A stretch of DNA of 64,000 nucleotides from contig VGZH01000005.1 of the NCBI GenBank assembly GCA_016872645.1, positions 1 through 64,000 on the forward strand, given 5' to 3'. Numbering within the stretch: the stretch's first letter is position 1; every line of letters starts with the position of its first letter. The translations under genes and the position numbers were made by a program. The DNA comes from Planctomycetota bacterium (GTDB taxonomy: Bacteria > Planctomycetota > Planctomycetia > Planctomycetales > Planctomycetaceae). This document shows positions 1 through 64,000 of this stretch, one piece after another. Below the pieces are notes generated by a model. The model saw only the letters and a list, made by a program, of their open reading frames with translations, ran no database searches and was not told where the DNA came from.

Positions 1-41
1 AAAAAAAGCCACAAACCTTTTTGGTTCATGGCATTCTCAAG

Positions 42-114
42 AGCCATCGGTCGGATTTGAACCGACGACCTATGCTTTACGAAAGCATCGCTCTGCCGAC
101 TGAGCTACGATGGC
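42..114 (-). tRNA. tRNA-Thr (anticodon CGT)
   Basis: Reverse complement GCCATCGTAGCTCAGTCGGCAGAGCGATGCTTTCGTAAAGCATAGGTCGTCGGTTCAAATCCGACCGATGGC folds as a cloverleaf: acceptor GCCATCG/CGATGGC, anticodon stem ATGCT/AGCAT with loop TTCGTAA, T-loop GGTTCAAATCC. No encoded CCA. Confidence 0.95.
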
Positions 115-287
115 GGCTCGTCGCGGAGGCCGCGACGCGGGGCGGGTTTATAGTCACTGAATTTGGTGATGTGAAGGCGAACTCCAGTCCAGCTCTACTC
201 GCTCGACAACTCGGCATGGATGGACACAATTCGGGCCAATGTCGCGCGGCGACGCAGTCGATTTTCCTTCCATACGAGCACATTGTC

Positions 288-1103
288 ATGCGATCGGCGA
301 TCACAATTTCGTTGGTTCCTGAAGCAGCAGGCGGGCCATTTGTATTCTGGAACGACTTGGTCGCCGCGTGTGCAAAAGTGGCCGAGTTGGGATTTGATGC
401 GGTCGAGGTGTTTCCTCGTTCAGCGGAAGAAGTGGATGTTCCATTGTTGCGGAGTTGCCTGGACCGGTACGGACTGAAGTTGGCGGCAATGGGGACGGGA
501 GCAGGTTGGGTCGTCAAGAAACTGCGGCTGACCGATCACGACGAAACAGTGCGGCTACGAGCGCGAACCTTCATTCGTGAGATCATCGAAGTCGCGGGGG
601 CATTCGGAGCGCCGGCGATCATCGGTTCGATGCAAGGCCGGGCTGACGGCGGCATCAGTCATGAGCAGCATCTGGTCTGGTTGGCCGAAGCTCTGGATGA
701 ACTCGCGCCACGTGCGGCCGATCATGGGACGACGCTGCTAATCGAACCGCTGAATCGGTACGAGACCAACTTGGTCAACTCGGTCGCGGACGGAGTGAAG
801 TTGATTGGCTCGCTGAAGGCGAAGAACGTCAAGCTGCTGTGCGACCTGTTTCACATGAATATCGAAGAGCCGGACATTGCGACTGCCTTGAGCGAAGCCG
901 GATCGCTCGTTGGGCACGTCCATTTTGCCGACAGCAATCGCCGAGCGGTCGGCTTCGGACACACGCCGACGTCACCAGTCATCGGAGCTTTGCGACGCAT
1001 CGGCTACGACGGCTATCTGTCTGCGGAAGTCCTGCCGCTGCCAAACTCAAACGAAGCTGCTCGTCAAACGATAGCCAGCTACAAAGCCTGTGTTTCGACG
1101 TGA
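288..1103 (+). CDS. sugar phosphate isomerase/epimerase (xylose isomerase-like TIM barrel)
   Basis: Start moved to MRSAITISLVPEAAGG because the longer ORF runs through the tRNA. Motifs EPLNRYETNLVNS, LLCDLFHMNIEE and GHVHFADSNR are typical of the AP endonuclease 2/xylose isomerase-like family. Confidence 0.85.
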   Translation: MRSAITISLVPEAAGGPFVFWNDLVAACAKVAELGFDAVEVFPRSAEEVDVPLLRSCLDRYGLKLAAMGTGAGWVVKKLRLTDHDETVRLRARTFIREIIEVAGAFGAPAIIGSMQGRADGGISHEQHLVWLAEALDELAPRAADHGTTLLIEPLNRYETNLVNSVADGVKLIGSLKAKNVKLLCDLFHMNIEEPDIATALSEAGSLVGHVHFADSNRRAVGFGHTPTSPVIGALRRIGYDGYLSAEVLPLPNSNEAARQTIASYKACVST

Positions 1104-1259
1104 GTTCCGCTTCAACGGAGCACTCACCAAGCCCGCTTGTTTCGAGAAATCGCTTGTCCTAGACTCCTTCGTAACTTCGAGGCGTGGCACGTCGCCGGCT
1201 CGAAGCGATTGACGACAGATCACGGATACGATCTTTTCCTCGCAGGTTGAGACTTTTTC

Positions 1260-2615
1260 ATGCGCCGCTTCTCTTGGCTGCTGTTCAGTTCGTTGTTGTG
1301 CGGACTGGCTTTTTCGTTCGTCTCGTCGCAAGCGGACGATCCACCGAAGGAAAAGACCGCAGAACAGAAAGCGGCCGATGCCAAACGGGATGAAGACTAC
1401 GAACTGATGCGGCTGTTCGCGGACACGTTCGAACAGATCGAGCGGAATTACGTCAAAGACGTCGACCGCCGGCAGCTCATTCAGGCGGCGATTCGAGGCA
1501 TGGTCACACAGCTCGATCCGTACTCGAACTACATCAGCCCGGAAGAACTGAAACGTTTCAATCAGGAAGTCGAACAAGAGTTCGGTGGCATCGGCATCCA
1601 AGTGCAGATGGACCAGAAATCGAAACGGCTGATGGTGATGACGCCGCTGCCCGGCACGCCGGCCTACAAGGCGGGGATCAAGTCCGGCGATCTCATTATG
1701 GAGGTCGAAGGAAAATCCTCGGAGGGCATCTCGCTGGAAGAGGCGGTCAAGACGTTACAGGGGAAGCCGGGAACGGAAGTGACGCTCGGCGTCCAACATG
1801 CCGGCTCGGACAAGATCGAGCAGCTCAAGATTACGCGTGCGTTGATTCAAGTCGCGACAGTGCTCGGTGACACACACAAGCCGGACGACAGCTGGAATTT
1901 CTTCATCGATGCCGAGAGCAAAATCGGGTACATCCGCCTGACGCACTTCGGACGTCGCAGCGCCGAAGAGCTGCAAGAGGCCCTCGAAGTCCTGAAGAAG
2001 GAAGAGATGAAGGGGCTGGTGCTTGACCTGCGATTTAATCCCGGCGGGCTGTTGGGGCAGGCCACAAAAATCGCGGATCTGTTTTTGGAAAGCGGCACGA
2101 TTGTCAGCGTCAAAGGCCGCAACACCGACAATCGTGTTTGGACCGCCGAGAAAGAAGGAACCTACTCTGGTTTTCCAATGGCGGTCCTCGTTAATCGATT
2201 CAGCGCCTCTGCGAGCGAAATTGTCAGCGCCGCGCTCCAGGATCATAAACGTGCGATCGTTGTCGGCGAACGTTCATGGGGCAAAGGGAGCGTGCAGAAT
2301 GTGATCGAACTGGAGAGTGGAGCCAGTGCGCTGAAGCTGACAACAGCTCAGTATCTCCGGCCAAGTGGTCGTAACATTCACAAGTTTCCTGGTGCCAAAG
2401 ACGACGAGGAATGGGGAGTCGGTCCGGATCAAGACCACAAGATCGAAGTCACTCAGCAAGAGATGCAAGAGTACCTCGAGTATCGCCGTCAGCGCGACGT
2501 GATCGGTGGCGCCGGCCCGAAGGTCGAGTTCAAGGACCGCCAATTGAATGACGCACTGGACTATTTGAAGGCCCAGTTGTCCGGCGAGAAGAAGGAAGCG
2601 GCGAAGGCACCATGA
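1260..2615 (+). CDS. S41 family C-terminal processing peptidase with PDZ domain
   Basis: Signal peptide, PDZ-like GIGIQVQMDQKSKRLMVMTPLPGTPAYKAGIKSGDLI, and S41 motifs LDLRFNPGGLL, FSASASEIVSAALQDHKRAIVVGERSWGKGSVQ. Confidence 0.93.
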   Translation: MRRFSWLLFSSLLCGLAFSFVSSQADDPPKEKTAEQKAADAKRDEDYELMRLFADTFEQIERNYVKDVDRRQLIQAAIRGMVTQLDPYSNYISPEELKRFNQEVEQEFGGIGIQVQMDQKSKRLMVMTPLPGTPAYKAGIKSGDLIMEVEGKSSEGISLEEAVKTLQGKPGTEVTLGVQHAGSDKIEQLKITRALIQVATVLGDTHKPDDSWNFFIDAESKIGYIRLTHFGRRSAEELQEALEVLKKEEMKGLVLDLRFNPGGLLGQATKIADLFLESGTIVSVKGRNTDNRVWTAEKEGTYSGFPMAVLVNRFSASASEIVSAALQDHKRAIVVGERSWGKGSVQNVIELESGASALKLTTAQYLRPSGRNIHKFPGAKDDEEWGVGPDQDHKIEVTQQEMQEYLEYRRQRDVIGGAGPKVEFKDRQLNDALDYLKAQLSGEKKEAAKAP

Positions 2616-2739
2616 CTTGAAAGACGCATGGTCAAAACTTCAAGACATCAGTGACCACAGACCCATTACGCTGGTCGGCACTTCTAGAGTTCTCGGGATT
2701 GCATCGACGGCATCAGACCGCAAAGGTTCGCGGTTTCGG

Positions 2740-3750
2740 TCAGGAAACACCCAGCAATCCGGCGGCATTGTTCCAGAAAATATCTTCGACCGCCGCGTCA
2801 CTGAGCCGTTCGGACCAGCAGGCCCATTTTAACGAACGGAGATGCTCCAAGCCGATGAGCACCGGATGCACTTGCAGATGCTTTTCGCCCCACACGGGTG
2901 TGTCACCGTAAATCCACAAGAACGAATCGCCCGCCGAAAGCGATCGCCCGCGCATGTGGCTGACCGGCAGGTCCGAGCCGTACATCAACTTCTTGTGTCC
3001 GATGATGCGGATGATCGCCTGATGTGCGATCGGTTCGCAGTTGGCACTCGTATCAAAGTACAAGTTGTCGAGTCCGGTGAGTTTGGGCAGCCCTTCCAAA
3101 TTGTGAGCCGGCTGAAAACTGCGAGCCGAATGAGCCAGGATCAACTTCATGTTCGGATATCGCTCGCAGTAATGCCGAATCCAATGGATGTTGCTGGGGT
3201 CGGCGACGGCTCGCGATTTGACCATGTGCAACGTGATGACCCAGCCCTCCTCGTCAGCAACCTTCACCAACCGCTCTGGTAAAAAATCCGGAATGTCCGC
3301 TTCCCAGGTTGGCTTCGTCGGCGAAAACGTGTGGTAGCACTTCAGCCCGTGCAGTTTCAGACGCCGCACTTCTTGTCGCACCCATTCGGGATCATCTTCC
3401 GGACGGACAAAGAACTCACCGCGAAACGCCGGGTTGGTCGCGGTCTCGCGGCCAACGAATTCGTTCATCCGATGCTGTCCTTCCGGATTCGTCGCAGTCG
3501 CGAACGAGAGGAACAACGCTCCTTGAGTTCGTCCCGGATGCAGGTCATCGATCAGCCGCACGTACTCCTTCGCGTCGACATCACCACTGAATCCGGGGAG
3601 CCGAAACTGCACTTCATCTTCGAGCCACAAGTGGCAATGCGCGTCAAAAATCTTCGATGGGAGGAACGAATTCAGTTCGCGATCAAGAAACTCGCGATCC
3701 AACGGCAGCGAAGCTCCGAGCGACTTAGACGCGGCGGTAATCGACATCAC
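2740..3750 (-). CDS. amidohydrolase family protein (metal-dependent TIM-barrel hydrolase)
   Basis: IFDAHCHLWLED near the N-terminus, LILAHSARSFQP, and LMYGSDLPVSHMRG near the C-terminus. Confidence 0.85.
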   Translation of the reverse strand: MMSITAASKSLGASLPLDREFLDRELNSFLPSKIFDAHCHLWLEDEVQFRLPGFSGDVDAKEYVRLIDDLHPGRTQGALFLSFATATNPEGQHRMNEFVGRETATNPAFRGEFFVRPEDDPEWVRQEVRRLKLHGLKCYHTFSPTKPTWEADIPDFLPERLVKVADEEGWVITLHMVKSRAVADPSNIHWIRHYCERYPNMKLILAHSARSFQPAHNLEGLPKLTGLDNLYFDTSANCEPIAHQAIIRIIGHKKLMYGSDLPVSHMRGRSLSAGDSFLWIYGDTPVWGEKHLQVHPVLIGLEHLRSLKWACWSERLSDAAVEDIFWNNAAGLLGVS

Positions 3751-3955
3751 AGGAACCTCCGATTTTTTTTGAACAGTCCGAAAACCTAACCAGAGAATTT
3801 TGGTCGGGCAAGTCGCTCAAGCGTGTTCAGAAGATTGGACCTGCCGCATTGCCCTGGGCCGAAAAAACCATCAGGTACGGCAGCCATCGAGTCGTCGTTG
3901 CTGTTTCGTGCCGACGATCTAAGTTTCAACTCTCGCCGTCTTATCAATTGGCGAA

Positions 3956-4729
3956 ATGCTCGACGAATGGTCACGACGTGGGAGGACACTAGACGAGCAT
4001 GGCAAACAATTACTAAAAACATTGAAGAAACAGGAATTTTCAACCCAACAACTCGCCGGTTCGGATTTGATTCAGCTTCAAGACGTTTCGAAAACATATC
4101 GCCGAGGACCGCACGAAGTCGCTGCCCTGCGCGGTTTGACGTTTGAATTGCCGAGCGCCTCGTTTGCTTTCGTGCTCGGCCCGTCTGGCAGCGGCAAAAG
4201 TACGCTGCTGCAACTTCTGGGGGCACTCGACGAGCCGACTTCGGGCGAGATCACAATTGCCGGTGAGCGTCTGAGTGGCATGTCAGCCAGTCAACGGAAT
4301 ACTTATCGGCGGGAACAAGTCGGCTTTGTCTTTCAGAGCTTCAATTTGCTGAGCAACCTCAGCGCCGTCGACAACGTCCTGGTTCCGTTCTTGCCCAGTG
4401 GAGTTTCAGCGACTTTGCGATCGCGCGCGATGGAACTGTTGAAAGTCGTCGGACTTGGCGGGCGACTCGATCATCGACCGAATCAACTCTCCGGCGGTGA
4501 ACAACAGCGCGTAGCCATTGCGCGGGCGTTGCTCAAACGGCCGAAGCTGGTCTTGGCCGATGAGCCGACTGGTGAACTCGACAGTCAGACCGGAGCCGAT
4601 GTTTATCGACTGCTCCGCGATCTGCGCGATCAGCAGCAGGCGACGGTTATTGTCGTGACCCACGATCCGACGTTCATTCAACCAGACGACCAGATCCTGC
4701 GTCTGCGCGATGGACGCTTGGCAGAGTAG
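3956..4729 (+). CDS. ABC transporter ATP-binding protein (LolD/MacB-like)
   Basis: Walker [11 protein letters not shown]-loop FVFQSFNLL, signature [15 protein letters not shown], Walker [14 protein letters not shown]-loop VVTHD. The exact start is uncertain. Confidence 0.9.
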
Positions 4730-4730
4730 G

Positions 4731-4814
4731 CTTGTGACACATGCGGCTCGCGTGCGACGGGTCGGGGCACTTACCATGGAAGCGTCGTCGCACGCGAAGC
4801 GCGTGTGCCACAAG
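4731..4814. repeat. imperfect palindrome, 28-nt arms
   Basis: CTTGTGACACATGCGGCTCGCGTGCGAC (4731-4758) versus the reverse complement of 4787-4814, CTTGTGGCACACGCGCTTCGCGTGCGAC; 4 mismatches. Confidence 0.85.
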
Positions 4815-4832
4815 GAAACGTCGAGTGTGACC

Positions 4833-5609
4833 ATGGCCACGCAAGTTGAACTGTCATTGAACGGTCCTGTCGCTCGCATCACTCTGCGGGGCGAAAAGGG
4901 CATCCAAATTCTCTCGGCCGAGACGCGACGATGGTTGCGGGACATTGTTGCACAAGTCGCGACCGCGGATTGCTCCATTGTCGTGTTTGCCGGTGAGGGT
5001 CGAACGTTCATTGCAGGAGCGAGCATCGATGAACTGCGGTCGCTGGATGAAGCCGGCGCCCTCAAAGATTCCCGTGCTGGGCAGCAGTTGATGAGCGCGA
5101 TTGAGGAATTGCCACAGACGACGATCGCTGCAATTCACGGAGCGTGCGCCGGAGGGGGGACGGAATTGGTTCTTGCTTGCGATCTGAGATTCGCAGCCGA
5201 GGGTGCGAAGATCGGTTTGCCAGAAACGTCCATCGGAGTTCTCCCCGGCTGGGGCGGAACGGTGCGAGCCACTCACCTGCTGAATCCGGCAGTGGCTCGG
5301 AGGTTAATTCTGACGGGCGAATTGATCGCGGCCAACGAAGCGTTGCGGATTGGACTCGTCGACGCCGTCTTTCCGCCCGAGACATTCAGCGACGGAGTCG
5401 AAGCTCGGATTGCGCAGATTCTGACTCGAGGCCCGCAAGTTCGACAGCGAGTCAAGCATCTGCTAAGGCTTCACGCGGTCGATGGTGTCGACTTAACCGC
5501 GCAGTACGATGCGGAAGCTCAGGCGTTCGCCGAGTGCTACCGCACAGGCGAACCACGGGAAGGCATGTCCGCATTTCTGGAGAAGCGTCCCGTTGCCTGG
5601 TCAAAGTGA
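4833..5609 (+). CDS. enoyl-CoA hydratase/isomerase family protein
   Basis: Crotonase-fold motifs IHGACAGGGTELVLACDLRFAAEGAKIGLPETSIGVLPGWGGT. Start chosen at MATQVELSLNG. Confidence 0.88.
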   Translation: MATQVELSLNGPVARITLRGEKGIQILSAETRRWLRDIVAQVATADCSIVVFAGEGRTFIAGASIDELRSLDEAGALKDSRAGQQLMSAIEELPQTTIAAIHGACAGGGTELVLACDLRFAAEGAKIGLPETSIGVLPGWGGTVRATHLLNPAVARRLILTGELIAANEALRIGLVDAVFPPETFSDGVEARIAQILTRGPQVRQRVKHLLRLHAVDGVDLTAQYDAEAQAFAECYRTGEPREGMSAFLEKRPVAWSK

Positions 5610-5721
5610 GTGGCAATTTTGTTTTCGTCAGGAAGTCCTCTTTGAGACGGCGGACGAACTGATTACTTTTCGTCTCTGGATTTGTACAGCCTCGCCCTGA
5701 CCGAGTTGAAATAACGACTTT

Positions 5722-6858
5722 ATGCGCAAGCGACTGCTGACTTTTGGCGAACCGGCCCCGTGGTTCTCGGCACCGACGAATGCCAACGCGAACTTTCATT
5801 TCGATACGGTCGCGGGCCGGTACGTCGTGCTCTGCTTCTTCGAGTCGACGGCTCGGCCGGATAGTCGCAAGATTCTGGATGACCTGTGGCAAGCTCGGTC
5901 GCGGTTCAGTGACGATCATGTGACGTTCTTCGGCGTCGGCCACGATCCGCTCGACAAGGAACAGTCGCGCGTGCAGGAACAGATTCCGGGACTGCGCTAC
6001 TTCTGGGACTTCGACCGGCGCGTGGCGGCGGATTACGGAGCGATGCAGCTCGATCCGAATACTGGTTTGCAAAGGTTCGTCGCGCATACGGTCGTGCTCG
6101 ATTCGCGGCTGCGCACGCTGGCGGTGATTCCGTTTGACGATCCGAACACTTACGCCGCGCGATTGTTGCAGTTGATCGATTCGCTGCCGCCGCTCGGTCA
6201 GCCGCACGTGGCCGAGGTGCAGGCTCCCGTGATGGTCGTGCCGCGCATCTTCGAGCCGGAGTTCTGCCGCAAGCTCATCGACCTCTACGAACAACACGGC
6301 GGCAAGGAATCCGGCTTCATGCGCGAGGTCAATGGCAAGACCGTCGGCATGTACGACTACGGGCACAAGCGGCGGCAGGATTGTGAGATTCCCGATGAGG
6401 ACATTCGCCGAGCCTGCATGATCCGCATTCACGACCGGCTGGTCCCGGAGATCGAGAAGGCGTACCAGTTCAAAGCGACGCGCATGGAGCGGTACATCGT
6501 CGCCTGCTACGACGGCACGCAGAACGCTCACTTCCGAGCACACCGCGACAACACGACCAAGGGAACCGCCCATCGCAAATTCGCCGTCTCGCTGGTGCTC
6601 AACACGGGCGAGTTCGACGGCGGCTTCGTCTGGTTCCCCGAATACGGCCGGCAGATGTTCGCCCCTCCGGCTGGCGGAGCGGTCGTCTTCTCCTGTTCGC
6701 TGCTGCACGAAGCCACGCCGGTCACAAGCGGCAAGCGATACGTCTTCCTGCCGTTCCTCTACGACGATGCCGCCGCTCGCCTGCGCCACGAGAACCTCCG
6801 CTTCGTCGCCGGAGAAGATGTGAACACGCCGCAACAGGCTCAACAAGCCGCGGGCTGA
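5722..6858 (+). CDS. peroxiredoxin-like domain fused to 2OG-Fe(II) oxygenase (P4Hc type)
   Basis: N-terminal AhpC/TSA-like fold (GEPAPWFSAPT...YVVLCFFESTARPDSRKILDDL). C-terminal dioxygenase motifs HFRAHRDNT...FAVSLVLN...GGFVWFPEYG...AVVFSCSLLHEATPVTSGKRYVFLPFLY. Confidence 0.85.
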   Translation: MRKRLLTFGEPAPWFSAPTNANANFHFDTVAGRYVVLCFFESTARPDSRKILDDLWQARSRFSDDHVTFFGVGHDPLDKEQSRVQEQIPGLRYFWDFDRRVAADYGAMQLDPNTGLQRFVAHTVVLDSRLRTLAVIPFDDPNTYAARLLQLIDSLPPLGQPHVAEVQAPVMVVPRIFEPEFCRKLIDLYEQHGGKESGFMREVNGKTVGMYDYGHKRRQDCEIPDEDIRRACMIRIHDRLVPEIEKAYQFKATRMERYIVACYDGTQNAHFRAHRDNTTKGTAHRKFAVSLVLNTGEFDGGFVWFPEYGRQMFAPPAGGAVVFSCSLLHEATPVTSGKRYVFLPFLYDDAAARLRHENLRFVAGEDVNTPQQAQQAAG

Positions 6859-7065
6859 ACTCGTCTCCCTTTGTCGCTCTCTCTTTTCCGCCCATCCCTT
6901 CGAAACCCCGGCGATCGGAAAACAGGTACGGGCGGAAAATGAGGCGACTCGCTGAAGCCGACAAGACATGAACCTGGCCGGTGGAAAGCCGTGTGCTCCC
7001 GCCGCGACCGGTGTATCTTTCTTCGTTGTCCACGCCCTCTCTGGCCGTGTTGAGGAATCCTTGAA

Positions 7066-10000
7066 ATGTCGCGAACCTCGTTGTGCCTCGCCGTCTGCTT
7101 GTGTGTGTGCTCGCTGCTGGCGTGGGCTGACGACAAGCCGAACGGCAATCGGCTGACGTATCTCGATGAGCCGTGCAATCCGTATTACGTCCATCGGGAC
7201 TTTCCCAAGCTGACGACTCCGATGTGGGTCGGTGAAGAGGGGGTCGAGGCGGTCGTGATCCTCGGCATCGACGACATGCGCGGGCATGACAAGTGGGAGG
7301 CGTACCTCAAACCGATCCTGAATCGCTTGAAGCAAATCGACGGCCGCGCCCCGGTCAGCATCTTCACATGCTCGATTGATCCGAAGCAACCGCACTTGCA
7401 ACAGTGGTTGGAAGAAGGCTCGAGCCTGGAGATTCACACGATCGAGAACTACCCGTACCCGTATGTCCTCGACCGGCTCTGCCGGGAGTTTCCGTGGGTC
7501 GCGCCGAGCGACTGGTCGGCTCAGCATCTGCACCAGCCGAACAACCCCCAGACCGTCGAGGACTGGAAAGCGGCGCTCGACTGCACCGTCATCAAGCAGG
7601 GAGTTTTTTGCTTGGTCTTCCATCCCCACAACTGGATCAAGCCGGAGCAAGTCAACGAACTCATCGGCTACGCCGTCACCAAGTACGGCAAAAAGGCCAA
7701 GTTCCTGACGTTCAAGGACGCGGTCGAACGGCTCTACAAGAATGTCGCATTTAGTGGGTTGCGCGAGCCGCCGAAGGGCACTGATACGAATGTGCGCTTT
7801 TTGAATTGGGATCACGATGGTCATCTTGATGCTCTGACGCTTGGCGCGCGTTCGTATCGGATACGAGCATGGTCAGCGGCGAAGTATTCTTGGTTGAATG
7901 CCAATGTCTTGCTCTGGCCATTTGAGAAGACAACGACTTGGCTGAACAAGTTCGACGCACACGAGGTGTTACCGCCAACCGCCCCCAAGCCAATTGAAGG
8001 TCGCGATCATGGCGTCCGCTTGATCGACCTTTGCGCCGATGGCTACGACGACGTCGAGTTCTCGAATCACGAGCGTTACGGCATCTGGCTGCGGGGGTCG
8101 CTGGAGAAAGGCTGGTCGCGTGAGCTGCTCTCCGGCCAGCGTGGCTCGAAGCCAGCGAACGAAGAATTGCCGCCGATCGTGCGAGAGGATGGCTCGAACA
8201 ACGGCTTCTGGGTTCATGCGCGGAACCTCGTGTGGATGAACGAGGACACCGCAAAATCGAACGACTTGGTCGAATGCCAGTCGTTTGAGGAGCTGCTGGC
8301 CCGTGGGTCGGGCAAGAATGCCCAACCTACGGAAGACGGCCCGAAGTCTCCCGAAGAGTCGCTCAAGCTGATGCAGGTGAAGCCGGGCTATCGCGTCGAA
8401 CTGGTCGCCGCCGAACCGCTCGTGCTCGACCCCGTCGCCTTCGATTGGGGACCGGACGGAAAACTCTGGGTCGCCGAAATGGCCGACTACCCGCTCGGCG
8501 TTCCGGAAGAAGAATCGGGCACGGATAACACGGACGTCACGGAGAAGATCAACAAGAATGATTCCAACCCCAAGCCCCCCGTGAGATCCGCGTCCTCCGT
8601 GTCCCAAAATTTTGATTTCAAAAAGGGGGGCGGCCGAGTTCGCATCCTCGAAGACACCGACGGCGACGGGAAGTACGACAAGTCCACCGTGTTTCTCGAC
8701 AAGCTCAACTTCCCGAACGGCGTCATGCCGTGGCGCGACGGAGTGCTCATCTCCGCCGCTCCCGACGTGCTGTTCGCTCGCGACACGAACGGAGACAACA
8801 AGGCCGACGAAGTCAAAATCCTGCTGACCGGATTTGGCGAAGGAAATCAGCAGCACCGAGTCAACGGTTTTAGCTGGGGCCTCGACAACATGGTCCACTG
8901 CGCCAACGGCGACAGCGGCGGGTCAATCAAGGTCGTCGCTACCGTAGGGTCGGCTCCTGCCGACCAACCACGATCGACAAATTCTGAGCGGTCAGCAGGA
9001 GCCGACCCTACGCATGTCGGCAAGACGATCGACATTCGCGGCCGCGACTTTCGCTGGAATCCGGACACGGGTGAGATCGACCCGACGTCCGGACAAACGC
9101 AATTCGGGCGAAATCGAGACGACTTCGGCAACTGGTTCGGCAACAACAACGCGAACCCGATGTATCACTTCGTGCTCGACGATTATTACACCCGCCGCAA
9201 CCCGCACGTCGCGCCGCCCGATCCCAAGAAACACGTCTCGATCACGCCGGGACCGTCGCCGGTTTTTCCGATCAGCCGCACGCTCGCGCGGTTCAACGAC
9301 TTCGCGATGGCCAACCGGTTCACATCGGCGAACAGCGCGATGGTGTATCGGGACACGATACTGTTTGAGTCCAGAGACGAGAGTCCAGAGTTCAGAGCAA
9401 CGCCAAAGCAAGCGCCGTCCCCGTCTTCGCTCTCGACTCACCAGCACGTCTTTATTTCCGAACCAGTCCACAACCTGGTGCATCACGAGATCATGACGGC
9501 CGACGGCGTGACCTTCACCAGCCGGCGGCCCGACGACGAGCAGCAATCGGAATTCCTCGCGTCAAAAGACAACTGGTTCCGCCCGACGCAGATCAAGACC
9601 GGCCCGGACGGAGCGCTCTACATCGCCGACATGTACCGCCAAGTCATCGAGCACCCGCAGTACATTCCGCCCGCCATGCAAGAAAAGCTCGACCTGCGAG
9701 CGGGCCACGACAAAGGGCGGATTTATCGAGTCGTGCGGGTTTCTGAACCTCGACCCGCTGAGGATGCGAAAGCCAACGTGTGGCCGCTGAGCAGAGCGAA
9801 GCAAGAGCCTTTGAGCCGGTTTGACGAACTTTACGAGGCACTGCGGAGTCCAAACGGGACTGTCCGTGATTTGGCCCATCGACTGATCTACTGGAAGCGT
9901 GTCGACGCCGAAAAAAATGTCTTTGGTTTATCACTTCGCGAAAAAGATCCGATTGCCAGGCTGCATGTTCTGTCGATTCTCGATGGCCTGCGTCGCGTTG

Positions 10001-11931
10001 ATGCCTCCGAGCTTTCGCTGGCGCTGGGCGACTCGCATTCCGCAGTGCGTCGCAGAGGGTTGCAAGCGACCGAGAACTTCGACGGCAATCTGCCCGATCC
10101 GCTCATCAACCAGTTTTCGGCATTGAGCCGCGACCCTGATCCGTTCGTGCGGATGCAGTTCGCGTACACGTTAGGACATCCGAAATTCGCATCGCTGGGC
10201 AATGAACTCGGCAAGCTGCTGTATCGCGAGCGGGATGACAAATACCTCGTCGCAGCGGCGATGAGTTCGATTCATGCGAAGAACGTGGCCAGCGTCGTGG
10301 CGAACGTGTTTGAGTCCGCTGGCAAAGAGCCGTTGCCGCCGCAGCTAGCCAGTATGTTGCTCAACTTAGCGGCGACGCTTGGCGAGGATCAGGCGTTGCT
10401 CAGCTTGATCGAGTACGTCTTGAGCGGCGCGGCAACCACGGAAGCTCAGCCGGTGATGCTGGCGACGGTGCTGGAAACGCTGGATCGGCGCGGGACCTCG
10501 CTCAGCAAGCTCAGGGGAATTGGCAAGCAGCGACTTGCACAGGCGGAACAGCAACTGACCGAGAGGATCGAGGCGGCACGGAAACAGATTTCTGATTTCC
10601 AATTTCAGATTTCTAATGATCCCGCACAAATCGAAAATCACAAATCCCAAATCGAAAACGCCCTGCCTCTTCTTGGTCGCGTTCCCGATCAGCGTGGCAA
10701 CGATGCTCAGCTCGTCGGCGGTTTACTGGTTCCGCAAAGTCCGGTTCCGGCGCAGTCGGCGGCGGTCGCGACGCTCGCTCGGATCAATCATGCGGAATCG
10801 GCCACGGCCATGCTGAGCGGTTGGAGGACTTTTACGCCGACGCTGCGAGCGCAGGTGCTCGACGCGCTGCTCAGTCGAGCAGCGTGGACCGACAAGCTGC
10901 TCGACTCGCTCGAAGCCAAGTCGATCGCGCCGAGCGATATCGACGCGGTTCGGCGACAGCGATTGATCGCGCACTCCAATGAAGTGATCCGCACGCGAGC
11001 GGTGAACTTGTTGAAAGTCTCGGAGAATGCGGATCGGCAGAAGATCGTGGCCGAGTTCGCGGCGAAATTGAAAGAGGGCAACATCGCCGTTGATCCGACT
11101 CGCGGAGCGGACGTCTTCAAGAAGCGCTGCGCGACGTGTCACAAGTTGAAGGAGATCGGCACATCGGTTGGCTCGGACTTGATGTCGCTGACGGACAAAT
11201 CGACTGCCGCGCTGCTGACGGCGATTCTCGATCCGAACAAGGCGGTCGAATCGAAATTTCTGGCGTACACGGCGGTCAACAAGCAGGGGCAAACTTTCTC
11301 TGGCCTGATCGCGGCCGAGACGGGCAACAGCATCACGCTGATGGCCGCCGACGGCAAACAGCAGATGCTGCTGCGAGCAGACCTCGATGAGTTCATCAGC
11401 TCTGCGAAATCGTTCATGCCTGAAGGACTGGAGAAGGACATTTCGCCGAGCCAACTGGCGGATGTGATCGCATTCGTGCAATCCAGCGGCCCGACGCCGA
11501 AGAAGTTCGACGGCAATCACCCCGAACCCGTCACCGCAGAGGCGAGCGGTACGCTGCGATTGCTCGCCACCAACGCTGAAATCTACGGCAAGACGTTGGT
11601 GTTCGAGCCGTTTTTCAAGAACCTCGGCTACTGGCAAAGCGTCGATGACCGAGCCGTCTGGACGATCAACGTCACCAAGCCAGGGAAGCACTCGATCCGG
11701 TTGAACTACGCCTGCGACAACTCAACGGCCGGCAACGAGGTCGTGTTCGCAGTGGGTAACCAGTCCGTCAAGGCAAAAGTCGTCGGCACTGGGGCGTGGG
11801 AGAATTATCAAACCGCGATCCTCGGTGAACTCAAACTATCAGCGGGCCAACATCGGCTGACGGTGCGCGCGACCGAGTCGTTGAAAGATCACCTGATGGA
11901 TTTGAAAGAGCTGCGATTGGTGCCGGAGTGA
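7066..11931 (+). CDS. giant secreted PVC-type heme-binding dehydrogenase-like protein with N-terminal polysaccharide deacetylase-like region, beta-propeller, HEAT-like repeats and cytochrome c CATCH motif
   Basis: Signal peptide. VVILGIDDMRGHDKW...IFTCSID; VKPGYRVELVAAEPLVLDPVAFDWGPDGKLWVAEMADYPLGV; GADVFKKRCATCHKLKEIGTSVGSDL. Continuous 1621-aa ORF. Confidence 0.85.
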   Translation: MSRTSLCLAVCLCVCSLLAWADDKPNGNRLTYLDEPCNPYYVHRDFPKLTTPMWVGEEGVEAVVILGIDDMRGHDKWEAYLKPILNRLKQIDGRAPVSIFTCSIDPKQPHLQQWLEEGSSLEIHTIENYPYPYVLDRLCREFPWVAPSDWSAQHLHQPNNPQTVEDWKAALDCTVIKQGVFCLVFHPHNWIKPEQVNELIGYAVTKYGKKAKFLTFKDAVERLYKNVAFSGLREPPKGTDTNVRFLNWDHDGHLDALTLGARSYRIRAWSAAKYSWLNANVLLWPFEKTTTWLNKFDAHEVLPPTAPKPIEGRDHGVRLIDLCADGYDDVEFSNHERYGIWLRGSLEKGWSRELLSGQRGSKPANEELPPIVREDGSNNGFWVHARNLVWMNEDTAKSNDLVECQSFEELLARGSGKNAQPTEDGPKSPEESLKLMQVKPGYRVELVAAEPLVLDPVAFDWGPDGKLWVAEMADYPLGVPEEESGTDNTDVTEKINKNDSNPKPPVRSASSVSQNFDFKKGGGRVRILEDTDGDGKYDKSTVFLDKLNFPNGVMPWRDGVLISAAPDVLFARDTNGDNKADEVKILLTGFGEGNQQHRVNGFSWGLDNMVHCANGDSGGSIKVVATVGSAPADQPRSTNSERSAGADPTHVGKTIDIRGRDFRWNPDTGEIDPTSGQTQFGRNRDDFGNWFGNNNANPMYHFVLDDYYTRRNPHVAPPDPKKHVSITPGPSPVFPISRTLARFNDFAMANRFTSANSAMVYRDTILFESRDESPEFRATPKQAPSPSSLSTHQHVFISEPVHNLVHHEIMTADGVTFTSRRPDDEQQSEFLASKDNWFRPTQIKTGPDGALYIADMYRQVIEHPQYIPPAMQEKLDLRAGHDKGRIYRVVRVSEPRPAEDAKANVWPLSRAKQEPLSRFDELYEALRSPNGTVRDLAHRLIYWKRVDAEKNVFGLSLREKDPIARLHVLSILDGLRRVDASELSLALGDSHSAVRRRGLQATENFDGNLPDPLINQFSALSRDPDPFVRMQFAYTLGHPKFASLGNELGKLLYRERDDKYLVAAAMSSIHAKNVASVVANVFESAGKEPLPPQLASMLLNLAATLGEDQALLSLIEYVLSGAATTEAQPVMLATVLETLDRRGTSLSKLRGIGKQRLAQAEQQLTERIEAARKQISDFQFQISNDPAQIENHKSQIENALPLLGRVPDQRGNDAQLVGGLLVPQSPVPAQSAAVATLARINHAESATAMLSGWRTFTPTLRAQVLDALLSRAAWTDKLLDSLEAKSIAPSDIDAVRRQRLIAHSNEVIRTRAVNLLKVSENADRQKIVAEFAAKLKEGNIAVDPTRGADVFKKRCATCHKLKEIGTSVGSDLMSLTDKSTAALLTAILDPNKAVESKFLAYTAVNKQGQTFSGLIAAETGNSITLMAADGKQQMLLRADLDEFISSAKSFMPEGLEKDISPSQLADVIAFVQSSGPTPKKFDGNHPEPVTAEASGTLRLLATNAEIYGKTLVFEPFFKNLGYWQSVDDRAVWTINVTKPGKHSIRLNYACDNSTAGNEVVFAVGNQSVKAKVVGTGAWENYQTAILGELKLSAGQHRLTVRATESLKDHLMDLKELRLVPE
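8303..8330. repeat. palindromic element inside the 7066..11931 CDS
   Basis: GTGGGTCGGGCA-AGAA-TGCCCAACCTAC; its reverse complement matches the intergenic copy at 48529 (GTAGGCTGGGCACTCTTGCCCAACC). Confidence 0.8.
8517..8605. repeat. imperfect palindrome inside the 7066..11931 CDS
   Basis: gggCACGGATAACACGGACGTCACGG pairs with CCGTGAGATCCGCGTCCTCCGTGTCCC. Confidence 0.7.
8943..9012. repeat. near-perfect palindrome inside the 7066..11931 CDS
   Basis: CGTAGGGTCGGCTCCTGCCGACC (8943-8965) and GGTCAGCAGGAGCCGACCCTACG (8990-9012): 22 of 23 complementary. Confidence 0.95.
9367..9439. repeat. imperfect palindrome inside the 7066..11931 CDS
   Basis: GAGTCCAGAGACGAGAG near 9367, with CTTCGCTCTCGACTC ending at 9439 in opposite orientation. 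Confidence 0.6.
10587..10653. repeat. AT-rich imperfect palindrome inside the 7066..11931 CDS
   Basis: GATTTCTGATTTCCAATTTCAGATTT versus the reverse complement of AAATCGAAAATCACAAATCCCAAATC; strikingly AT-rich against a GC-rich gene. Confidence 0.75.
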
Positions 11932-11960
11932 CGGGAGAAATAGGATTTCCGCTGTCAGCG

Positions 11961-12012
11961 TTCGGCTCACGGCCATCGGCTGGGGTTGTTTGGCCGATCC
12001 CCGTGAGCCGAA
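11961..12012. repeat. palindrome, 12-bp perfect outer arms
   Basis: TTCGGCTCACGG (11961-11972) / CCGTGAGCCGAA (12001-12012), with inner ATCGGC/GCCGAT pairing. Confidence 0.85.
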
Positions 12013-12093
12013 AGCCATTGGCCGATTTCAGTTTTCCGAACGCTCGCTAGACTGTGGTTGACCTGACCACGAACTCAAACGAAAGACGTTGGA

Positions 12094-13152
12094 ATGCGGA
12101 CGGATTGGAATTCATTGGCGGACCGTGTGCTGGCTGGCGGCGAGATCACTCGTGCGGAAGCCCTCTCGATTTTGACCGCACCGGACGACGACGTCCCCGC
12201 GCTGATCGCCGCCGCATTTCGCTTGCGGCTGAAGCACTTTGGGCACAAGGTTCACTTCTACTATTTGAAGAACGCCAAGAGCGGCCTCTGCCCAGAGGAC
12301 TGCGGATATTGCTCGCAGAACATCGACTCCGAAGCGGACATCGCGCGCTACCCGATGCTCAACGAGCGGAAGCTGATGGAAGGGGCGGCGGCGGCGGCTT
12401 CATTGCAAGCGAGAACGTACTGCATCGTGGCCAGCGGACGAGGGCCGTCGAATCGCGAAGTCGATCACGTTGCGAACGTCGTCAAGAAAATCAAAGACGA
12501 GCACGGGCTTCACATCTGCTGCTGCCTCGGATTACTCACGCCGGAACAGGCCACGACGCTCAAAGAGGCGGGCGTCGATCGGATCAATCACAATCTCAAC
12601 ACGAGCCGCCGGTACTACGAACAGATTTGCTCGACGCATTCGTTCGATGACCGGCTGGCCACGCTGCGTACCGTGCGCGAGGCGGGCATGGAACTCTGCT
12701 GCGGCCTGATCGCCGGCATGGGTGAAGAGCACGCCGACCTGATCGACGTGGCGATGGAACTGCGCGGCATGAAGGTCGAGTCGATTCCGATCAACTTCCT
12801 GAACTCGATCGACGGGACGCAGCTTGAGCGAGTTCGCGAACTCAACCCGCGCTACTGCCTGAAGGTGCTCTGCATGTTGCGGTTCGTGATCCCGACCGTC
12901 GAACTCCGCATCGCCGGCGGCCGCGAGATCAATCTCCGCTCGTTGCAATCGATGGGCTTGTACGTCGCCAACTCGCTGTTCGTCAGTGACTACCTGACGA
13001 CGAAAGGCCAGCCGCCAGAACTCGATTTCCAGATGGTCGAAGACCTCGGCTTCGAGATCATCACCGGCGATCACGAATCGCATCAGTTATGGAAGGCGCG
13101 GCGGGAAACGGCAGTGGTTGGTGAACCATGTGGTGCGAGTTGCTCGACTTGA
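12094..13152 (+). CDS. bioB: biotin synthase
   Basis: Radical SAM motif GLCPEDCGYCSQN, plus YCIVASGRGP, INHNLNTS and PINFLNSIDGT typical of BioB. Confidence 0.93.
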   Translation: MRTDWNSLADRVLAGGEITRAEALSILTAPDDDVPALIAAAFRLRLKHFGHKVHFYYLKNAKSGLCPEDCGYCSQNIDSEADIARYPMLNERKLMEGAAAAASLQARTYCIVASGRGPSNREVDHVANVVKKIKDEHGLHICCCLGLLTPEQATTLKEAGVDRINHNLNTSRRYYEQICSTHSFDDRLATLRTVREAGMELCCGLIAGMGEEHADLIDVAMELRGMKVESIPINFLNSIDGTQLERVRELNPRYCLKVLCMLRFVIPTVELRIAGGREINLRSLQSMGLYVANSLFVSDYLTTKGQPPELDFQMVEDLGFEIITGDHESHQLWKARRETAVVGEPCGASCST

Positions 13153-13170
13153 TCGCGAAGTATTCTGGCG

Positions 13171-13485
13171 ATGAACTTGCCGACGGAATCCGCAGTGACG
13201 TCAGACTCTCTAACGTCGCAGCCACCGAAGACGATACGACAAGCCATCGCCGCTGGCTTACGACGTAGCACGCCATTCGGCGCGATCACCGCGTTGGTCT
13301 TGATGGCACCAGTTTTTGTTTTTGGATTGATTCGCGAGTTGTCATTGCCACAGATGCGTGAAAACGTGCTGGCCGCAATCGAACTTTTGAAGTATTTCGG
13401 CGGGGGGATTGGTGGGTTGCTGGTGGCTGCGTGTTGGCGAGCCGTTGTTGGTTCCGCGAGCATGACCGTCGCCACATTGGTCTGA
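13171..13485 (+). CDS. small hypothetical membrane protein
   Basis: 104-aa ORF with hydrophobic segments (AITALVLMAPVFVFGLI, LLKYFGGGIGGLLVAACWRAVVG). No recognised family. Confidence 0.4.
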   Translation: MNLPTESAVTSDSLTSQPPKTIRQAIAAGLRRSTPFGAITALVLMAPVFVFGLIRELSLPQMRENVLAAIELLKYFGGGIGGLLVAACWRAVVGSASMTVATLV

Positions 13486-13676
13486 TACCGACGAGAATCT
13501 CGGATCGACCCGCCGGAGTAGCTCCGCTTGCTTGACCTTCTCGAAACCTCACACACTCCGTGGCCTCACTGGCATCGCCAAGGCCGTTGCCGACATTTGA
13601 TCGTTCTGATCTGTAGAACTGCCTCCGAAAGTCGCCGTGGCTCTTTAGCCCACGGATTGTGTGACGCGACGTTCGG

Positions 13677-13701
13677 AGTGCGGTGTGTCAGCACTGCACC
13701 C
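13677..13701. repeat. dispersed repeat arm GGAGTGCGGTGTGTCAGCACTGCAC
   Basis: Shares the GTGCGGTGTGTCAGCAC core with the elements at 18156-18262 and 61887-61952. Confidence 0.8.
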
Positions 13702-13789
13702 CCAAAATTTTGCGACGCTCGCAGAAATCGCGATCAGTCATCGTTTCGACCGACTCCTACTTCGACCTGTGGCTCGGTAAAGTCCTTCA

Positions 13790-15511
13790 ATGACACAAAA
13801 ACTTTTTTCGGAGTTAGGGCTTTCGCCGGACCTGTTGAAAGCCGTCGAACGGATGGGTTTCGAACAGGCGGCGCCAATTCAGGCCGAGACGATTCCCAAG
13901 CTGCTGGCTGGCAGCGATCTGATCGGACAATCACAAACCGGATCGGGAAAGACGGCCGCGTTCGGCGTTCCAGCGGTCGAGTTGGTGGATGCCAAGAGCC
14001 GCGCGGTACAAGCGCTGATCCTCTGCCCGACTCGCGAGTTGGCGTCGCAAGTCGCCGAAGAGATCGCCAAGCTGGCCTACTTCAAGAAGGGAGTGCGCGA
14101 GCTTCCCGTCTACGGCGGACAAAGTTATGAGCACCAGTTTCGCGGACTGAAGGCCGGGCCGCAGATCGTCATCGGCACGCCGGGACGAATCATCGATCAC
14201 ATCGGCCAAGGGACGCTCAAGCTGGACAAGGTGCGGATGGTGGTGCTCGACGAGGCCGACCGCATGCTGGACATGGGCTTCCGCGAGGACATCGAAAAGA
14301 TCCTCGAATCGGTTCCCGCCGAGCGGCAAGTCGTGTTGTTCTCGGCCACACTTTCGCCGCCGATCAAGAAGATCATCGAGCGCTTCACGAACGATCCCGT
14401 TCACATCCGCATCGAATCCACGACGATGACGGTGCCGGCGATCGATCAGAGCTACGTCGAAGTCGATTTCCGTTCGCGAACCGAAGTACTCTGCCGACTG
14501 ATCGACCTGCACGACGTGCAATACGGCTTGATCTTCGGTTTTACAAAGGTTCAAGTCGATGAACTCACCGAAACTCTGATCGCCCGCGGTTACAGCGCCG
14601 ACAAACTGCACGGCGACATGACACAGGCGACGCGCGAGCGAGTGATGAAACGCTTCCGCGACCGCAAGGTGGAACTGCTCGTGGCGACTGATGTGGCCGC
14701 TCGCGGATTGGACGTCGATGATCTCGAAATCGTCTTCAACTACGAACTGCCGCACGATCCGGAAGACTATGTCCATCGCATCGGCCGCACCGGGCGAGCG
14801 GGCAAGAGCGGTAAAGCGATCAGCCTGGTGACTGGCCGCGAGTTCGGCCGCTTGCAGCAAGTCTTGCGATTCACAAAAGCAAAGATCGAACGCATCTCTG
14901 TGCCGCGTCTGGAAGACCTCGAAGAAAAGCACGCCAACCGGATGGTCGAGTCGCTGCGAACAACAATTCAAGAAGGCAAATTCAAACGGCAAGACAAACT
15001 GCTGGAAGAGTTGATCGAGTCTGGCCACGCACCGGGCGAGATCGTCTCGGCGTTGATTCATTTGCTCGCTGGAGAAAGCGGCCGGTCCCCCGAACGCATC
15101 CGTGAGGACGATCCGCGACCAGTGCGCGGCACCCCGCGTGACAGCGCTCGGCGCGGGTCTCGCGACCACGCCGATCCCCGTAAGGCGAAACGCATCGACG
15201 AGTCTGGCGTCTGGCTGAAATTCAACGTCGGACACAATTATGGTGCGACACCAGGGGACTTCGTCGGCTGCATCGCCAACGAAAGCGGACTGCCCCGCTC
15301 GGTCATCGGCCCGATTCAAATTCTGCCCACGATCAGCTTCGTTCAAGTCGCTGGCGAGTACACTGAGACAATTCTGAAAGCGGTGATCGGCACCCGCCTG
15401 CGAGGCCGTATCGTCAACGCAATGGTCGCGGTGCCGCCAAGGCTCGACTCTCGCTCGGATCGGCCACTTGGCCGAGAGCCGTTCAAACCCAAACGTGACC
15501 GAAAGCGGTGA
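13790..15511 (+). CDS. DEAD-box RNA helicase (DeaD/CsdA-like, with DbpA-type C-terminal RNA-binding region)
   Basis: Q motif, AQSQTGSGKTAA-type motif I (GQSQTGSGKTAAFG), VLDEADRMLDMGF, FSATLS, ATDVAARGLDV, HRIGRTGRAG. C-terminal WLKFNVGHNYGATPGDFVGCI. Confidence 0.92.
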   Translation: MTQKLFSELGLSPDLLKAVERMGFEQAAPIQAETIPKLLAGSDLIGQSQTGSGKTAAFGVPAVELVDAKSRAVQALILCPTRELASQVAEEIAKLAYFKKGVRELPVYGGQSYEHQFRGLKAGPQIVIGTPGRIIDHIGQGTLKLDKVRMVVLDEADRMLDMGFREDIEKILESVPAERQVVLFSATLSPPIKKIIERFTNDPVHIRIESTTMTVPAIDQSYVEVDFRSRTEVLCRLIDLHDVQYGLIFGFTKVQVDELTETLIARGYSADKLHGDMTQATRERVMKRFRDRKVELLVATDVAARGLDVDDLEIVFNYELPHDPEDYVHRIGRTGRAGKSGKAISLVTGREFGRLQQVLRFTKAKIERISVPRLEDLEEKHANRMVESLRTTIQEGKFKRQDKLLEELIESGHAPGEIVSALIHLLAGESGRSPERIREDDPRPVRGTPRDSARRGSRDHADPRKAKRIDESGVWLKFNVGHNYGATPGDFVGCIANESGLPRSVIGPIQILPTISFVQVAGEYTETILKAVIGTRLRGRIVNAMVAVPPRLDSRSDRPLGREPFKPKRDRKR

Positions 15512-15683
15512 CCTGACAAATCACCGTCACGCAATTGACGAGAGTTGCTCCTGATCACCGCTGCGGACGCGTGTTGCGGGTCAATTCGCTCAGCGGTAGC
15601 ATTGCCTGCGTGTTCGTCGCTCCGCCATCCGGCGGACTTTGTGTTCCGTCCGATGGCGGGACGACAAACCTGGGGAGCTTTTC

Positions 15684-16568
15684 ATGCACGCATCACTTTC
15701 TCGTCGTGACTTTTTGAAATCCACATTGGCCGCATCCGCAACGGCGGCGTTGCCGATGCAACTCGCTCTGGCTGGTGAGGCGAAAAAAACGAAGCTGCGG
15801 ATCGCCGTCAAGTACGGGATGATCAATCACGAGGGCTCGATTGAGGACAAGTTCAACCTTATCAAGAAGCTCGGCCTGCAAGGGGTCGAGGTGGACAGCC
15901 CTAGCGGGTTGAACAAAGCCGAGGCCAAAGCCGCCGCCGAGAAAACTGGGATCGTGATTCATGGTGTCATCGACAGCGTCCACTGGCGCGACACGCTGTC
16001 GAGTTCTAATGCCGACGTCCGAGCGAAAGGCCTGGCCGCTTTGAACGGGGCGATCGAAGACGCCGCGTTCTTCGGGTGCGACACCGTGCTGCTGGTCCCA
16101 GGCGTGGTGAAGGACGACGTCACGTTCGAGCAGTGCTACGAACGCTCGCAAGCCGAAATCAAAAAGGCTCTGCCCCTGGCCGAGAAGCACAAAGTCAAAA
16201 TCTGCATCGAGACCGTCTGGAACAATTTCATCACCAAGCCGGAGCACCTGATCTCGTTCGTGGACGACCTGAAAAGCCCTTGGGCCGGCGCGTACTTCGA
16301 TTGCAGCAACATGCTCAAGTACGGCGTCTCCTCCGCCGAGTGGATTCGGAAGCTCGGTAAGCGGCTGGTAAAGTTCGACTTCAAAGGCTACAGCCACAAA
16401 AACAGTTGGTGCAAAATCGGCGAGGGTGACGAAGACTGGCCGGAGGTTCTCAAAGCTCTCGGCGAAATCGGCTACGACGGCTGGGCCACCAGCGAAGTCG
16501 GCGGCGGCGGCGAGAAAGAACTGGCCGACATTACAGCCCGGATGAAAAAGGTATTGGGGCTGATTTGA
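15684..16568 (+). CDS. Tat-exported sugar phosphate isomerase/epimerase
   Basis: Twin-arginine leader LSRRDFLKSTLAASATAALP. TIM-barrel motifs KICIETVWNNFI, AYFDCSNMLKYG, GYDGWATSEVGGG. Confidence 0.87.
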   Translation: MHASLSRRDFLKSTLAASATAALPMQLALAGEAKKTKLRIAVKYGMINHEGSIEDKFNLIKKLGLQGVEVDSPSGLNKAEAKAAAEKTGIVIHGVIDSVHWRDTLSSSNADVRAKGLAALNGAIEDAAFFGCDTVLLVPGVVKDDVTFEQCYERSQAEIKKALPLAEKHKVKICIETVWNNFITKPEHLISFVDDLKSPWAGAYFDCSNMLKYGVSSAEWIRKLGKRLVKFDFKGYSHKNSWCKIGEGDEDWPEVLKALGEIGYDGWATSEVGGGGEKELADITARMKKVLGLI

Positions 16569-16762
16569 GATCGCTCCTCGTAGTCTGATGGATCCCATTC
16601 GGGATAGACCGCATCGGTTTTGTGCCGACGAGTCCGCAGCTTTCTTTGTTGACACAACCGTATTTGGACCGTCCAATCTCAATCAACGCATCAGTCGCGG
16701 CCGATTCTAGGGATGCGTCCCCTTAATTTTCCTGCCAGACACACTCCAGATGGAGCCTGCCC

Positions 16763-18148
16763 ATGCTGACGATTCTTGGACGTGAGCGCCACCACGATGG
16801 GACTCAAGGGACGAGTTTTTGTGACCGGATGTCTCGGCGATCGTTCCTGACGATTGGCGGCTTCGCAATGGGCGGCCTCGCTCTGCCGAGCGTCCTGCGA
16901 GCCGAAGCGGCGGCACGATCTGGTTCGAATCACAAGGCGATCATCAATATCTACATGCCCGGCGGGCCGTCGCACATTGATTTGTGGGATCCGAAGCCGG
17001 ATGCTCCGGCCGAGATTCGTGGTGAGTTCCGGCCGATCGCGACCAACGTGCCGGGGATCGAAATCTGCGAGCTGTTTCCGCGCATGGCGCAGATGATGGA
17101 CAAGTTCGTGCCGGTCAGGTCGATCTCGGACGCGGACGGATTGCACGACGGCTATCAGTGCATGACCGGCCATCGCAAATCGGATCGCAAGCCGCCCGGA
17201 GGTTGGCCGGCCGCTGGCTCGTGGATTTCCAAACTGCAAGGCCCGACCAACGGAGCCGTCCCACCGAACGTCGCGCTCATGTACACGGTCGGCAATCGCA
17301 CCTGGGGCGAACCGGCCGACGGTGGGTTCCTCGGCGTCTCGCACACTCCGTTTAATTTGCTCGGCAGCAAAGCTCGCAGTTCGCCGGAGGGGATGGTGTT
17401 GCAAGGCATCTCGCTGGAGAGACTGCAAGACCGTAATCAGCTGATGAAAGCCTTTGACGGCTTCGTCCGCGCGGCCGACGGCAAAGGAGTGATGGAAAGC
17501 GTCGATGTCTACACGCAGCAGGCACTCGGCATCCTAACGACCTCGAAGCTGGCCGAAGCTCTCGACCTCTCGAAAGAAGATCCGAGCGTGTTGGCTCGGT
17601 ACGGTAAGAGTGACGAGAAATTCCAGCGAGACGGCGCGCCGCGCATGATCGAGAACTTCTGCGTCGCTCGGCGTCTGGTCGAAGCCGGTGCTCGGTACGT
17701 CTCGCTGAACTACAGCCGCTGGGATTGGCACGGCGGCGACGGAATGAATTTCCCGATGTCGCGTGAAGAGTTCCCGCTGCTCGATCAAGGCTTGTCCGCA
17801 CTCGTCACCGATCTGTACGAGCGCGGCTTGAACAACGACGTCTCGGTCGTCGTCTGGGGTGAGTTCGGCAGAACTCCGAAGATCAACAACAACAACTCGC
17901 GCGATCACTGGCCGCAGGTCTCGTGCGCCATGCTCGCCGGCGGCGGTATGAAGACCGGCCAGGTCATCGGCCGCACGAACCGCAAAGGGGAGCACGCCGT
18001 CGAACGCCCGGTCAAGTTCCAGGAAATCTTTGCCACGCTCTACAAATGCGCGGGCCTCGATGTCGGTCGGATCCGTATCTTTGACGGTGCCGGCGTCCCG
18101 CAAAACCTCGTCAATGACGGCATTCTGCCGATGCACGAACTGGTCTGA
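16763..18148 (+). CDS. DUF1501 domain-containing Tat-exported protein
   Basis: MSRRSFLTIGGFAMGGLALPSVL leader. INIYMPGGPSHIDLWDPKPDAP, VVVWGEFGRTPKINNNNSRDHWPQVSCAMLAGGGMKTGQVIG typical of DUF1501. Confidence 0.92.
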   Translation: MLTILGRERHHDGTQGTSFCDRMSRRSFLTIGGFAMGGLALPSVLRAEAAARSGSNHKAIINIYMPGGPSHIDLWDPKPDAPAEIRGEFRPIATNVPGIEICELFPRMAQMMDKFVPVRSISDADGLHDGYQCMTGHRKSDRKPPGGWPAAGSWISKLQGPTNGAVPPNVALMYTVGNRTWGEPADGGFLGVSHTPFNLLGSKARSSPEGMVLQGISLERLQDRNQLMKAFDGFVRAADGKGVMESVDVYTQQALGILTTSKLAEALDLSKEDPSVLARYGKSDEKFQRDGAPRMIENFCVARRLVEAGARYVSLNYSRWDWHGGDGMNFPMSREEFPLLDQGLSALVTDLYERGLNNDVSVVVWGEFGRTPKINNNNSRDHWPQVSCAMLAGGGMKTGQVIGRTNRKGEHAVERPVKFQEIFATLYKCAGLDVGRIRIFDGAGVPQNLVNDGILPMHELV

Positions 18149-18153
18149 TCGGG

Positions 18154-18265
18154 GAGTGCGGTGTGTCAGCACCGCATTGGAATCTTTTTTTGTGAAGTCG
18201 ATTCGATCTCGACAAACAAATTGACCTGCAAAGCGATCCGGAGTGGTGCTGACACACCGCACGCC
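18154..18265. repeat. palindromic dispersed element, 18-bp perfect arms
   Basis: GTGCGGTGTGTCAGCACC (18156-18173) and GGTGCTGACACACCGCAC (18245-18262). Confidence 0.92.
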
Positions 18266-18277
18266 CAGGGTGCCATC

Positions 18278-19567
18278 ATGCCTCACTCACGTCGCTCCGT
18301 TCTGCAAGCCGGACTGACTGGCGCGTTGGGGCTTTCGTTGCCCGCACTGCTGCAACATCGAGTATCCGCGGGATCGACGGCTCGTAAGACGGCGGTGATT
18401 TACGTCGAGATGGCTGGTGGGCCGACTCAGCACGAAACTTATGACCCCAAGCCGCTTGCTCCGGCCGAGTATCGCGGGCCGCTGAATGCGATCGATACGG
18501 CGATTCCCGGCGTGCAGTTTTCCGAATTCATGACCGAGCAAGCGAAGATCGTCGACAAACTGGCGGTCATTCGGTCGATGCACCACACGAACGGCAGCCA
18601 CGGGACCAGCAGCCATCTGACGCAGACTGGCTACTACCTGCGAGACAATCAGAATCGCGAAAACGAAATGCCCTGCTTCGGCTCGATCACCACGAAGCTG
18701 CGCGGAGCAAATGAATCGGGCGTTCCGGCCTTCGTGTCAATCCCGGCCAGCATGAGATTCGGCCGAGCGTCCTGGCTCGGCAAAGGCTTTAATCCGTTCG
18801 AGACCGTGAAGTCGGCGGACGACAAAGAGTTCTCGGTCGCGAACCTCACGTTACTCGGCGGGCTGACGAACGAACGACTCAGCGATCGCCGCGCGTTGCT
18901 GACCGGCTTCGGCGAGACTCGACAATTGATCGACCGCGAAGGAGTTGCTGACTCGATCGACCAGTTCACTCGCGAAGCGTTTGATCTTGTCACCGGGGAC
19001 CGTGCGCGGACGGCGTTCGACATTTCGAAAGAGTCTGCCGAAACGCGAACTCGCTACGGCATGAATTCGCTCGGCCAGAACATGCTGCTGGCTCGGCGAC
19101 TGGTTGAGCATGGCATCACGGTCGTCACCGTGCGAGCCAGCACGCTCGGCAGTTGGGACGATCACGGCAACATCGCCGACGCGATGAAGAAGAAAGGCCC
19201 TGGCTTCGATCAGGCGGTCGCCGCGCTCGTCACGGACCTGCATGATCGCGGTCTCGAGAAAGACGTGCTCGTCGTGTGTATGGGCGAATTCGGTCGTACT
19301 CCGCGAGTCAACAAGGGAGCCGGCCGCGATCACTGGGGCCAGGTGATGAGCAGTGTGCTCGCCGGCGGCGGCTTGAAAGTTGGACAAGTCATCGGTTCAT
19401 CCGACTCGACAGGTTCCGTTCCGAAGGACCGACCGTATCGACCGGAGAACGTGCTGGCGATGGTCTATCGCCATCTCGGCATCGAATCGAATCACACGTT
19501 CAACGACAACTCCGGCCGCCCACGCTATGTGCTGGAAGAGCGAGGCTTGATCAAAGAGTTGGTTTGA
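18278..19567 (+). CDS. DUF1501 domain-containing Tat-exported protein
   Basis: Start at MPHSRRSVLQAGLTGALGLSLP; the extra 39 aa of the given ORF is repeat sequence. YVEMAGGPTQHETYDPKP, CMGEFGRTPRVNKGAGRDHWGQVMSSVLAGGGLKVGQVIG. Confidence 0.92.
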   Translation: MPHSRRSVLQAGLTGALGLSLPALLQHRVSAGSTARKTAVIYVEMAGGPTQHETYDPKPLAPAEYRGPLNAIDTAIPGVQFSEFMTEQAKIVDKLAVIRSMHHTNGSHGTSSHLTQTGYYLRDNQNRENEMPCFGSITTKLRGANESGVPAFVSIPASMRFGRASWLGKGFNPFETVKSADDKEFSVANLTLLGGLTNERLSDRRALLTGFGETRQLIDREGVADSIDQFTREAFDLVTGDRARTAFDISKESAETRTRYGMNSLGQNMLLARRLVEHGITVVTVRASTLGSWDDHGNIADAMKKKGPGFDQAVAALVTDLHDRGLEKDVLVVCMGEFGRTPRVNKGAGRDHWGQVMSSVLAGGGLKVGQVIGSSDSTGSVPKDRPYRPENVLAMVYRHLGIESNHTFNDNSGRPRYVLEERGLIKELV

Positions 19568-19587
19568 TCGCTTCCAAAACGGTATAA

Positions 19588-19642
19588 CGGCTCTCGGCAA
19601 TCGGCTGCCTGCTTTCGGCCGAGAGCCGACAGCCGAGAGCCG
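19588..19642. repeat. CGGCTCTCGG/CCGAGAGCCG inverted repeat cluster
   Basis: CGGCTCTCGG at 19588-19597; CCGAGAGCCG at 19619-19628 and again at 19633-19642. Confidence 0.75.
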
Positions 19643-19648
19643 ATTACC

Positions 19649-20692
19649 GTGATGCCATTATTATCATCCGTGACACCGCGATCGGACAACGATTTGCCGA
19701 AGTTCGTGTCGCAACTTCAGGCTGGCCTGCTCCGCTGCGACGCCACTCGAGCGAGTGTGTTGGTCGCGATTTCCGGTGGGGCGGACAGCGTTGCCTTGCT
19801 GCGTGGGCTGCTGCAACTTCGGGAACCCTTGAGTCTGACGCTCCGAGCCGCTCACTTGAACCACCAACTGCGTGGACCTGATGCTGATGCCGATGCTGCT
19901 TGGGTGTCGGCGTTGTGTCAGCGACATGAGATTCCGTGCGACGTCGGAGTTGCTTCGATTCGTGACCTTGCCGAGCAAACTCGGCGCGGACTCGAAGAGA
20001 CCGCTCGTGACGCGCGGTATGAGTTTCTGCGAGCGACCGCGACTCAGCATGGATGCGATGTTGTCGCCGTCGCTCACACGGCGGACGATCAGGCCGAAAC
20101 CGTGCTGCATCACATTCTGCGCGGCACCGGCCTCACCGGTCTGCGCGGTATGGAATGGTCACGGAGCCTTGGCGATTCGACGCGGCTCATTCGGCCGATG
20201 CTGTCGATCTGGCGGACGGAGGTCGAGCGGTTTCTGGCGGATCTCGGCCAGGATTTCCGGCAGGACGCGACGAATCAAGACGTCTCGCTGACTCGCAATC
20301 GGCTGCGACACGACCTGCTGCCTCGGCTGGAACAGGACTTCAATCCGCGTGTGCGAGAACATCTTTGCCAACTGGCGGAGCAAGCAGCGGATTGCGAAGA
20401 GGCGACTCGCATCGCTGCCGACACGTTGCTGGATGCCGCTTTGCTCGATCACTCGGAGTTGGTCATGCGTTTGCGACGCGATGTGCTGACTCAGATTGCA
20501 CGGCCACTGGCTCGCGAATTCTTTGTTCGCTTGTGGCAGCGAGTGGAATGGAGTCGCCAAGCAATGACCTTCACACACTGGGATCGCTTGGTGGACTTTG
20601 CCCAAAGCGATCAACCCGCCGCGATTGACTTGCCCGGACCAATCTCCGTTCGCCGCCGAGCGAACATGCTGGTGCTGCAGCGCGGACTGTAG
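19649..20692 (+). CDS. tilS: tRNA(Ile)-lysidine synthase
   Basis: PP-loop VLVAISGGADSVALLRGLL, HLNHQLRGPDADADAAWV, VAVAHTADDQAETVLHHILRGTGLTGLRGM, DATNQDVSLTRNRLRHDLLP. Confidence 0.93.
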   Translation: MMPLLSSVTPRSDNDLPKFVSQLQAGLLRCDATRASVLVAISGGADSVALLRGLLQLREPLSLTLRAAHLNHQLRGPDADADAAWVSALCQRHEIPCDVGVASIRDLAEQTRRGLEETARDARYEFLRATATQHGCDVVAVAHTADDQAETVLHHILRGTGLTGLRGMEWSRSLGDSTRLIRPMLSIWRTEVERFLADLGQDFRQDATNQDVSLTRNRLRHDLLPRLEQDFNPRVREHLCQLAEQAADCEEATRIAADTLLDAALLDHSELVMRLRRDVLTQIARPLAREFFVRLWQRVEWSRQAMTFTHWDRLVDFAQSDQPAAIDLPGPISVRRRANMLVLQRGL

Positions 20693-20773
20693 CCCGACCC
20701 CTCGTGGGTCGGTCGATCCGTGTCATTCTGAGAATCACCCAGATCACGAAAGCCCGGGCTCCAGGCTTGGGGT

Positions 20774-22093
20774 TTACCAGCGAATTTGCTCGAACAGCCG
20801 CTGGCATTTCTCGGCTCGCGCAGGATTGAGCTGTCCGACGAACGCGATCCGCCCGCGCAGGTGCGCGGCGAAGTCGCCGTGGCCATCTCGGTTTTGCAAG
20901 GCTGGGCCGAGCTTCACGCAATTGTGCAGAATCGCTTTCAGCCGGTCGAACTCGTCGCGCCGGATGTTCGGCTTCGTGTTGACGACGACTCCGGTGACGA
21001 GTTGCCGATGTCCCTGTCGCACGACCTTTCGCTTTCGGTGATTCAAGCGAAAGCGTTCGGAGCGGACGATCTGCTCGGTCAGCGGGATAACGCAGCGGAG
21101 CGCGTAGCGGAAGTCGTCGTCGCCCGACAACGTGAGGTCGTCGGCGTAGCGCGTGTAGTTGCCGCCGAATTTTTTCAGCAGTCCGGAAAGCCGCACGTCC
21201 AGACCGAACGCCGACAAGTTCGCGAGTGCCGGCGAAGTCGGCGCTCCCTGTGGCAAGTGCCGTCGAACATAAAGCGACTTCGTGGCCTCGTCTCCATTTG
21301 GCACCGCCAGCGACCACGGCGCGGCGGAGGTCGTCAGCCGAGCCAGCCAAATTGCGGCCTCGCGGCAGTAGCCCATCGAGCGGAAGATCGCGACGACTCG
21401 GCTGTAGGTCACGTTCGCGTAGAAGTTCTGCAAGTCGAGCTTGATGACCACCGCCTGCCCAACATGCGGCCGCGCGTTCGAGACGATTGACCTCCCACGC
21501 ACGAATCCGTGCGCTGCCTGATGCGTTGGGATCTTTTCGAGAATCTCCGTCAGAATCTTCCGCTGTGCGCACTTGAGCGTTTGCTTTGGAGCCTCAATCA
21601 ATCGCCACTGCGTCGAGACTGGGCGGGTGTTCGGCATGCCGGACTCCACACTCGCTAACCTTTTCTCGACCCACCGGTAAACGTAGTGCGACCGCTGCTC
21701 ATCGGCAGGTCGCCGATCCGAAGTGCTGCGATGGACGAGCCAGGCCAGTTCGCCGACGCGAACTCCGAGCCATTGGGCTAAGTGTTGCGGCGTGTGAAAG
21801 ACCGGCAGGTGATACGACGCCAACAACGAATCGTCGCCGTCCTGGCTCAAGTCGAGAAACTGTCGGTGATCTGACGCATACGCGCTAAATTGGTATGGCG
21901 GAGCTAGTGACTTGATCGGCTTCGGTCTTTGCATCAGCAGAGCGTTACCGCTCAAACGCCGCCGCTTCGTCAGCTTCACCGGCCGACGCTTTAATCGCCT
22001 GGACTGCGTGCCAGTGGGCTGCTGGGAACCTGTACGAGACGTCCCGCCTCTGTCGCCGAGCAACCAACGGAGAAAATCGAGGAGCAGCTTCAT
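20774..22093 (-). CDS. retron-type reverse transcriptase
   Basis: RRLIEAPK-like QWRLIEAPKQTLKCAQRKILTEILEKIPTHQAAHGFVRGRSIVSNARPHVGQAVVIKLDLQNFY (with retron NAxxH = NARPH), LPQGAPTSPALANL, RYADDLTLSG (YADD codons at 21137-21148), RQLVTGVVVN (retron VTGxxVN). About 150-aa N-terminal extension as in myxobacterial Mx162-like RTs. Confidence 0.95.
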   Translation of the reverse strand: MKLLLDFLRWLLGDRGGTSRTGSQQPTGTQSRRLKRRPVKLTKRRRLSGNALLMQRPKPIKSLAPPYQFSAYASDHRQFLDLSQDGDDSLLASYHLPVFHTPQHLAQWLGVRVGELAWLVHRSTSDRRPADEQRSHYVYRWVEKRLASVESGMPNTRPVSTQWRLIEAPKQTLKCAQRKILTEILEKIPTHQAAHGFVRGRSIVSNARPHVGQAVVIKLDLQNFYANVTYSRVVAIFRSMGYCREAAIWLARLTTSAAPWSLAVPNGDEATKSLYVRRHLPQGAPTSPALANLSAFGLDVRLSGLLKKFGGNYTRYADDLTLSGDDDFRYALRCVIPLTEQIVRSERFRLNHRKRKVVRQGHRQLVTGVVVNTKPNIRRDEFDRLKAILHNCVKLGPALQNRDGHGDFAAHLRGRIAFVGQLNPARAEKCQRLFEQIRW

Positions 22094-22129
22094 CTGTGCT
22101 CATGCCAATCGCGTCGTGCGAAATGAAAA

Positions 22130-22307
22130 GTGGTCGGCGGGTTGCTCAACGGGTCCAGTAGCGTAGCCGGTGGCAAGAACATGACTTCTCGGTGCCGGCT
22201 ACGGCAACGAAATCAACGCAAGCGAACTACCGCGGGGTATCCCCGGGGCGTTGTTGAGCCGCGGTCAAAGCAGCTCAGCAACAAGGCTTGGGCAACCCAC
22301 CGACCAC
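22130..22307 (-). ncRNA. retron msr-msd non-coding RNA (predicted)
   Basis: Minus strand immediately upstream of the RT. a1 GTGGTCGGTGGGTTGC (22292-22307) pairs with a2 GCAACCCGCCGACCAC (22130-22145), 16 bp with one G-U. Inside: AAGC just after a1 (candidate branch G at 22287), hairpin 22251-22284, hairpin CGGGG-ATA-CCCCG (22233-22245), msd hairpin CGTAGCCGG/CCGGCTACG (22162-22203). Confidence 0.85.
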
Positions 22308-22392
22308 GGTCAGAAGTTTAGAAGGAAGAGCGGGGAGTTGTTAGTGGCGAGTTGCTATTTTTGCGTGCTCGCCACTCGTCACTCCTGCAAAA

Positions 22393-25167
22393 TCACTCGC
22401 CACTCTTCTTGAAGTCTCCCGCTTCGACGATGACCAGCTTTTTCGGGTCGAGGTATTTGCGGCAGGCTTTGACGACGTCGGCGGGGGTGACTTTCATCAC
22501 GCGGGTTTCGAGGTCGGCTTGATACTTCAACGAGCGGTCTGCTTCGAGCGACTCCTCGATGATCGCGGCGAGTTGCGCGTCTTCGGTGCGGCCGACTCGC
22601 TCCCCTTGCAGGAAGCCTTGTTTGGCGGCGTCGAGTTCCTCCGCGGTTACGCCCTCTTTCAGCATCAGGTCGAGTTCTTCGCGAATGGCCTGTTCGACCT
22701 TCGGCATGTTGGCCGGGTTGCAGATGGCGTAGACGTAGAACAGTGTCCGATCGTCGACCGCCGGGACTTGCAGGCCGCTGCCGACCCCATAGCTGAGACC
22801 ATCTTTCTCACGCACGCGATTGCCAAGTCGCGACGACAGCGACCCGTGGCCAAGGATGAAGTTGCCGAGATTCAGCGCGGCAAAGTCGGGATGATCGTCT
22901 TTCAGCGGGAAGACGAGTCCCGCGAAGTACGTTGCGCTTGCCTTATCGGGAGTCGCGAGCGATTGGACGTCCCCTTTCACCTTGATGTCCGACTTCCGCA
23001 CGATGCGTTCGTACGAGATCTTCGGCTGCCAGCCATCAAAAAGCATTGCGAGTTGCTGCTTCGTCGAGTCTGCGTCGAAGTCGCCGATGACCGTCAGCTC
23101 GCCGTTCTTTGCGCCGAGCATCGTCTCGTACAGCTCGCGAATCATCTCGAGTGAGGTGCCTTGCAGCATCTCAACCTCTTCGGGAGCCGACGGGATGTAT
23201 CGTGGGTCGCTGCCCGCATACGGGTTGAGCTGCTTCGAGACGGCCGTTTGAGCCAGCGCGGTCGGATCCGTCTTTTGCTTTTCGAGCGACGCAAGCTGCG
23301 CGTTCTTCAACGTCTCCAGTTCCTTTTCAGCGAGAGCCGGTTCGCGGAGGACTTGTCGCAGGAGGTCGAGTGCGGCTGGCAGGTTCTTCTTTCTCGTCTT
23401 AAGCGTGAAGGTTGCGACGCCTGGCTGACGCAGTGAAGCAGACGCGCTGAATTCGGTGAATTCCTTATCGAGTGCGTCGGTCAGTTCTTGTCGCGACAAC
23501 TTCTTTGTGCCGCGAGCCATGAGCTTCGGCAGCAGTTCGGCGGCTTTGGCCTTGTTGGTGAGCGATTCTTCGCTGCCGAATCGGAGCGTCAGGCGGAGAG
23601 TGACCGCTTCACCGCGTGTTTTCTTCGGGAGGAAGGCGGCTTTCAAGCCGGTCGGAAGGGTGACTCGTTTGGTGCGGGATTCGATCTTCAACGGATCGAC
23701 GTCGAAGGCTTCGCCGGCGGCGACGTCTTCTCGCCCTTTGTAGTCGCCGATCATTTCCGCCAACGCGGGGGTCGGCGGGACGCTAATTCGTTCGGGAGTC
23801 TTCACCGGCAGGTACATGCCGACCGTGCGATTGTTCTGCCGCAGGTATGCGGACGCGACTTTCTGTACGTCAGCCTTCGTGACTTGCTCCAGGCGGTCGC
23901 GGTAGACGAAGTACATCCGCCAGTCTCCCTGCGAGGCCCATTCGGACAACTGAATCGCCAAGCCCGTGCTGTCAGCGGCTTGCAGTTCGCGCTGCTTGAG
24001 CAGGCTTTGTTTCGCCCTCGCGACGTCGTCATCTGCGACTCCGTCGATTGCGACTTTGTCGATCGCATCCAGCATCGCTTCCAGCACGACTTGAGGATCG
24101 TTCCCCTTAGCGACCTCGGACATCAACAGCAGCACTCCGGGATCGTGTAGCGCGAACGCGCCGCCGGTCACGTTCGCGGCTTTCTTGGTTTCGACCAGAG
24201 CCTTGTAGAGCTTGCCGGAGGGTGCCTGCGTGAGGACTGACTCCAAAACATCGATGGCCGCGAATTCCGGGTGCGGTCCCGACGGAATGTGATACACGCC
24301 GCCAACGACAGCGACGTCACCGACTCGCCGCAGAGTGACGATCCGCTCGCCATCTTGAGCCGGCTCTTCGGTGTAGGTGTTTTCGAGTTGCCGTTCCGGT
24401 TTCGGCATCGGGCCAAAGTATTTGCTGGTGAGCTTGAGCGCCGTCTCCAATTCAAACTTCCCGGCAACGACGAGCATCGCATTATCGGGCTGATAAAACT
24501 TGTGGTAAAAACGCTTCAAGTTGGCGACAGGAACACGCTCAATGTCGGCTCGGTTGCCGATGGTCGATTTTCCGTAGTTGTGCCACTCGAACGCGGCGGA
24601 CAGCATGCGCTGCATCAGCACGGATTGAGCACGGTTCTCGCCGCTTTCGAATTCGTTGCGAACCACGGTCATCTCGGAGGCGAGGTCTTCCGCTTTGATG
24701 AAACTGTTGACCATCCGGTCGGCTTCGAGCTTGATCGCAAATTCGAGATTGTCGTCGCTGGCCGGCAGGGTCTCGAAGTAATTCGTGCGGTCGAGCCAGG
24801 TCGTGCCGTTGTACTCGGCCCCGCGATCCTTCAGAGCTTTGGGGATGTCGGCGAACGTCGGCGTCCCTTTGAAGACCATGTGCTCCAGCAGGTGAGCCAT
24901 CCCCGCTTCGCCGTAGCCCTCGTGCCGTGAGCCAACGAAGATCGTCAAGTTCACTGTGACAGTTGGCTTTGACGCATCGGGAAATAGCAGCACTTTGAGA
25001 CCATTGTCGAGGCGATACTCGGTGATCCCCTCGATCGAGGTGACCTGTTTCAGTTCAGCCGCACTGCCGGAAAGCGTCGCCGCGACCGCGAGCAGCCCCG
25101 AAAGCAGCACGACCTGAATTTGCAATCTGCAATTGGCAATTCTGAATTTCCAATCCTTAATCGTCAT
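22393..25167 (-). CDS. M16 family (insulinase-like) metallopeptidase, two-domain
   Basis: HxxEH motif GMAHLLEHMVFKGT and FESGENRAQSVLMQRMLSAAFEWHNYG. Second, inactive M16 domain follows. Start set at MTIKDW; 25212 is also possible. Confidence 0.9.
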   Translation of the reverse strand: MTIKDWKFRIANCRLQIQVVLLSGLLAVAATLSGSAAELKQVTSIEGITEYRLDNGLKVLLFPDASKPTVTVNLTIFVGSRHEGYGEAGMAHLLEHMVFKGTPTFADIPKALKDRGAEYNGTTWLDRTNYFETLPASDDNLEFAIKLEADRMVNSFIKAEDLASEMTVVRNEFESGENRAQSVLMQRMLSAAFEWHNYGKSTIGNRADIERVPVANLKRFYHKFYQPDNAMLVVAGKFELETALKLTSKYFGPMPKPERQLENTYTEEPAQDGERIVTLRRVGDVAVVGGVYHIPSGPHPEFAAIDVLESVLTQAPSGKLYKALVETKKAANVTGGAFALHDPGVLLLMSEVAKGNDPQVVLEAMLDAIDKVAIDGVADDDVARAKQSLLKQRELQAADSTGLAIQLSEWASQGDWRMYFVYRDRLEQVTKADVQKVASAYLRQNNRTVGMYLPVKTPERISVPPTPALAEMIGDYKGREDVAAGEAFDVDPLKIESRTKRVTLPTGLKAAFLPKKTRGEAVTLRLTLRFGSEESLTNKAKAAELLPKLMARGTKKLSRQELTDALDKEFTEFSASASLRQPGVATFTLKTRKKNLPAALDLLRQVLREPALAEKELETLKNAQLASLEKQKTDPTALAQTAVSKQLNPYAGSDPRYIPSAPEEVEMLQGTSLEMIRELYETMLGAKNGELTVIGDFDADSTKQQLAMLFDGWQPKISYERIVRKSDIKVKGDVQSLATPDKASATYFAGLVFPLKDDHPDFAALNLGNFILGHGSLSSRLGNRVREKDGLSYGVGSGLQVPAVDDRTLFYVYAICNPANMPKVEQAIREELDLMLKEGVTAEELDAAKQGFLQGERVGRTEDAQLAAIIEESLEADRSLKYQADLETRVMKVTPADVVKACRKYLDPKKLVIVEAGDFKKSGE

Positions 25168-25268
25168 GATTCGCGTCCTCCCCTGAAGTGCTTCTCTGAG
25201 TCGGCGGAACAAAGTCTCGCGTGGATAAGGCGAACTCTAGCAATGCGACAATCGGACGAGAACGTTCG

Positions 25269-26006
25269 CTACAACCCGACAGACCGCAGAATATTAATCA
25301 ACTTCTGCTGACGATCGCCCAATCGAGCACTGACGTCGAGCCAGCCGACTCGCGACTTCAATGGCAAAGCCCAGGGAGGCAACGGCCCGGAATCGAGCCG
25401 GACGAGCAAGCCGTGATCGTCTTCGCGGACCTCGTCCGGCTGCCGGATCGCTCGTAGTTCGGATTCCGGAAGCATCGCTTGCATCGCTCGCAAGGCCGGG
25501 TCGACCGACCCTGCGAGGTCCAAAACATCCACGCGAAACGGCCGGGCCAATAACCGAGCCCGCAGTTCGGCAATGGTCTGTTGCTTCTCGGGATGCACGA
25601 AGTCCGGAACAAGCTCAAACAGCGGGTCGAGTACGAACCGCCGATACCAGCAGCCCGAATGGGGCACATGCAACACGGGCGGATCATCGATCACATTGTC
25701 GCCAAAAAAGAGCAGATCCAGGTCGAGTGTGCGTGGCCCCCATTCGATGCTGCGCTCGCGACCCAATTCATCCTCGACGGCCAAAAGGGAGCTCAACAAC
25801 TCGCGCGCGGAGAGCGTTGTCTCCAATTGGGCGGCCGCATTGGTGAACTCCGTGCCGGCGGCCGCTCCCACTGGAGCAGTTTGGTAGAGCGAACTCCAGC
25901 GCTCAACACGCACACCAGGCGACTGCGACAGTAACTGCAAGGCTTGAACAATTGTCTGCGGCACATTTCCCAGATTCCCGCCAAGTCCAATCAAACAGGT
26001 TGTCAT
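25269..26006 (-). CDS. folK: 2-amino-4-hydroxy-6-hydroxymethyldihydropteridine diphosphokinase
   Basis: LIGLGGNLGNVPQTIVQAL, LYQTAPVG, RSIEWGPRTLDLDLLFFGD, VLHVPHSGCWYRRFVLDPL. Confidence 0.92.
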   Translation of the reverse strand: MTTCLIGLGGNLGNVPQTIVQALQLLSQSPGVRVERWSSLYQTAPVGAAAGTEFTNAAAQLETTLSARELLSSLLAVEDELGRERSIEWGPRTLDLDLLFFGDNVIDDPPVLHVPHSGCWYRRFVLDPLFELVPDFVHPEKQQTIAELRARLLARPFRVDVLDLAGSVDPALRAMQAMLPESELRAIRQPDEVREDDHGLLVRLDSGPLPPWALPLKSRVGWLDVSARLGDRQQKLINILRSVGL

Positions 26007-26162
26007 CAACGATCCCATCGTTTGGTAAATCAGTTCGTCGGAGACCCTAGAACTGTGAATGCTGTGGCTGGCAAACTGTCAGCACGAACGCCAGAATGCC
26101 CCCCTTGAAAACATGAGTTTGTCCCACAAGTTTCGTTGGTTCTCGAGAGAGATTCTCCAAGT

Positions 26163-26381
26163 ATGGCCAAAGAAGAGGCGATCGAAGTTGAAGGGGTTGT
26201 GGTGGAGGCTTTGGCCAACACCCAATTTCGCGTCAAGCTGGAGAATGGTCATCTTGTGATGGCTCACGTTGCCGGCAAAATGCGGAAGCACTTTATCCGT
26301 ATCGTGCCAGGGGACAAAGTGAAGGTTGAAGTCTCGCCGTATGACCTGAATCGCGGCCGAATCATCTTCCGCGAACGCTAG
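26163..26381 (+). CDS. infA: translation initiation factor IF-1
   Basis: [72 protein letters not shown]. Confidence 0.97.
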
Positions 26382-26403
26382 GCCGCCAGCTTGATGACGA
26401 TCC

Positions 26404-26874
26404 ATGCCGAACGAATCGACCACTGAAGTGTTGTTGTTCACGGATGGAGCGTGCAGCGGCAATCCTGGGCCTGGAGGCTGGGCCTGCATTTTGCGGCATC
26501 CGTCCAGCAAGTCTGAGAAAGAACTTTCCGGCGGTGCCGCCAATACCACCAACAACCAAATGGAGTTGATGGGAGTCATCTCTGGTTTGGAGTCGCTGAC
26601 CCGTCCGACAGTGGTCGAAGTCATCACCGACAGCAAGTACGTCGCCGATGGCTGCACAAGCTGGATGCCGAATTGGAAGAAGAACGGCTGGCGACGTCGC
26701 GAAGGGAGCCGCTGGGCAGAAGTCAAGAACCTCGAACTCTGGCAACGACTGGACCTGTTGCTTGCGAAACATCGAGTTCGCTTCAAAGTCGTCAAAGGCC
26801 ACAGCGGGCACATAGAAAACGAACGCTGCGATGAACTCGCAGTCGAAGCTGCCAGACAATTTGGTGCCACGTAA
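26404..26874 (+). CDS. rnhA: ribonuclease HI
   Basis: LFTDGACSGNPGPGGWACIL, TNNQMELMGVISGLE, VITDSKYVADG, VKGHSGHIENERCDELA. Confidence 0.95.
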   Translation: MPNESTTEVLLFTDGACSGNPGPGGWACILRHPSSKSEKELSGGAANTTNNQMELMGVISGLESLTRPTVVEVITDSKYVADGCTSWMPNWKKNGWRRREGSRWAEVKNLELWQRLDLLLAKHRVRFKVVKGHSGHIENERCDELAVEAARQFGAT

Positions 26875-26926
26875 TCGGGCCACTTCGTGACTCGAATTGC
26901 GTTACCGAATTGCCGAGTTGTTCCGA

Positions 26927-27409
26927 CTATTTTTTCGCAGCGCCCCCGGCCGAATACCGTGCTCGCTCTTGAAGGATCGTCTTCATTCGCTGCTTGGAAA
27001 AAATGCGAACGACCTTGCCTTTGTAGGTCAGACGACCTTGGTCGTCGTGGTCGAGGTGCTCTTTGACTTCTGGCTTCGCTTCGCCGGCGTAAAGGGCGGC
27101 GAACGTTTCTGGATCAACGCCACGGCCATCTTCGAGATCTCGTACCGCATTGATTCCCCCCGCCATCACCGAGAAGACATTCAACGATGTGGTTGCCGGG
27201 ACGTAGAAATTCTCTTGCTCAAGTGTCTCAGCTGCACTTTTGATTGCAGCAAATGCCTCTTTCAGCTTTGCGAGCGACTCTGCGGAAGGACCGCCTTCAG
27301 CGGGTGCCTGGGCGCTCAAAGACTTCGGACCGAACGCTCCGGTTGTCCCCAAGACGTATCCAAGGCTCACCAGACCCAACACCGCAACAAATTTCCAAAT
27401 CGAACGCAT
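26927..27409 (-). CDS. hypothetical secreted protein
   Basis: MRSIWKFVAVLGLVSLGYVLGTTGAFG signal/anchor; region resembling the N-terminal part of carboxy-terminal peptidases (LNVFSVMAGGINAVRDLEDGRGVDPETFAALYAG). Family not recognised with confidence. Confidence 0.6.
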   Translation of the reverse strand: MRSIWKFVAVLGLVSLGYVLGTTGAFGPKSLSAQAPAEGGPSAESLAKLKEAFAAIKSAAETLEQENFYVPATTSLNVFSVMAGGINAVRDLEDGRGVDPETFAALYAGEAKPEVKEHLDHDDQGRLTYKGKVVRIFSKQRMKTILQERARYSAGGAAKK

Positions 27410-27552
27410 GAGAAGTCTCCTTCCGCGCAATGAATCTTGTCGCCTCGCAAAATGGTCGCGCCAAACAACGGCGGAATCGTGTGCCAATCGAGCCGGGTTT
27501 TCAACCTGCCCACGAATTTCTGATCGACAGATGGAATCTCTCCCCCACCAGA

Positions 27553-27777
27553 TCACGCCACTTTGCGTGAATCGACATCGGTTTTTTGCGCTAAACGCTG
27601 ATTGTCAGCCGACAACGACAGCGTGTGGCCGACGTCCCGGCGAAGCTGCTTTTTGCGATGCGTTCGACTGAGAAACACACTGAGGTACATCAGCGCGGCC
27701 GAGGAAATCAATGCTGCAAAGCATCCCATCAACGCAATCTGGTCATCCGTGGCATTCTGGAAGAAGTCCATGAGCAA
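27553..27777 (-). CDS. small hypothetical membrane protein
   Basis: 74-aa ORF with one TM segment (IALMGCFAALISSAALMYLSVFL) and a basic tail. Confidence 0.45.
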   Translation of the reverse strand: MLMDFFQNATDDQIALMGCFAALISSAALMYLSVFLSRTHRKKQLRRDVGHTLSLSADNQRLAQKTDVDSRKVA

Positions 27778-28121
27778 TCCGCCTTGTTTTGATTTTGAGA
27801 ACCGTGGCGAGCGAACTTAATCATCGCATTACGGATTGATTTCGGACGTCGTTCGTCGCGCCCTTCAAAATCGCTCGACAAACCGGCTGATGTTGCCGAA
27901 TCCAGTGCCACCACTGGCAATCAACGAAACTCTCCCTCCTCTGACGACTGTGCCGGTCAGGCACAAACGCTCAATGCCCGATCTCCAACGTGTCGGCGAT
28001 CTCTGTTCGCGCAGTTGGCAGCACCGTCGGCCCTCGGCATGGACCCATCATCCCCGCCCCAATTTAGCCGCACGGCACATTCGATTCTTTCGAAGCAGAT
28101 CGCCTGCGGAAGCCGAGAATG

Positions 28122-28152
28122 AAAAAAGCCCGACCGGGTTTTCGGTCGGGCT
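28122..28152 (-). terminator. Rho-independent terminator downstream of ppdK
   Basis: Minus strand AGCCCGACCG-AAAACC-CGGTCGGGCT followed by TTTTTT. Confidence 0.85.
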
Positions 28153-28182
28153 CAATATGATCGCAGCCAAAACGCGCTTGAT

Positions 28183-30837
<2,655 letters not shown>

Positions 30838-31102
30838 CGACCTATTTTCCTTCAATTGCAAACTGCGCGGGCCGCTTGAAACACGGTCTGCCCGATTCAC
30901 TCAAACACAGCAGGCGGCAGAAGTTGCCAACCCCGGAGCCAGCCCTAGCGCAGCGGACGGAGCAAATTAGCGACCTGACTTTCCCTTCTCAAGCAACCAA
31001 AGTCACTGCTTGACAGGCTGAACTTTCCGTGGAACAGTGTTAAACCTGTTGCCGCGAAAGCACTTCGCGACCGACCGGGACTACGGTCCTTCGAGGTCCA
31101 CG

Positions 31103-31621
31103 ATGGAAGCCAAACTCATCTCCACTGACGGCGAGCGGTCGATCCGCCTGAAAAAGGATGTGACGATCGTGGGCCGTAAGCGTGGCGTCTGTGACATCTT
31201 CATTGATCGCAGCAGCATCTCCAAGCTGCACTGCATGATCGTGAAGACGGACGGACTGCTGTTCATTCGAGATCTTGGCAGCACAAACGGGACCAAGGTC
31301 AACGGCCAGCGAGTCACTCGCGGAGCATTGCTGCCTGGCGATGAACTCGCCTTCGCGAATGCGAAATACAAAGTGCACCTCGGTCCGGATGATCCCGACA
31401 TGGTCGAGCAGGATGCGGGGACCGAGGTCATGTCGGCCTTACCCAAGCGCGAGTCCAACGAATGCCGAATGGACGAGGACGACGATGATGACCTTCGGCC
31501 TGCCAAGGTGTCGTACAGTGACAGCGGTGACCTTGTCCGACTGGGTAAGGTGTCTCAGAGCGACGTCCGTCTGCTGACCGATTCGGAAGCCAAAGACGAA
31601 GGCCTGGATGACGACTTGTAG
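31103..31621 (+). CDS. FHA domain-containing protein
   Basis: VTIVGRKRGVCDIFIDRSSISKLHCMIVKTDGLLFIRDLGSTNGTKVNGQRV. Confidence 0.88.
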   Translation: MEAKLISTDGERSIRLKKDVTIVGRKRGVCDIFIDRSSISKLHCMIVKTDGLLFIRDLGSTNGTKVNGQRVTRGALLPGDELAFANAKYKVHLGPDDPDMVEQDAGTEVMSALPKRESNECRMDEDDDDDLRPAKVSYSDSGDLVRLGKVSQSDVRLLTDSEAKDEGLDDDL

Positions 31622-31663
31622 CCCTCAGGCTTCGCGACGGAGCGACTCTGCGACAGGGCGACT

Positions 31664-34600
31664 GTGATGCTCAGGGATTGGGAACGCCGGCTTGCCGAAA
31701 CCATGCTGTCTGATCGGCATCGTCTGCGGCAACAAATCCGTCAGCTTTGCGCGGCAGAGAAGGCCAAGCGGCCGAATGACTCGTTGCTGCCGAAGTTGGA
31801 AGAGGCGTTCCGTCGCTCGATCGAGCGGCGAGACAGCCGTGCGGCCAGCGTGCCGAAGATTGAGTTCGACTCGGAATTGCCAATCCTCGCCAAGCGCAGT
31901 GAGATCGAAGCCTCGATCCGAGATAATCAAGTAGTGATCGTCTGCGGCGAGACCGGTTCTGGAAAATCGACACAGTTGCCAAAGCTGTGCCTGTCGCTGG
32001 GGCGCGGCGTTTGCGGCTTGATCGGTCACACGCAGCCGCGACGCGTCGCCGCGCGGACGATTGCCGCCCGTGTCGCCGAAGAATTGAAGACGACGCTCGG
32101 TGCGACGGTCGGGTTCAAAATCCGCTTCACCGAAGCGACCCAGCCGAACACGCTCATCAAGTTGATGACCGACGGTGTGCTGCTGGCCGAAACTCGCAGT
32201 GATTGGTTCCTCGATCAGTACGACACGATCATCGTCGATGAGGCTCATGAGCGAAGCCTCAACATCGACTTCTTGCTCGGCTATTTGAAACGGCTGCTGC
32301 CGAGGCGACCGGATCTGAAAGTGATCATCACGTCGGCGACGATCGACGCAGCGAGATTCGCCGAGCACTTTGGATCGTCGAGTCATCCAGCTCCGATTCT
32401 GGAAGTTTCTGGCCGGATGTATCCGGTCGAAACCCGCTGGCGACCGGGAGGAGGGTCGCGTATCGAGGAGCGAGAAGCGAGAAATGAGGTCCCCGCTGTC
32501 CCACCTGCCTCTTCATTATCCCTCACCCCTCGCCTCTCACCTCTGACTGACGACCCGCAACAGGCGATCCTCGCAGCGGTCGATGAACTCGTCACCGAGG
32601 GTTTGTGGGACATCCTGATCTTTCAACCGACCGAGTGGGACATCCACGAGACGGCGAAGTTGCTGCGAGCGCGGTTCAACATCACGACCGGACGAAAGGG
32701 ACAAAAGGCTGATGTCGAGATTCTGCCGTTATACGCTCGGCTGACGCTGGCTGAACAACAGCGTGTCTTCGGGCCACGTTCCGGTCAGCGACGCATCGTC
32801 ATCGCCACAAACGTTGCTGAGTCCTCACTGACGGTCCCCGGCATTCGAGCGGTCATCGACACTGGCACAGCACGCATCAGCCGATACTCGGCACGCAGCA
32901 AGATGCAGCGTCTGCCCATCGAACCGATCTCGCAGGCGTCGGCCGATCAGCGCAAAGGACGTTGCGGACGCATTGGGCCGGGAGTTTGCATCCGGCTATT
33001 TGACGAGGCGGACTACAAGACTCGCGAGCAGTTCACTCCGCCAGAGATTCTGCGCACAAACCTTGCATCGGTCATCCTGCAAACGCAGTCGCTCAATCTC
33101 GGCGCGATCGAGGACTTCCCGTTTCTCGAACCGCCGAAGCCGACGGCAATTCGCGACGGCTACAAGACCCTGTTTGAACTCGGAGCGGTCAACGAGCGAA
33201 ACGAACTGACCAAACTCGGCCGCACGCTGGCGCGATTACCAGTTGATCCGCGAATCGCGCGGCTGATCGTTGCGGGACACGACGAGGGCTGCCTGAACGA
33301 CATCCTGATTATTGCCGCCGCACTGGAGGCTCAAGATCCGCGCGAGCGGCCGCTCGACAAACAGCAGGCGGCCGACGAAAAGCACAAGCCGTTTCAGCAC
33401 CCCAACTCAGACTTTCTGAGTCTTTTGAAACTGTGGGATTTCTTCCAGCACTTGAAGGAGACGCTCTCGAACAGCCAGGTTCGTAAAGCGTGCCTGCAAA
33501 ACTTTCTGAACTTCAACCGGCTCCGCGAATGGGCTGACGTCCACCGGCAGTTGGTCGAGTTGGCGAAGGAGAACGGTCTGAAAGTGGGGAAGCGTCAGTG
33601 GCCCGTGGTCCGTGGTCCGTTGGAATCGCCAATGCCGACTAGATCCCACGGACAACGGGCCACGGACAACGGATCATCCACGGCGATTCATCGTGCCTTG
33701 CTGACGGGTTTTCTCGCGAGCATTGCGAATCGCGAGAGCGAATCGTCCGAGTACACCGCCGCGGGCGGCATGAAAGCGGTCGTCTGGCCGGGATCGGGGA
33801 CGTGCGACTTAAAGCCGAAATGGATCGTCGCGGCGGAGCTGATCGAAACCAGCAAGCGGTACCTGAGGATGGTCGCACAGATCGACCCGGCCTGGATCGA
33901 ATCGCTGGCCGAGCATCTCGTCACGCGAACTCACAGCGAGCCGCATTGGGATCGAGCCGCCGGCTCGGCGATGGCGTTCGAGCGGGTGTCGTTGTCTGGA
34001 CTGACGATCGTGCCCCGTCGCAAAGTTCAGTTAGGTCGGATCGACGCCGTCACCGCACGGCGGCTGCTGATTCAACATGGCTTGGTCGAGCGGGATTTTG
34101 ACTGCACCGCGCCGTTCTTCATCCACAACACGAAGTTGATCGAGGAACTCGAAGCACTGCGAGTGAAGTCTCGCCGCGCTGACTTCTTGAAAGGCGAAGA
34201 GGCACTGCTGGAGTTCTACGAGCAGCGGATTCCTGCGGAGGTCGTCGACGGATCAAGCCTTCTAAAGTGGTGCAAAGCACCATTCCCGTCTCCTCTCACA
34301 AGGGAACAGGGGACCCGCGAACGTTCGCTCTTCCTCTCGCGCGGAGACCTGCTGAATCCCGAGCGTGCCGCGGCCACGGATACGGACTTTCCGGCGACGT
34401 TGAAGCTCAAGCACATTCACGTCCCGCTCGAATACAAGCTCGAACCGGGCGAGGCGGATGACGGGATCACGATCACCGTGCCGCAGGAGGGACTCAATCA
34501 AATCGACTCGCAGCGACTCGGCTGGCTCGTGCCGGGATTACTCGAAGAGAAAGTTATCGCGCTGATCAAGTCGCTGCCAAAAGAACTACGGCGGCTGTTC

Positions 34601-35767
34601 GTTCCGGTGCCGGAGACGGCGAAGACGGTCCTCAAGCAAATCAAGTTCGGCGAAGGGCACGTCAACGCGGCAGTTGTGGCAGCGCTCTCAAAGCTGAGCG
34701 GCCAGCGCATCGATCCCAGCGAAATTCGAGAGGCCGACTTGCCTCCGCATCTGCGAATCAGCGTCAAAGTCTTGGGGGCGGACGGCCAGACGCTCGGAGT
34801 CAGTCGCGACCTCGATCAACTACGCGGACAACTCGGCGCGAAGGCATCAGCAAGTTTCTCGGCCATCGACCACTCGCAATGGAATCGCGACGGACTGATC
34901 GATTGGGACTTTGACGTGCTGCCGCCGAGCGTTGAGCTCGAACATGGGGGCTTGAAGCTGAAGGGCTATCCGTCGTTGGTCGATCGGGGCGACAGCGTTT
35001 CACTGCGACTCGCCGATTCGGCAGAGCGAGCAGCGTTCGACACATGGCTCGGATTGCGACGACTGTTTGTCATCGCCGCCGCAAAGGAGTTGAAGAAGCA
35101 GGTGCAGCACTTGCCGGAGCTTGGCAAGTGGACGCTGCTGACGGCGACCTTACCGGACAAAGGACGGCTGCCGCAACAACTCATCGAGTTGATCGCGGAG
35201 CGGGCGCTGTTCGTGGGGCAGGTTTCCAGCCTGCCCCAAGTTTCGCGGACGAAGTCGCAGTTTCAAGCGCATGTCCGCACGGGGAGGTCGCACATCCCGT
35301 CCGCCGTACAAGACGTCATCAAGTCGATCGGCCCGTTGTTCGCCGCATACACGGAGGCTCGTCGCGCGATTGAAGGTTGTCGTTTGCCGTTCGCTCAAAC
35401 CGCTGTGGCGGATTGCCGAGAACAGCTTTCGCGACTGACCGAGGCTGGGTTTCTCACAACGACGTCATGGGATTGGCTGCAACAGTTTCCACGCTACTTC
35501 CAAGGCATCGCGCTGCGCATCAAGAAGCTCACTGCTGCTGGACAAGCTCGCGATCAACGCGCTGCGACCGATATCGAACCGCGTTCACGAAAACTGCTCG
35601 CGCGACTTGACGCCGCCAAGGAATCGGGCCGTCACGAACCGGAACTTGCGACCTGTCGTTGGATGCTGGAGGAACTGCGTGTGTCGCTGTTCGCACAAGA
35701 ATTGCGAACTGCGATCCCGATCTCGCCGCAGCGCTGGGACAAGCAGTGGGAAGCCGTGACGAAGTGA
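31664..35767 (+). CDS. hrpA: ATP-dependent RNA helicase HrpA-like (DEAH box)
   Basis: CGETGSGKSTQLPK, HTQPRRVAARTIAARVAEEL, VDEAHERSLNIDFLLGYLK, ITSATID, TNVAESSLTVPGIRAVIDTG, QRKGRCGRIGPGVCIRL. Confidence 0.92.
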   Translation: MMLRDWERRLAETMLSDRHRLRQQIRQLCAAEKAKRPNDSLLPKLEEAFRRSIERRDSRAASVPKIEFDSELPILAKRSEIEASIRDNQVVIVCGETGSGKSTQLPKLCLSLGRGVCGLIGHTQPRRVAARTIAARVAEELKTTLGATVGFKIRFTEATQPNTLIKLMTDGVLLAETRSDWFLDQYDTIIVDEAHERSLNIDFLLGYLKRLLPRRPDLKVIITSATIDAARFAEHFGSSSHPAPILEVSGRMYPVETRWRPGGGSRIEEREARNEVPAVPPASSLSLTPRLSPLTDDPQQAILAAVDELVTEGLWDILIFQPTEWDIHETAKLLRARFNITTGRKGQKADVEILPLYARLTLAEQQRVFGPRSGQRRIVIATNVAESSLTVPGIRAVIDTGTARISRYSARSKMQRLPIEPISQASADQRKGRCGRIGPGVCIRLFDEADYKTREQFTPPEILRTNLASVILQTQSLNLGAIEDFPFLEPPKPTAIRDGYKTLFELGAVNERNELTKLGRTLARLPVDPRIARLIVAGHDEGCLNDILIIAAALEAQDPRERPLDKQQAADEKHKPFQHPNSDFLSLLKLWDFFQHLKETLSNSQVRKACLQNFLNFNRLREWADVHRQLVELAKENGLKVGKRQWPVVRGPLESPMPTRSHGQRATDNGSSTAIHRALLTGFLASIANRESESSEYTAAGGMKAVVWPGSGTCDLKPKWIVAAELIETSKRYLRMVAQIDPAWIESLAEHLVTRTHSEPHWDRAAGSAMAFERVSLSGLTIVPRRKVQLGRIDAVTARRLLIQHGLVERDFDCTAPFFIHNTKLIEELEALRVKSRRADFLKGEEALLEFYEQRIPAEVVDGSSLLKWCKAPFPSPLTREQGTRERSLFLSRGDLLNPERAAATDTDFPATLKLKHIHVPLEYKLEPGEADDGITITVPQEGLNQIDSQRLGWLVPGLLEEKVIALIKSLPKELRRLFVPVPETAKTVLKQIKFGEGHVNAAVVAALSKLSGQRIDPSEIREADLPPHLRISVKVLGADGQTLGVSRDLDQLRGQLGAKASASFSAIDHSQWNRDGLIDWDFDVLPPSVELEHGGLKLKGYPSLVDRGDSVSLRLADSAERAAFDTWLGLRRLFVIAAAKELKKQVQHLPELGKWTLLTATLPDKGRLPQQLIELIAERALFVGQVSSLPQVSRTKSQFQAHVRTGRSHIPSAVQDVIKSIGPLFAAYTEARRAIEGCRLPFAQTAVADCREQLSRLTEAGFLTTTSWDWLQQFPRYFQGIALRIKKLTAAGQARDQRAATDIEPRSRKLLARLDAAKESGRHEPELATCRWMLEELRVSLFAQELRTAIPISPQRWDKQWEAVTK
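32456..32547. repeat. imperfect palindrome inside hrpA
   Basis: GAGGAGCGAGAAGCGAGAAATGAGG versus CTTCATTATCCCTCACCCCTCGCCTCTCACCTC. Confidence 0.6.
33598..33663. repeat. palindromic element inside hrpA
   Basis: GTGGCCCGTGGTCCGTGG (33598-33615) / CCACGGACAACGGGCCAC (33646-33663): 17 of 18 complementary. Confidence 0.88.
35214..35238. repeat. palindromic element inside hrpA
   Basis: TGGGGCAGGTT-TCC-AGCCTGCCCCA, encoding VGQVSSLPQ in frame. Confidence 0.8.
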
Positions 35768-36127
35768 TCCGGAAACACCAAGGCCGCGTGGTCGAAACAT
35801 TCGCTCAAGGACAAATGGCCGCGAGCCAATCAAGTCATCATTGCCCGACTCAACGGTGATCGGCGCCCGCACATTGCCGTCACCGCCGAATACGATTCGA
35901 GCGAGCTGCGCTGATGGCTTAACGACCGGCAATAATCTCGCGACTGCAGCTAAGGCCGTCACGACCGGACCAGCTTCCGGCCATTGAGGAGGACACGGCA
36001 AGTTGTTCCGGTTGACGATGTCCACCAACAGCCCTACGGTACGCATCAGCCGATACCAATTAGAGGCCAACGGATGGCCCTGTCCCGCCTAACTCGGTTC
36101 CCACTTGATTCGCCGGAGGCCCACCAA

Positions 36128-38683
36128 ATGCCGGCAAAATTTTCCTGGTTGCTGCCTTCCCTCCGACCGGTTGTCGCGTTCGCCGTGACGGTTTTCGCGG
36201 TGTGCTCGCCGTCGGTCGCTCAGGCCCAAGAACCACTGCATCACCGGATCGATCAGTTAGTAAATTCCGCCCCGCTTGGCCCCGTGGCCCCAGTCTGCTC
36301 CGACGCGGAATTCGTGCGGCGAGTCAGCCTCGACCTCAACGGCATGACTCCGACTGGCTCAGAAGCGAAAGCGTTTCTGGATGACCCGGCTCCGGACAAG
36401 CGACAGAAACTCATCGACAAACTGTTGGCCAGTCCGCGATTCGCTCGGCACCTGACGAACAAGTTCGACGTGGAGTTAATGGAACGCCGGGCTGACGCCA
36501 ACATCCCATCGCCTGAGTGGCAGAAGTACTTGTATGAGTCATTCCTCGCCAACAAACCGTACGACCAACTCGTCCGCGAGATCATCGCGGCCGACGGCGT
36601 CGAACCGGCAACTCGACCCGCCGCGAAGTTTTTCCTGGACCGCACTGCCGAGCCGAATCTGGTGACACGCGACATCGGCCGAATCTTTTTCGGCCGCGAC
36701 CTGCAGTGTGCTCAGTGTCACGACAGCCCGCTGGTCAATGACTTCTTGCAGTCCGACTATTACGGCATTCAGGCGTTCGTGGTCCGTACGGTGATGTTCA
36801 ACGACGCGACCGCAAAGAAACAATTCCTCGGTGAAAAAGCGGACGGCGATGTCGCCTTCACGTCGGTCTTCACGAAAGAGTCGGGCGTGAGTGCCCCGCG
36901 CGTGCCGGCCGGAACGTTCGTCGAAGACCCACTGCTGCCGATCGGCGAGGAATACAACGTCAAGCCGACTGACAAGACTCGCCCCGTCCCGAAGTACAGC
37001 CGCCGAGCCAAACTCGCCGAGGCGATCACAACCACGAACAACGTGCCGTTCAATCGGAACATCGCAAACCGCCTGTGGGCAATGATGCTCGGCCGAGGGA
37101 TCGTGCATCCGTTGGACCTGCACCATTCGGACAACCCGCCGACGCACCCAGAGCTGCTCGACCTGCTGACCGCTGAAGTGGTCGCAGCCAAGTATGACCT
37201 GAAGACAATCCTGCGCGAGATCGCGCTGACGCAGACCTACCAGCGATCCGGCGAACTTCCGGCTGACTGGAACGCCGCCTCGCAACAAGCTGCCGCGCTG
37301 CTCGCCGCACTCGACCCGAAGCAGAACGAAATCTCCGCCGCGATCGATCAATCGAAGGAAGCGGCGAAGCCGGCTGAAACGGAATTTGACACAGTCAAGA
37401 AAACGGTCGCACCCGCCCGCGACGAACTGACCAAGATCACCGCAGCCGCCGTCGAAGCTCGCAAACAGTTCGATGCCGCGACGGACGCGGTCGAGAAGAC
37501 CGACGCTCAGATCGTACCGAAAACGGAAGCGGTCAAACCTCTGGCCGAGATCGCTGCGAAAGCGAACGAGGCTCTCGCGAAGATTCCGAGCGACGCGGAC
37601 CTCAAAAAGGCGACTGACTTCTTCACCGCTCGCACGACGGCCCTCAACAACGAAATCGCCGCGCTGACGAAGACTCGTGAAACGCAAGTCGCTGCGGTGA
37701 AGCCGAAACAAGACGCTTTCACAGTCGCCGCGACTGCGATCAATCCCGTGCGCGAAAAATGGACCGCCGAAAAAGCGAAGCTCGACGCCGCTCGCGAGAA
37801 AGCCGAGGCTGCGATGGTCGGGATTCGGGCGATCAACGCGAACCGCAACGTGATTGCTCGCCGCGTCACCGGCTTGAAAACGCTCGCGGGCTACAACGAA
37901 CAAGTCGCGAAGGTGGCCGCGTCGCAAGCCGTTCTCGTCGCGAAACAAACCGAACTCGCGACCGCTCAGACGATGCTGACTCAAGCGGCGGATGATGCCG
38001 CGAAGGCGGCTGCTCAGAAGGCTGTCACCGATGTAACCGCGTCGCTCGCGGCCGCACAACAACAAACGAAATCGGACGCCGACCAACTCGCCGCGACTCG
38101 CGAACAGGTTTTGCAGTTCTGCACCGAGCACTTTTATGTCGCCAGCTTGAAGCCACTCACGCCGGAACAACTGACGGCCAGCACACTCAGCGCAACGACC
38201 GACATCGACATCCACACGAAAAAAGCGATCGCCGAAATCGACAAGGCCGCTCAAACCGCTGCCGCCGCGAATCCGCCGGTCGTCATTCCGATGCCTCTCG
38301 GCGGACGCGAACGACAGATCGAGGAGAACGTGTACGAGAAGCTGCTGCGACCCAACGTCGGTCCATTCGTCGCGATGTTCGGCGGAGGAGCTGGTCAGCC
38401 TCAGGACGTGTTCTACGCGACCGCCGACCAAGCTTTGTTCTACGGCAATGGCGGCACGATTCATTCCTGGGCCGGAGTGCTCGCCGCCCCACTCAACACT
38501 CAGCAAGACCCCAAGCTGTTGGCCGAAGAGATGTACCTGCACGTTTTCAATCGCCGTCCGACCGACGACGAGGTCGCACTCGTCACGAAGTACCTGCAAT
38601 CCCGCGCCGAGGCCCGCATCCCCGCCATTCAAGAAATGGTTTGGGGCTTGCTGTCTTCGGCTGAGTTTCGTTTCAATCACTAA
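36128..38683 (+). CDS. DUF1549/DUF1553 domain protein with internal coiled-coil insertion
   Basis: Signal peptide; VRRVSLDLNGMTPTGSEAKAFLDDPAPDKRQKLIDKLLASPRFARH; CAQCHDSP heme-type motif; GRGIVHPLDLHHSDNPPTHPELLDLL; C-terminal LYLHVFNRRPTDDEV-like MYLHVFNRRPTDDEVALVTKYL. Confidence 0.88.
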   Translation: MPAKFSWLLPSLRPVVAFAVTVFAVCSPSVAQAQEPLHHRIDQLVNSAPLGPVAPVCSDAEFVRRVSLDLNGMTPTGSEAKAFLDDPAPDKRQKLIDKLLASPRFARHLTNKFDVELMERRADANIPSPEWQKYLYESFLANKPYDQLVREIIAADGVEPATRPAAKFFLDRTAEPNLVTRDIGRIFFGRDLQCAQCHDSPLVNDFLQSDYYGIQAFVVRTVMFNDATAKKQFLGEKADGDVAFTSVFTKESGVSAPRVPAGTFVEDPLLPIGEEYNVKPTDKTRPVPKYSRRAKLAEAITTTNNVPFNRNIANRLWAMMLGRGIVHPLDLHHSDNPPTHPELLDLLTAEVVAAKYDLKTILREIALTQTYQRSGELPADWNAASQQAAALLAALDPKQNEISAAIDQSKEAAKPAETEFDTVKKTVAPARDELTKITAAAVEARKQFDAATDAVEKTDAQIVPKTEAVKPLAEIAAKANEALAKIPSDADLKKATDFFTARTTALNNEIAALTKTRETQVAAVKPKQDAFTVAATAINPVREKWTAEKAKLDAAREKAEAAMVGIRAINANRNVIARRVTGLKTLAGYNEQVAKVAASQAVLVAKQTELATAQTMLTQAADDAAKAAAQKAVTDVTASLAAAQQQTKSDADQLAATREQVLQFCTEHFYVASLKPLTPEQLTASTLSATTDIDIHTKKAIAEIDKAAQTAAAANPPVVIPMPLGGRERQIEENVYEKLLRPNVGPFVAMFGGGAGQPQDVFYATADQALFYGNGGTIHSWAGVLAAPLNTQQDPKLLAEEMYLHVFNRRPTDDEVALVTKYLQSRAEARIPAIQEMVWGLLSSAEFRFNH

Positions 38684-38710
38684 CCGCCGCTCGCACGGCG
38701 AGCAGCATTT

Positions 38711-38729
38711 CGTCACGCGGAGCGTGACG
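38711..38729. repeat. hairpin CGTCACGC-GGA-GCGTGACG
   Basis: Perfect 8-bp arms between the DUF1549 and DUF1501 genes. Confidence 0.75.
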
Positions 38730-38750
38730 GTTACCTGAGGAGACCTTGCC

Positions 38751-40043
38751 ATGAAATGCTCGTATGCCTGTCAGTCGCCAGAGCACCTGATCGGTCGCCG
38801 TCAGTTTTTAGGGGGCATCGCGGCCGGAGCAGGCGCGATTGTTGGCGGCGGAATTAGCACGCTTGCCCGACCACTGATGGCGGAGCAGCTTGCGAAACAG
38901 CAGAAACGAGTGATCGTATTCAATATGCATGGTGGGCTAAGCCAGCTTGAGAGCTGGGATCCAAAGCCGGGGACGGACACCGGCGGACCGTTCCGAGCGA
39001 TTCCGACGTCGCAGACCGGAGTTCACATTTCCGAATTGCTGCCGCACACGGCCAAGCAGATGCACCGACTGGCTCTCATTCGCAGCATCAACACGAATGA
39101 AGGGGATCACGGCAAGGGAATGCACATGATGCTCACCGGTCGCAAGGAAACTCCGGGCATGGCCTTTCCGCAGATCGGAGCGGTCGCGACGAAGTGCTTG
39201 TCACCGGATGGGAATGGCTTGCCTGGTCACATCGTCATTACTCCTGGCGGCGGCGGTGGACGTGGCAATGACTCCGCCTATCTCGGCCCGAAGTATTCCA
39301 GCATTTCGCTTGGCAACGGCAATCCGCCCGCGAACTCGGCTCGGCCGGAAGCGATTGCCGAAGCGGTCGACGTGTCGCGGAATGACTTCCGCAAGGCGGC
39401 CAATGAACGATTCAACCTCAAGCGTCGTACTGCGATGACCGACGCTTTCGTTCAGAGCTACGACCAGGCTCAGCAGATGATGGCACAGCGTGAGGCGTTC
39501 GATGTGACAAAGGAATCCGATGCTGATCAAGCTCGCTACGGCAAGCACGATTTCGGACGTCACTGCCTGCTCGCTCGACGATTACTCGAACGGGGCGTGA
39601 CTTTCGTGCAAGTTACGCACTCGAACTACGACACGCACAACGAGAACTTCAATTTCCATCTCGAACAACTCGGCGAATGGGACCAGCCGTTCGCGACACT
39701 GGTCGGCGACCTGGGTGATCGCGGAATGCTCGAATCAACGCTCGTCGTAGTGCTCTGCGAGTTCGGCCGCACTCCAAACATCAACCACCTGTTTGGCCGC
39801 GACCACTGGGGAAATGCTTGGTCCGTCTGCGTCGGCGGAGCGAAGATCATCCCCGGTGCGGTGATCGGCAAGACGAATGAGAACGGTACGAAAGTCATCG
39901 ACCGCGAGGTGACCGCCGGGCATCTGTTCCACACCTACTTGAACGCGCTCGGCGTGGACTCGTCCGGTTCGTTTGACATCGGCGGCCGACCGATGCCGAT
40001 CGCCGATCCCGCCTATCAAGGGATCAAAGAGCTGATCGCCTGA
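38751..40043 (+). CDS. DUF1501 domain-containing Tat-exported protein
   Basis: IGRRQFLGGIAAGAGAIVGGG leader; NMHGGLSQLESWDPKPGTDTGGPF; CEFGRTPNINHLFGRDHWGNAWSVCVGG. Confidence 0.92.
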   Translation: MKCSYACQSPEHLIGRRQFLGGIAAGAGAIVGGGISTLARPLMAEQLAKQQKRVIVFNMHGGLSQLESWDPKPGTDTGGPFRAIPTSQTGVHISELLPHTAKQMHRLALIRSINTNEGDHGKGMHMMLTGRKETPGMAFPQIGAVATKCLSPDGNGLPGHIVITPGGGGGRGNDSAYLGPKYSSISLGNGNPPANSARPEAIAEAVDVSRNDFRKAANERFNLKRRTAMTDAFVQSYDQAQQMMAQREAFDVTKESDADQARYGKHDFGRHCLLARRLLERGVTFVQVTHSNYDTHNENFNFHLEQLGEWDQPFATLVGDLGDRGMLESTLVVVLCEFGRTPNINHLFGRDHWGNAWSVCVGGAKIIPGAVIGKTNENGTKVIDREVTAGHLFHTYLNALGVDSSGSFDIGGRPMPIADPAYQGIKELIA

Positions 40044-40054
40044 GGTTGGCTGAC

Positions 40055-41335
40055 TCACTGCAACTGCACGATCTTTGCGCCGGAGTAGTAGTAGCGGACG
40101 ATTTCGTAGCAGGTCTTACCCAATTGGCTCTGCCCGCGAGCGCCCCATTGGCAGAGTCCAACGGCGTGGCCGTGACCTCGGCCTTCGAAATGCAGGGTGC
40201 TCGACTTGCCGGTTTCGCTGATTGAGAAGAACGGGCTGTAAAGCGTCGACACTGAAAGTTGCCGGCGCAGCGTCGCGGCCGAGATCCGGTGCGTCCGTTG
40301 GCCGTCGCTGACCGCGAACTCTGGGACTTCGGTGCCGCGATCGGGATTTCCGCTGGCGAGCTTGATCGATTGCAGCTTCTCCAACGTCTTCCCCTCCGAG
40401 CGAAAGTATGCCTTAAGCTTGGTCTCGACCTCCGCCTTGGGCAGATCGGCTTGCCAGCGATAGAGCTTCGCCTCGCGGCAAAAGTCGCACGGAACGCTCT
40501 TCAGGGCGGCGACCGCATCGGAGAAGACCGCGTTACCTTGCGTCGTGTGCCCGCCGCACGTGGCCGAGTAGTACGTGCGGAAGAGCCGTCCTTGATACGT
40601 GCAGACCATGCCCGTCGTGTCGCGCACGATTTGGCGACTCGCCTCACTCTCGCCGGCCAAGCGGCGTGAACCGTCGCGGTATTGAAAGCCGAGGTATTTC
40701 TGACTGCTCGTCGAGGCGAACAGATCGAATTCCGAGTCCCCTTCATCGCTGCGAACCACGTCGAGTGCGTACGTCCTCGCGACGATCGCCTGAGCCTTGC
40801 GAGCTTCGACGCCGAAGGACGTCGGCATCTCGCTGTCCACAACGCTCGCGAGATAATCCCCCAACGGCAACACGTTGACGGCGAGCACTCCACCCCCCGA
40901 CCTGCGAAAGAGCCGCAGGTTACCGCGGTACTCGTGGCCGTTGACCCAGATCGACGGCGACTGTGTCACGGCGATTTCCAGCCGAGTGACCGCGTGCTCG
41001 GCCTTGCCGATCTTGAACCCGTTGCTTGTGGCGCTGACGGTTGTCGAACCCAACGACTGCCCGCGCGACAGCACTTTGTCGCTCCCCACCGGCCGAAGCT
41101 GATACGGCCCGTCTATCGACAGCTCAATCTGCTTTTGCGGCGAAGAGGTGACAGCCACACGCACGGTCGTCTGATCGGCTCGCGACAATGCTTTCGAGGT
41201 CGCTGCCAAAGATTCATGCGGTCCGCCAGTCAACGACGCACGTGGCGGCCGCCGCAGGCTCCACGGCGCAATAACCAGCACAGCCACAAGTGCCAGCAGG
41301 CTCAGCGACAATGCGGCGGTGCGAGCGTGTTTCAT
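40055..41335 (-). CDS. SpoIID/LytB domain-containing protein
   Basis: NGHEYRGNLRLFRRSGGGVLAVNVLPLGDYLASVVDSEMPTSFGVEARKAQAIVARTYAL, YYSATCGGHT, GRGHGHAVGLCQWGARGQSQLG. Confidence 0.9.
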   Translation of the reverse strand: MKHARTAALSLSLLALVAVLVIAPWSLRRPPRASLTGGPHESLAATSKALSRADQTTVRVAVTSSPQKQIELSIDGPYQLRPVGSDKVLSRGQSLGSTTVSATSNGFKIGKAEHAVTRLEIAVTQSPSIWVNGHEYRGNLRLFRRSGGGVLAVNVLPLGDYLASVVDSEMPTSFGVEARKAQAIVARTYALDVVRSDEGDSEFDLFASTSSQKYLGFQYRDGSRRLAGESEASRQIVRDTTGMVCTYQGRLFRTYYSATCGGHTTQGNAVFSDAVAALKSVPCDFCREAKLYRWQADLPKAEVETKLKAYFRSEGKTLEKLQSIKLASGNPDRGTEVPEFAVSDGQRTHRISAATLRRQLSVSTLYSPFFSISETGKSSTLHFEGRGHGHAVGLCQWGARGQSQLGKTCYEIVRYYYSGAKIVQLQ

Positions 41336-42717
41336 GGAGCCAAGTCGTGGGGTCGATGCGGAGTAGGACTCGAACGGAGCTTCTCGGAATTGTCGTCGGG
41401 CAGCAACACGGAAAACGTCGTCCCGCTGGGAGAGGTGTCCGTCAGTTCGATGCGGCCATCATTGCGTTCGAGGATCAGACGGCAGACGAACAAGCCGAGG
41501 CCGGTGCCGGTTTCTTTCGTCGTGAAGTAGGGCTGGAAGAGGCGGGCTCGGTCGGATTCGGAGATACCACAACCGTTGTCACGGATTTCCACACGCAGCC
41601 AGCGATCGTCGCGCTTGGTGGTGATTTCGATGGCGCCTCCTTCGGCGGTGGCGTCCATCGCGTTGAGGATCAGGTTCAGGAAAATTTGCACCAACTGGTC
41701 GCGCACAGCATTGAGTTTCGGGAGTCCCTCGGCATAGTGCGTGACGATCTGCTTGTTCTTGCGGCGTTTGTAGTACTTGGCGATGTTGAGCGCGGCTTCG
41801 AGCACCTCCTGCAAGTCACATTGGCTCCGTTCGAGCGTGGCGGGGCGGCTGAAGTCAATCAGCTCACGCAGAGTTCTCTGGATGCGGCGGAGTTGGTCAT
41901 CGACCATCTGGTAGCGTTCGCGGGTGTAGTCATCGACATCGCGGCGGTTGAGCAGTTGAATCACCGAGCTGATACCGGCCAGCGGGTTTCCCACCTCATG
42001 AGCGATCCCGGCAGCGAGCAAACCGAATGCGGCTTGTTTCTCTTGCTGGAGGACGAACGCCTGCGATTCACGCAGCTCGCTCGTGCGAACTTCGATGCGT
42101 TGTTCGAGTTCGTGCTGGTGTTTTTGCAGTTCGTCGTTGAAGAACGACAGCCGACGCCCCGCCGATTGCAGCAACCCTGCGAGTGCGGTGCTGGCCCACG
42201 TCACCCACCCCAGCCAGATCAGCATCAGCAACACGCGCGTCGGTTCGTTCGGCGAATGGGGCGACGTGGCGAATGCCAAGATCGCGAAGCTCAGCGCATG
42301 CAGAACAAAAGTGGAAAACGTGATCCAGCGCGAATAGCGAAATGCACAGACCAGCAGGGACAGAAAATAGTAAAAGCGGAAAGGACTTTCCAAACCCTCG
42401 TCGAAGTGACACAGCACGCCGATGAAGAGTGCTTCCATCAGCGAGATCACCATTGGGACGCGGTTGAGGAAGACTCGGCCGCGCAGACTGAAGTACGAAT
42501 CGGCGATCGCGTAGATGGCACCTAACGTCAGGATACCATTCAAGACTTGCCGATTCGACAGCCATTCCGGCAATACGGTGTGAGACTCGGCGGACTCGCG
42601 TCCCAGGACATTCACAAGCGCGTACCCAACCGCCAGGCCAAACCACCGGATGCGAACCGTGATGGCTTCGGCCGAAAGTTCAAAGCTGCGATCGTCGCGA
42701 GGCGATGTGGCGAACAC
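41332..42717 (-). CDS. membrane sensor histidine kinase
   Basis: H-box GIAHEVGNPLAGISSVIQLL, N-box NLILNAMDATAEGG, DNGCGISESDRARLFQPYFTTKETGTGLGLFV. N-terminal TM segments. Confidence 0.92.
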   Translation of the reverse strand: MFATSPRDDRSFELSAEAITVRIRWFGLAVGYALVNVLGRESAESHTVLPEWLSNRQVLNGILTLGAIYAIADSYFSLRGRVFLNRVPMVISLMEALFIGVLCHFDEGLESPFRFYYFLSLLVCAFRYSRWITFSTFVLHALSFAILAFATSPHSPNEPTRVLLMLIWLGWVTWASTALAGLLQSAGRRLSFFNDELQKHQHELEQRIEVRTSELRESQAFVLQQEKQAAFGLLAAGIAHEVGNPLAGISSVIQLLNRRDVDDYTRERYQMVDDQLRRIQRTLRELIDFSRPATLERSQCDLQEVLEAALNIAKYYKRRKNKQIVTHYAEGLPKLNAVRDQLVQIFLNLILNAMDATAEGGAIEITTKRDDRWLRVEIRDNGCGISESDRARLFQPYFTTKETGTGLGLFVCRLILERNDGRIELTDTSPSGTTFSVLLPDDNSEKLRSSPTPHRPHDLAP

Positions 42718-42726
42718 GGAATTCCG

Positions 42727-43368
42727 CTACGGCTTTTGCAAATGTTGCACCCACGCGGGTGGGATGTTGACGAAGACCCAACTGCGATTGATGCGATGTT
42801 TAGACAGATAATTGTTGGCGATGCGATCGAGTTCGTTGAGCCGCGTCTTCTCGTCCTTGTTTGCGACGAGCTTTCGCAACGGGCGAACATACATGTACTC
42901 GAAATAGCTTAGCGTTCCTCCGGGGGCGAGCAGCTTGAAGTAAGTCTCGAAAATCGACTGCACCAGCTCGGCCGGGAAGTTATTCAGCGGCAGGCCGCTG
43001 ATGAGGATGTCGTAGGGTTCGGTCGCGGTGAACTCTTGGATTGGGCAGACGTGAACCTGCGAGCGATCTGCGACCGCGCGGTAGTTTGGATCGGTTGCGA
43101 AGCGTTCCCGCAGCAATCCGGCGAATGTCTCGTTCAATTCGACGAGATCGAAACGGTCCTCCGGGCGGAGCAACCGGACGATCCGTTGCGTCACAGCACC
43201 GGTCCCGGGACCAATTTCCAGGATGCGACCGGGGCGATCGCGTCGAGCCATCGGGCCGGTCATCGCTTTTGCGAGGAAGCGACTGCTGGGGGCGACAGCC
43301 CCGGTGGTTTCGAATCGTTGCCGAAATTGCCGCCAGAACTCCCAATGATCTTTCAAAAACTGCGTCAT
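42727..43368 (-). CDS. class I SAM-dependent methyltransferase (phospholipid N-methyltransferase-like)
   Basis: MTQFLKDHWEFWRQFRQRFETTGAVAPSSRFLAKAM, ILEIGPGTGAVTQRIV, FDLVELNETFAGLLRERF, ISGLPLNNFPAELVQSIF. Confidence 0.83.
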   Translation of the reverse strand: MTQFLKDHWEFWRQFRQRFETTGAVAPSSRFLAKAMTGPMARRDRPGRILEIGPGTGAVTQRIVRLLRPEDRFDLVELNETFAGLLRERFATDPNYRAVADRSQVHVCPIQEFTATEPYDILISGLPLNNFPAELVQSIFETYFKLLAPGGTLSYFEYMYVRPLRKLVANKDEKTRLNELDRIANNYLSKHRINRSWVFVNIPPAWVQHLQKP

Positions 43369-43478
43369 GCTCGACTTTGTAGCGGCCGATCGAATGAATT
43401 CCCAAGCCAGCGGTTTCATGCAGGGTGACGGACGGCAATAATCCGCTCGCAACTTTCCAAAGGACGATGGAGGCGGTA

Positions 43479-44483
43479 ATGCAAAAGATACTGTTGGGCG
43501 TCGGACTGTGCTGGTTGTTGCTGCTTTCAAGCGGAGGCATAGGGCTGGCTCAGGAAAAGGACCAGAAGTCCTCGCCGAAGTTGCCGGCCAATCCGACGGC
43601 GTGGATCAACTCGCCCCCCATCAGCAACGAAATGCTCGCCGGCAAGGCGGCGGTGTTGTACTTCTTCGAAGAGACCTGCCCGCGGTGCGTCGAGGCTTGG
43701 CCGAGAAACTTGACGGCTGCGACGAAGTTCGACGGCTCGCCGGTGATGTTCATCGGAGTAAATTCCGGCACGCCTCGTCCGCAGTTGGAGGCGTACCTTC
43801 GCAAGCACAATGTGAAGTGGCCGGTGATCTGTGATTCGGACCGCTCGTTCGAGAGGCAATTCGATTTCACCATCTCGCTGGAGAACATCAAACAAGTTCG
43901 GATGTTAATGCCGGACGGCAAGTTCAAAACTGGCGAGGCTGACAACATCGAAGGCTCGGGCACCGACGCCCTGCGCGATGCCAATTGGAAGATCGATCCG
44001 AAAGACCTTCCGGCGGTGCTCAAGCCAGCCTGGCTGGCGATCGAGTTTGGCAATTATCCCGGAGCCGCTCAGACGCTAAAGAAGAATCTCAACGGCAAAG
44101 GGGAGATCAAAGAAGCGGCATCACGGCTCAATCAGTTCGTGCTTGACGACCTCGCCGGGCAGACGGAGGCCGCGAAGAAGTTGCTCGACGACGGCAAGAA
44201 GTGGGAGGCCTTTAAGCGGTATGGAGCGATCACCACTAAATTCAAAGGCTTTGCCATTCCGGCCGATGTCGGCTCGACTCTCAAAGAGCTGTCCACCGAT
44301 GAAGCGATCAAGGAAGAGCAAGCCGCCATGCGACAGTTCGACCTGGCGGCTCAATCGGCCTCTCGCTCGCCGAGCGCTCGCAAGGGAGCGATCAAGCAAC
44401 TCGAAAAGCTCATCAAGGATCACCCCGATACCGAGGCGGCGGCAGAGGCTCAAAAAGTGATCGAGCAACAGGGCGTAATGTGA
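43479..44483 (+). CDS. thioredoxin-like (TlpA/redoxin) secreted protein
   Basis: Signal peptide; AAVLYFFEETCPRCVEAWP (CxxC), LRKHNVKWPVICDSDRSFERQF. Confidence 0.75.
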   Translation: MQKILLGVGLCWLLLLSSGGIGLAQEKDQKSSPKLPANPTAWINSPPISNEMLAGKAAVLYFFEETCPRCVEAWPRNLTAATKFDGSPVMFIGVNSGTPRPQLEAYLRKHNVKWPVICDSDRSFERQFDFTISLENIKQVRMLMPDGKFKTGEADNIEGSGTDALRDANWKIDPKDLPAVLKPAWLAIEFGNYPGAAQTLKKNLNGKGEIKEAASRLNQFVLDDLAGQTEAAKKLLDDGKKWEAFKRYGAITTKFKGFAIPADVGSTLKELSTDEAIKEEQAAMRQFDLAAQSASRSPSARKGAIKQLEKLIKDHPDTEAAAEAQKVIEQQGVM

Positions 44484-44568
44484 TGCCAAGATCGCAGTGT
44501 TCCATTGGACAAACGCAGCTCTGCGTTCCAAGTCGCACTTCTCCATTCTCGCTTCGCAATCCTTCACC

Positions 44569-45519
44569 ATGACCGAAACCTCTCTGGCTGATGCGCATTC
44601 CAAGCTGGACCGGCTCAAACGGAACCTGGCGACTGTCATTCAAGGCAAGCCGCACTGCTTGGACATGTTGACGATCGCGCTGCTGGCGGGTGGTTCGGTT
44701 CTGATGGAGGACGTTCCAGGGGTCGGAAAAACGACGCTGGCAAAGGCCCTGGCCCGGTCAGTCGATCTCACGTTTCACCGTATCCAGTTCACTCCGGATT
44801 TGTTGCCAGCGGATATTTTGGGGTCGTCGATCTACAACCCGAACGACGGCTCGTTCCATTTCCGTAAGGGGCCGATCTTTTGTCATGTGCTGCTGGCCGA
44901 TGAGATCAACCGTGCTTCGCCGCGCACGCAGTCCGCGCTGCTGGAAGCGATGAGCGAATCGCAAGCCACGATTGAAGGGGAACGTCACGTCTTGCAGACG
45001 CCCTTCATCGTGCTGGCGACTCAAAACCCGGTTGAGTATCACGGCACCTATCCGCTGCCCGAAGCGCAGCTCGACCGCTTCTTGATCCTGTTGGACCTCG
45101 GCTATCCCGACATCGATACCGAGATCAGCATTCTCTTTTCGCAGCAGGAAGAGCACCCGCTCGAGCACCTGCAACCAGTGCTCGGCGGGGATGAACTGCG
45201 AGCCTTGCAACGAGAGGTTCATCATGTGCGGGTGGAGCCCACCGTTGCTCACTACCTCATCGAGATCGTGAACGAAACTCGCAAGGAGCCACGATTGAAG
45301 CTCGGCGTCAGCCCACGCGGCTCACTGATGCTGTTTCGGGCGGCTCAGGCCGCGGCATTTGCCAAAGGCCGCAGCTATGTGATCCCCGACGACATCCAAG
45401 AGCTGGCCACCTACGTGCTCGCTCACCGAGTGATCCTGACGTCGCAAGCGAAGTACGGCGGTGTCACCAAGCCGGGAATCATCTCTGACATCGTCCGCCG
45501 CGTCAGCGTGCCGACCTGA
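44569..45519 (+). CDS. MoxR family AAA ATPase
   Basis: LMEDVPGVGKTTLAKALARS, HVLLADEINRASPRTQSALLEAMSESQATIEG, VLATQNPVEYHGTYPLPEAQLDRFL. Confidence 0.94.
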   Translation: MTETSLADAHSKLDRLKRNLATVIQGKPHCLDMLTIALLAGGSVLMEDVPGVGKTTLAKALARSVDLTFHRIQFTPDLLPADILGSSIYNPNDGSFHFRKGPIFCHVLLADEINRASPRTQSALLEAMSESQATIEGERHVLQTPFIVLATQNPVEYHGTYPLPEAQLDRFLILLDLGYPDIDTEISILFSQQEEHPLEHLQPVLGGDELRALQREVHHVRVEPTVAHYLIEIVNETRKEPRLKLGVSPRGSLMLFRAAQAAAFAKGRSYVIPDDIQELATYVLAHRVILTSQAKYGGVTKPGIISDIVRRVSVPT

Positions 45520-45540
45520 GTGACTCCGCTGCGAGTTTCC

Positions 45541-46299
45541 CTACGCATCGACCAGCAGGACTCCGACCAGCAGGTCGTACAGAGCGTGACTGCCGGCGGT
45601 GATCCCGAAGCCTCGCAGCACGAACAGTCCCGCAAAGATTCCGCCAGCCAGCGCGCGAAAGCAGAAGCGAAACAGATCGAATAGCTCGCCCGACGGGCCA
45701 GCATGATGAGCGGCCGAAAACAATAAGCTCGTCATCAGTACGGCCAACGGCGTGGCCCATGCTCGAAGCAGCGCTGGCTGTCGTAGCAGCGCGATCGAAG
45801 CGGGCAACAGCGTGAGACGGAACATCACTTCCTCGTAGATTCCGGCTCCAACATAGCCGAGCGCTCGTGCAAAAGTGGCTGCCTCGGCAGGCGTCAGTGC
45901 GGCGACCAAGTGAGTCCCGGTGTGTTCCAGGTTGGTCAGCGAAAAGACTCGGCTTTGCAATTGGCCCAGCAGCAAGAGCAGAAAAGCGAAGACGACGCTC
46001 TCGGCAAACATGCCGGCGAGCGTCTCGGCGGAAACTCGCCACGGATGCCGCTCGATCCATTGCCACGTCAGCAAACCGACAATGACCAGCAGCGGCGGCA
46101 ACCATCCGACTCCCAGGCCAATGGCCTCTAAGCCGCCGCGCAGCCAGACGTCGGCACCGCTGCGAATCTGAGCCGCGTTGCGACCTCCGACCCAGATCAC
46201 GCCCATCTCGTAAGCGATCAGCATCGGCATCAAGAACACCAGCGACGGCCACGGCAGTCGTGACTGCTGCCAGTATTCAGATTTGCTGCTCCGTTTCAT
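45541..46299 (-). CDS. CPBP family intramembrane metalloprotease
   Basis: Multiple TM segments; YVGAGIYEEVMFRLTLLP, SLLFSAAHH. Confidence 0.85.
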   Translation of the reverse strand: MKRSSKSEYWQQSRLPWPSLVFLMPMLIAYEMGVIWVGGRNAAQIRSGADVWLRGGLEAIGLGVGWLPPLLVIVGLLTWQWIERHPWRVSAETLAGMFAESVVFAFLLLLLGQLQSRVFSLTNLEHTGTHLVAALTPAEAATFARALGYVGAGIYEEVMFRLTLLPASIALLRQPALLRAWATPLAVLMTSLLFSAAHHAGPSGELFDLFRFCFRALAGGIFAGLFVLRGFGITAGSHALYDLLVGVLLVDA

Positions 46300-46425
46300 G
46301 CGGCGGAATGTAGCTGTCTCGTTCCGCGAGTCGAATGCCGGACTTGGTGATATTTGCCGTGCCGAGTCATGTCGCGCAAGTCACGTCGATAATCACCCGG
46401 AAACTCCTCTCGCGGAGTCAAGGGA

Positions 46426-47202
46426 CTACGTTGTAAAGAACTTGGCGAAGTTCGTCTTCACTGCGTTCAGCCCAGCCTGGACGACGCGCGAGTCATTTGA
46501 CACGGACAGCATCCGACAGCCTTTCGAGTACAGCATCTCGCAGTGCTCGGCATTCGGAGTGACCGCGCCCCACGGCTTGTTGTGCTTGCGACAGGCGGCA
46601 GCGACCTTGTCGATGGCCTCTTGGCACTTCGGGTGCATGAAGTCGCCGGTCACTCCCAGAGCCTGGCTCAGATCGGAGGGGCCGACGAACAACAGGTCCA
46701 CGCCGTCGATCGCGGCGATCGCGTCCACGCACGCCACGGATTCGAGAGTCTCGATCTGAATCGCCAGGAAATTGTTTTGGTTTGCTTCCTGCGTGAACTT
46801 GGCGAGCGGCAACAACGTGTAGCGGCCGTCGAAGCCGCTGACGTTCAACCCGCGATTACCTCGCGGAGCAAACTTCGTCCAACGCACGATCTGTTCGGCC
46901 TGCTCGGCGGAATAGACCATGGCGGCCATGATGCCGCCAGCGCCGGCTTCGAGGCATTTCGTAAACAAGGCGTAATCAGTGGGTGCGATGCGGACAAAGC
47001 AGTCAAGGTTTTGGCTGCGTGCCGCCGTGCAGGCGATCTCCAGATTCTCCATCGAGAACCCGACGTGTTCGTGGTCGAGCCACAGCCCATCGAAGCCTCC
47101 ATTGAAGCCGATCATATTGATCACGTTGTGATGCAGCACTCGGCCCAGAGCCATGTAGCGAACCGTCTCACCACGAGCCAGTTTTTCTTTCGTGCGAATC
47201 AT
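46426..47202 (-). CDS. HpcH/HpaI aldolase family protein
   Basis: GFDGLWLDHEHVGFSMENLEI, AGAGGIMAAMVYSAEQAEQIVRWTKFAPRGNRG, IQIETLESVACVDAIAAIDGVDLLFVGPSDLSQALG. Confidence 0.9.
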   Translation of the reverse strand: MIRTKEKLARGETVRYMALGRVLHHNVINMIGFNGGFDGLWLDHEHVGFSMENLEIACTAARSQNLDCFVRIAPTDYALFTKCLEAGAGGIMAAMVYSAEQAEQIVRWTKFAPRGNRGLNVSGFDGRYTLLPLAKFTQEANQNNFLAIQIETLESVACVDAIAAIDGVDLLFVGPSDLSQALGVTGDFMHPKCQEAIDKVAAACRKHNKPWGAVTPNAEHCEMLYSKGCRMLSVSNDSRVVQAGLNAVKTNFAKFFTT

Positions 47203-47264
47203 GAGAGTCTTCCTTGTTTGTCACACTCAGCCCTGGTGATGGTGGCAACGATGTTGAGGTTTTC

Positions 47265-48503
47265 TTACTTCGCCTTCACGTCATAACAGGACAGCAATTC
47301 CTGATCGCGCAGGAACAGCTTGCCGTTGCTGACGACTGGGTGTGTCCAGACCTTGCCCTGTCGGCTGCGCTTGGCGGACTGCGCCTCGAGTTTGAAGCGG
47401 CCATGTTCTTTCCAGCCCTCGGGCGAGGCATCAACAAGCACAACTTCGCCATTGTTTTCGTCGAGGCAGTACAGCATGCCGTCGGCGGACGTCACGCTTC
47501 CTTTGCCGAAGATTCGCCGTTCGACCCACGCAGTTTTGCCCGTCTTGAAGTCCATGCAGACCCAGTTTCGCTCCGAACTGCCATAGACGTAATCACCGAT
47601 GCGAAGCGTTCCGCCGTGATGATTTTGCATGTCTTTGTTGGAGTAAACGTCTTCGACTTTGTTGTCTGGGCCAACCTTCGTCAGCTTGCAGCCAGCTCCG
47701 TAGCCGGACGTGATGAAGACATGACCGTCGTGAAAGATCGGCGTTGGGATCACGGCAGTTCGGCCATCCGGCCAGTCGGTCTTCCAGAGCAGCTTGCCGC
47801 TCTCGGCTGCGACCGCGACCAACGAATTGGTGAAGAGTTGCAGGTACTGTCGCTGCCCGTTGTGCTCGATGGGCGTCACCGTGGCGTATTGAGCTCCATT
47901 CGTGACTTCTTTCGATTGCCACAGAACCTCGCCGTTTTGTTGATTCAGCGCGACGATCGCCCCCTCGCTTCCGCCCGGCGTACAGACGACACGTGGGCCG
48001 TCTACCAGCACCGATTCGCAGTAGCCCCAGCCTGGCTTCTTGCCACCCAGTGAGGTCATCGTTTTGGTCCAATTGACCTCTCCGCTGGCGACTTCAGCAC
48101 AGATCAGCGTCCCTTGGCCCCCCATCGCGTACACGCGACCGCCGTCCACTGACGGAGTACCTCGTGGTCCGTCGCCCCAGTTGTTACCAAGCCGTGTTCC
48201 GATGCGTGCCGACCACAATTCCTTGCCGTCGTTGGGGTCAAGGCAGATCAGGAACTCGGTGTCCTCGCGAGCCCCCATCGTGAACAGCTTGCCGCCGGCG
48301 ATCGAGACTCCCGAATAGCCCATCCCGACGTCGGAGTTCAACCACACGCGAGGCGGCCCTTCCTTCGGCCACTCTTTGAGCAAGCCGGTTTCCTTCGACA
48401 CGTCATCACGATCCGGGCCACGCCAATTCGGCCAGTCACTCGCCGAAAGATTGGCTGTGAGCCAACAGAATCCCACAACAGCCAGCAAAAAAAATAGACG
48501 CAT
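47265..48503 (-). CDS. PQQ-binding-like beta-propeller repeat protein
   Basis: MRLFFLLAVVGFCWL signal; SDWPNWRGPDRDDVSKETGLLKEWPKEGPP; repeated outer-membrane-dehydrogenase-like propeller motifs (LICLDPNDGKELWSA, VALNQQNGEVLWQ). Confidence 0.88.
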   Translation of the reverse strand: MRLFFLLAVVGFCWLTANLSASDWPNWRGPDRDDVSKETGLLKEWPKEGPPRVWLNSDVGMGYSGVSIAGGKLFTMGAREDTEFLICLDPNDGKELWSARIGTRLGNNWGDGPRGTPSVDGGRVYAMGGQGTLICAEVASGEVNWTKTMTSLGGKKPGWGYCESVLVDGPRVVCTPGGSEGAIVALNQQNGEVLWQSKEVTNGAQYATVTPIEHNGQRQYLQLFTNSLVAVAAESGKLLWKTDWPDGRTAVIPTPIFHDGHVFITSGYGAGCKLTKVGPDNKVEDVYSNKDMQNHHGGTLRIGDYVYGSSERNWVCMDFKTGKTAWVERRIFGKGSVTSADGMLYCLDENNGEVVLVDASPEGWKEHGRFKLEAQSAKRSRQGKVWTHPVVSNGKLFLRDQELLSCYDVKAK

Positions 48504-48528
48504 AAAGCAACTCCCGTGTGGACTTTCG

Positions 48529-48553
48529 TAGGCTGGGCACTCTTGCCCAACCG
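48529..48553. repeat. palindromic element, same family as 8303-8330
   Basis: GTAGGCTGGGCACTCTTGCCCAACC between two PQQ-propeller genes. Confidence 0.78.
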
Positions 48554-48605
48554 GTGTCTGCCGCCGTTTGAGACGGGTAAAGGCGTCCATTCTGCAATGG
48601 CAGCA

Positions 48606-49853
48606 TCAGCCACCAATGCAAAACAGATGTGTGTCAGTACGGATCAGGATCTTGCCATCGACGAAGACCGGCGTGGCGACGGTCTGCGTGCCATCAAGTT
48701 CATTCGCAGAAAGTACTTTGAACTCATCTCCTTGAGCCAGCACAAATGTCTTGCCGTCTTCGCGAGTGATGTAGATCTTGCCGTCTGCGAGAACCGGCGA
48801 CGAACTGAAGTTGCCGCGATTCTTCTCGGCTTGGCCGGACCAGATTTCCTTACCAGTGGCGATTTCCAGACAACTCAATACCCCGCGGTCATTCAAAACG
48901 TAGACCTTGCCATCCGCTGCGGCGGGAGTCGGAACATCAGAGCCGTTTCCTTTTTTGGTCCACACGACATGCGACTTAGTCACATCGCCGGTGCCGCCGA
49001 GCTTGGTCGCTGTCACGGTTTCCGCGCGAGCGTACGGAGCAACGACCACTCCATTGTGAACTACCGCTGAAGCGATCGAACGAAAATACTTATGTCCCGT
49101 CGGATTCAACCCGCCGACGCGCCACAATTCTTTACCATTCGCAGCGTCATGAGCAGTGACATGATCCGCACCGAGCACCACTAGCGTTTCTGTGCCCTTG
49201 TCATTGAGCACCACCGGCGTCGAATAGCTCTGAGCCGCCTCTTCCGGCGCGTCGAGATTGCGGTCTTCCTTCCACGCGACTTTGCCAGTGGCCTTCTCGA
49301 AGGCGACGAGGTACGACGGGCCGGTTTGCATCACCGTCACGACGCAATGAGCTTTCGTCAACACGGGGGAAGTTCCCAAGTCCCACCACAGCGTGTCCTC
49401 GCCGTACTTGGATTGGATGTTGGTCTGCCAAATGATCTTGCCCGCGAAGTCGACGCAGGCCAGATCGCCGCTCTTGAAGTAAGCGAAGACATGTTCGCCG
49501 TCGGTTACGCAGGACGGATTGCACCCCGAAGCTTTCTTGTTCTTGCCGGGCCGCTCGGAGCCGATCACGACTCGCCACTGTTCCTTGCCTTCGCGATTGA
49601 AGGCCTGCAAAGCGTTTTTCCCATCGACCCCGCTTGTCAAAAAGATCTGCTTGCCCCAGACAATCGGAGTCGATGACCCCTTGCCCGGTAATTCGACCTT
49701 CCAGGCAACGTTCTTGGTGGCACTCCATTCCGTCGGAAACCCCGTGCCCACCGCGACGCCATCAAAGCCCGGCCCACGCCAGTTCGGCCAATCACCCGCC
49801 AGCAGCGGCGAACCGAGTGCGAGAATCAAACACAGCAAGGCAATCAGACGCAT
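48606..49853 (-). CDS. PQQ-binding-like beta-propeller repeat protein
   Basis: MRLIALLCLILALGSPLLAGDWPNWRGPGFDGVAVGTGFPTEWSATKNVAWKVELPG; VAFEKATGKVAWKE, TAHDAANGKELWRVGG. Confidence 0.88.
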   Translation of the reverse strand: MRLIALLCLILALGSPLLAGDWPNWRGPGFDGVAVGTGFPTEWSATKNVAWKVELPGKGSSTPIVWGKQIFLTSGVDGKNALQAFNREGKEQWRVVIGSERPGKNKKASGCNPSCVTDGEHVFAYFKSGDLACVDFAGKIIWQTNIQSKYGEDTLWWDLGTSPVLTKAHCVVTVMQTGPSYLVAFEKATGKVAWKEDRNLDAPEEAAQSYSTPVVLNDKGTETLVVLGADHVTAHDAANGKELWRVGGLNPTGHKYFRSIASAVVHNGVVVAPYARAETVTATKLGGTGDVTKSHVVWTKKGNGSDVPTPAAADGKVYVLNDRGVLSCLEIATGKEIWSGQAEKNRGNFSSSPVLADGKIYITREDGKTFVLAQGDEFKVLSANELDGTQTVATPVFVDGKILIRTDTHLFCIGG

Positions 49854-49947
49854 GGCGGGCTCCTTCGGGCAGCGGATGACATTGTCGAGGACACGCAGGC
49901 TCGGCAGCATAAACCCCCGCCTGCGAAATTGTGAGCGAACCGCTCGT

Positions 49948-51312
49948 CTATTTGTCAGGTCGAAACCGCTGTTCGCAGAATGCTCGCCAATCGGTGGTCA
50001 GCTTGTCGAAGTCCGTCTCCCACAGAGGCTCCAGATGCGGGCCGAGATTGGTCGAGTTCGCTGCGGCGAGCCGTTCGACTAACTCTTTCAGCTTTGAGCG
50101 AAATCGTGGCTCACTCAAGAAAAACTGCCAAAGCGTGGCTGCTTGCCAGTACCGAGACGTGTTGATCGGTCGGCCGCTGCACAACTCAACGAGAGGCATG
50201 CTGGCCGACTTCAGGCCGTCGCGAACAATCTGACTCAGATTCTCTTGCGGATGAAATTCCAATTGAATGTGAGCGGCCAGACCCTCCTGCAGCCAGTCGC
50301 CATTCGTCGACAGAGGCAACGCCCGCGACAGATAGCCGTGAACGAACTCATGCGTGTAGACCGGACGCAGCGAGCCCTGTCTCTCATCCCACCACGAACT
50401 GCTGACCCCCTGCAGCGTGTAGCCACCGGCCTCTGGTGGATCGAGTCGTGAATTGAGTTGCCGGGCGATTCGCGGCGCGAAGCGTTGATACTCCGCACGC
50501 TCTTGGAAAATAAACAGCGCCGCGCCGCGCGACGGTTCTGTAAGAAACGGCAACTCACGATGCAGTCGCTGTGCGACGGTCCCTAAATGCGTCGCGAGCC
50601 GCTCCATTTCGAGCGCTCCCGCGTTCGTGACGAGTTGCACATCGCGGGTTTCCAGAGTCCGAATGGTCGATGACTCAAGTTTCGGGAACGCGAGCTTTGT
50701 CAGATTTTCGGTCGCAAGAAACTCATTGTGCAGTTGAGCGGACAGCTCGGTCCAAACGGTGTCGAAGGTCACCGTTCCCGGATCGCGCAACTGCACGCCG
50801 ACCAGCTTCACCTTCTCCCAATGCGGCCTGCGACCTTCGCTCCAGACGAACCACTCCAACGGCAGGACCAGCTTCTGCCAACCGACGTGCGAAACTTCAA
50901 TTCGTCGCCAGAACGAGGCTTTTTGATCCTCTTCCGACAGACGCAACGTCAGTTCGACCGTCGGATGCTCCTTCGCCTCTTCAGCCGACCGATGCAACCA
51001 CAGCCCGATCGACTCCACCTGTCGCCAATCCGCAGCGATCGACGTCGCGTTGACCGCAAATCCGCCGCCGGTCTCACCGCGCAGTCGAACCGCTCGGCCT
51101 TCCGGCTTCGGGCCGGAGTCGGCCACGGAACTCTCTGGCTCCCAAAAGTCCAACTGCGACTGCGGGCGAACCGAGAATTTAATGGTTCCCTCGAAAGTCA
51201 GCCTTTCGCCAGCGCGGGCCGGGTAAATCGCCAATACGGCCAACAACGCTGCGAAGCGGATGCGGATCGCCAGTCGTCGTGATGTCATTCGTGTTGCTTC
51301 GGATTTCATCAT
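49948..51312 (-). CDS. secreted gluzincin-like putative metallopeptidase
   Basis: HExxH in RPVYTHEFVHGYLSRALPLSTNGDWLQEGLAAHIQLEF, with a downstream Glu and signal peptide. Family inferred from the motif only. Confidence 0.65.
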   Translation of the reverse strand: MMKSEATRMTSRRLAIRIRFAALLAVLAIYPARAGERLTFEGTIKFSVRPQSQLDFWEPESSVADSGPKPEGRAVRLRGETGGGFAVNATSIAADWRQVESIGLWLHRSAEEAKEHPTVELTLRLSEEDQKASFWRRIEVSHVGWQKLVLPLEWFVWSEGRRPHWEKVKLVGVQLRDPGTVTFDTVWTELSAQLHNEFLATENLTKLAFPKLESSTIRTLETRDVQLVTNAGALEMERLATHLGTVAQRLHRELPFLTEPSRGAALFIFQERAEYQRFAPRIARQLNSRLDPPEAGGYTLQGVSSSWWDERQGSLRPVYTHEFVHGYLSRALPLSTNGDWLQEGLAAHIQLEFHPQENLSQIVRDGLKSASMPLVELCSGRPINTSRYWQAATLWQFFLSEPRFRSKLKELVERLAAANSTNLGPHLEPLWETDFDKLTTDWRAFCEQRFRPDK

Positions 51313-51421
51313 TCTTTCGTCATTCAGGCTTCGTCATTCGTCATTGCATCCCGTGAATCCTAGAATACTGCCCTGTCCGCTGACCTCTAATTTCTGACCT
51401 CTGACTTTTGCAAAGCCTTTC

Positions 51422-52699
51422 ATGTATCTGCGAATGGCCAAACGAGTGCTGCTGGAAACCAACAAGCGGCTGGTCGCCAAGTTCCTGTGGAACATGGGGG
51501 TCAAAGGGACGCTGTCGGTCATCAAATACAAACGCCGGATGAAGAAAGGGCAATTCTTTCCGCCGTTCTTGTACGTCTCGATTCTCAACACCTGCAACCT
51601 GCGTTGCCAAGGCTGCTGGGTCGATGTCTCTGCCAAGCAAGAGAAGATTAGCCTCGACGCCTGGAATCGCCTCGTCCGCGAGGCCAAGCAGATGGGGAAC
51701 GTCTTCTTCGGCATCGTCGGTGGCGAGCCATTTATGCACCCGCAATTGCTCGACATGCTGGCCGCGCATCCCGACTGCTATTTCCAAGTCTTCACCAACG
51801 GCCACTTCATCACCGACGAGGTCGCTCGCGAGATGCGTCGCATCGGAAATGTCACGCCGCTGATCAGCGTCGAAGGGAGCGAGATCGTCAGCGACGAACG
51901 CCGCGGCCGTGGCGGAGTGCTCAGCAAGACCATGCAAGGGATCGAAGCCTGTCTGCGCAACAACCTGCTGACCGGCGTCTGCACCAGCGTCTGCAAAACG
52001 AACATCGACGACCTCGTTACCGAGAAATGGGTCGATCGCCTGATTGAGATGGGGGTGTTCTACACATGGTTCCACGTCTATCGCCCGATGGGCCCGGACG
52101 CCTGCCCCGATCTCTGCCTGACTCCGGAACAGCAGCTTCAAATCCGTAAGTTCGTCGTCGAGATGCGTGCGAAGAAACCGATCGCCATCGTCGATGCCTA
52201 CTTTGACGGCGAAGGCCAAGCCCTCTGCCCTGCCGCCACCGGCATCAGCCATCACATCAACCCGTGGGGCGGGATCGAGCCGTGCCCGATCATTCAATTC
52301 GCGAAAGAGTCGATCCACGACGAATCGCGCACCCTCGGCGAGAAGATCATGGGCTCGGAATTCCTGCGCGACTTCCGCTCGCTGGCCCAAAAGACAACAC
52401 GCGGCTGCATCGTGCTCGAACGCCCGGACCTGCTGCACAACCTCGTCGTGCTCCACGAAGCCAAGGACACCACCGCCCGCCAGACCGCGATGGCCGAACT
52501 GCAAGCGATGGTGACTCGCACGTCGCAATACAACCCCGGCCATGCGATACCAGAGAAGAGCTGGGCCTATCGCTTGCTCAAGCGCTACTTCTTCGCCGAC
52601 TTCGGCGTCTACGATGGCCACGATCACAGCGAAAGCGCCGCCCCGCGCAGGGTGGGTCAACCATCGGGTACCCCACCACGAGTCGAGACTCCGGCCTGA
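51422..52699 (+). CDS. radical SAM protein (HpnH-like/SPASM-type)
   Basis: YVSILNTCNLRCQGCWVDVSAKQEKISLDAWNRLVREAKQMGNVFFGIVGGEPFMHPQLLD; C-terminal Cys cluster. Confidence 0.88.
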   Translation: MYLRMAKRVLLETNKRLVAKFLWNMGVKGTLSVIKYKRRMKKGQFFPPFLYVSILNTCNLRCQGCWVDVSAKQEKISLDAWNRLVREAKQMGNVFFGIVGGEPFMHPQLLDMLAAHPDCYFQVFTNGHFITDEVAREMRRIGNVTPLISVEGSEIVSDERRGRGGVLSKTMQGIEACLRNNLLTGVCTSVCKTNIDDLVTEKWVDRLIEMGVFYTWFHVYRPMGPDACPDLCLTPEQQLQIRKFVVEMRAKKPIAIVDAYFDGEGQALCPAATGISHHINPWGGIEPCPIIQFAKESIHDESRTLGEKIMGSEFLRDFRSLAQKTTRGCIVLERPDLLHNLVVLHEAKDTTARQTAMAELQAMVTRTSQYNPGHAIPEKSWAYRLLKRYFFADFGVYDGHDHSESAAPRRVGQPSGTPPRVETPA

Positions 52700-52772
52700 T
52701 ACCTCGCGCCGAGTTCGCCCTCCTGCGGCCCTGTTCTTGGAATGGAGGGCCGCCCGATGGCTGGCTCACCCT
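52649..52772. repeat. composite palindrome spanning two convergent gene ends
   Basis: AGGGTGGGTCAACCATCGGG (52649-52668) versus the reverse complement of CCCGATGGCTGGCTCACCCT (52753-52772), 17 of 20; inner GCGGCCCT (52725-52732) / AGGGCCGC (52746-52753). Confidence 0.85.
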
Positions 52773-55700
52773 ACGGGTCTGCAGTTGCGTTCGGCACCGT
52801 TTGTAAATAGTGCCACACCGCTTCGAACTGTTGTCGAGCATCTCCATCGAGGATGTCTTTGACCTTGGTCGTGCGCCCTTCGGCGGCGAGCTTCGGCATC
52901 CGCGTGGAGACATCGTATCGCGGCGGATCGAGCGTGAATCGGCGGTAGAAGTCGTAGCGGATTCGCTCGCGCGTCAGCGCGAAGTTAATGCCCGGTGCGA
53001 GCAATGTGTTCTTATCGCCCGTCGGCGGCAGCGAGCCGATCGGATGACATTGTCGGCAATCGAGCATTCCGGCTCGTGTCGCTAGAACCTCGCCAATCTC
53101 AGCGAGATCGGGATCGGCGTTTGGTCGCGGCGGCGGATCGCTCGACAGGCCGTGCTCACGAGCGAGTCCTTCGGCCAGCGACTTCGCTCGCGCGGGGAAG
53201 TTCGGCATCCGCAGCTTCATCCACGGTCGCGGACGCTCGGCGATTTGACCGGAGAGCAGCGAATGAACCCAGGCCACGTGCAACTTTTCGCCAGCCCAAG
53301 TGAGATTCGGCAGAATCTCGGAAGGCCGGCCAGTCTCACCTTCCTCGGCCAGGATTTCAGGAAGCAAACTCATGCGTCCGTCGCGCGGATGGCAGACGGC
53401 GCATCGCAACTCGGCCACAAACCGGCGCGAAGTGGCGTCCGGCGTATCACTAGCGAGCGTTCGTTCGTCTGTTCGCAAGAACGCTTGTAAAACCGATCGT
53501 TGTGCTGGATTGAAATGGAATTCCGGAATACGCGTCGTTGAAGATCCGTGTTCGCCGTCGGTCAAGCAACCGTGAGCGACCAGCTTGCCGAAGACCGACG
53601 GCAAATGCGGTTGTGGCAGCGGTTCATTGCGCGACACGCGATGACACTGCCGACAGCCGAGCGATGCAAATAGCTTTTGCCCGCGTGCGGTGTCGCCAGC
53701 CGGAAGTTTCATTGGCGGCTGTTTTCCCTCATCAATCCGCTGTGTAATGACATTCGAAAGTGAATCCGCCTCCAGTTCGGTGAGGCCGAAGTCGGGCATT
53801 CGACTCCATGAGAAGTGACGCTGCGGCTGTTGCAGAAAGCGACTCAATTCACCGGGCAGAAATTTCTCGCGGACAAAATGCAACGACGTTCGCCATTCAG
53901 CCGGCGTCTCAGTTTGTGGGGCAAGTTGATGGCACCCGATGCAGCCGAGGTTCTCCCAGTGTTTTAGACCGGTCCTCAACGCAAGTTCCTCCGGTAGGCC
54001 CTCGATGCGCAACGAAGTGGGACCGGGATCGCCCTCGGCCGGGATGCCAAGTGAGATCAAATACGCGGCGACATCGGACGCTTGCTGCCGGTGCTCGTCG
54101 GTCTGCTTGTCGGGGAAGAGTTGCGGCATTCGAGCATCACTTCGCATGCGCTTCGGGTTCAGCATCCACTGCGCAATCCAATCTCCGCGCAGACGCGAAC
54201 CCACGCCGATCAAGTCGGGTGCCTCCGCATGCAACTCCGGCATCGACTCGCGCGAGGCGAGCACGTCGGCCGATACGCGATGGCAGCGGACGCATTGATG
54301 CCGCGCGAAGAATTCGCGACCCAGCCGAGCGGACTCGACCTCATCGGACAACGGTTCGCAAAACAACGAGGTGGGCGGAATCGGTTCGGTCTCAAAGTCC
54401 GCGCCGCTCCAAAGCAGCCGCAACGCAGCCGATTGATCGGCGACGACTTGTTGCCTGATCTTCAATCGGCTGTGCCCGCGCGGCAGTTCGATCTCGCGAG
54501 GCTTCTCGTCCGACGATCGCCAGACGATTTGATCGCCGACCGAAACTTCGACATCTGGGCCGCACTCCGCCGAGAGGCGATACTTGCCGCGACGCGATGC
54601 GACGAGGAATCCGCTGGCAACGATCTCGCGCACTCCCGCAACTTCGCGTGGCTCAAACTTCCAGGCGGCCATTCGCCGCACTTGAGGCAAGCTGCCAGCT
54701 TGTCCAACGAAATCGCAACGAATACCGGCGACTAAAAGCTGTTGCTCGTCGGCAGTCAGTAATCCAGGCCGCGGTCGTGGTGGCTTACGATCGAATTCAA
54801 ACTCTTCGGATCGAACCCCGTGGATCGTCGCGTCCAATCGCCGCTCAATGGACTGACCGAGCAAACTTTTTAGCGTCATCTGAATCGACAGTTGATTCAC
54901 CGGCCGCATGTCGTTCAGTTCGAGAAATACGCCATCGCCACCCTTGAGATTGCGGACGTGCGTCGCACTGAGCACCTCGACTTCGTCACGTCCCTCCTCG
55001 CGCGGGTTCGAGACTTTCAGTTCCGGCGAGCCATACGCGGCCGACCAGCGGTAGTTCCAACGCTGCACGCGGTAGTTGTCGATGTCCTCAGCCATTTCGG
55101 CATTCAGCGGATCGCTGAACCGAAGCAGGACACCGTTGCGATGCGACTCGAACGACACCGGCACGTCGAGCGGTTGTTTGTTGGTTGCTCGCACTCGTTG
55201 AAAGCAACCGTCCTTCGCCGCGTTGCTGACCCAGCCGCGCAGGCCACTGACAAACAAGTGCCCGTTGCTGGGATGAAACCGGCCGCGCATCACCCCCGAT
55301 TCGAATGACAACGGCAGAGGGACGGTGGCTCCTTGAACTGTCATTGTGCCTACAACACTTTCACGCGGAATGAGGAATACGCGGCTGGTTCCATAGGACA
55401 AATGCAACATCTGTCCGCCGAGCGGTCCCCATTGACCCGGTGGAACCCAAACTTGGCCGCCGCACGAGTTGTCCTGCAATCGCGGAATCCAACAGAGCGG
55501 CTGCGCGAACTCCGTCGGTGCCGGTGAGCGATGAGCCGACGGCGCGTAACCGTGAAAGCCGCCGCGCACCGCTTCAAAGATCGCCGAGCCAGGGGTCCAT
55601 TCTCCCTCCTGTGGGGCAACCGTAAGAATCTCCTGGCCGCCGCGACCAACCGGCCCGATGCCGATCCCATTCGCATTACGAAAGCCGGTCGCAACAACCT

Positions 55701-57168
55701 CCAGCTTCGCTCCATCAGGCGAGACGCGCAGCAGACAACCGTCGTGATCGTGCTTACCGTCGCAGTTCCCTTTGACGAAATAGAACCAGCCGTCACGGTC
55801 CGTTTCGAGGCACGTCACATACTCATGCCCATTCGCGCTGACGTGTGCGTCGTTGTTGAAGTTCTCGTACCAGTCCGCTTCGCCGTCACCGTTGAGATCG
55901 TGTAACCGAGTGATCTGGTCTCGGCCGACGACATAAATCTGATTCTTGACGATCCTCAAACCGAGCGGCTGAAACAACCCGGTCGCGAATCGCTTCCAGA
56001 TGAGCTTCTCCAACTTGCTGTCGATGCCATTGACGAGCCACACGTCACCGTGCAACGTGCAGATGGCTGCGTCGTAGGTTGGGACTCCGTCCCGACCAGT
56101 TGGCCTACTGAAGAAGTCGTGTCCGCTGACAAACATCAGCGCCTTGTGCGGATTGTCGAACGGCAGCGTGAGCGTATCGACGACCAGCGCGTCCTCTTTG
56201 TTCGACACGACACCGCTTGTTGTGATGGGCGTCGTCCAACGAGCCGGGCCCGGCTTCACAAACCGGCGCAACGAGTTTTCATCCGTATCGATCCGTGGCT
56301 TCCGTGTTCCGTCCTGATTCTGCTTGAACACTGACGGTACGGATTCCGCCGAGAACGGCAGCAATAATTTCAAGCGGACCAATCGATCGTGCTTCGCAAC
56401 CTTGACCGTGACCGGCCGACCGTCGCGGCGGTCGAGCGTGGCCGCGTCCGGTCCGCACTCCAACAGTACCGGAGTCCCCGCCGCTGCCACGAGCAGTTCG
56501 AGTTCTGTTTCGCTCGGTGCTATCTCCAGTTCGCGCGTGATGACTCTTTCCTCGCCGAGCGTTTCGATCCATGGAGAGTCCAACACGGCAACTTGCTTCG
56601 GCCCGACGGTGTACTCAAAGACGATTCGATCGCCGTGCCGATGCAGGCCGCGATACTTGGCCCACTCGCGCGGCAGCGGGCCAAATGGTTTTGCACGCGG
56701 GTCATCAAACTTGCCGTTGAGCGACCAGCCCGGTTGTCTCGGCGAATGAAACGTCGGCGTGCTGCCGACCTTGGGAGGCCCGATGATGCCGTAACGAGCC
56801 GGATTGAACTCCAAGAATCGTTCACCGCTCCAGCCGCAGACGACACGCAGCAGCTCTGTGTCGAACAAGACCGCTGCTTCGGAGTTTTCGCCGATGCGCA
56901 CGGCGATCCCTTTGAGCGTCATCTCCTGCGGGGTCCAGATCGTGGCCGAATAAAACTGGCCGACATCCATTTGCGACAGCCGATCATCGACCGAATCTTG
57001 TTCAGTCCAACGAAAGCCAACCGCGTCCTCACCCCAATGACCGGTGATCTTGCCTGGCTTCGTGGCCGACGCGGCTTGCGTCGGCTGCCGAGGCAAGCTG
57101 CGTCCCCCACGATCAGCTACTTTTTTTTTGCAGACGCCGGATCCCCATCTTGGCTGCCGGGGAGCCAT
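52771..57168 (-). CDS. PVC-type heme-binding protein with five CxxCH motifs; likely 3' part of a frameshift fusion with 57117..59432
   Basis: CVRCH, CIGCH, CRQCH, CAVCH, CRQCH; VNGIDSKLEKLIWKRFATGLFQPLGLRIVKNQIYVVGRDQITRLHDLNGDGEADWYENF; no signal peptide and no credible own start codon. Confidence 0.8.
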   Translation of the reverse strand: MAPRQPRWGSGVCKKKVADRGGRSLPRQPTQAASATKPGKITGHWGEDAVGFRWTEQDSVDDRLSQMDVGQFYSATIWTPQEMTLKGIAVRIGENSEAAVLFDTELLRVVCGWSGERFLEFNPARYGIIGPPKVGSTPTFHSPRQPGWSLNGKFDDPRAKPFGPLPREWAKYRGLHRHGDRIVFEYTVGPKQVAVLDSPWIETLGEERVITRELEIAPSETELELLVAAAGTPVLLECGPDAATLDRRDGRPVTVKVAKHDRLVRLKLLLPFSAESVPSVFKQNQDGTRKPRIDTDENSLRRFVKPGPARWTTPITTSGVVSNKEDALVVDTLTLPFDNPHKALMFVSGHDFFSRPTGRDGVPTYDAAICTLHGDVWLVNGIDSKLEKLIWKRFATGLFQPLGLRIVKNQIYVVGRDQITRLHDLNGDGEADWYENFNNDAHVSANGHEYVTCLETDRDGWFYFVKGNCDGKHDHDGCLLRVSPDGAKLEVVATGFRNANGIGIGPVGRGGQEILTVAPQEGEWTPGSAIFEAVRGGFHGYAPSAHRSPAPTEFAQPLCWIPRLQDNSCGGQVWVPPGQWGPLGGQMLHLSYGTSRVFLIPRESVVGTMTVQGATVPLPLSFESGVMRGRFHPSNGHLFVSGLRGWVSNAAKDGCFQRVRATNKQPLDVPVSFESHRNGVLLRFSDPLNAEMAEDIDNYRVQRWNYRWSAAYGSPELKVSNPREEGRDEVEVLSATHVRNLKGGDGVFLELNDMRPVNQLSIQMTLKSLLGQSIERRLDATIHGVRSEEFEFDRKPPRPRPGLLTADEQQLLVAGIRCDFVGQAGSLPQVRRMAAWKFEPREVAGVREIVASGFLVASRRGKYRLSAECGPDVEVSVGDQIVWRSSDEKPREIELPRGHSRLKIRQQVVADQSAALRLLWSGADFETEPIPPTSLFCEPLSDEVESARLGREFFARHQCVRCHRVSADVLASRESMPELHAEAPDLIGVGSRLRGDWIAQWMLNPKRMRSDARMPQLFPDKQTDEHRQQASDVAAYLISLGIPAEGDPGPTSLRIEGLPEELALRTGLKHWENLGCIGCHQLAPQTETPAEWRTSLHFVREKFLPGELSRFLQQPQRHFSWSRMPDFGLTELEADSLSNVITQRIDEGKQPPMKLPAGDTARGQKLFASLGCRQCHRVSRNEPLPQPHLPSVFGKLVAHGCLTDGEHGSSTTRIPEFHFNPAQRSVLQAFLRTDERTLASDTPDATSRRFVAELRCAVCHPRDGRMSLLPEILAEEGETGRPSEILPNLTWAGEKLHVAWVHSLLSGQIAERPRPWMKLRMPNFPARAKSLAEGLAREHGLSSDPPPRPNADPDLAEIGEVLATRAGMLDCRQCHPIGSLPPTGDKNTLLAPGINFALTRERIRYDFYRRFTLDPPRYDVSTRMPKLAAEGRTTKVKDILDGDARQQFEAVWHYLQTVPNATADP
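54682..54707. repeat. palindromic element inside the 52771..57168 CDS
   Basis: Minus strand TTGGACAAGCTGGCAGCTTGCCTCAAG; encodes VGQAGSLPQV, cf. VGQVSSLPQV in hrpA. Confidence 0.75.
57081..57129 (-). promoter_or_regulatory. putative -1 programmed ribosomal frameshift signal (slippery A9/AAAAAAG plus stem-loop)
   Basis: Minus strand GCA AAA AAA AAG TAG CTGATCGTGGGG, then GACGCaGCTTGCcTCGG-CAG-CCGAcGCAAGCcGCGTC. Heptamer A AAA AAG is in phase; the -1 frame continues as VADRGGRSLPRQPTQ. Confidence 0.6.
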
Positions 57169-59432
57169 GCCTTGAGCTTGTTCGCCGACCGATCGACAAA
57201 GCTGCCGCCATCGGTCAGTGCGTCAAAGTTCCAGAGTGCGATTGTGGAGTCATCCGCCGTCAACGCTTCGCTCGGCACACCGCTGATCGGCCGGACGCCG
57301 CGTGAGAGACGTAGCTCATCGATCGTACCGTCGCAGCCGATGACTTGATCAACCAGCGAGCCGATTGCCAATTCTTCTTGCGCCGGCTTCAACTCTGAAC
57401 CGAACGCTCCCTCTTTGGCTTTCACGGCTTGATCGGCGACTTGTTTGCCGTCCACGAACAAGCGGATGCGAGCTGATTCGAACTGCATTGCGACGTAATG
57501 CCATTTGCCGTCCGCGATGTCGGTCGTCGCGCGGACGTGATCGGGAGCCAGTCCCGGCGCGTAAACTGTCAGATGTCCTGTGCTGGGCATCGTGAAGAGT
57601 TCCCAGTGCGTCGGCGACGACTTCAGTTCGTTCGCAACCAGGATGTTGTACGAGCCTTTGCTATCGAGCTTCACCCACAGATCGACCGTGAGCGGCAGCT
57701 TGCGGAAGTCGTCGCGATGATTCACGAACGCTCCGCCAATTCGCGCGTCGAGTCCTTTTCCGAACTTGCCCTCGATAACGGCCGAGTTCGATTTGCGAAC
57801 TGGCTTTTCGATTGTCGTGACTCCGCCACGTTTCAGCGATTCGTCCAAAGTCCACGGACTGCCGGCTCGAAAGAGCGTGTTCTCTGTGATCGCGACTGGC
57901 GGATCGAAACTGAGCGGCTCGCGCCGTGCGGACCAAACGGTGCCGCGACGGATCAACGCTCCCGCTTTGCGGACCGAAACGTCCGCATGACCGAGCACCG
58001 TTTGAAAAACACGCGACTTCGAAACGTCGTAGGCCCACGCCAACGGTTCGTCTTGCTTCGTGACTTTCGAGTGAGCCGTAACGAGCGGCACGATCGGCAG
58101 CGCGCCCTGCTGACGAAAATAAAGTTCGTCGTCGGTCTCAAACGACGCCAGGCCGGCGGTGACGGGATGCTTCGCGCCAGCGGCGGTAAGATCGACTTGC
58201 AACTTGCCGAACGCATCGTGACCGCTCAACCCCGGTTTGTGATCCCAGATGCGGCGGACGATCTGCGTGCGGAACTCTGGCCAGTCAGCTTCCTTGTTGG
58301 GCAGCGTGTCGGTCCAACTTCCGTTCGCGAAGTGCATGATCGACAGTCCGCCTCCGTCATCGAGGAATTTCTTGAGTCCCGCCTTCGCCGCATCGCTCAG
58401 ACCGGGGCGATCCCAACTGCTGTAGTTGAGGACAAGAGCGTCGTAGCGTTTCATCGTTGCCAAGTCTTCCGGGTTCTCGGTCACCTCGACCCAGACGCGC
58501 GGGTCTTGTTCGAGGACCGGGATCAACGCGGCGGTCGTCTTCCGCCAGTCGTGAGCAGGATGATTGTGCCCCGTGACGATCAACACGCGAATCGGCTCCT
58601 CCATCGTCGAGACAATTCCGCCGGCGGGGACTTCAACGCCGGCCGTCCAGACGATCGCGTTGAGGATCGTGCGGCGGAAATTGTCGTCCCACCAGTTTTG
58701 AAAGAAGTGTCCGCCGGTCGTCCCGAAGCCTCGGCCACCATCTTTGCGTTCGACGGCCCAGGCGACGACGTGGTCTTTTTGTTGTCCCGGCGGCTTCGTC
58801 AGCCAGATCGGTTTCACTCGGTCATCGCCGTCACGGAAGCGGAGGTTGAAATAAAACTCTTCGCGAGCCGCGAACGGCTTCACGCCGCGCGCGACCGGGT
58901 GCTCGGCGTTACCGAGCGTCACGTTCGCGTCCCAGGTGCTGATCGCCGAGAACCACTTGTTCGCAGCCGTGCCCTTTTCGTAGTCGAAGTAGCCACCGAC
59001 CCATTCGGTGATCTGATCGTGAACTCGGCTGGGGTTGAACGTCGCCCAGTGAAATTGAACGAACCCGCAACCGTGCTTCATCTGCCGTTCGAGCGTTTGA
59101 AATCGCTCGCCGACGTACAGCGGATGGTCGGTCGCGTTGCGATCTCCGCCGTCCGAGATCATCACGATCGTCGCGGCATCATCGAGCGTCTTCTCGTCGG
59201 CGGGCCAGCCTTTGAAGTGCGTCTCGACGGCGACCTTGCCCTTCGTACTGGGCGATGTGTCGAGCAGATGCTTGAGCAGGATCACGCTCTTTTCGTACTC
59301 GTGGGCGTGCTTGCCATGACCGGTGATCGGGCCGGCGATGAGCACGATCTTCTTGGAAGGCACCGGCTCGGCCGCAGTCAGCTGACCGAAGGACATCAGC
59401 AGACAACTGGCTGCCAGCAACCACGACCGCAT
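57117..59432 (-). CDS. ThuA domain + LamG (concanavalin-like) domain protein
   Basis: MRSWLLAASCLLMSFGQLTAAE signal; IVLIAGPITGHGKHAHEYEKSVILLKHLLD; second ThuA-like region VLIVTGHNHPAHDWRKTTAALIPVLE; GKFGKGLDARIGGAFVNHRDDFRKLPLTVDLWVKLDSKGSYNILVANE. Confidence 0.87.
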   Translation of the reverse strand: MRSWLLAASCLLMSFGQLTAAEPVPSKKIVLIAGPITGHGKHAHEYEKSVILLKHLLDTSPSTKGKVAVETHFKGWPADEKTLDDAATIVMISDGGDRNATDHPLYVGERFQTLERQMKHGCGFVQFHWATFNPSRVHDQITEWVGGYFDYEKGTAANKWFSAISTWDANVTLGNAEHPVARGVKPFAAREEFYFNLRFRDGDDRVKPIWLTKPPGQQKDHVVAWAVERKDGGRGFGTTGGHFFQNWWDDNFRRTILNAIVWTAGVEVPAGGIVSTMEEPIRVLIVTGHNHPAHDWRKTTAALIPVLEQDPRVWVEVTENPEDLATMKRYDALVLNYSSWDRPGLSDAAKAGLKKFLDDGGGLSIMHFANGSWTDTLPNKEADWPEFRTQIVRRIWDHKPGLSGHDAFGKLQVDLTAAGAKHPVTAGLASFETDDELYFRQQGALPIVPLVTAHSKVTKQDEPLAWAYDVSKSRVFQTVLGHADVSVRKAGALIRRGTVWSARREPLSFDPPVAITENTLFRAGSPWTLDESLKRGGVTTIEKPVRKSNSAVIEGKFGKGLDARIGGAFVNHRDDFRKLPLTVDLWVKLDSKGSYNILVANELKSSPTHWELFTMPSTGHLTVYAPGLAPDHVRATTDIADGKWHYVAMQFESARIRLFVDGKQVADQAVKAKEGAFGSELKPAQEELAIGSLVDQVIGCDGTIDELRLSRGVRPISGVPSEALTADDSTIALWNFDALTDGGSFVDRSANKLKAWLPGSQDGDPASAKKK

Positions 59433-59532
59433 ACCGAAGGCTCCTAGATGAACGAGTTCACCAAAATGTATCACGAGTGCCACGGCAGTGTCAGCCGTGA
59501 CGCTCGACAGTTGTGGGTATCACCCATGCACT

Positions 59533-60606
59533 TCATCCGTTTTGTTCCAGCCGATCCGAATCCTGCTTGGCGGAACGGCCCACCCAATCGTCCAACCAGT
59601 CTGCGAGCGCCGCTGCCTCGGTGCCGCTGGTCGTCTTCAAAACTAATCGTTTCGCAGGTTGACCGTTGTCATCGTTAAACGACAACAAGATCGAGAAGTC
59701 CCACGCCTGCTGGTCGTTTTCGATTTGCGGCAAATCGTCGATTTCAACGCCGAGCAATCGTGAGCGCGGCAACGACAACTCGGGCGTGTTTGTGGATGAC
59801 GGCCACGTGACCGTTTCTAGAGCGTCGTCCAGGACTAAAACCGGCGGCTCACGAAGGACCAGCGACCGTGTGTGCCTGAATGCCATAATGCTCAACACGA
59901 TCACGGTCGCCCAGACAGTGATCATGACGCTCAAATCTTCGGACCAACCGCCAAATCCCACGACAAACATCGCCACGATGCTCAACACTCCGCTCGCAAT
60001 CAGGGCCACGATCAAGGGCTGACCATTAGTGGGGAGCACCAACCACCGATCCGACTCGCGCCGCAGCGGCAGCGAGCTGACGCCGGCCAGGCGACGCGCG
60101 ACCCAGATCCAGCCAGCAACCATGATCAGGTTGAAAGGCAGCAAGAGCAACGGGAGGAACAGCAGACGCCCGTCAAGCATTCGTTGCAGCGCCGCGTTGC
60201 CGGGATCACGTGGGTTGTAGAAAACGGCGACGCGCTGACCGACTGGCAATTTGGCAATCACCTCTTTCGCACTGCGGGCATTGCCGTCTCCAAACCCGTA
60301 GAAGTGTACCCGCTCGCCAGTGAAGTCCCGGCCATCGACTTGATAGCGATACCGGACTTCGGGGTGGAACGAATCCCGTTCGTTGTCGAATTCGCGGCGC
60401 ACTTCGCTGTGCGTGATTTCGCCGGGTACGTCGGGATACGTCTGAGCCAAAAGCGTCGTCGCCGAGAAGTACACGATCATGCCGTCGAACATCAGCGTGA
60501 ACGCTGACCACAGCAACAGCCACACCGCACCGAAGCCCGATCCCAAAATCCATTCACGGCGCGACGATCGAAAGCGGCGGCGAGCAGTCGTGGCATCGAC
60601 GGACAT
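59533..60606 (-). CDS. DUF3592 domain-containing membrane protein
   Basis: FHPEVRYRYQVDGRDFTGERVHFYGF...LPVGQRVAVFYNPRDPGNAAL flanked by TM segments. Confidence 0.8.
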   Translation of the reverse strand: MSVDATTARRRFRSSRREWILGSGFGAVWLLLWSAFTLMFDGMIVYFSATTLLAQTYPDVPGEITHSEVRREFDNERDSFHPEVRYRYQVDGRDFTGERVHFYGFGDGNARSAKEVIAKLPVGQRVAVFYNPRDPGNAALQRMLDGRLLFLPLLLLPFNLIMVAGWIWVARRLAGVSSLPLRRESDRWLVLPTNGQPLIVALIASGVLSIVAMFVVGFGGWSEDLSVMITVWATVIVLSIMAFRHTRSLVLREPPVLVLDDALETVTWPSSTNTPELSLPRSRLLGVEIDDLPQIENDQQAWDFSILLSFNDDNGQPAKRLVLKTTSGTEAAALADWLDDWVGRSAKQDSDRLEQNG

Positions 60607-60657
60607 CACAAGAGCCCCTGGTTTCAGATTTCGCAATCGGCGCCTGTGGCGTGCCGG

Positions 60658-61869
60658 CTATTCCTTGGCTAACTCGCGAGCGACTTCTTCGGATCGTCGC
60701 ATGACCCGCAACACATTGCCGCTCATCAGTTGGTGAATCTGCGCAGCAGAATAGCCACGATCGAGCAGCACTTGTGTGATAACGGGATACTTCGAGACGT
60801 CTTCCAATTGTTTGGGGACCTTGTCGATGCCGTCGAAATCGGAACCGAGGCCGACATGGTCGATGCCGGCGACTTTGACAATGTGCTCGATATGATCGGC
60901 GACATCGAATACATCGCCGGATTCGATCGGGTTTTCCGTGATCCAGCGTTTGCGAGCGGCCTGATAGTCCTGCTCGTCGGGAAACTTTTTCTTCAGCTCG
61001 CGAGTGACCGCGAACATGTTGGCTCGGCGCTTGGCCGATTCGGGGTGAATGAAACCGGAGTAGAAATTGACCATCACGACGCCGCCATTCTTGGCGGTCA
61101 ATTTCAGAATGTCATCGGGCACATTGCGTGGATGATCGGCCACGGCTCGCGCGGACGAGTGGGAGAAGATGATCGGAGCTTTTGTCACACGCAGCGCGTC
61201 GCGCATCGTGTCGGACGAGACGTGCGACAGGTCGACCATCATGCCCAGCCGATTCATTTCGCGGACGACCTCTTCGCCGAATTCGGTCAGGCCGCCGTGC
61301 TTGGCTTCGTCGGTGGCCGCATCGACCCAGGCCAGCGTGTCCGAATGCGTCAGCGTCATGTAGCCGACGCCGAGCTCGCGCAGTCGCCGCAGCTTGTCGA
61401 GCGAATTCTCGATCGAGTGACCTCCTTCAACACCGATCAGCGAGGCAATCTTGCCAGACTTTTGAATGCGAAGGACGCTGTCGGCGGTCTTCGCAAACTC
61501 GAAGACATCGGGATATCGCTTGACCATGGCGTGAATGATCGCGATCTGTTCGAGCGTCATGGTGAAGGCGCGGTTTTCCTTGGACGTCTCAGCAGGGACG
61601 TACGCTGCCCAAAACTGCGCACCGACGTTGCCGACACGAAGTCGCGGAATGTCCGTGTGAAATCGCGGCACACCTGCGGCGAGGTCCGCCTTGTCGAACG
61701 AACCTCCGGCGCGCTGCCGCACCTCCCACGGCAAGTCGTTGTGACCGTCGAAAACGAAGCCGGACGAATGAATGCGGCGAGCTTGGTCACTGACGACGAC
61801 CTGCGGCCGTTCGGCACCCGAGACAGAAGAGACTGCAACGGCGAGCCAAATGACGGGAAAGATTCGCAT
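60658..61869 (-). CDS. membrane dipeptidase (M19 renal dipeptidase-like)
   Basis: FVFDGHNDLPWEVRQRAGG, LIGVEGGHSIENSLDKLRRLRELGVGYMTLTHSD, MVDLSHVSSDTMRDALRVTKAPIIFSHSSARAV, DHVGLGSDFDGI. Confidence 0.93.
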   Translation of the reverse strand: MRIFPVIWLAVAVSSVSGAERPQVVVSDQARRIHSSGFVFDGHNDLPWEVRQRAGGSFDKADLAAGVPRFHTDIPRLRVGNVGAQFWAAYVPAETSKENRAFTMTLEQIAIIHAMVKRYPDVFEFAKTADSVLRIQKSGKIASLIGVEGGHSIENSLDKLRRLRELGVGYMTLTHSDTLAWVDAATDEAKHGGLTEFGEEVVREMNRLGMMVDLSHVSSDTMRDALRVTKAPIIFSHSSARAVADHPRNVPDDILKLTAKNGGVVMVNFYSGFIHPESAKRRANMFAVTRELKKKFPDEQDYQAARKRWITENPIESGDVFDVADHIEHIVKVAGIDHVGLGSDFDGIDKVPKQLEDVSKYPVITQVLLDRGYSAAQIHQLMSGNVLRVMRRSEEVARELAKE

Positions 61870-61886
61870 AGGATTGACTTTGGAGG

Positions 61887-61952
61887 GTGGTGTGTCAGCA
61901 CCGCTGTGAATCTACGGTGGGAAAATTCCCAAGCGATGCTGACACACCGCAC
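61887..61952. repeat. palindromic dispersed element, third location of the GTGCGGTGTGTCAGCACC family
   Basis: GTGGTGTGTCAGCACCGC (61887-61904) and GCGATGCTGACACACCGCAC (61933-61952). Confidence 0.88.
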
Positions 61953-61962
61953 TCCAAAAGGG

Positions 61963-63999
61963 CTACAAAATCGTAAATTGCGATAGGTCTTCACCGACGG
62001 CCAGTGGTTCGTCAACGTCCTGGTTGGGGGCGGTCGGGCGCAGGCGTGCCGCGACGTCGGACAACCATTCGGGGCTTGGCGGACCGTAGGGGCGGAATTT
62101 CTCGTTACTTCCTTGATCGACCGAATGCAGGATCGCCCGGTTCGGACCGAGCTTGCTGGCCAGCGGACTGTCGATCAGGTTGCTGGAATCGGACGCGCTC
62201 AACTGGAACACGATTCTCATTTCGAACTCGCGCAGCGTTTGCGAACTGAACCAGCGGCTGACGTTGTTGTACGTGTCGCTCCAAACGAGCGTGTGGATCC
62301 CGAATCCCGGACCGTTCTTGAGCAGATCGGTGAACTGCTTGCCGGGGCTCACTTTCTTTTCGCCGCTGCCGAAGCTGAAACCCATGTCGTCGTCCGATTT
62401 CTTCAGATCGCGAAAGCGGCCGAGATTAAAGATCACGACGAAGATCGGTAGGTCGTCGCGCGAACCCGATTGCTCGCGTCTCGTCAATTCGGTGGTGAGC
62501 TTTGTGAGGACGGCCGGCACGTCGCGTGGTTCCCCGAGCGTGACTTCGTGCGGCAGAGCAGCTTGGAGTTCCTTCCAAGTCTCTGTCGAAACTCCGCCGA
62601 AGTTACCATCGAGGACGACGAACGTGGCGACTCGCGGCTCCCCTGACACAGCGTTCGGAGGAATCTGGCAGGCGAGGCTGATAAGGCTGGTTGCCAACAG
62701 GCCAACGGTCGCGAGATCGCTCTGTCCGACGACCAGCAGGTTCTGCCCGGCCTGTGGATGAAACGTGATCGCTGTCGGATCTTTGATCGCCACCGCTTCA
62801 CCCAGCCACGCCACGCGCTCTCGCAGCGGAGCTTCCCACTGCGGAGCATCGATGAGTCGCGAAAGCTCGATGTTGCGGTGCGGATCGGCCGGGATGTTTC
62901 CTTCGAAGACGATTGCTGGCGGCATTTGCACGTGCCGGTTTTGAGACAGTTGTTGCACTCGGCCGAGATGAAAATCGCGTCGGTCGTCTTCGAGCCATGC
63001 GATCTGAAACGGGTGGTTGCCTTCGAGCATTCCGTTGGCGTCGTTGTAAATCGCTTCGCCGGGACGAGTCAGTAATCGAGCCGCCGTGTTATCTTCGGAC
63101 AGGATCAGGTGCGCGTCGCTCTCACTGCATTGCAGCGCGATGCGGACCGCCATCTGGCCGAGCGTGCTGCGGGCCAGCGAGTACGCTCCGCCGAGCGTTT
63201 GTGAACCGAGCAGCACATGCACTCCGAACGCTCGGCCTTGTCGGACCAATCGATCGAGCAGCAGCGCGGCGGTCTGCGAGTGTTTATCGTCTTCGACGAA
63301 GAACTCTTGAAACTCGTCAACGATCAACAGCAATCGCGGCATGGGGACTTCGGGTCGGGCATCGCGGAAACCGGCGAGGTCCTGCACTCCAACTTCGCGG
63401 AACAAATCGCCGCGCTCTTTCAAAATCGCGTCCAGCCGTTCAAGCACGCTGACCCCAAATTCGCGGTCGCTCTCGATGGCGATCACTCGCGCGTGCGGCA
63501 ATTCGTGAGTCGCGTAAGTTTTGAACTCGACCCCCTTCTTGAAGTCGATCAGGTAGAAGTGCAACTGGTCGGGACCGTAATGCAGCGAGGCGTTCGTGAT
63601 CAGAATGTGCAGAAACGTCGATTTTCCGGAACCCGTCTTGCCGGCGATGAGCACGTGCTGCGAAGTCCCTTTGCCCAACCGAAGATGTTGCAGCTTCGTG
63701 GCGCCAGCTCGGCCGAGCGGCACATCCAATCCGCCGCGAGTGTCGCTGACCCACAACTGCGTGTCCTTCGGCGCGATTCGCTCGAATGCGACTTCGACTC
63801 GCCGCGCGTCTTTCGATTCGTGCCCAGCGGCTTTGACGAGCTTCGTGAACAGGTCCGAGCCTGGAGGAGCATCGAGCGTCAACGGCAGGGCCTTCAATTC
63901 GTCATCCGAAGAGGCAAATGCGGCGCCTGTCCAATCGAAGACCGTTGCGTTGGTCGCCAGATCACCCAGATCGAAATTCAACGGCAAACGGAGTTTCAT
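61963..63999 (-). CDS. FtsK/SpoIIIE-type ATPase (C-terminal portion; probably continues past the window edge)
   Basis: HVLIAGKTGSGKSTFLHILI (Walker A), MPRLLLIVDEFQEFF (Walker B), FGVHVLLGSQTLGGAYSLARSTLGQMAVRIALQCSESDAHLIL. Second ATPase-like domain with degenerate P-loop. Confidence 0.85.
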   Translation of the reverse strand: MKLRLPLNFDLGDLATNATVFDWTGAAFASSDDELKALPLTLDAPPGSDLFTKLVKAAGHESKDARRVEVAFERIAPKDTQLWVSDTRGGLDVPLGRAGATKLQHLRLGKGTSQHVLIAGKTGSGKSTFLHILITNASLHYGPDQLHFYLIDFKKGVEFKTYATHELPHARVIAIESDREFGVSVLERLDAILKERGDLFREVGVQDLAGFRDARPEVPMPRLLLIVDEFQEFFVEDDKHSQTAALLLDRLVRQGRAFGVHVLLGSQTLGGAYSLARSTLGQMAVRIALQCSESDAHLILSEDNTAARLLTRPGEAIYNDANGMLEGNHPFQIAWLEDDRRDFHLGRVQQLSQNRHVQMPPAIVFEGNIPADPHRNIELSRLIDAPQWEAPLRERVAWLGEAVAIKDPTAITFHPQAGQNLLVVGQSDLATVGLLATSLISLACQIPPNAVSGEPRVATFVVLDGNFGGVSTETWKELQAALPHEVTLGEPRDVPAVLTKLTTELTRREQSGSRDDLPIFVVIFNLGRFRDLKKSDDDMGFSFGSGEKKVSPGKQFTDLLKNGPGFGIHTLVWSDTYNNVSRWFSSQTLREFEMRIVFQLSASDSSNLIDSPLASKLGPNRAILHSVDQGSNEKFRPYGPPSPEWLSDVAARLRPTAPNQDVDEPLAVGEDLSQFTIL

Positions 64000-64000
64000 G

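Follow-up and report, generated by a model that had tools for sequence, protein, structure and literature searches.

Why should a single reading frame in a planctomycete contain five repeat-like segments, what are these segments, and how did they come to occupy the places in which we find them? The window, by which we mean the whole 64,000-nt stretch of DNA that was analysed, is contig C5 of a draft genome of 5.76 Mb, and all genomes compared with it are also draft assemblies. The insertion of palindromes in frame is already known from Rickettsia RPEs and from intragenic REPs; new here are the scale, the mixture of element classes that share these loops, and a likely source within the same genome for several of the inserts. 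Our reading, to which we assign a probability of roughly 0.8, is that palindromic elements have inserted in frame at multiple sites, landing widely and surviving where a loop tolerates the peptide that they encode.

Five in-frame segments in the host gene

The host gene and the segments within it are as follows.

7066 to 11931, plus strand: host gene, encoding a PVC-type heme-binding protein of 1621 aa with a DUF7133 propeller, HEAT-like repeats and a CxxCH domain
8301 to 8332, minus strand (S1): single GTAG-tagged REP; CTAC at 8327-8330 is the tag on the minus strand
8516 to 8605, unstranded (S2): palindrome whose arms are tandem 9-nt words (CACGGANNN)
8943 to 9012, unstranded (S3): REPIN of inverted GTAG REPs, at 8944-8965 on the plus strand and 8990-9011 on the minus strand
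9366 to 9440, unstranded (S4): decayed palindrome of tandem 7-nt words (GAGTCCA GAGACGA GAGTCCA GAGTTCA ... CTCTCGACTC)
about 10583 to 10659, unstranded (S5): tandem 7-nt words of the ATTTCTG/AAATCGA type in inverted arrangement

Scans against Pfam and NCBIfam matched the protein to DUF7133 (E 9e-151) and, above cut-off, to TIGR02604 and TIGR02603, with a weak HEAT_2 match below its own cut-off. An intein was rejected as a candidate because these scans returned no intein family and the inserts measure about 12-38 aa. An initial sequence-only reading had held that the 1621-aa frame runs without a break through five palindromic segments; the frame is indeed open through all five, close to where that reading had placed them. 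S1 lies in the linker before the propeller and encodes the peptide RGSGKNAQPTED.

The palindromy of the segments is uneven. S3 forms a 70-nt palindrome with 23-nt arms (8943-8965 and 8990-9012) that are 96% complementary, and its DNA fold is far stronger than that of dinucleotide shuffles (z = -8.9), followed by S1 (z = -3.0) and S2 (z = -2.6). S4 and S5, as they stand in the window, fold no better than such shuffles (z = -0.2 and -0.6); compared with plain base shuffles, S4 gave P = 0.04 and S5 was reached in 0/200. The description of the segments as palindromic thus holds beyond chance for S1, S2 and S3 and is weak for S4 and S5 in the window, so that the case for these two consists of their tandem 7-nt structure and of the strong palindromes that relatives carry at these sites.

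It had also been expected that each segment would have other copies in the genome, which is clear for S3, graded for the others and not the case for S2 in the sequence sampled. The own genome was sampled in stretches amounting to 2.46 of 5.76 Mb, with some searches made in 1.26 Mb, and simple pattern counts are too blunt for degenerate words. S3 has seven matches at four places in the whole genome (a high copy number being typical of REPs and not strictly defining), and S1 recurs at six other places in the 1.26 Mb sampled. For S5 there is one match of 97% over 30 nt and the rest are weaker, for S4 the matches reach 78-83% only, and for S2 no copy was found in the own-genome sample of 1.26 Mb.

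A structure model of aa 430-1211 (mean pLDDT 77, pTM 0.80), which begins just downstream of S1, places S2, S3 and S4 between propeller strands at pLDDT below 50; other low-confidence stretches occur in the same model, at about aa 728-753. The prediction that the segments map to surface loops therefore fits S2, S3 and S4, which lie in low-confidence model loops, but not S5, modelled mostly as a continued helix.

Related species fill the same sites with different elements

Orthologs from the same genus are 72-79% identical to the host gene, several of them with the same downstream ORF, and align closely with it except at the five sites and in the N-terminal third. Codons flanking the inserts show omega values of 0.15-0.22, that is, purifying selection; the genes are therefore under selection, and decay of pseudogenes was rejected on these values. 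The five sites are mostly short or empty in the 24 orthologs that come from other genera (for example DYPLGIDGKGKPGGRVR at S2 and YDDDLFGSEFVGNSFVSEPVHN at S4). A few of these orthologs carry palindromic inserts (L095 at S2, L094 and L095 at S3, L115 at S4), and some have longer sites without clear palindromy (L098 and L105 at S4, L102 at S2). By this alignment all five segments are insertions, with sister species holding different elements at the same sites, and the segments were not conserved as protein in these distant orthologs.

The contents of each site vary within the genus. At S1, read at the DNA level, the window has a GTAG REP, L007 a CGCTCGGCGCGGGTCTC palindrome and L015 a CGGCGAGCCGGGG palindrome; the site is empty in L004 and L006, and the S1 element is also absent from the orthologs of other genera. 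S2 holds the 9-nt-word element in the window, L006 and L007, and two unrelated palindromes in L004 and L015. The palindromes at S3 differ between the window, L004 and L015, with GTAG types in L006 and L007, and the S3 boundaries, as read from the sequences, vary by several nt between species. The S4 element differs between the window, L004, L006, L007/L008 and L015, and a word family related to it is inserted at S4 of L115 and at S2 of L095. At S5 the tandem words differ between L004, L007 and the others (AAATC, AATTGCA and AAGTGCA types), and in L004 the copy is not a palindrome. Most of the congener elements at the five sites are near-perfect palindromes, mostly never reached in 200 shuffles. 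No target-site duplications were readable, filled and empty sites being too diverged to decide.

The sequence-only reading had proposed repeated independent insertion. Insertion of palindromes in frame has indeed been repeated, but S2 and S5 are not recent independent events: the S2 element is common to L006 and L007, and S5-type inserts to most congeners, and both are therefore older than this species. As a separate observation, the matches L004 and L005 (G002:C112 and G003:C341) have identical coordinates, scores and frames, and the draft genomes G002 and G003 probably share contigs; G003 carries an additional, different ortholog, L015.

The same pattern is seen in a second gene of the window.

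31664 to 35764, plus strand: hrpA-like gene for a DEAH-box helicase (DUF3418)
33594 to 33667, unstranded: in-frame palindrome of tandem 7-nt words within the hrpA-like gene; sister species have other palindromes here

Palindromes that vary with the species occur at four sites of the hrpA-like gene (aa about 279, 646, 874 and 1192), among them GTAG REPs, a GCGCTCGGCGCGGG family and heptamer words. In G002 its ortholog (L247) has a GCGCTCGGCGCGGG palindrome and then heptamer words, adjoining at one site, an arrangement that would follow if inserts serve as landing pads. Two further genes were also compared; in one of them, at C36:5889-8423, the congener alignments are interrupted near aa 436-450 and 676, which would be consistent with more inserts.

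Across 2.46 Mb of the own genome we found 201 palindromes with a score of at least 14, of which 35 lie inside genes, though 84.5% of the sequence is coding; this depletion suggests that most copies arising within genes are selected against. Within the window, a palindrome family (GAGTGCGGTGTGTCAGCACCGC) at 18152-18266 and 61879-61958 has many recurrences in the sampled own genome, and several other families are represented at 4731-4814, 11958-12015, 19588-19642 (7-nt words) and 52646-52775.

In the mechanism that we propose, short palindromic mobile elements would land throughout the genome and intragenic copies would mostly be lost to selection, the survivors being those in frame within a loop that tolerates extra peptide. 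The few tolerant loops would be recolonised repeatedly by the families active in each species, and an existing insert may turn its loop into a safe place for further elements to land.

RAYT loci as a likely source of GTAG-tagged inserts

The hairpin of S3 (GGTCGGC-TCCT-GCCGACC, -9 kcal/mol) has its GTAG tag, at 8944-8947, at the hairpin foot, and an intergenic copy with the same layout of an inverted REP pair was found elsewhere (L002). A Pfam search of the own genome returned one Y1 transposase, which scores 187 bits on the RAYT equivalog NF047646; beyond this full-scoring gene, the NCBIfam RAYT model gave two weak partial matches only.

L093 1381 to 2031: own-genome RAYT, with the S3 REP on both sides (1356-1377 and from 2042)

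S3 thus equals the REP that flanks the resident RAYT. No S1-type REP was found flanking the own RAYT, and S2, S4 and S5 have tandem-word arms, with no GTAG-tagged hairpin and no match to RAYT-flanking REPs.

Congener genomes have 3 to 16 RAYT-like matches each, apart from G001 with none, and we compared thirteen inserts with 30 RAYT loci. Together with the window, S3 therefore presents three species with three REP families, each around a RAYT of the same genome. The S4 insert of L006, from G007, matches the REPs to either side of a G007 RAYT and also those of a G002 RAYT, and the S1 insert of L007 has a partial, cross-genome match near a G003 RAYT, so that one of the five near-RAYT insert matches is to the RAYT of another genome. 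On the evidence of these sequences S3 belongs to a RAYT-REP system. TnpA-REP proteins cut single-stranded GTAG hairpins (PMC8266576), and we infer that the resident RAYT, as a transposase of the Y1 HuH type that acts on REP hairpins in single-stranded form, would have moved the S3 element.

Heptamer words, alternative explanations and known repeats

S4 and S5 are built differently, from tandem 7-nt words in inverted arms, and a period of 7 was found in 14 of the 17 tandem-armed palindromes in the 1.26 Mb of own genome. None of the 30 RAYT loci has heptamer words. The S4 word family, as an exact palindromic pattern, is present in genomes whose labels are Acidobacteria, Bacteroides, Prevotellaceae, Planctomycetota, Pedosphaera, Anaerolineae, Gemmatimonadaceae, Alphaproteobacteria and Actinomycetota, and four of these genomes have three to five copies. 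Some of the palindromes are internal to ORFs that extend for more than 180 aa to either side (L215, L221, L236 and L238). The cultivated-looking genome of Bacteroides sp. 519 has five near-identical GAGTTGA palindromes (L218, L227, L230, L232 and L234).

Since a period of seven is not divisible by three, a perfect 7-nt repeat is translated into one and the same 7-residue repeat in every frame, and a stop-free word is therefore open whichever frame receives the insert; words of the GAGTTGA type contain TGA and have no open frame, whereas those of the GAGTCGA type are open. The S5-type peptide ISNFKSQ-ISDLKSE has heptad spacing. In the own genome 8 of 21 heptamer palindromes lie inside genes, against 27 of 180 others, an enrichment that is only suggestive because a simple script did the gene calling and some of the entries counted as inside resemble coding palindromes of the ordinary kind. 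The literature searched, coverage of which was incomplete, yielded no account of palindromic heptamer elements within genes. We put forward tentatively, and with more doubt than belief, that heptamer palindromes may be a separate class of dispersing element across phyla, extending loops or helices and pre-adapted to lengthen proteins.

Several other explanations bear on these data. S4 and S5 might be immobile, having grown in place within variable loops by replication slippage and hairpin template switching: slippage typically yields tandem repeats, heptamers are found at none of the RAYT loci compared, and the S5 words differ between species. Against such growth, the word families recur in parts of the own genome that are not linked to one another, and in many phyla an exact palindromic family of words has multiple copies per genome; we regard it as a reasonable possibility for these two segments, if a somewhat doubtful one. 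That the segments are ordinary hypervariable linkers with chance palindromy would suit the window copies of S4 and S5, which fold no better than shuffles, but it is already contradicted for S3 by the z of -8.9 and by identity with a RAYT-flanking REP, and the congener elements were mostly never reached in shuffles. Simulated sequence matching the 1.26-Mb sample contained no palindrome reaching score 14 against 122 observed, and chance was rejected as very improbable.

The repeated occupation of identical positions in several species is what would be expected if elements homed to DNA motifs in the loops, recurrence then reflecting the choice of target and not tolerance. Such sequence-specific targeting is unlikely, given that several unrelated element classes share the sites, that the S3 boundaries shift between species, that elements are strongly depleted from genes overall, and that inserts lie in model loops. 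We favour wide landing with survival in tolerant loops.

S3 has in common with the GTAG REPs and REPINs of RAYT systems its tag and hairpin, the inverted pairing, and a RAYT flanked on both sides. In known RAYT-associated systems some REP copies also lie within ORFs (PMC3733652, PMC3116915, PMC8266576), and in one reported instance, Xanthomonas recB, different REPs occupy roughly the same position (PMC3733652). Unlike in those systems, several families are found here per gene, loops are recolonised in sister species, and the S3 family is of very low copy number and mixed with tandem-word palindromes. The Rickettsia parallel drawn from the sequence alone is apt in that RPEs too are palindromes in frame within functioning genes, but the present elements are probably not RPEs: they are set apart by the GTAG of S1 and S3, where the intragenic repeats RPE-4 and RPE-6 of R. 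conorii are of the CGTC class (PMC3733652), and by the RAYT linked to S3. S4 and S5 resemble the heptanucleotide tandem repeats of cyanobacteria and xanthomonads (PMC4692102, and the Calothrix repeats cited there) in being dispersed tandem 7-nt units of degenerate words; unlike these, they have inverted arms around a spacer, lie sometimes in frame in genes, and use other words.

Mobile DNA can supply linker sequences in such proteins, which is a trap for annotation and for homology searches. As a likely source (RAYT and REPs), the mobile unit and its landing site in a protein can be matched within one genome, and in several species, it becomes testable how often protein segments arise from small mobile DNA, which loops are tolerant, and whether any such insert is retained for a function. 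Small mobile repeats can thus be caught rewriting protein loops.
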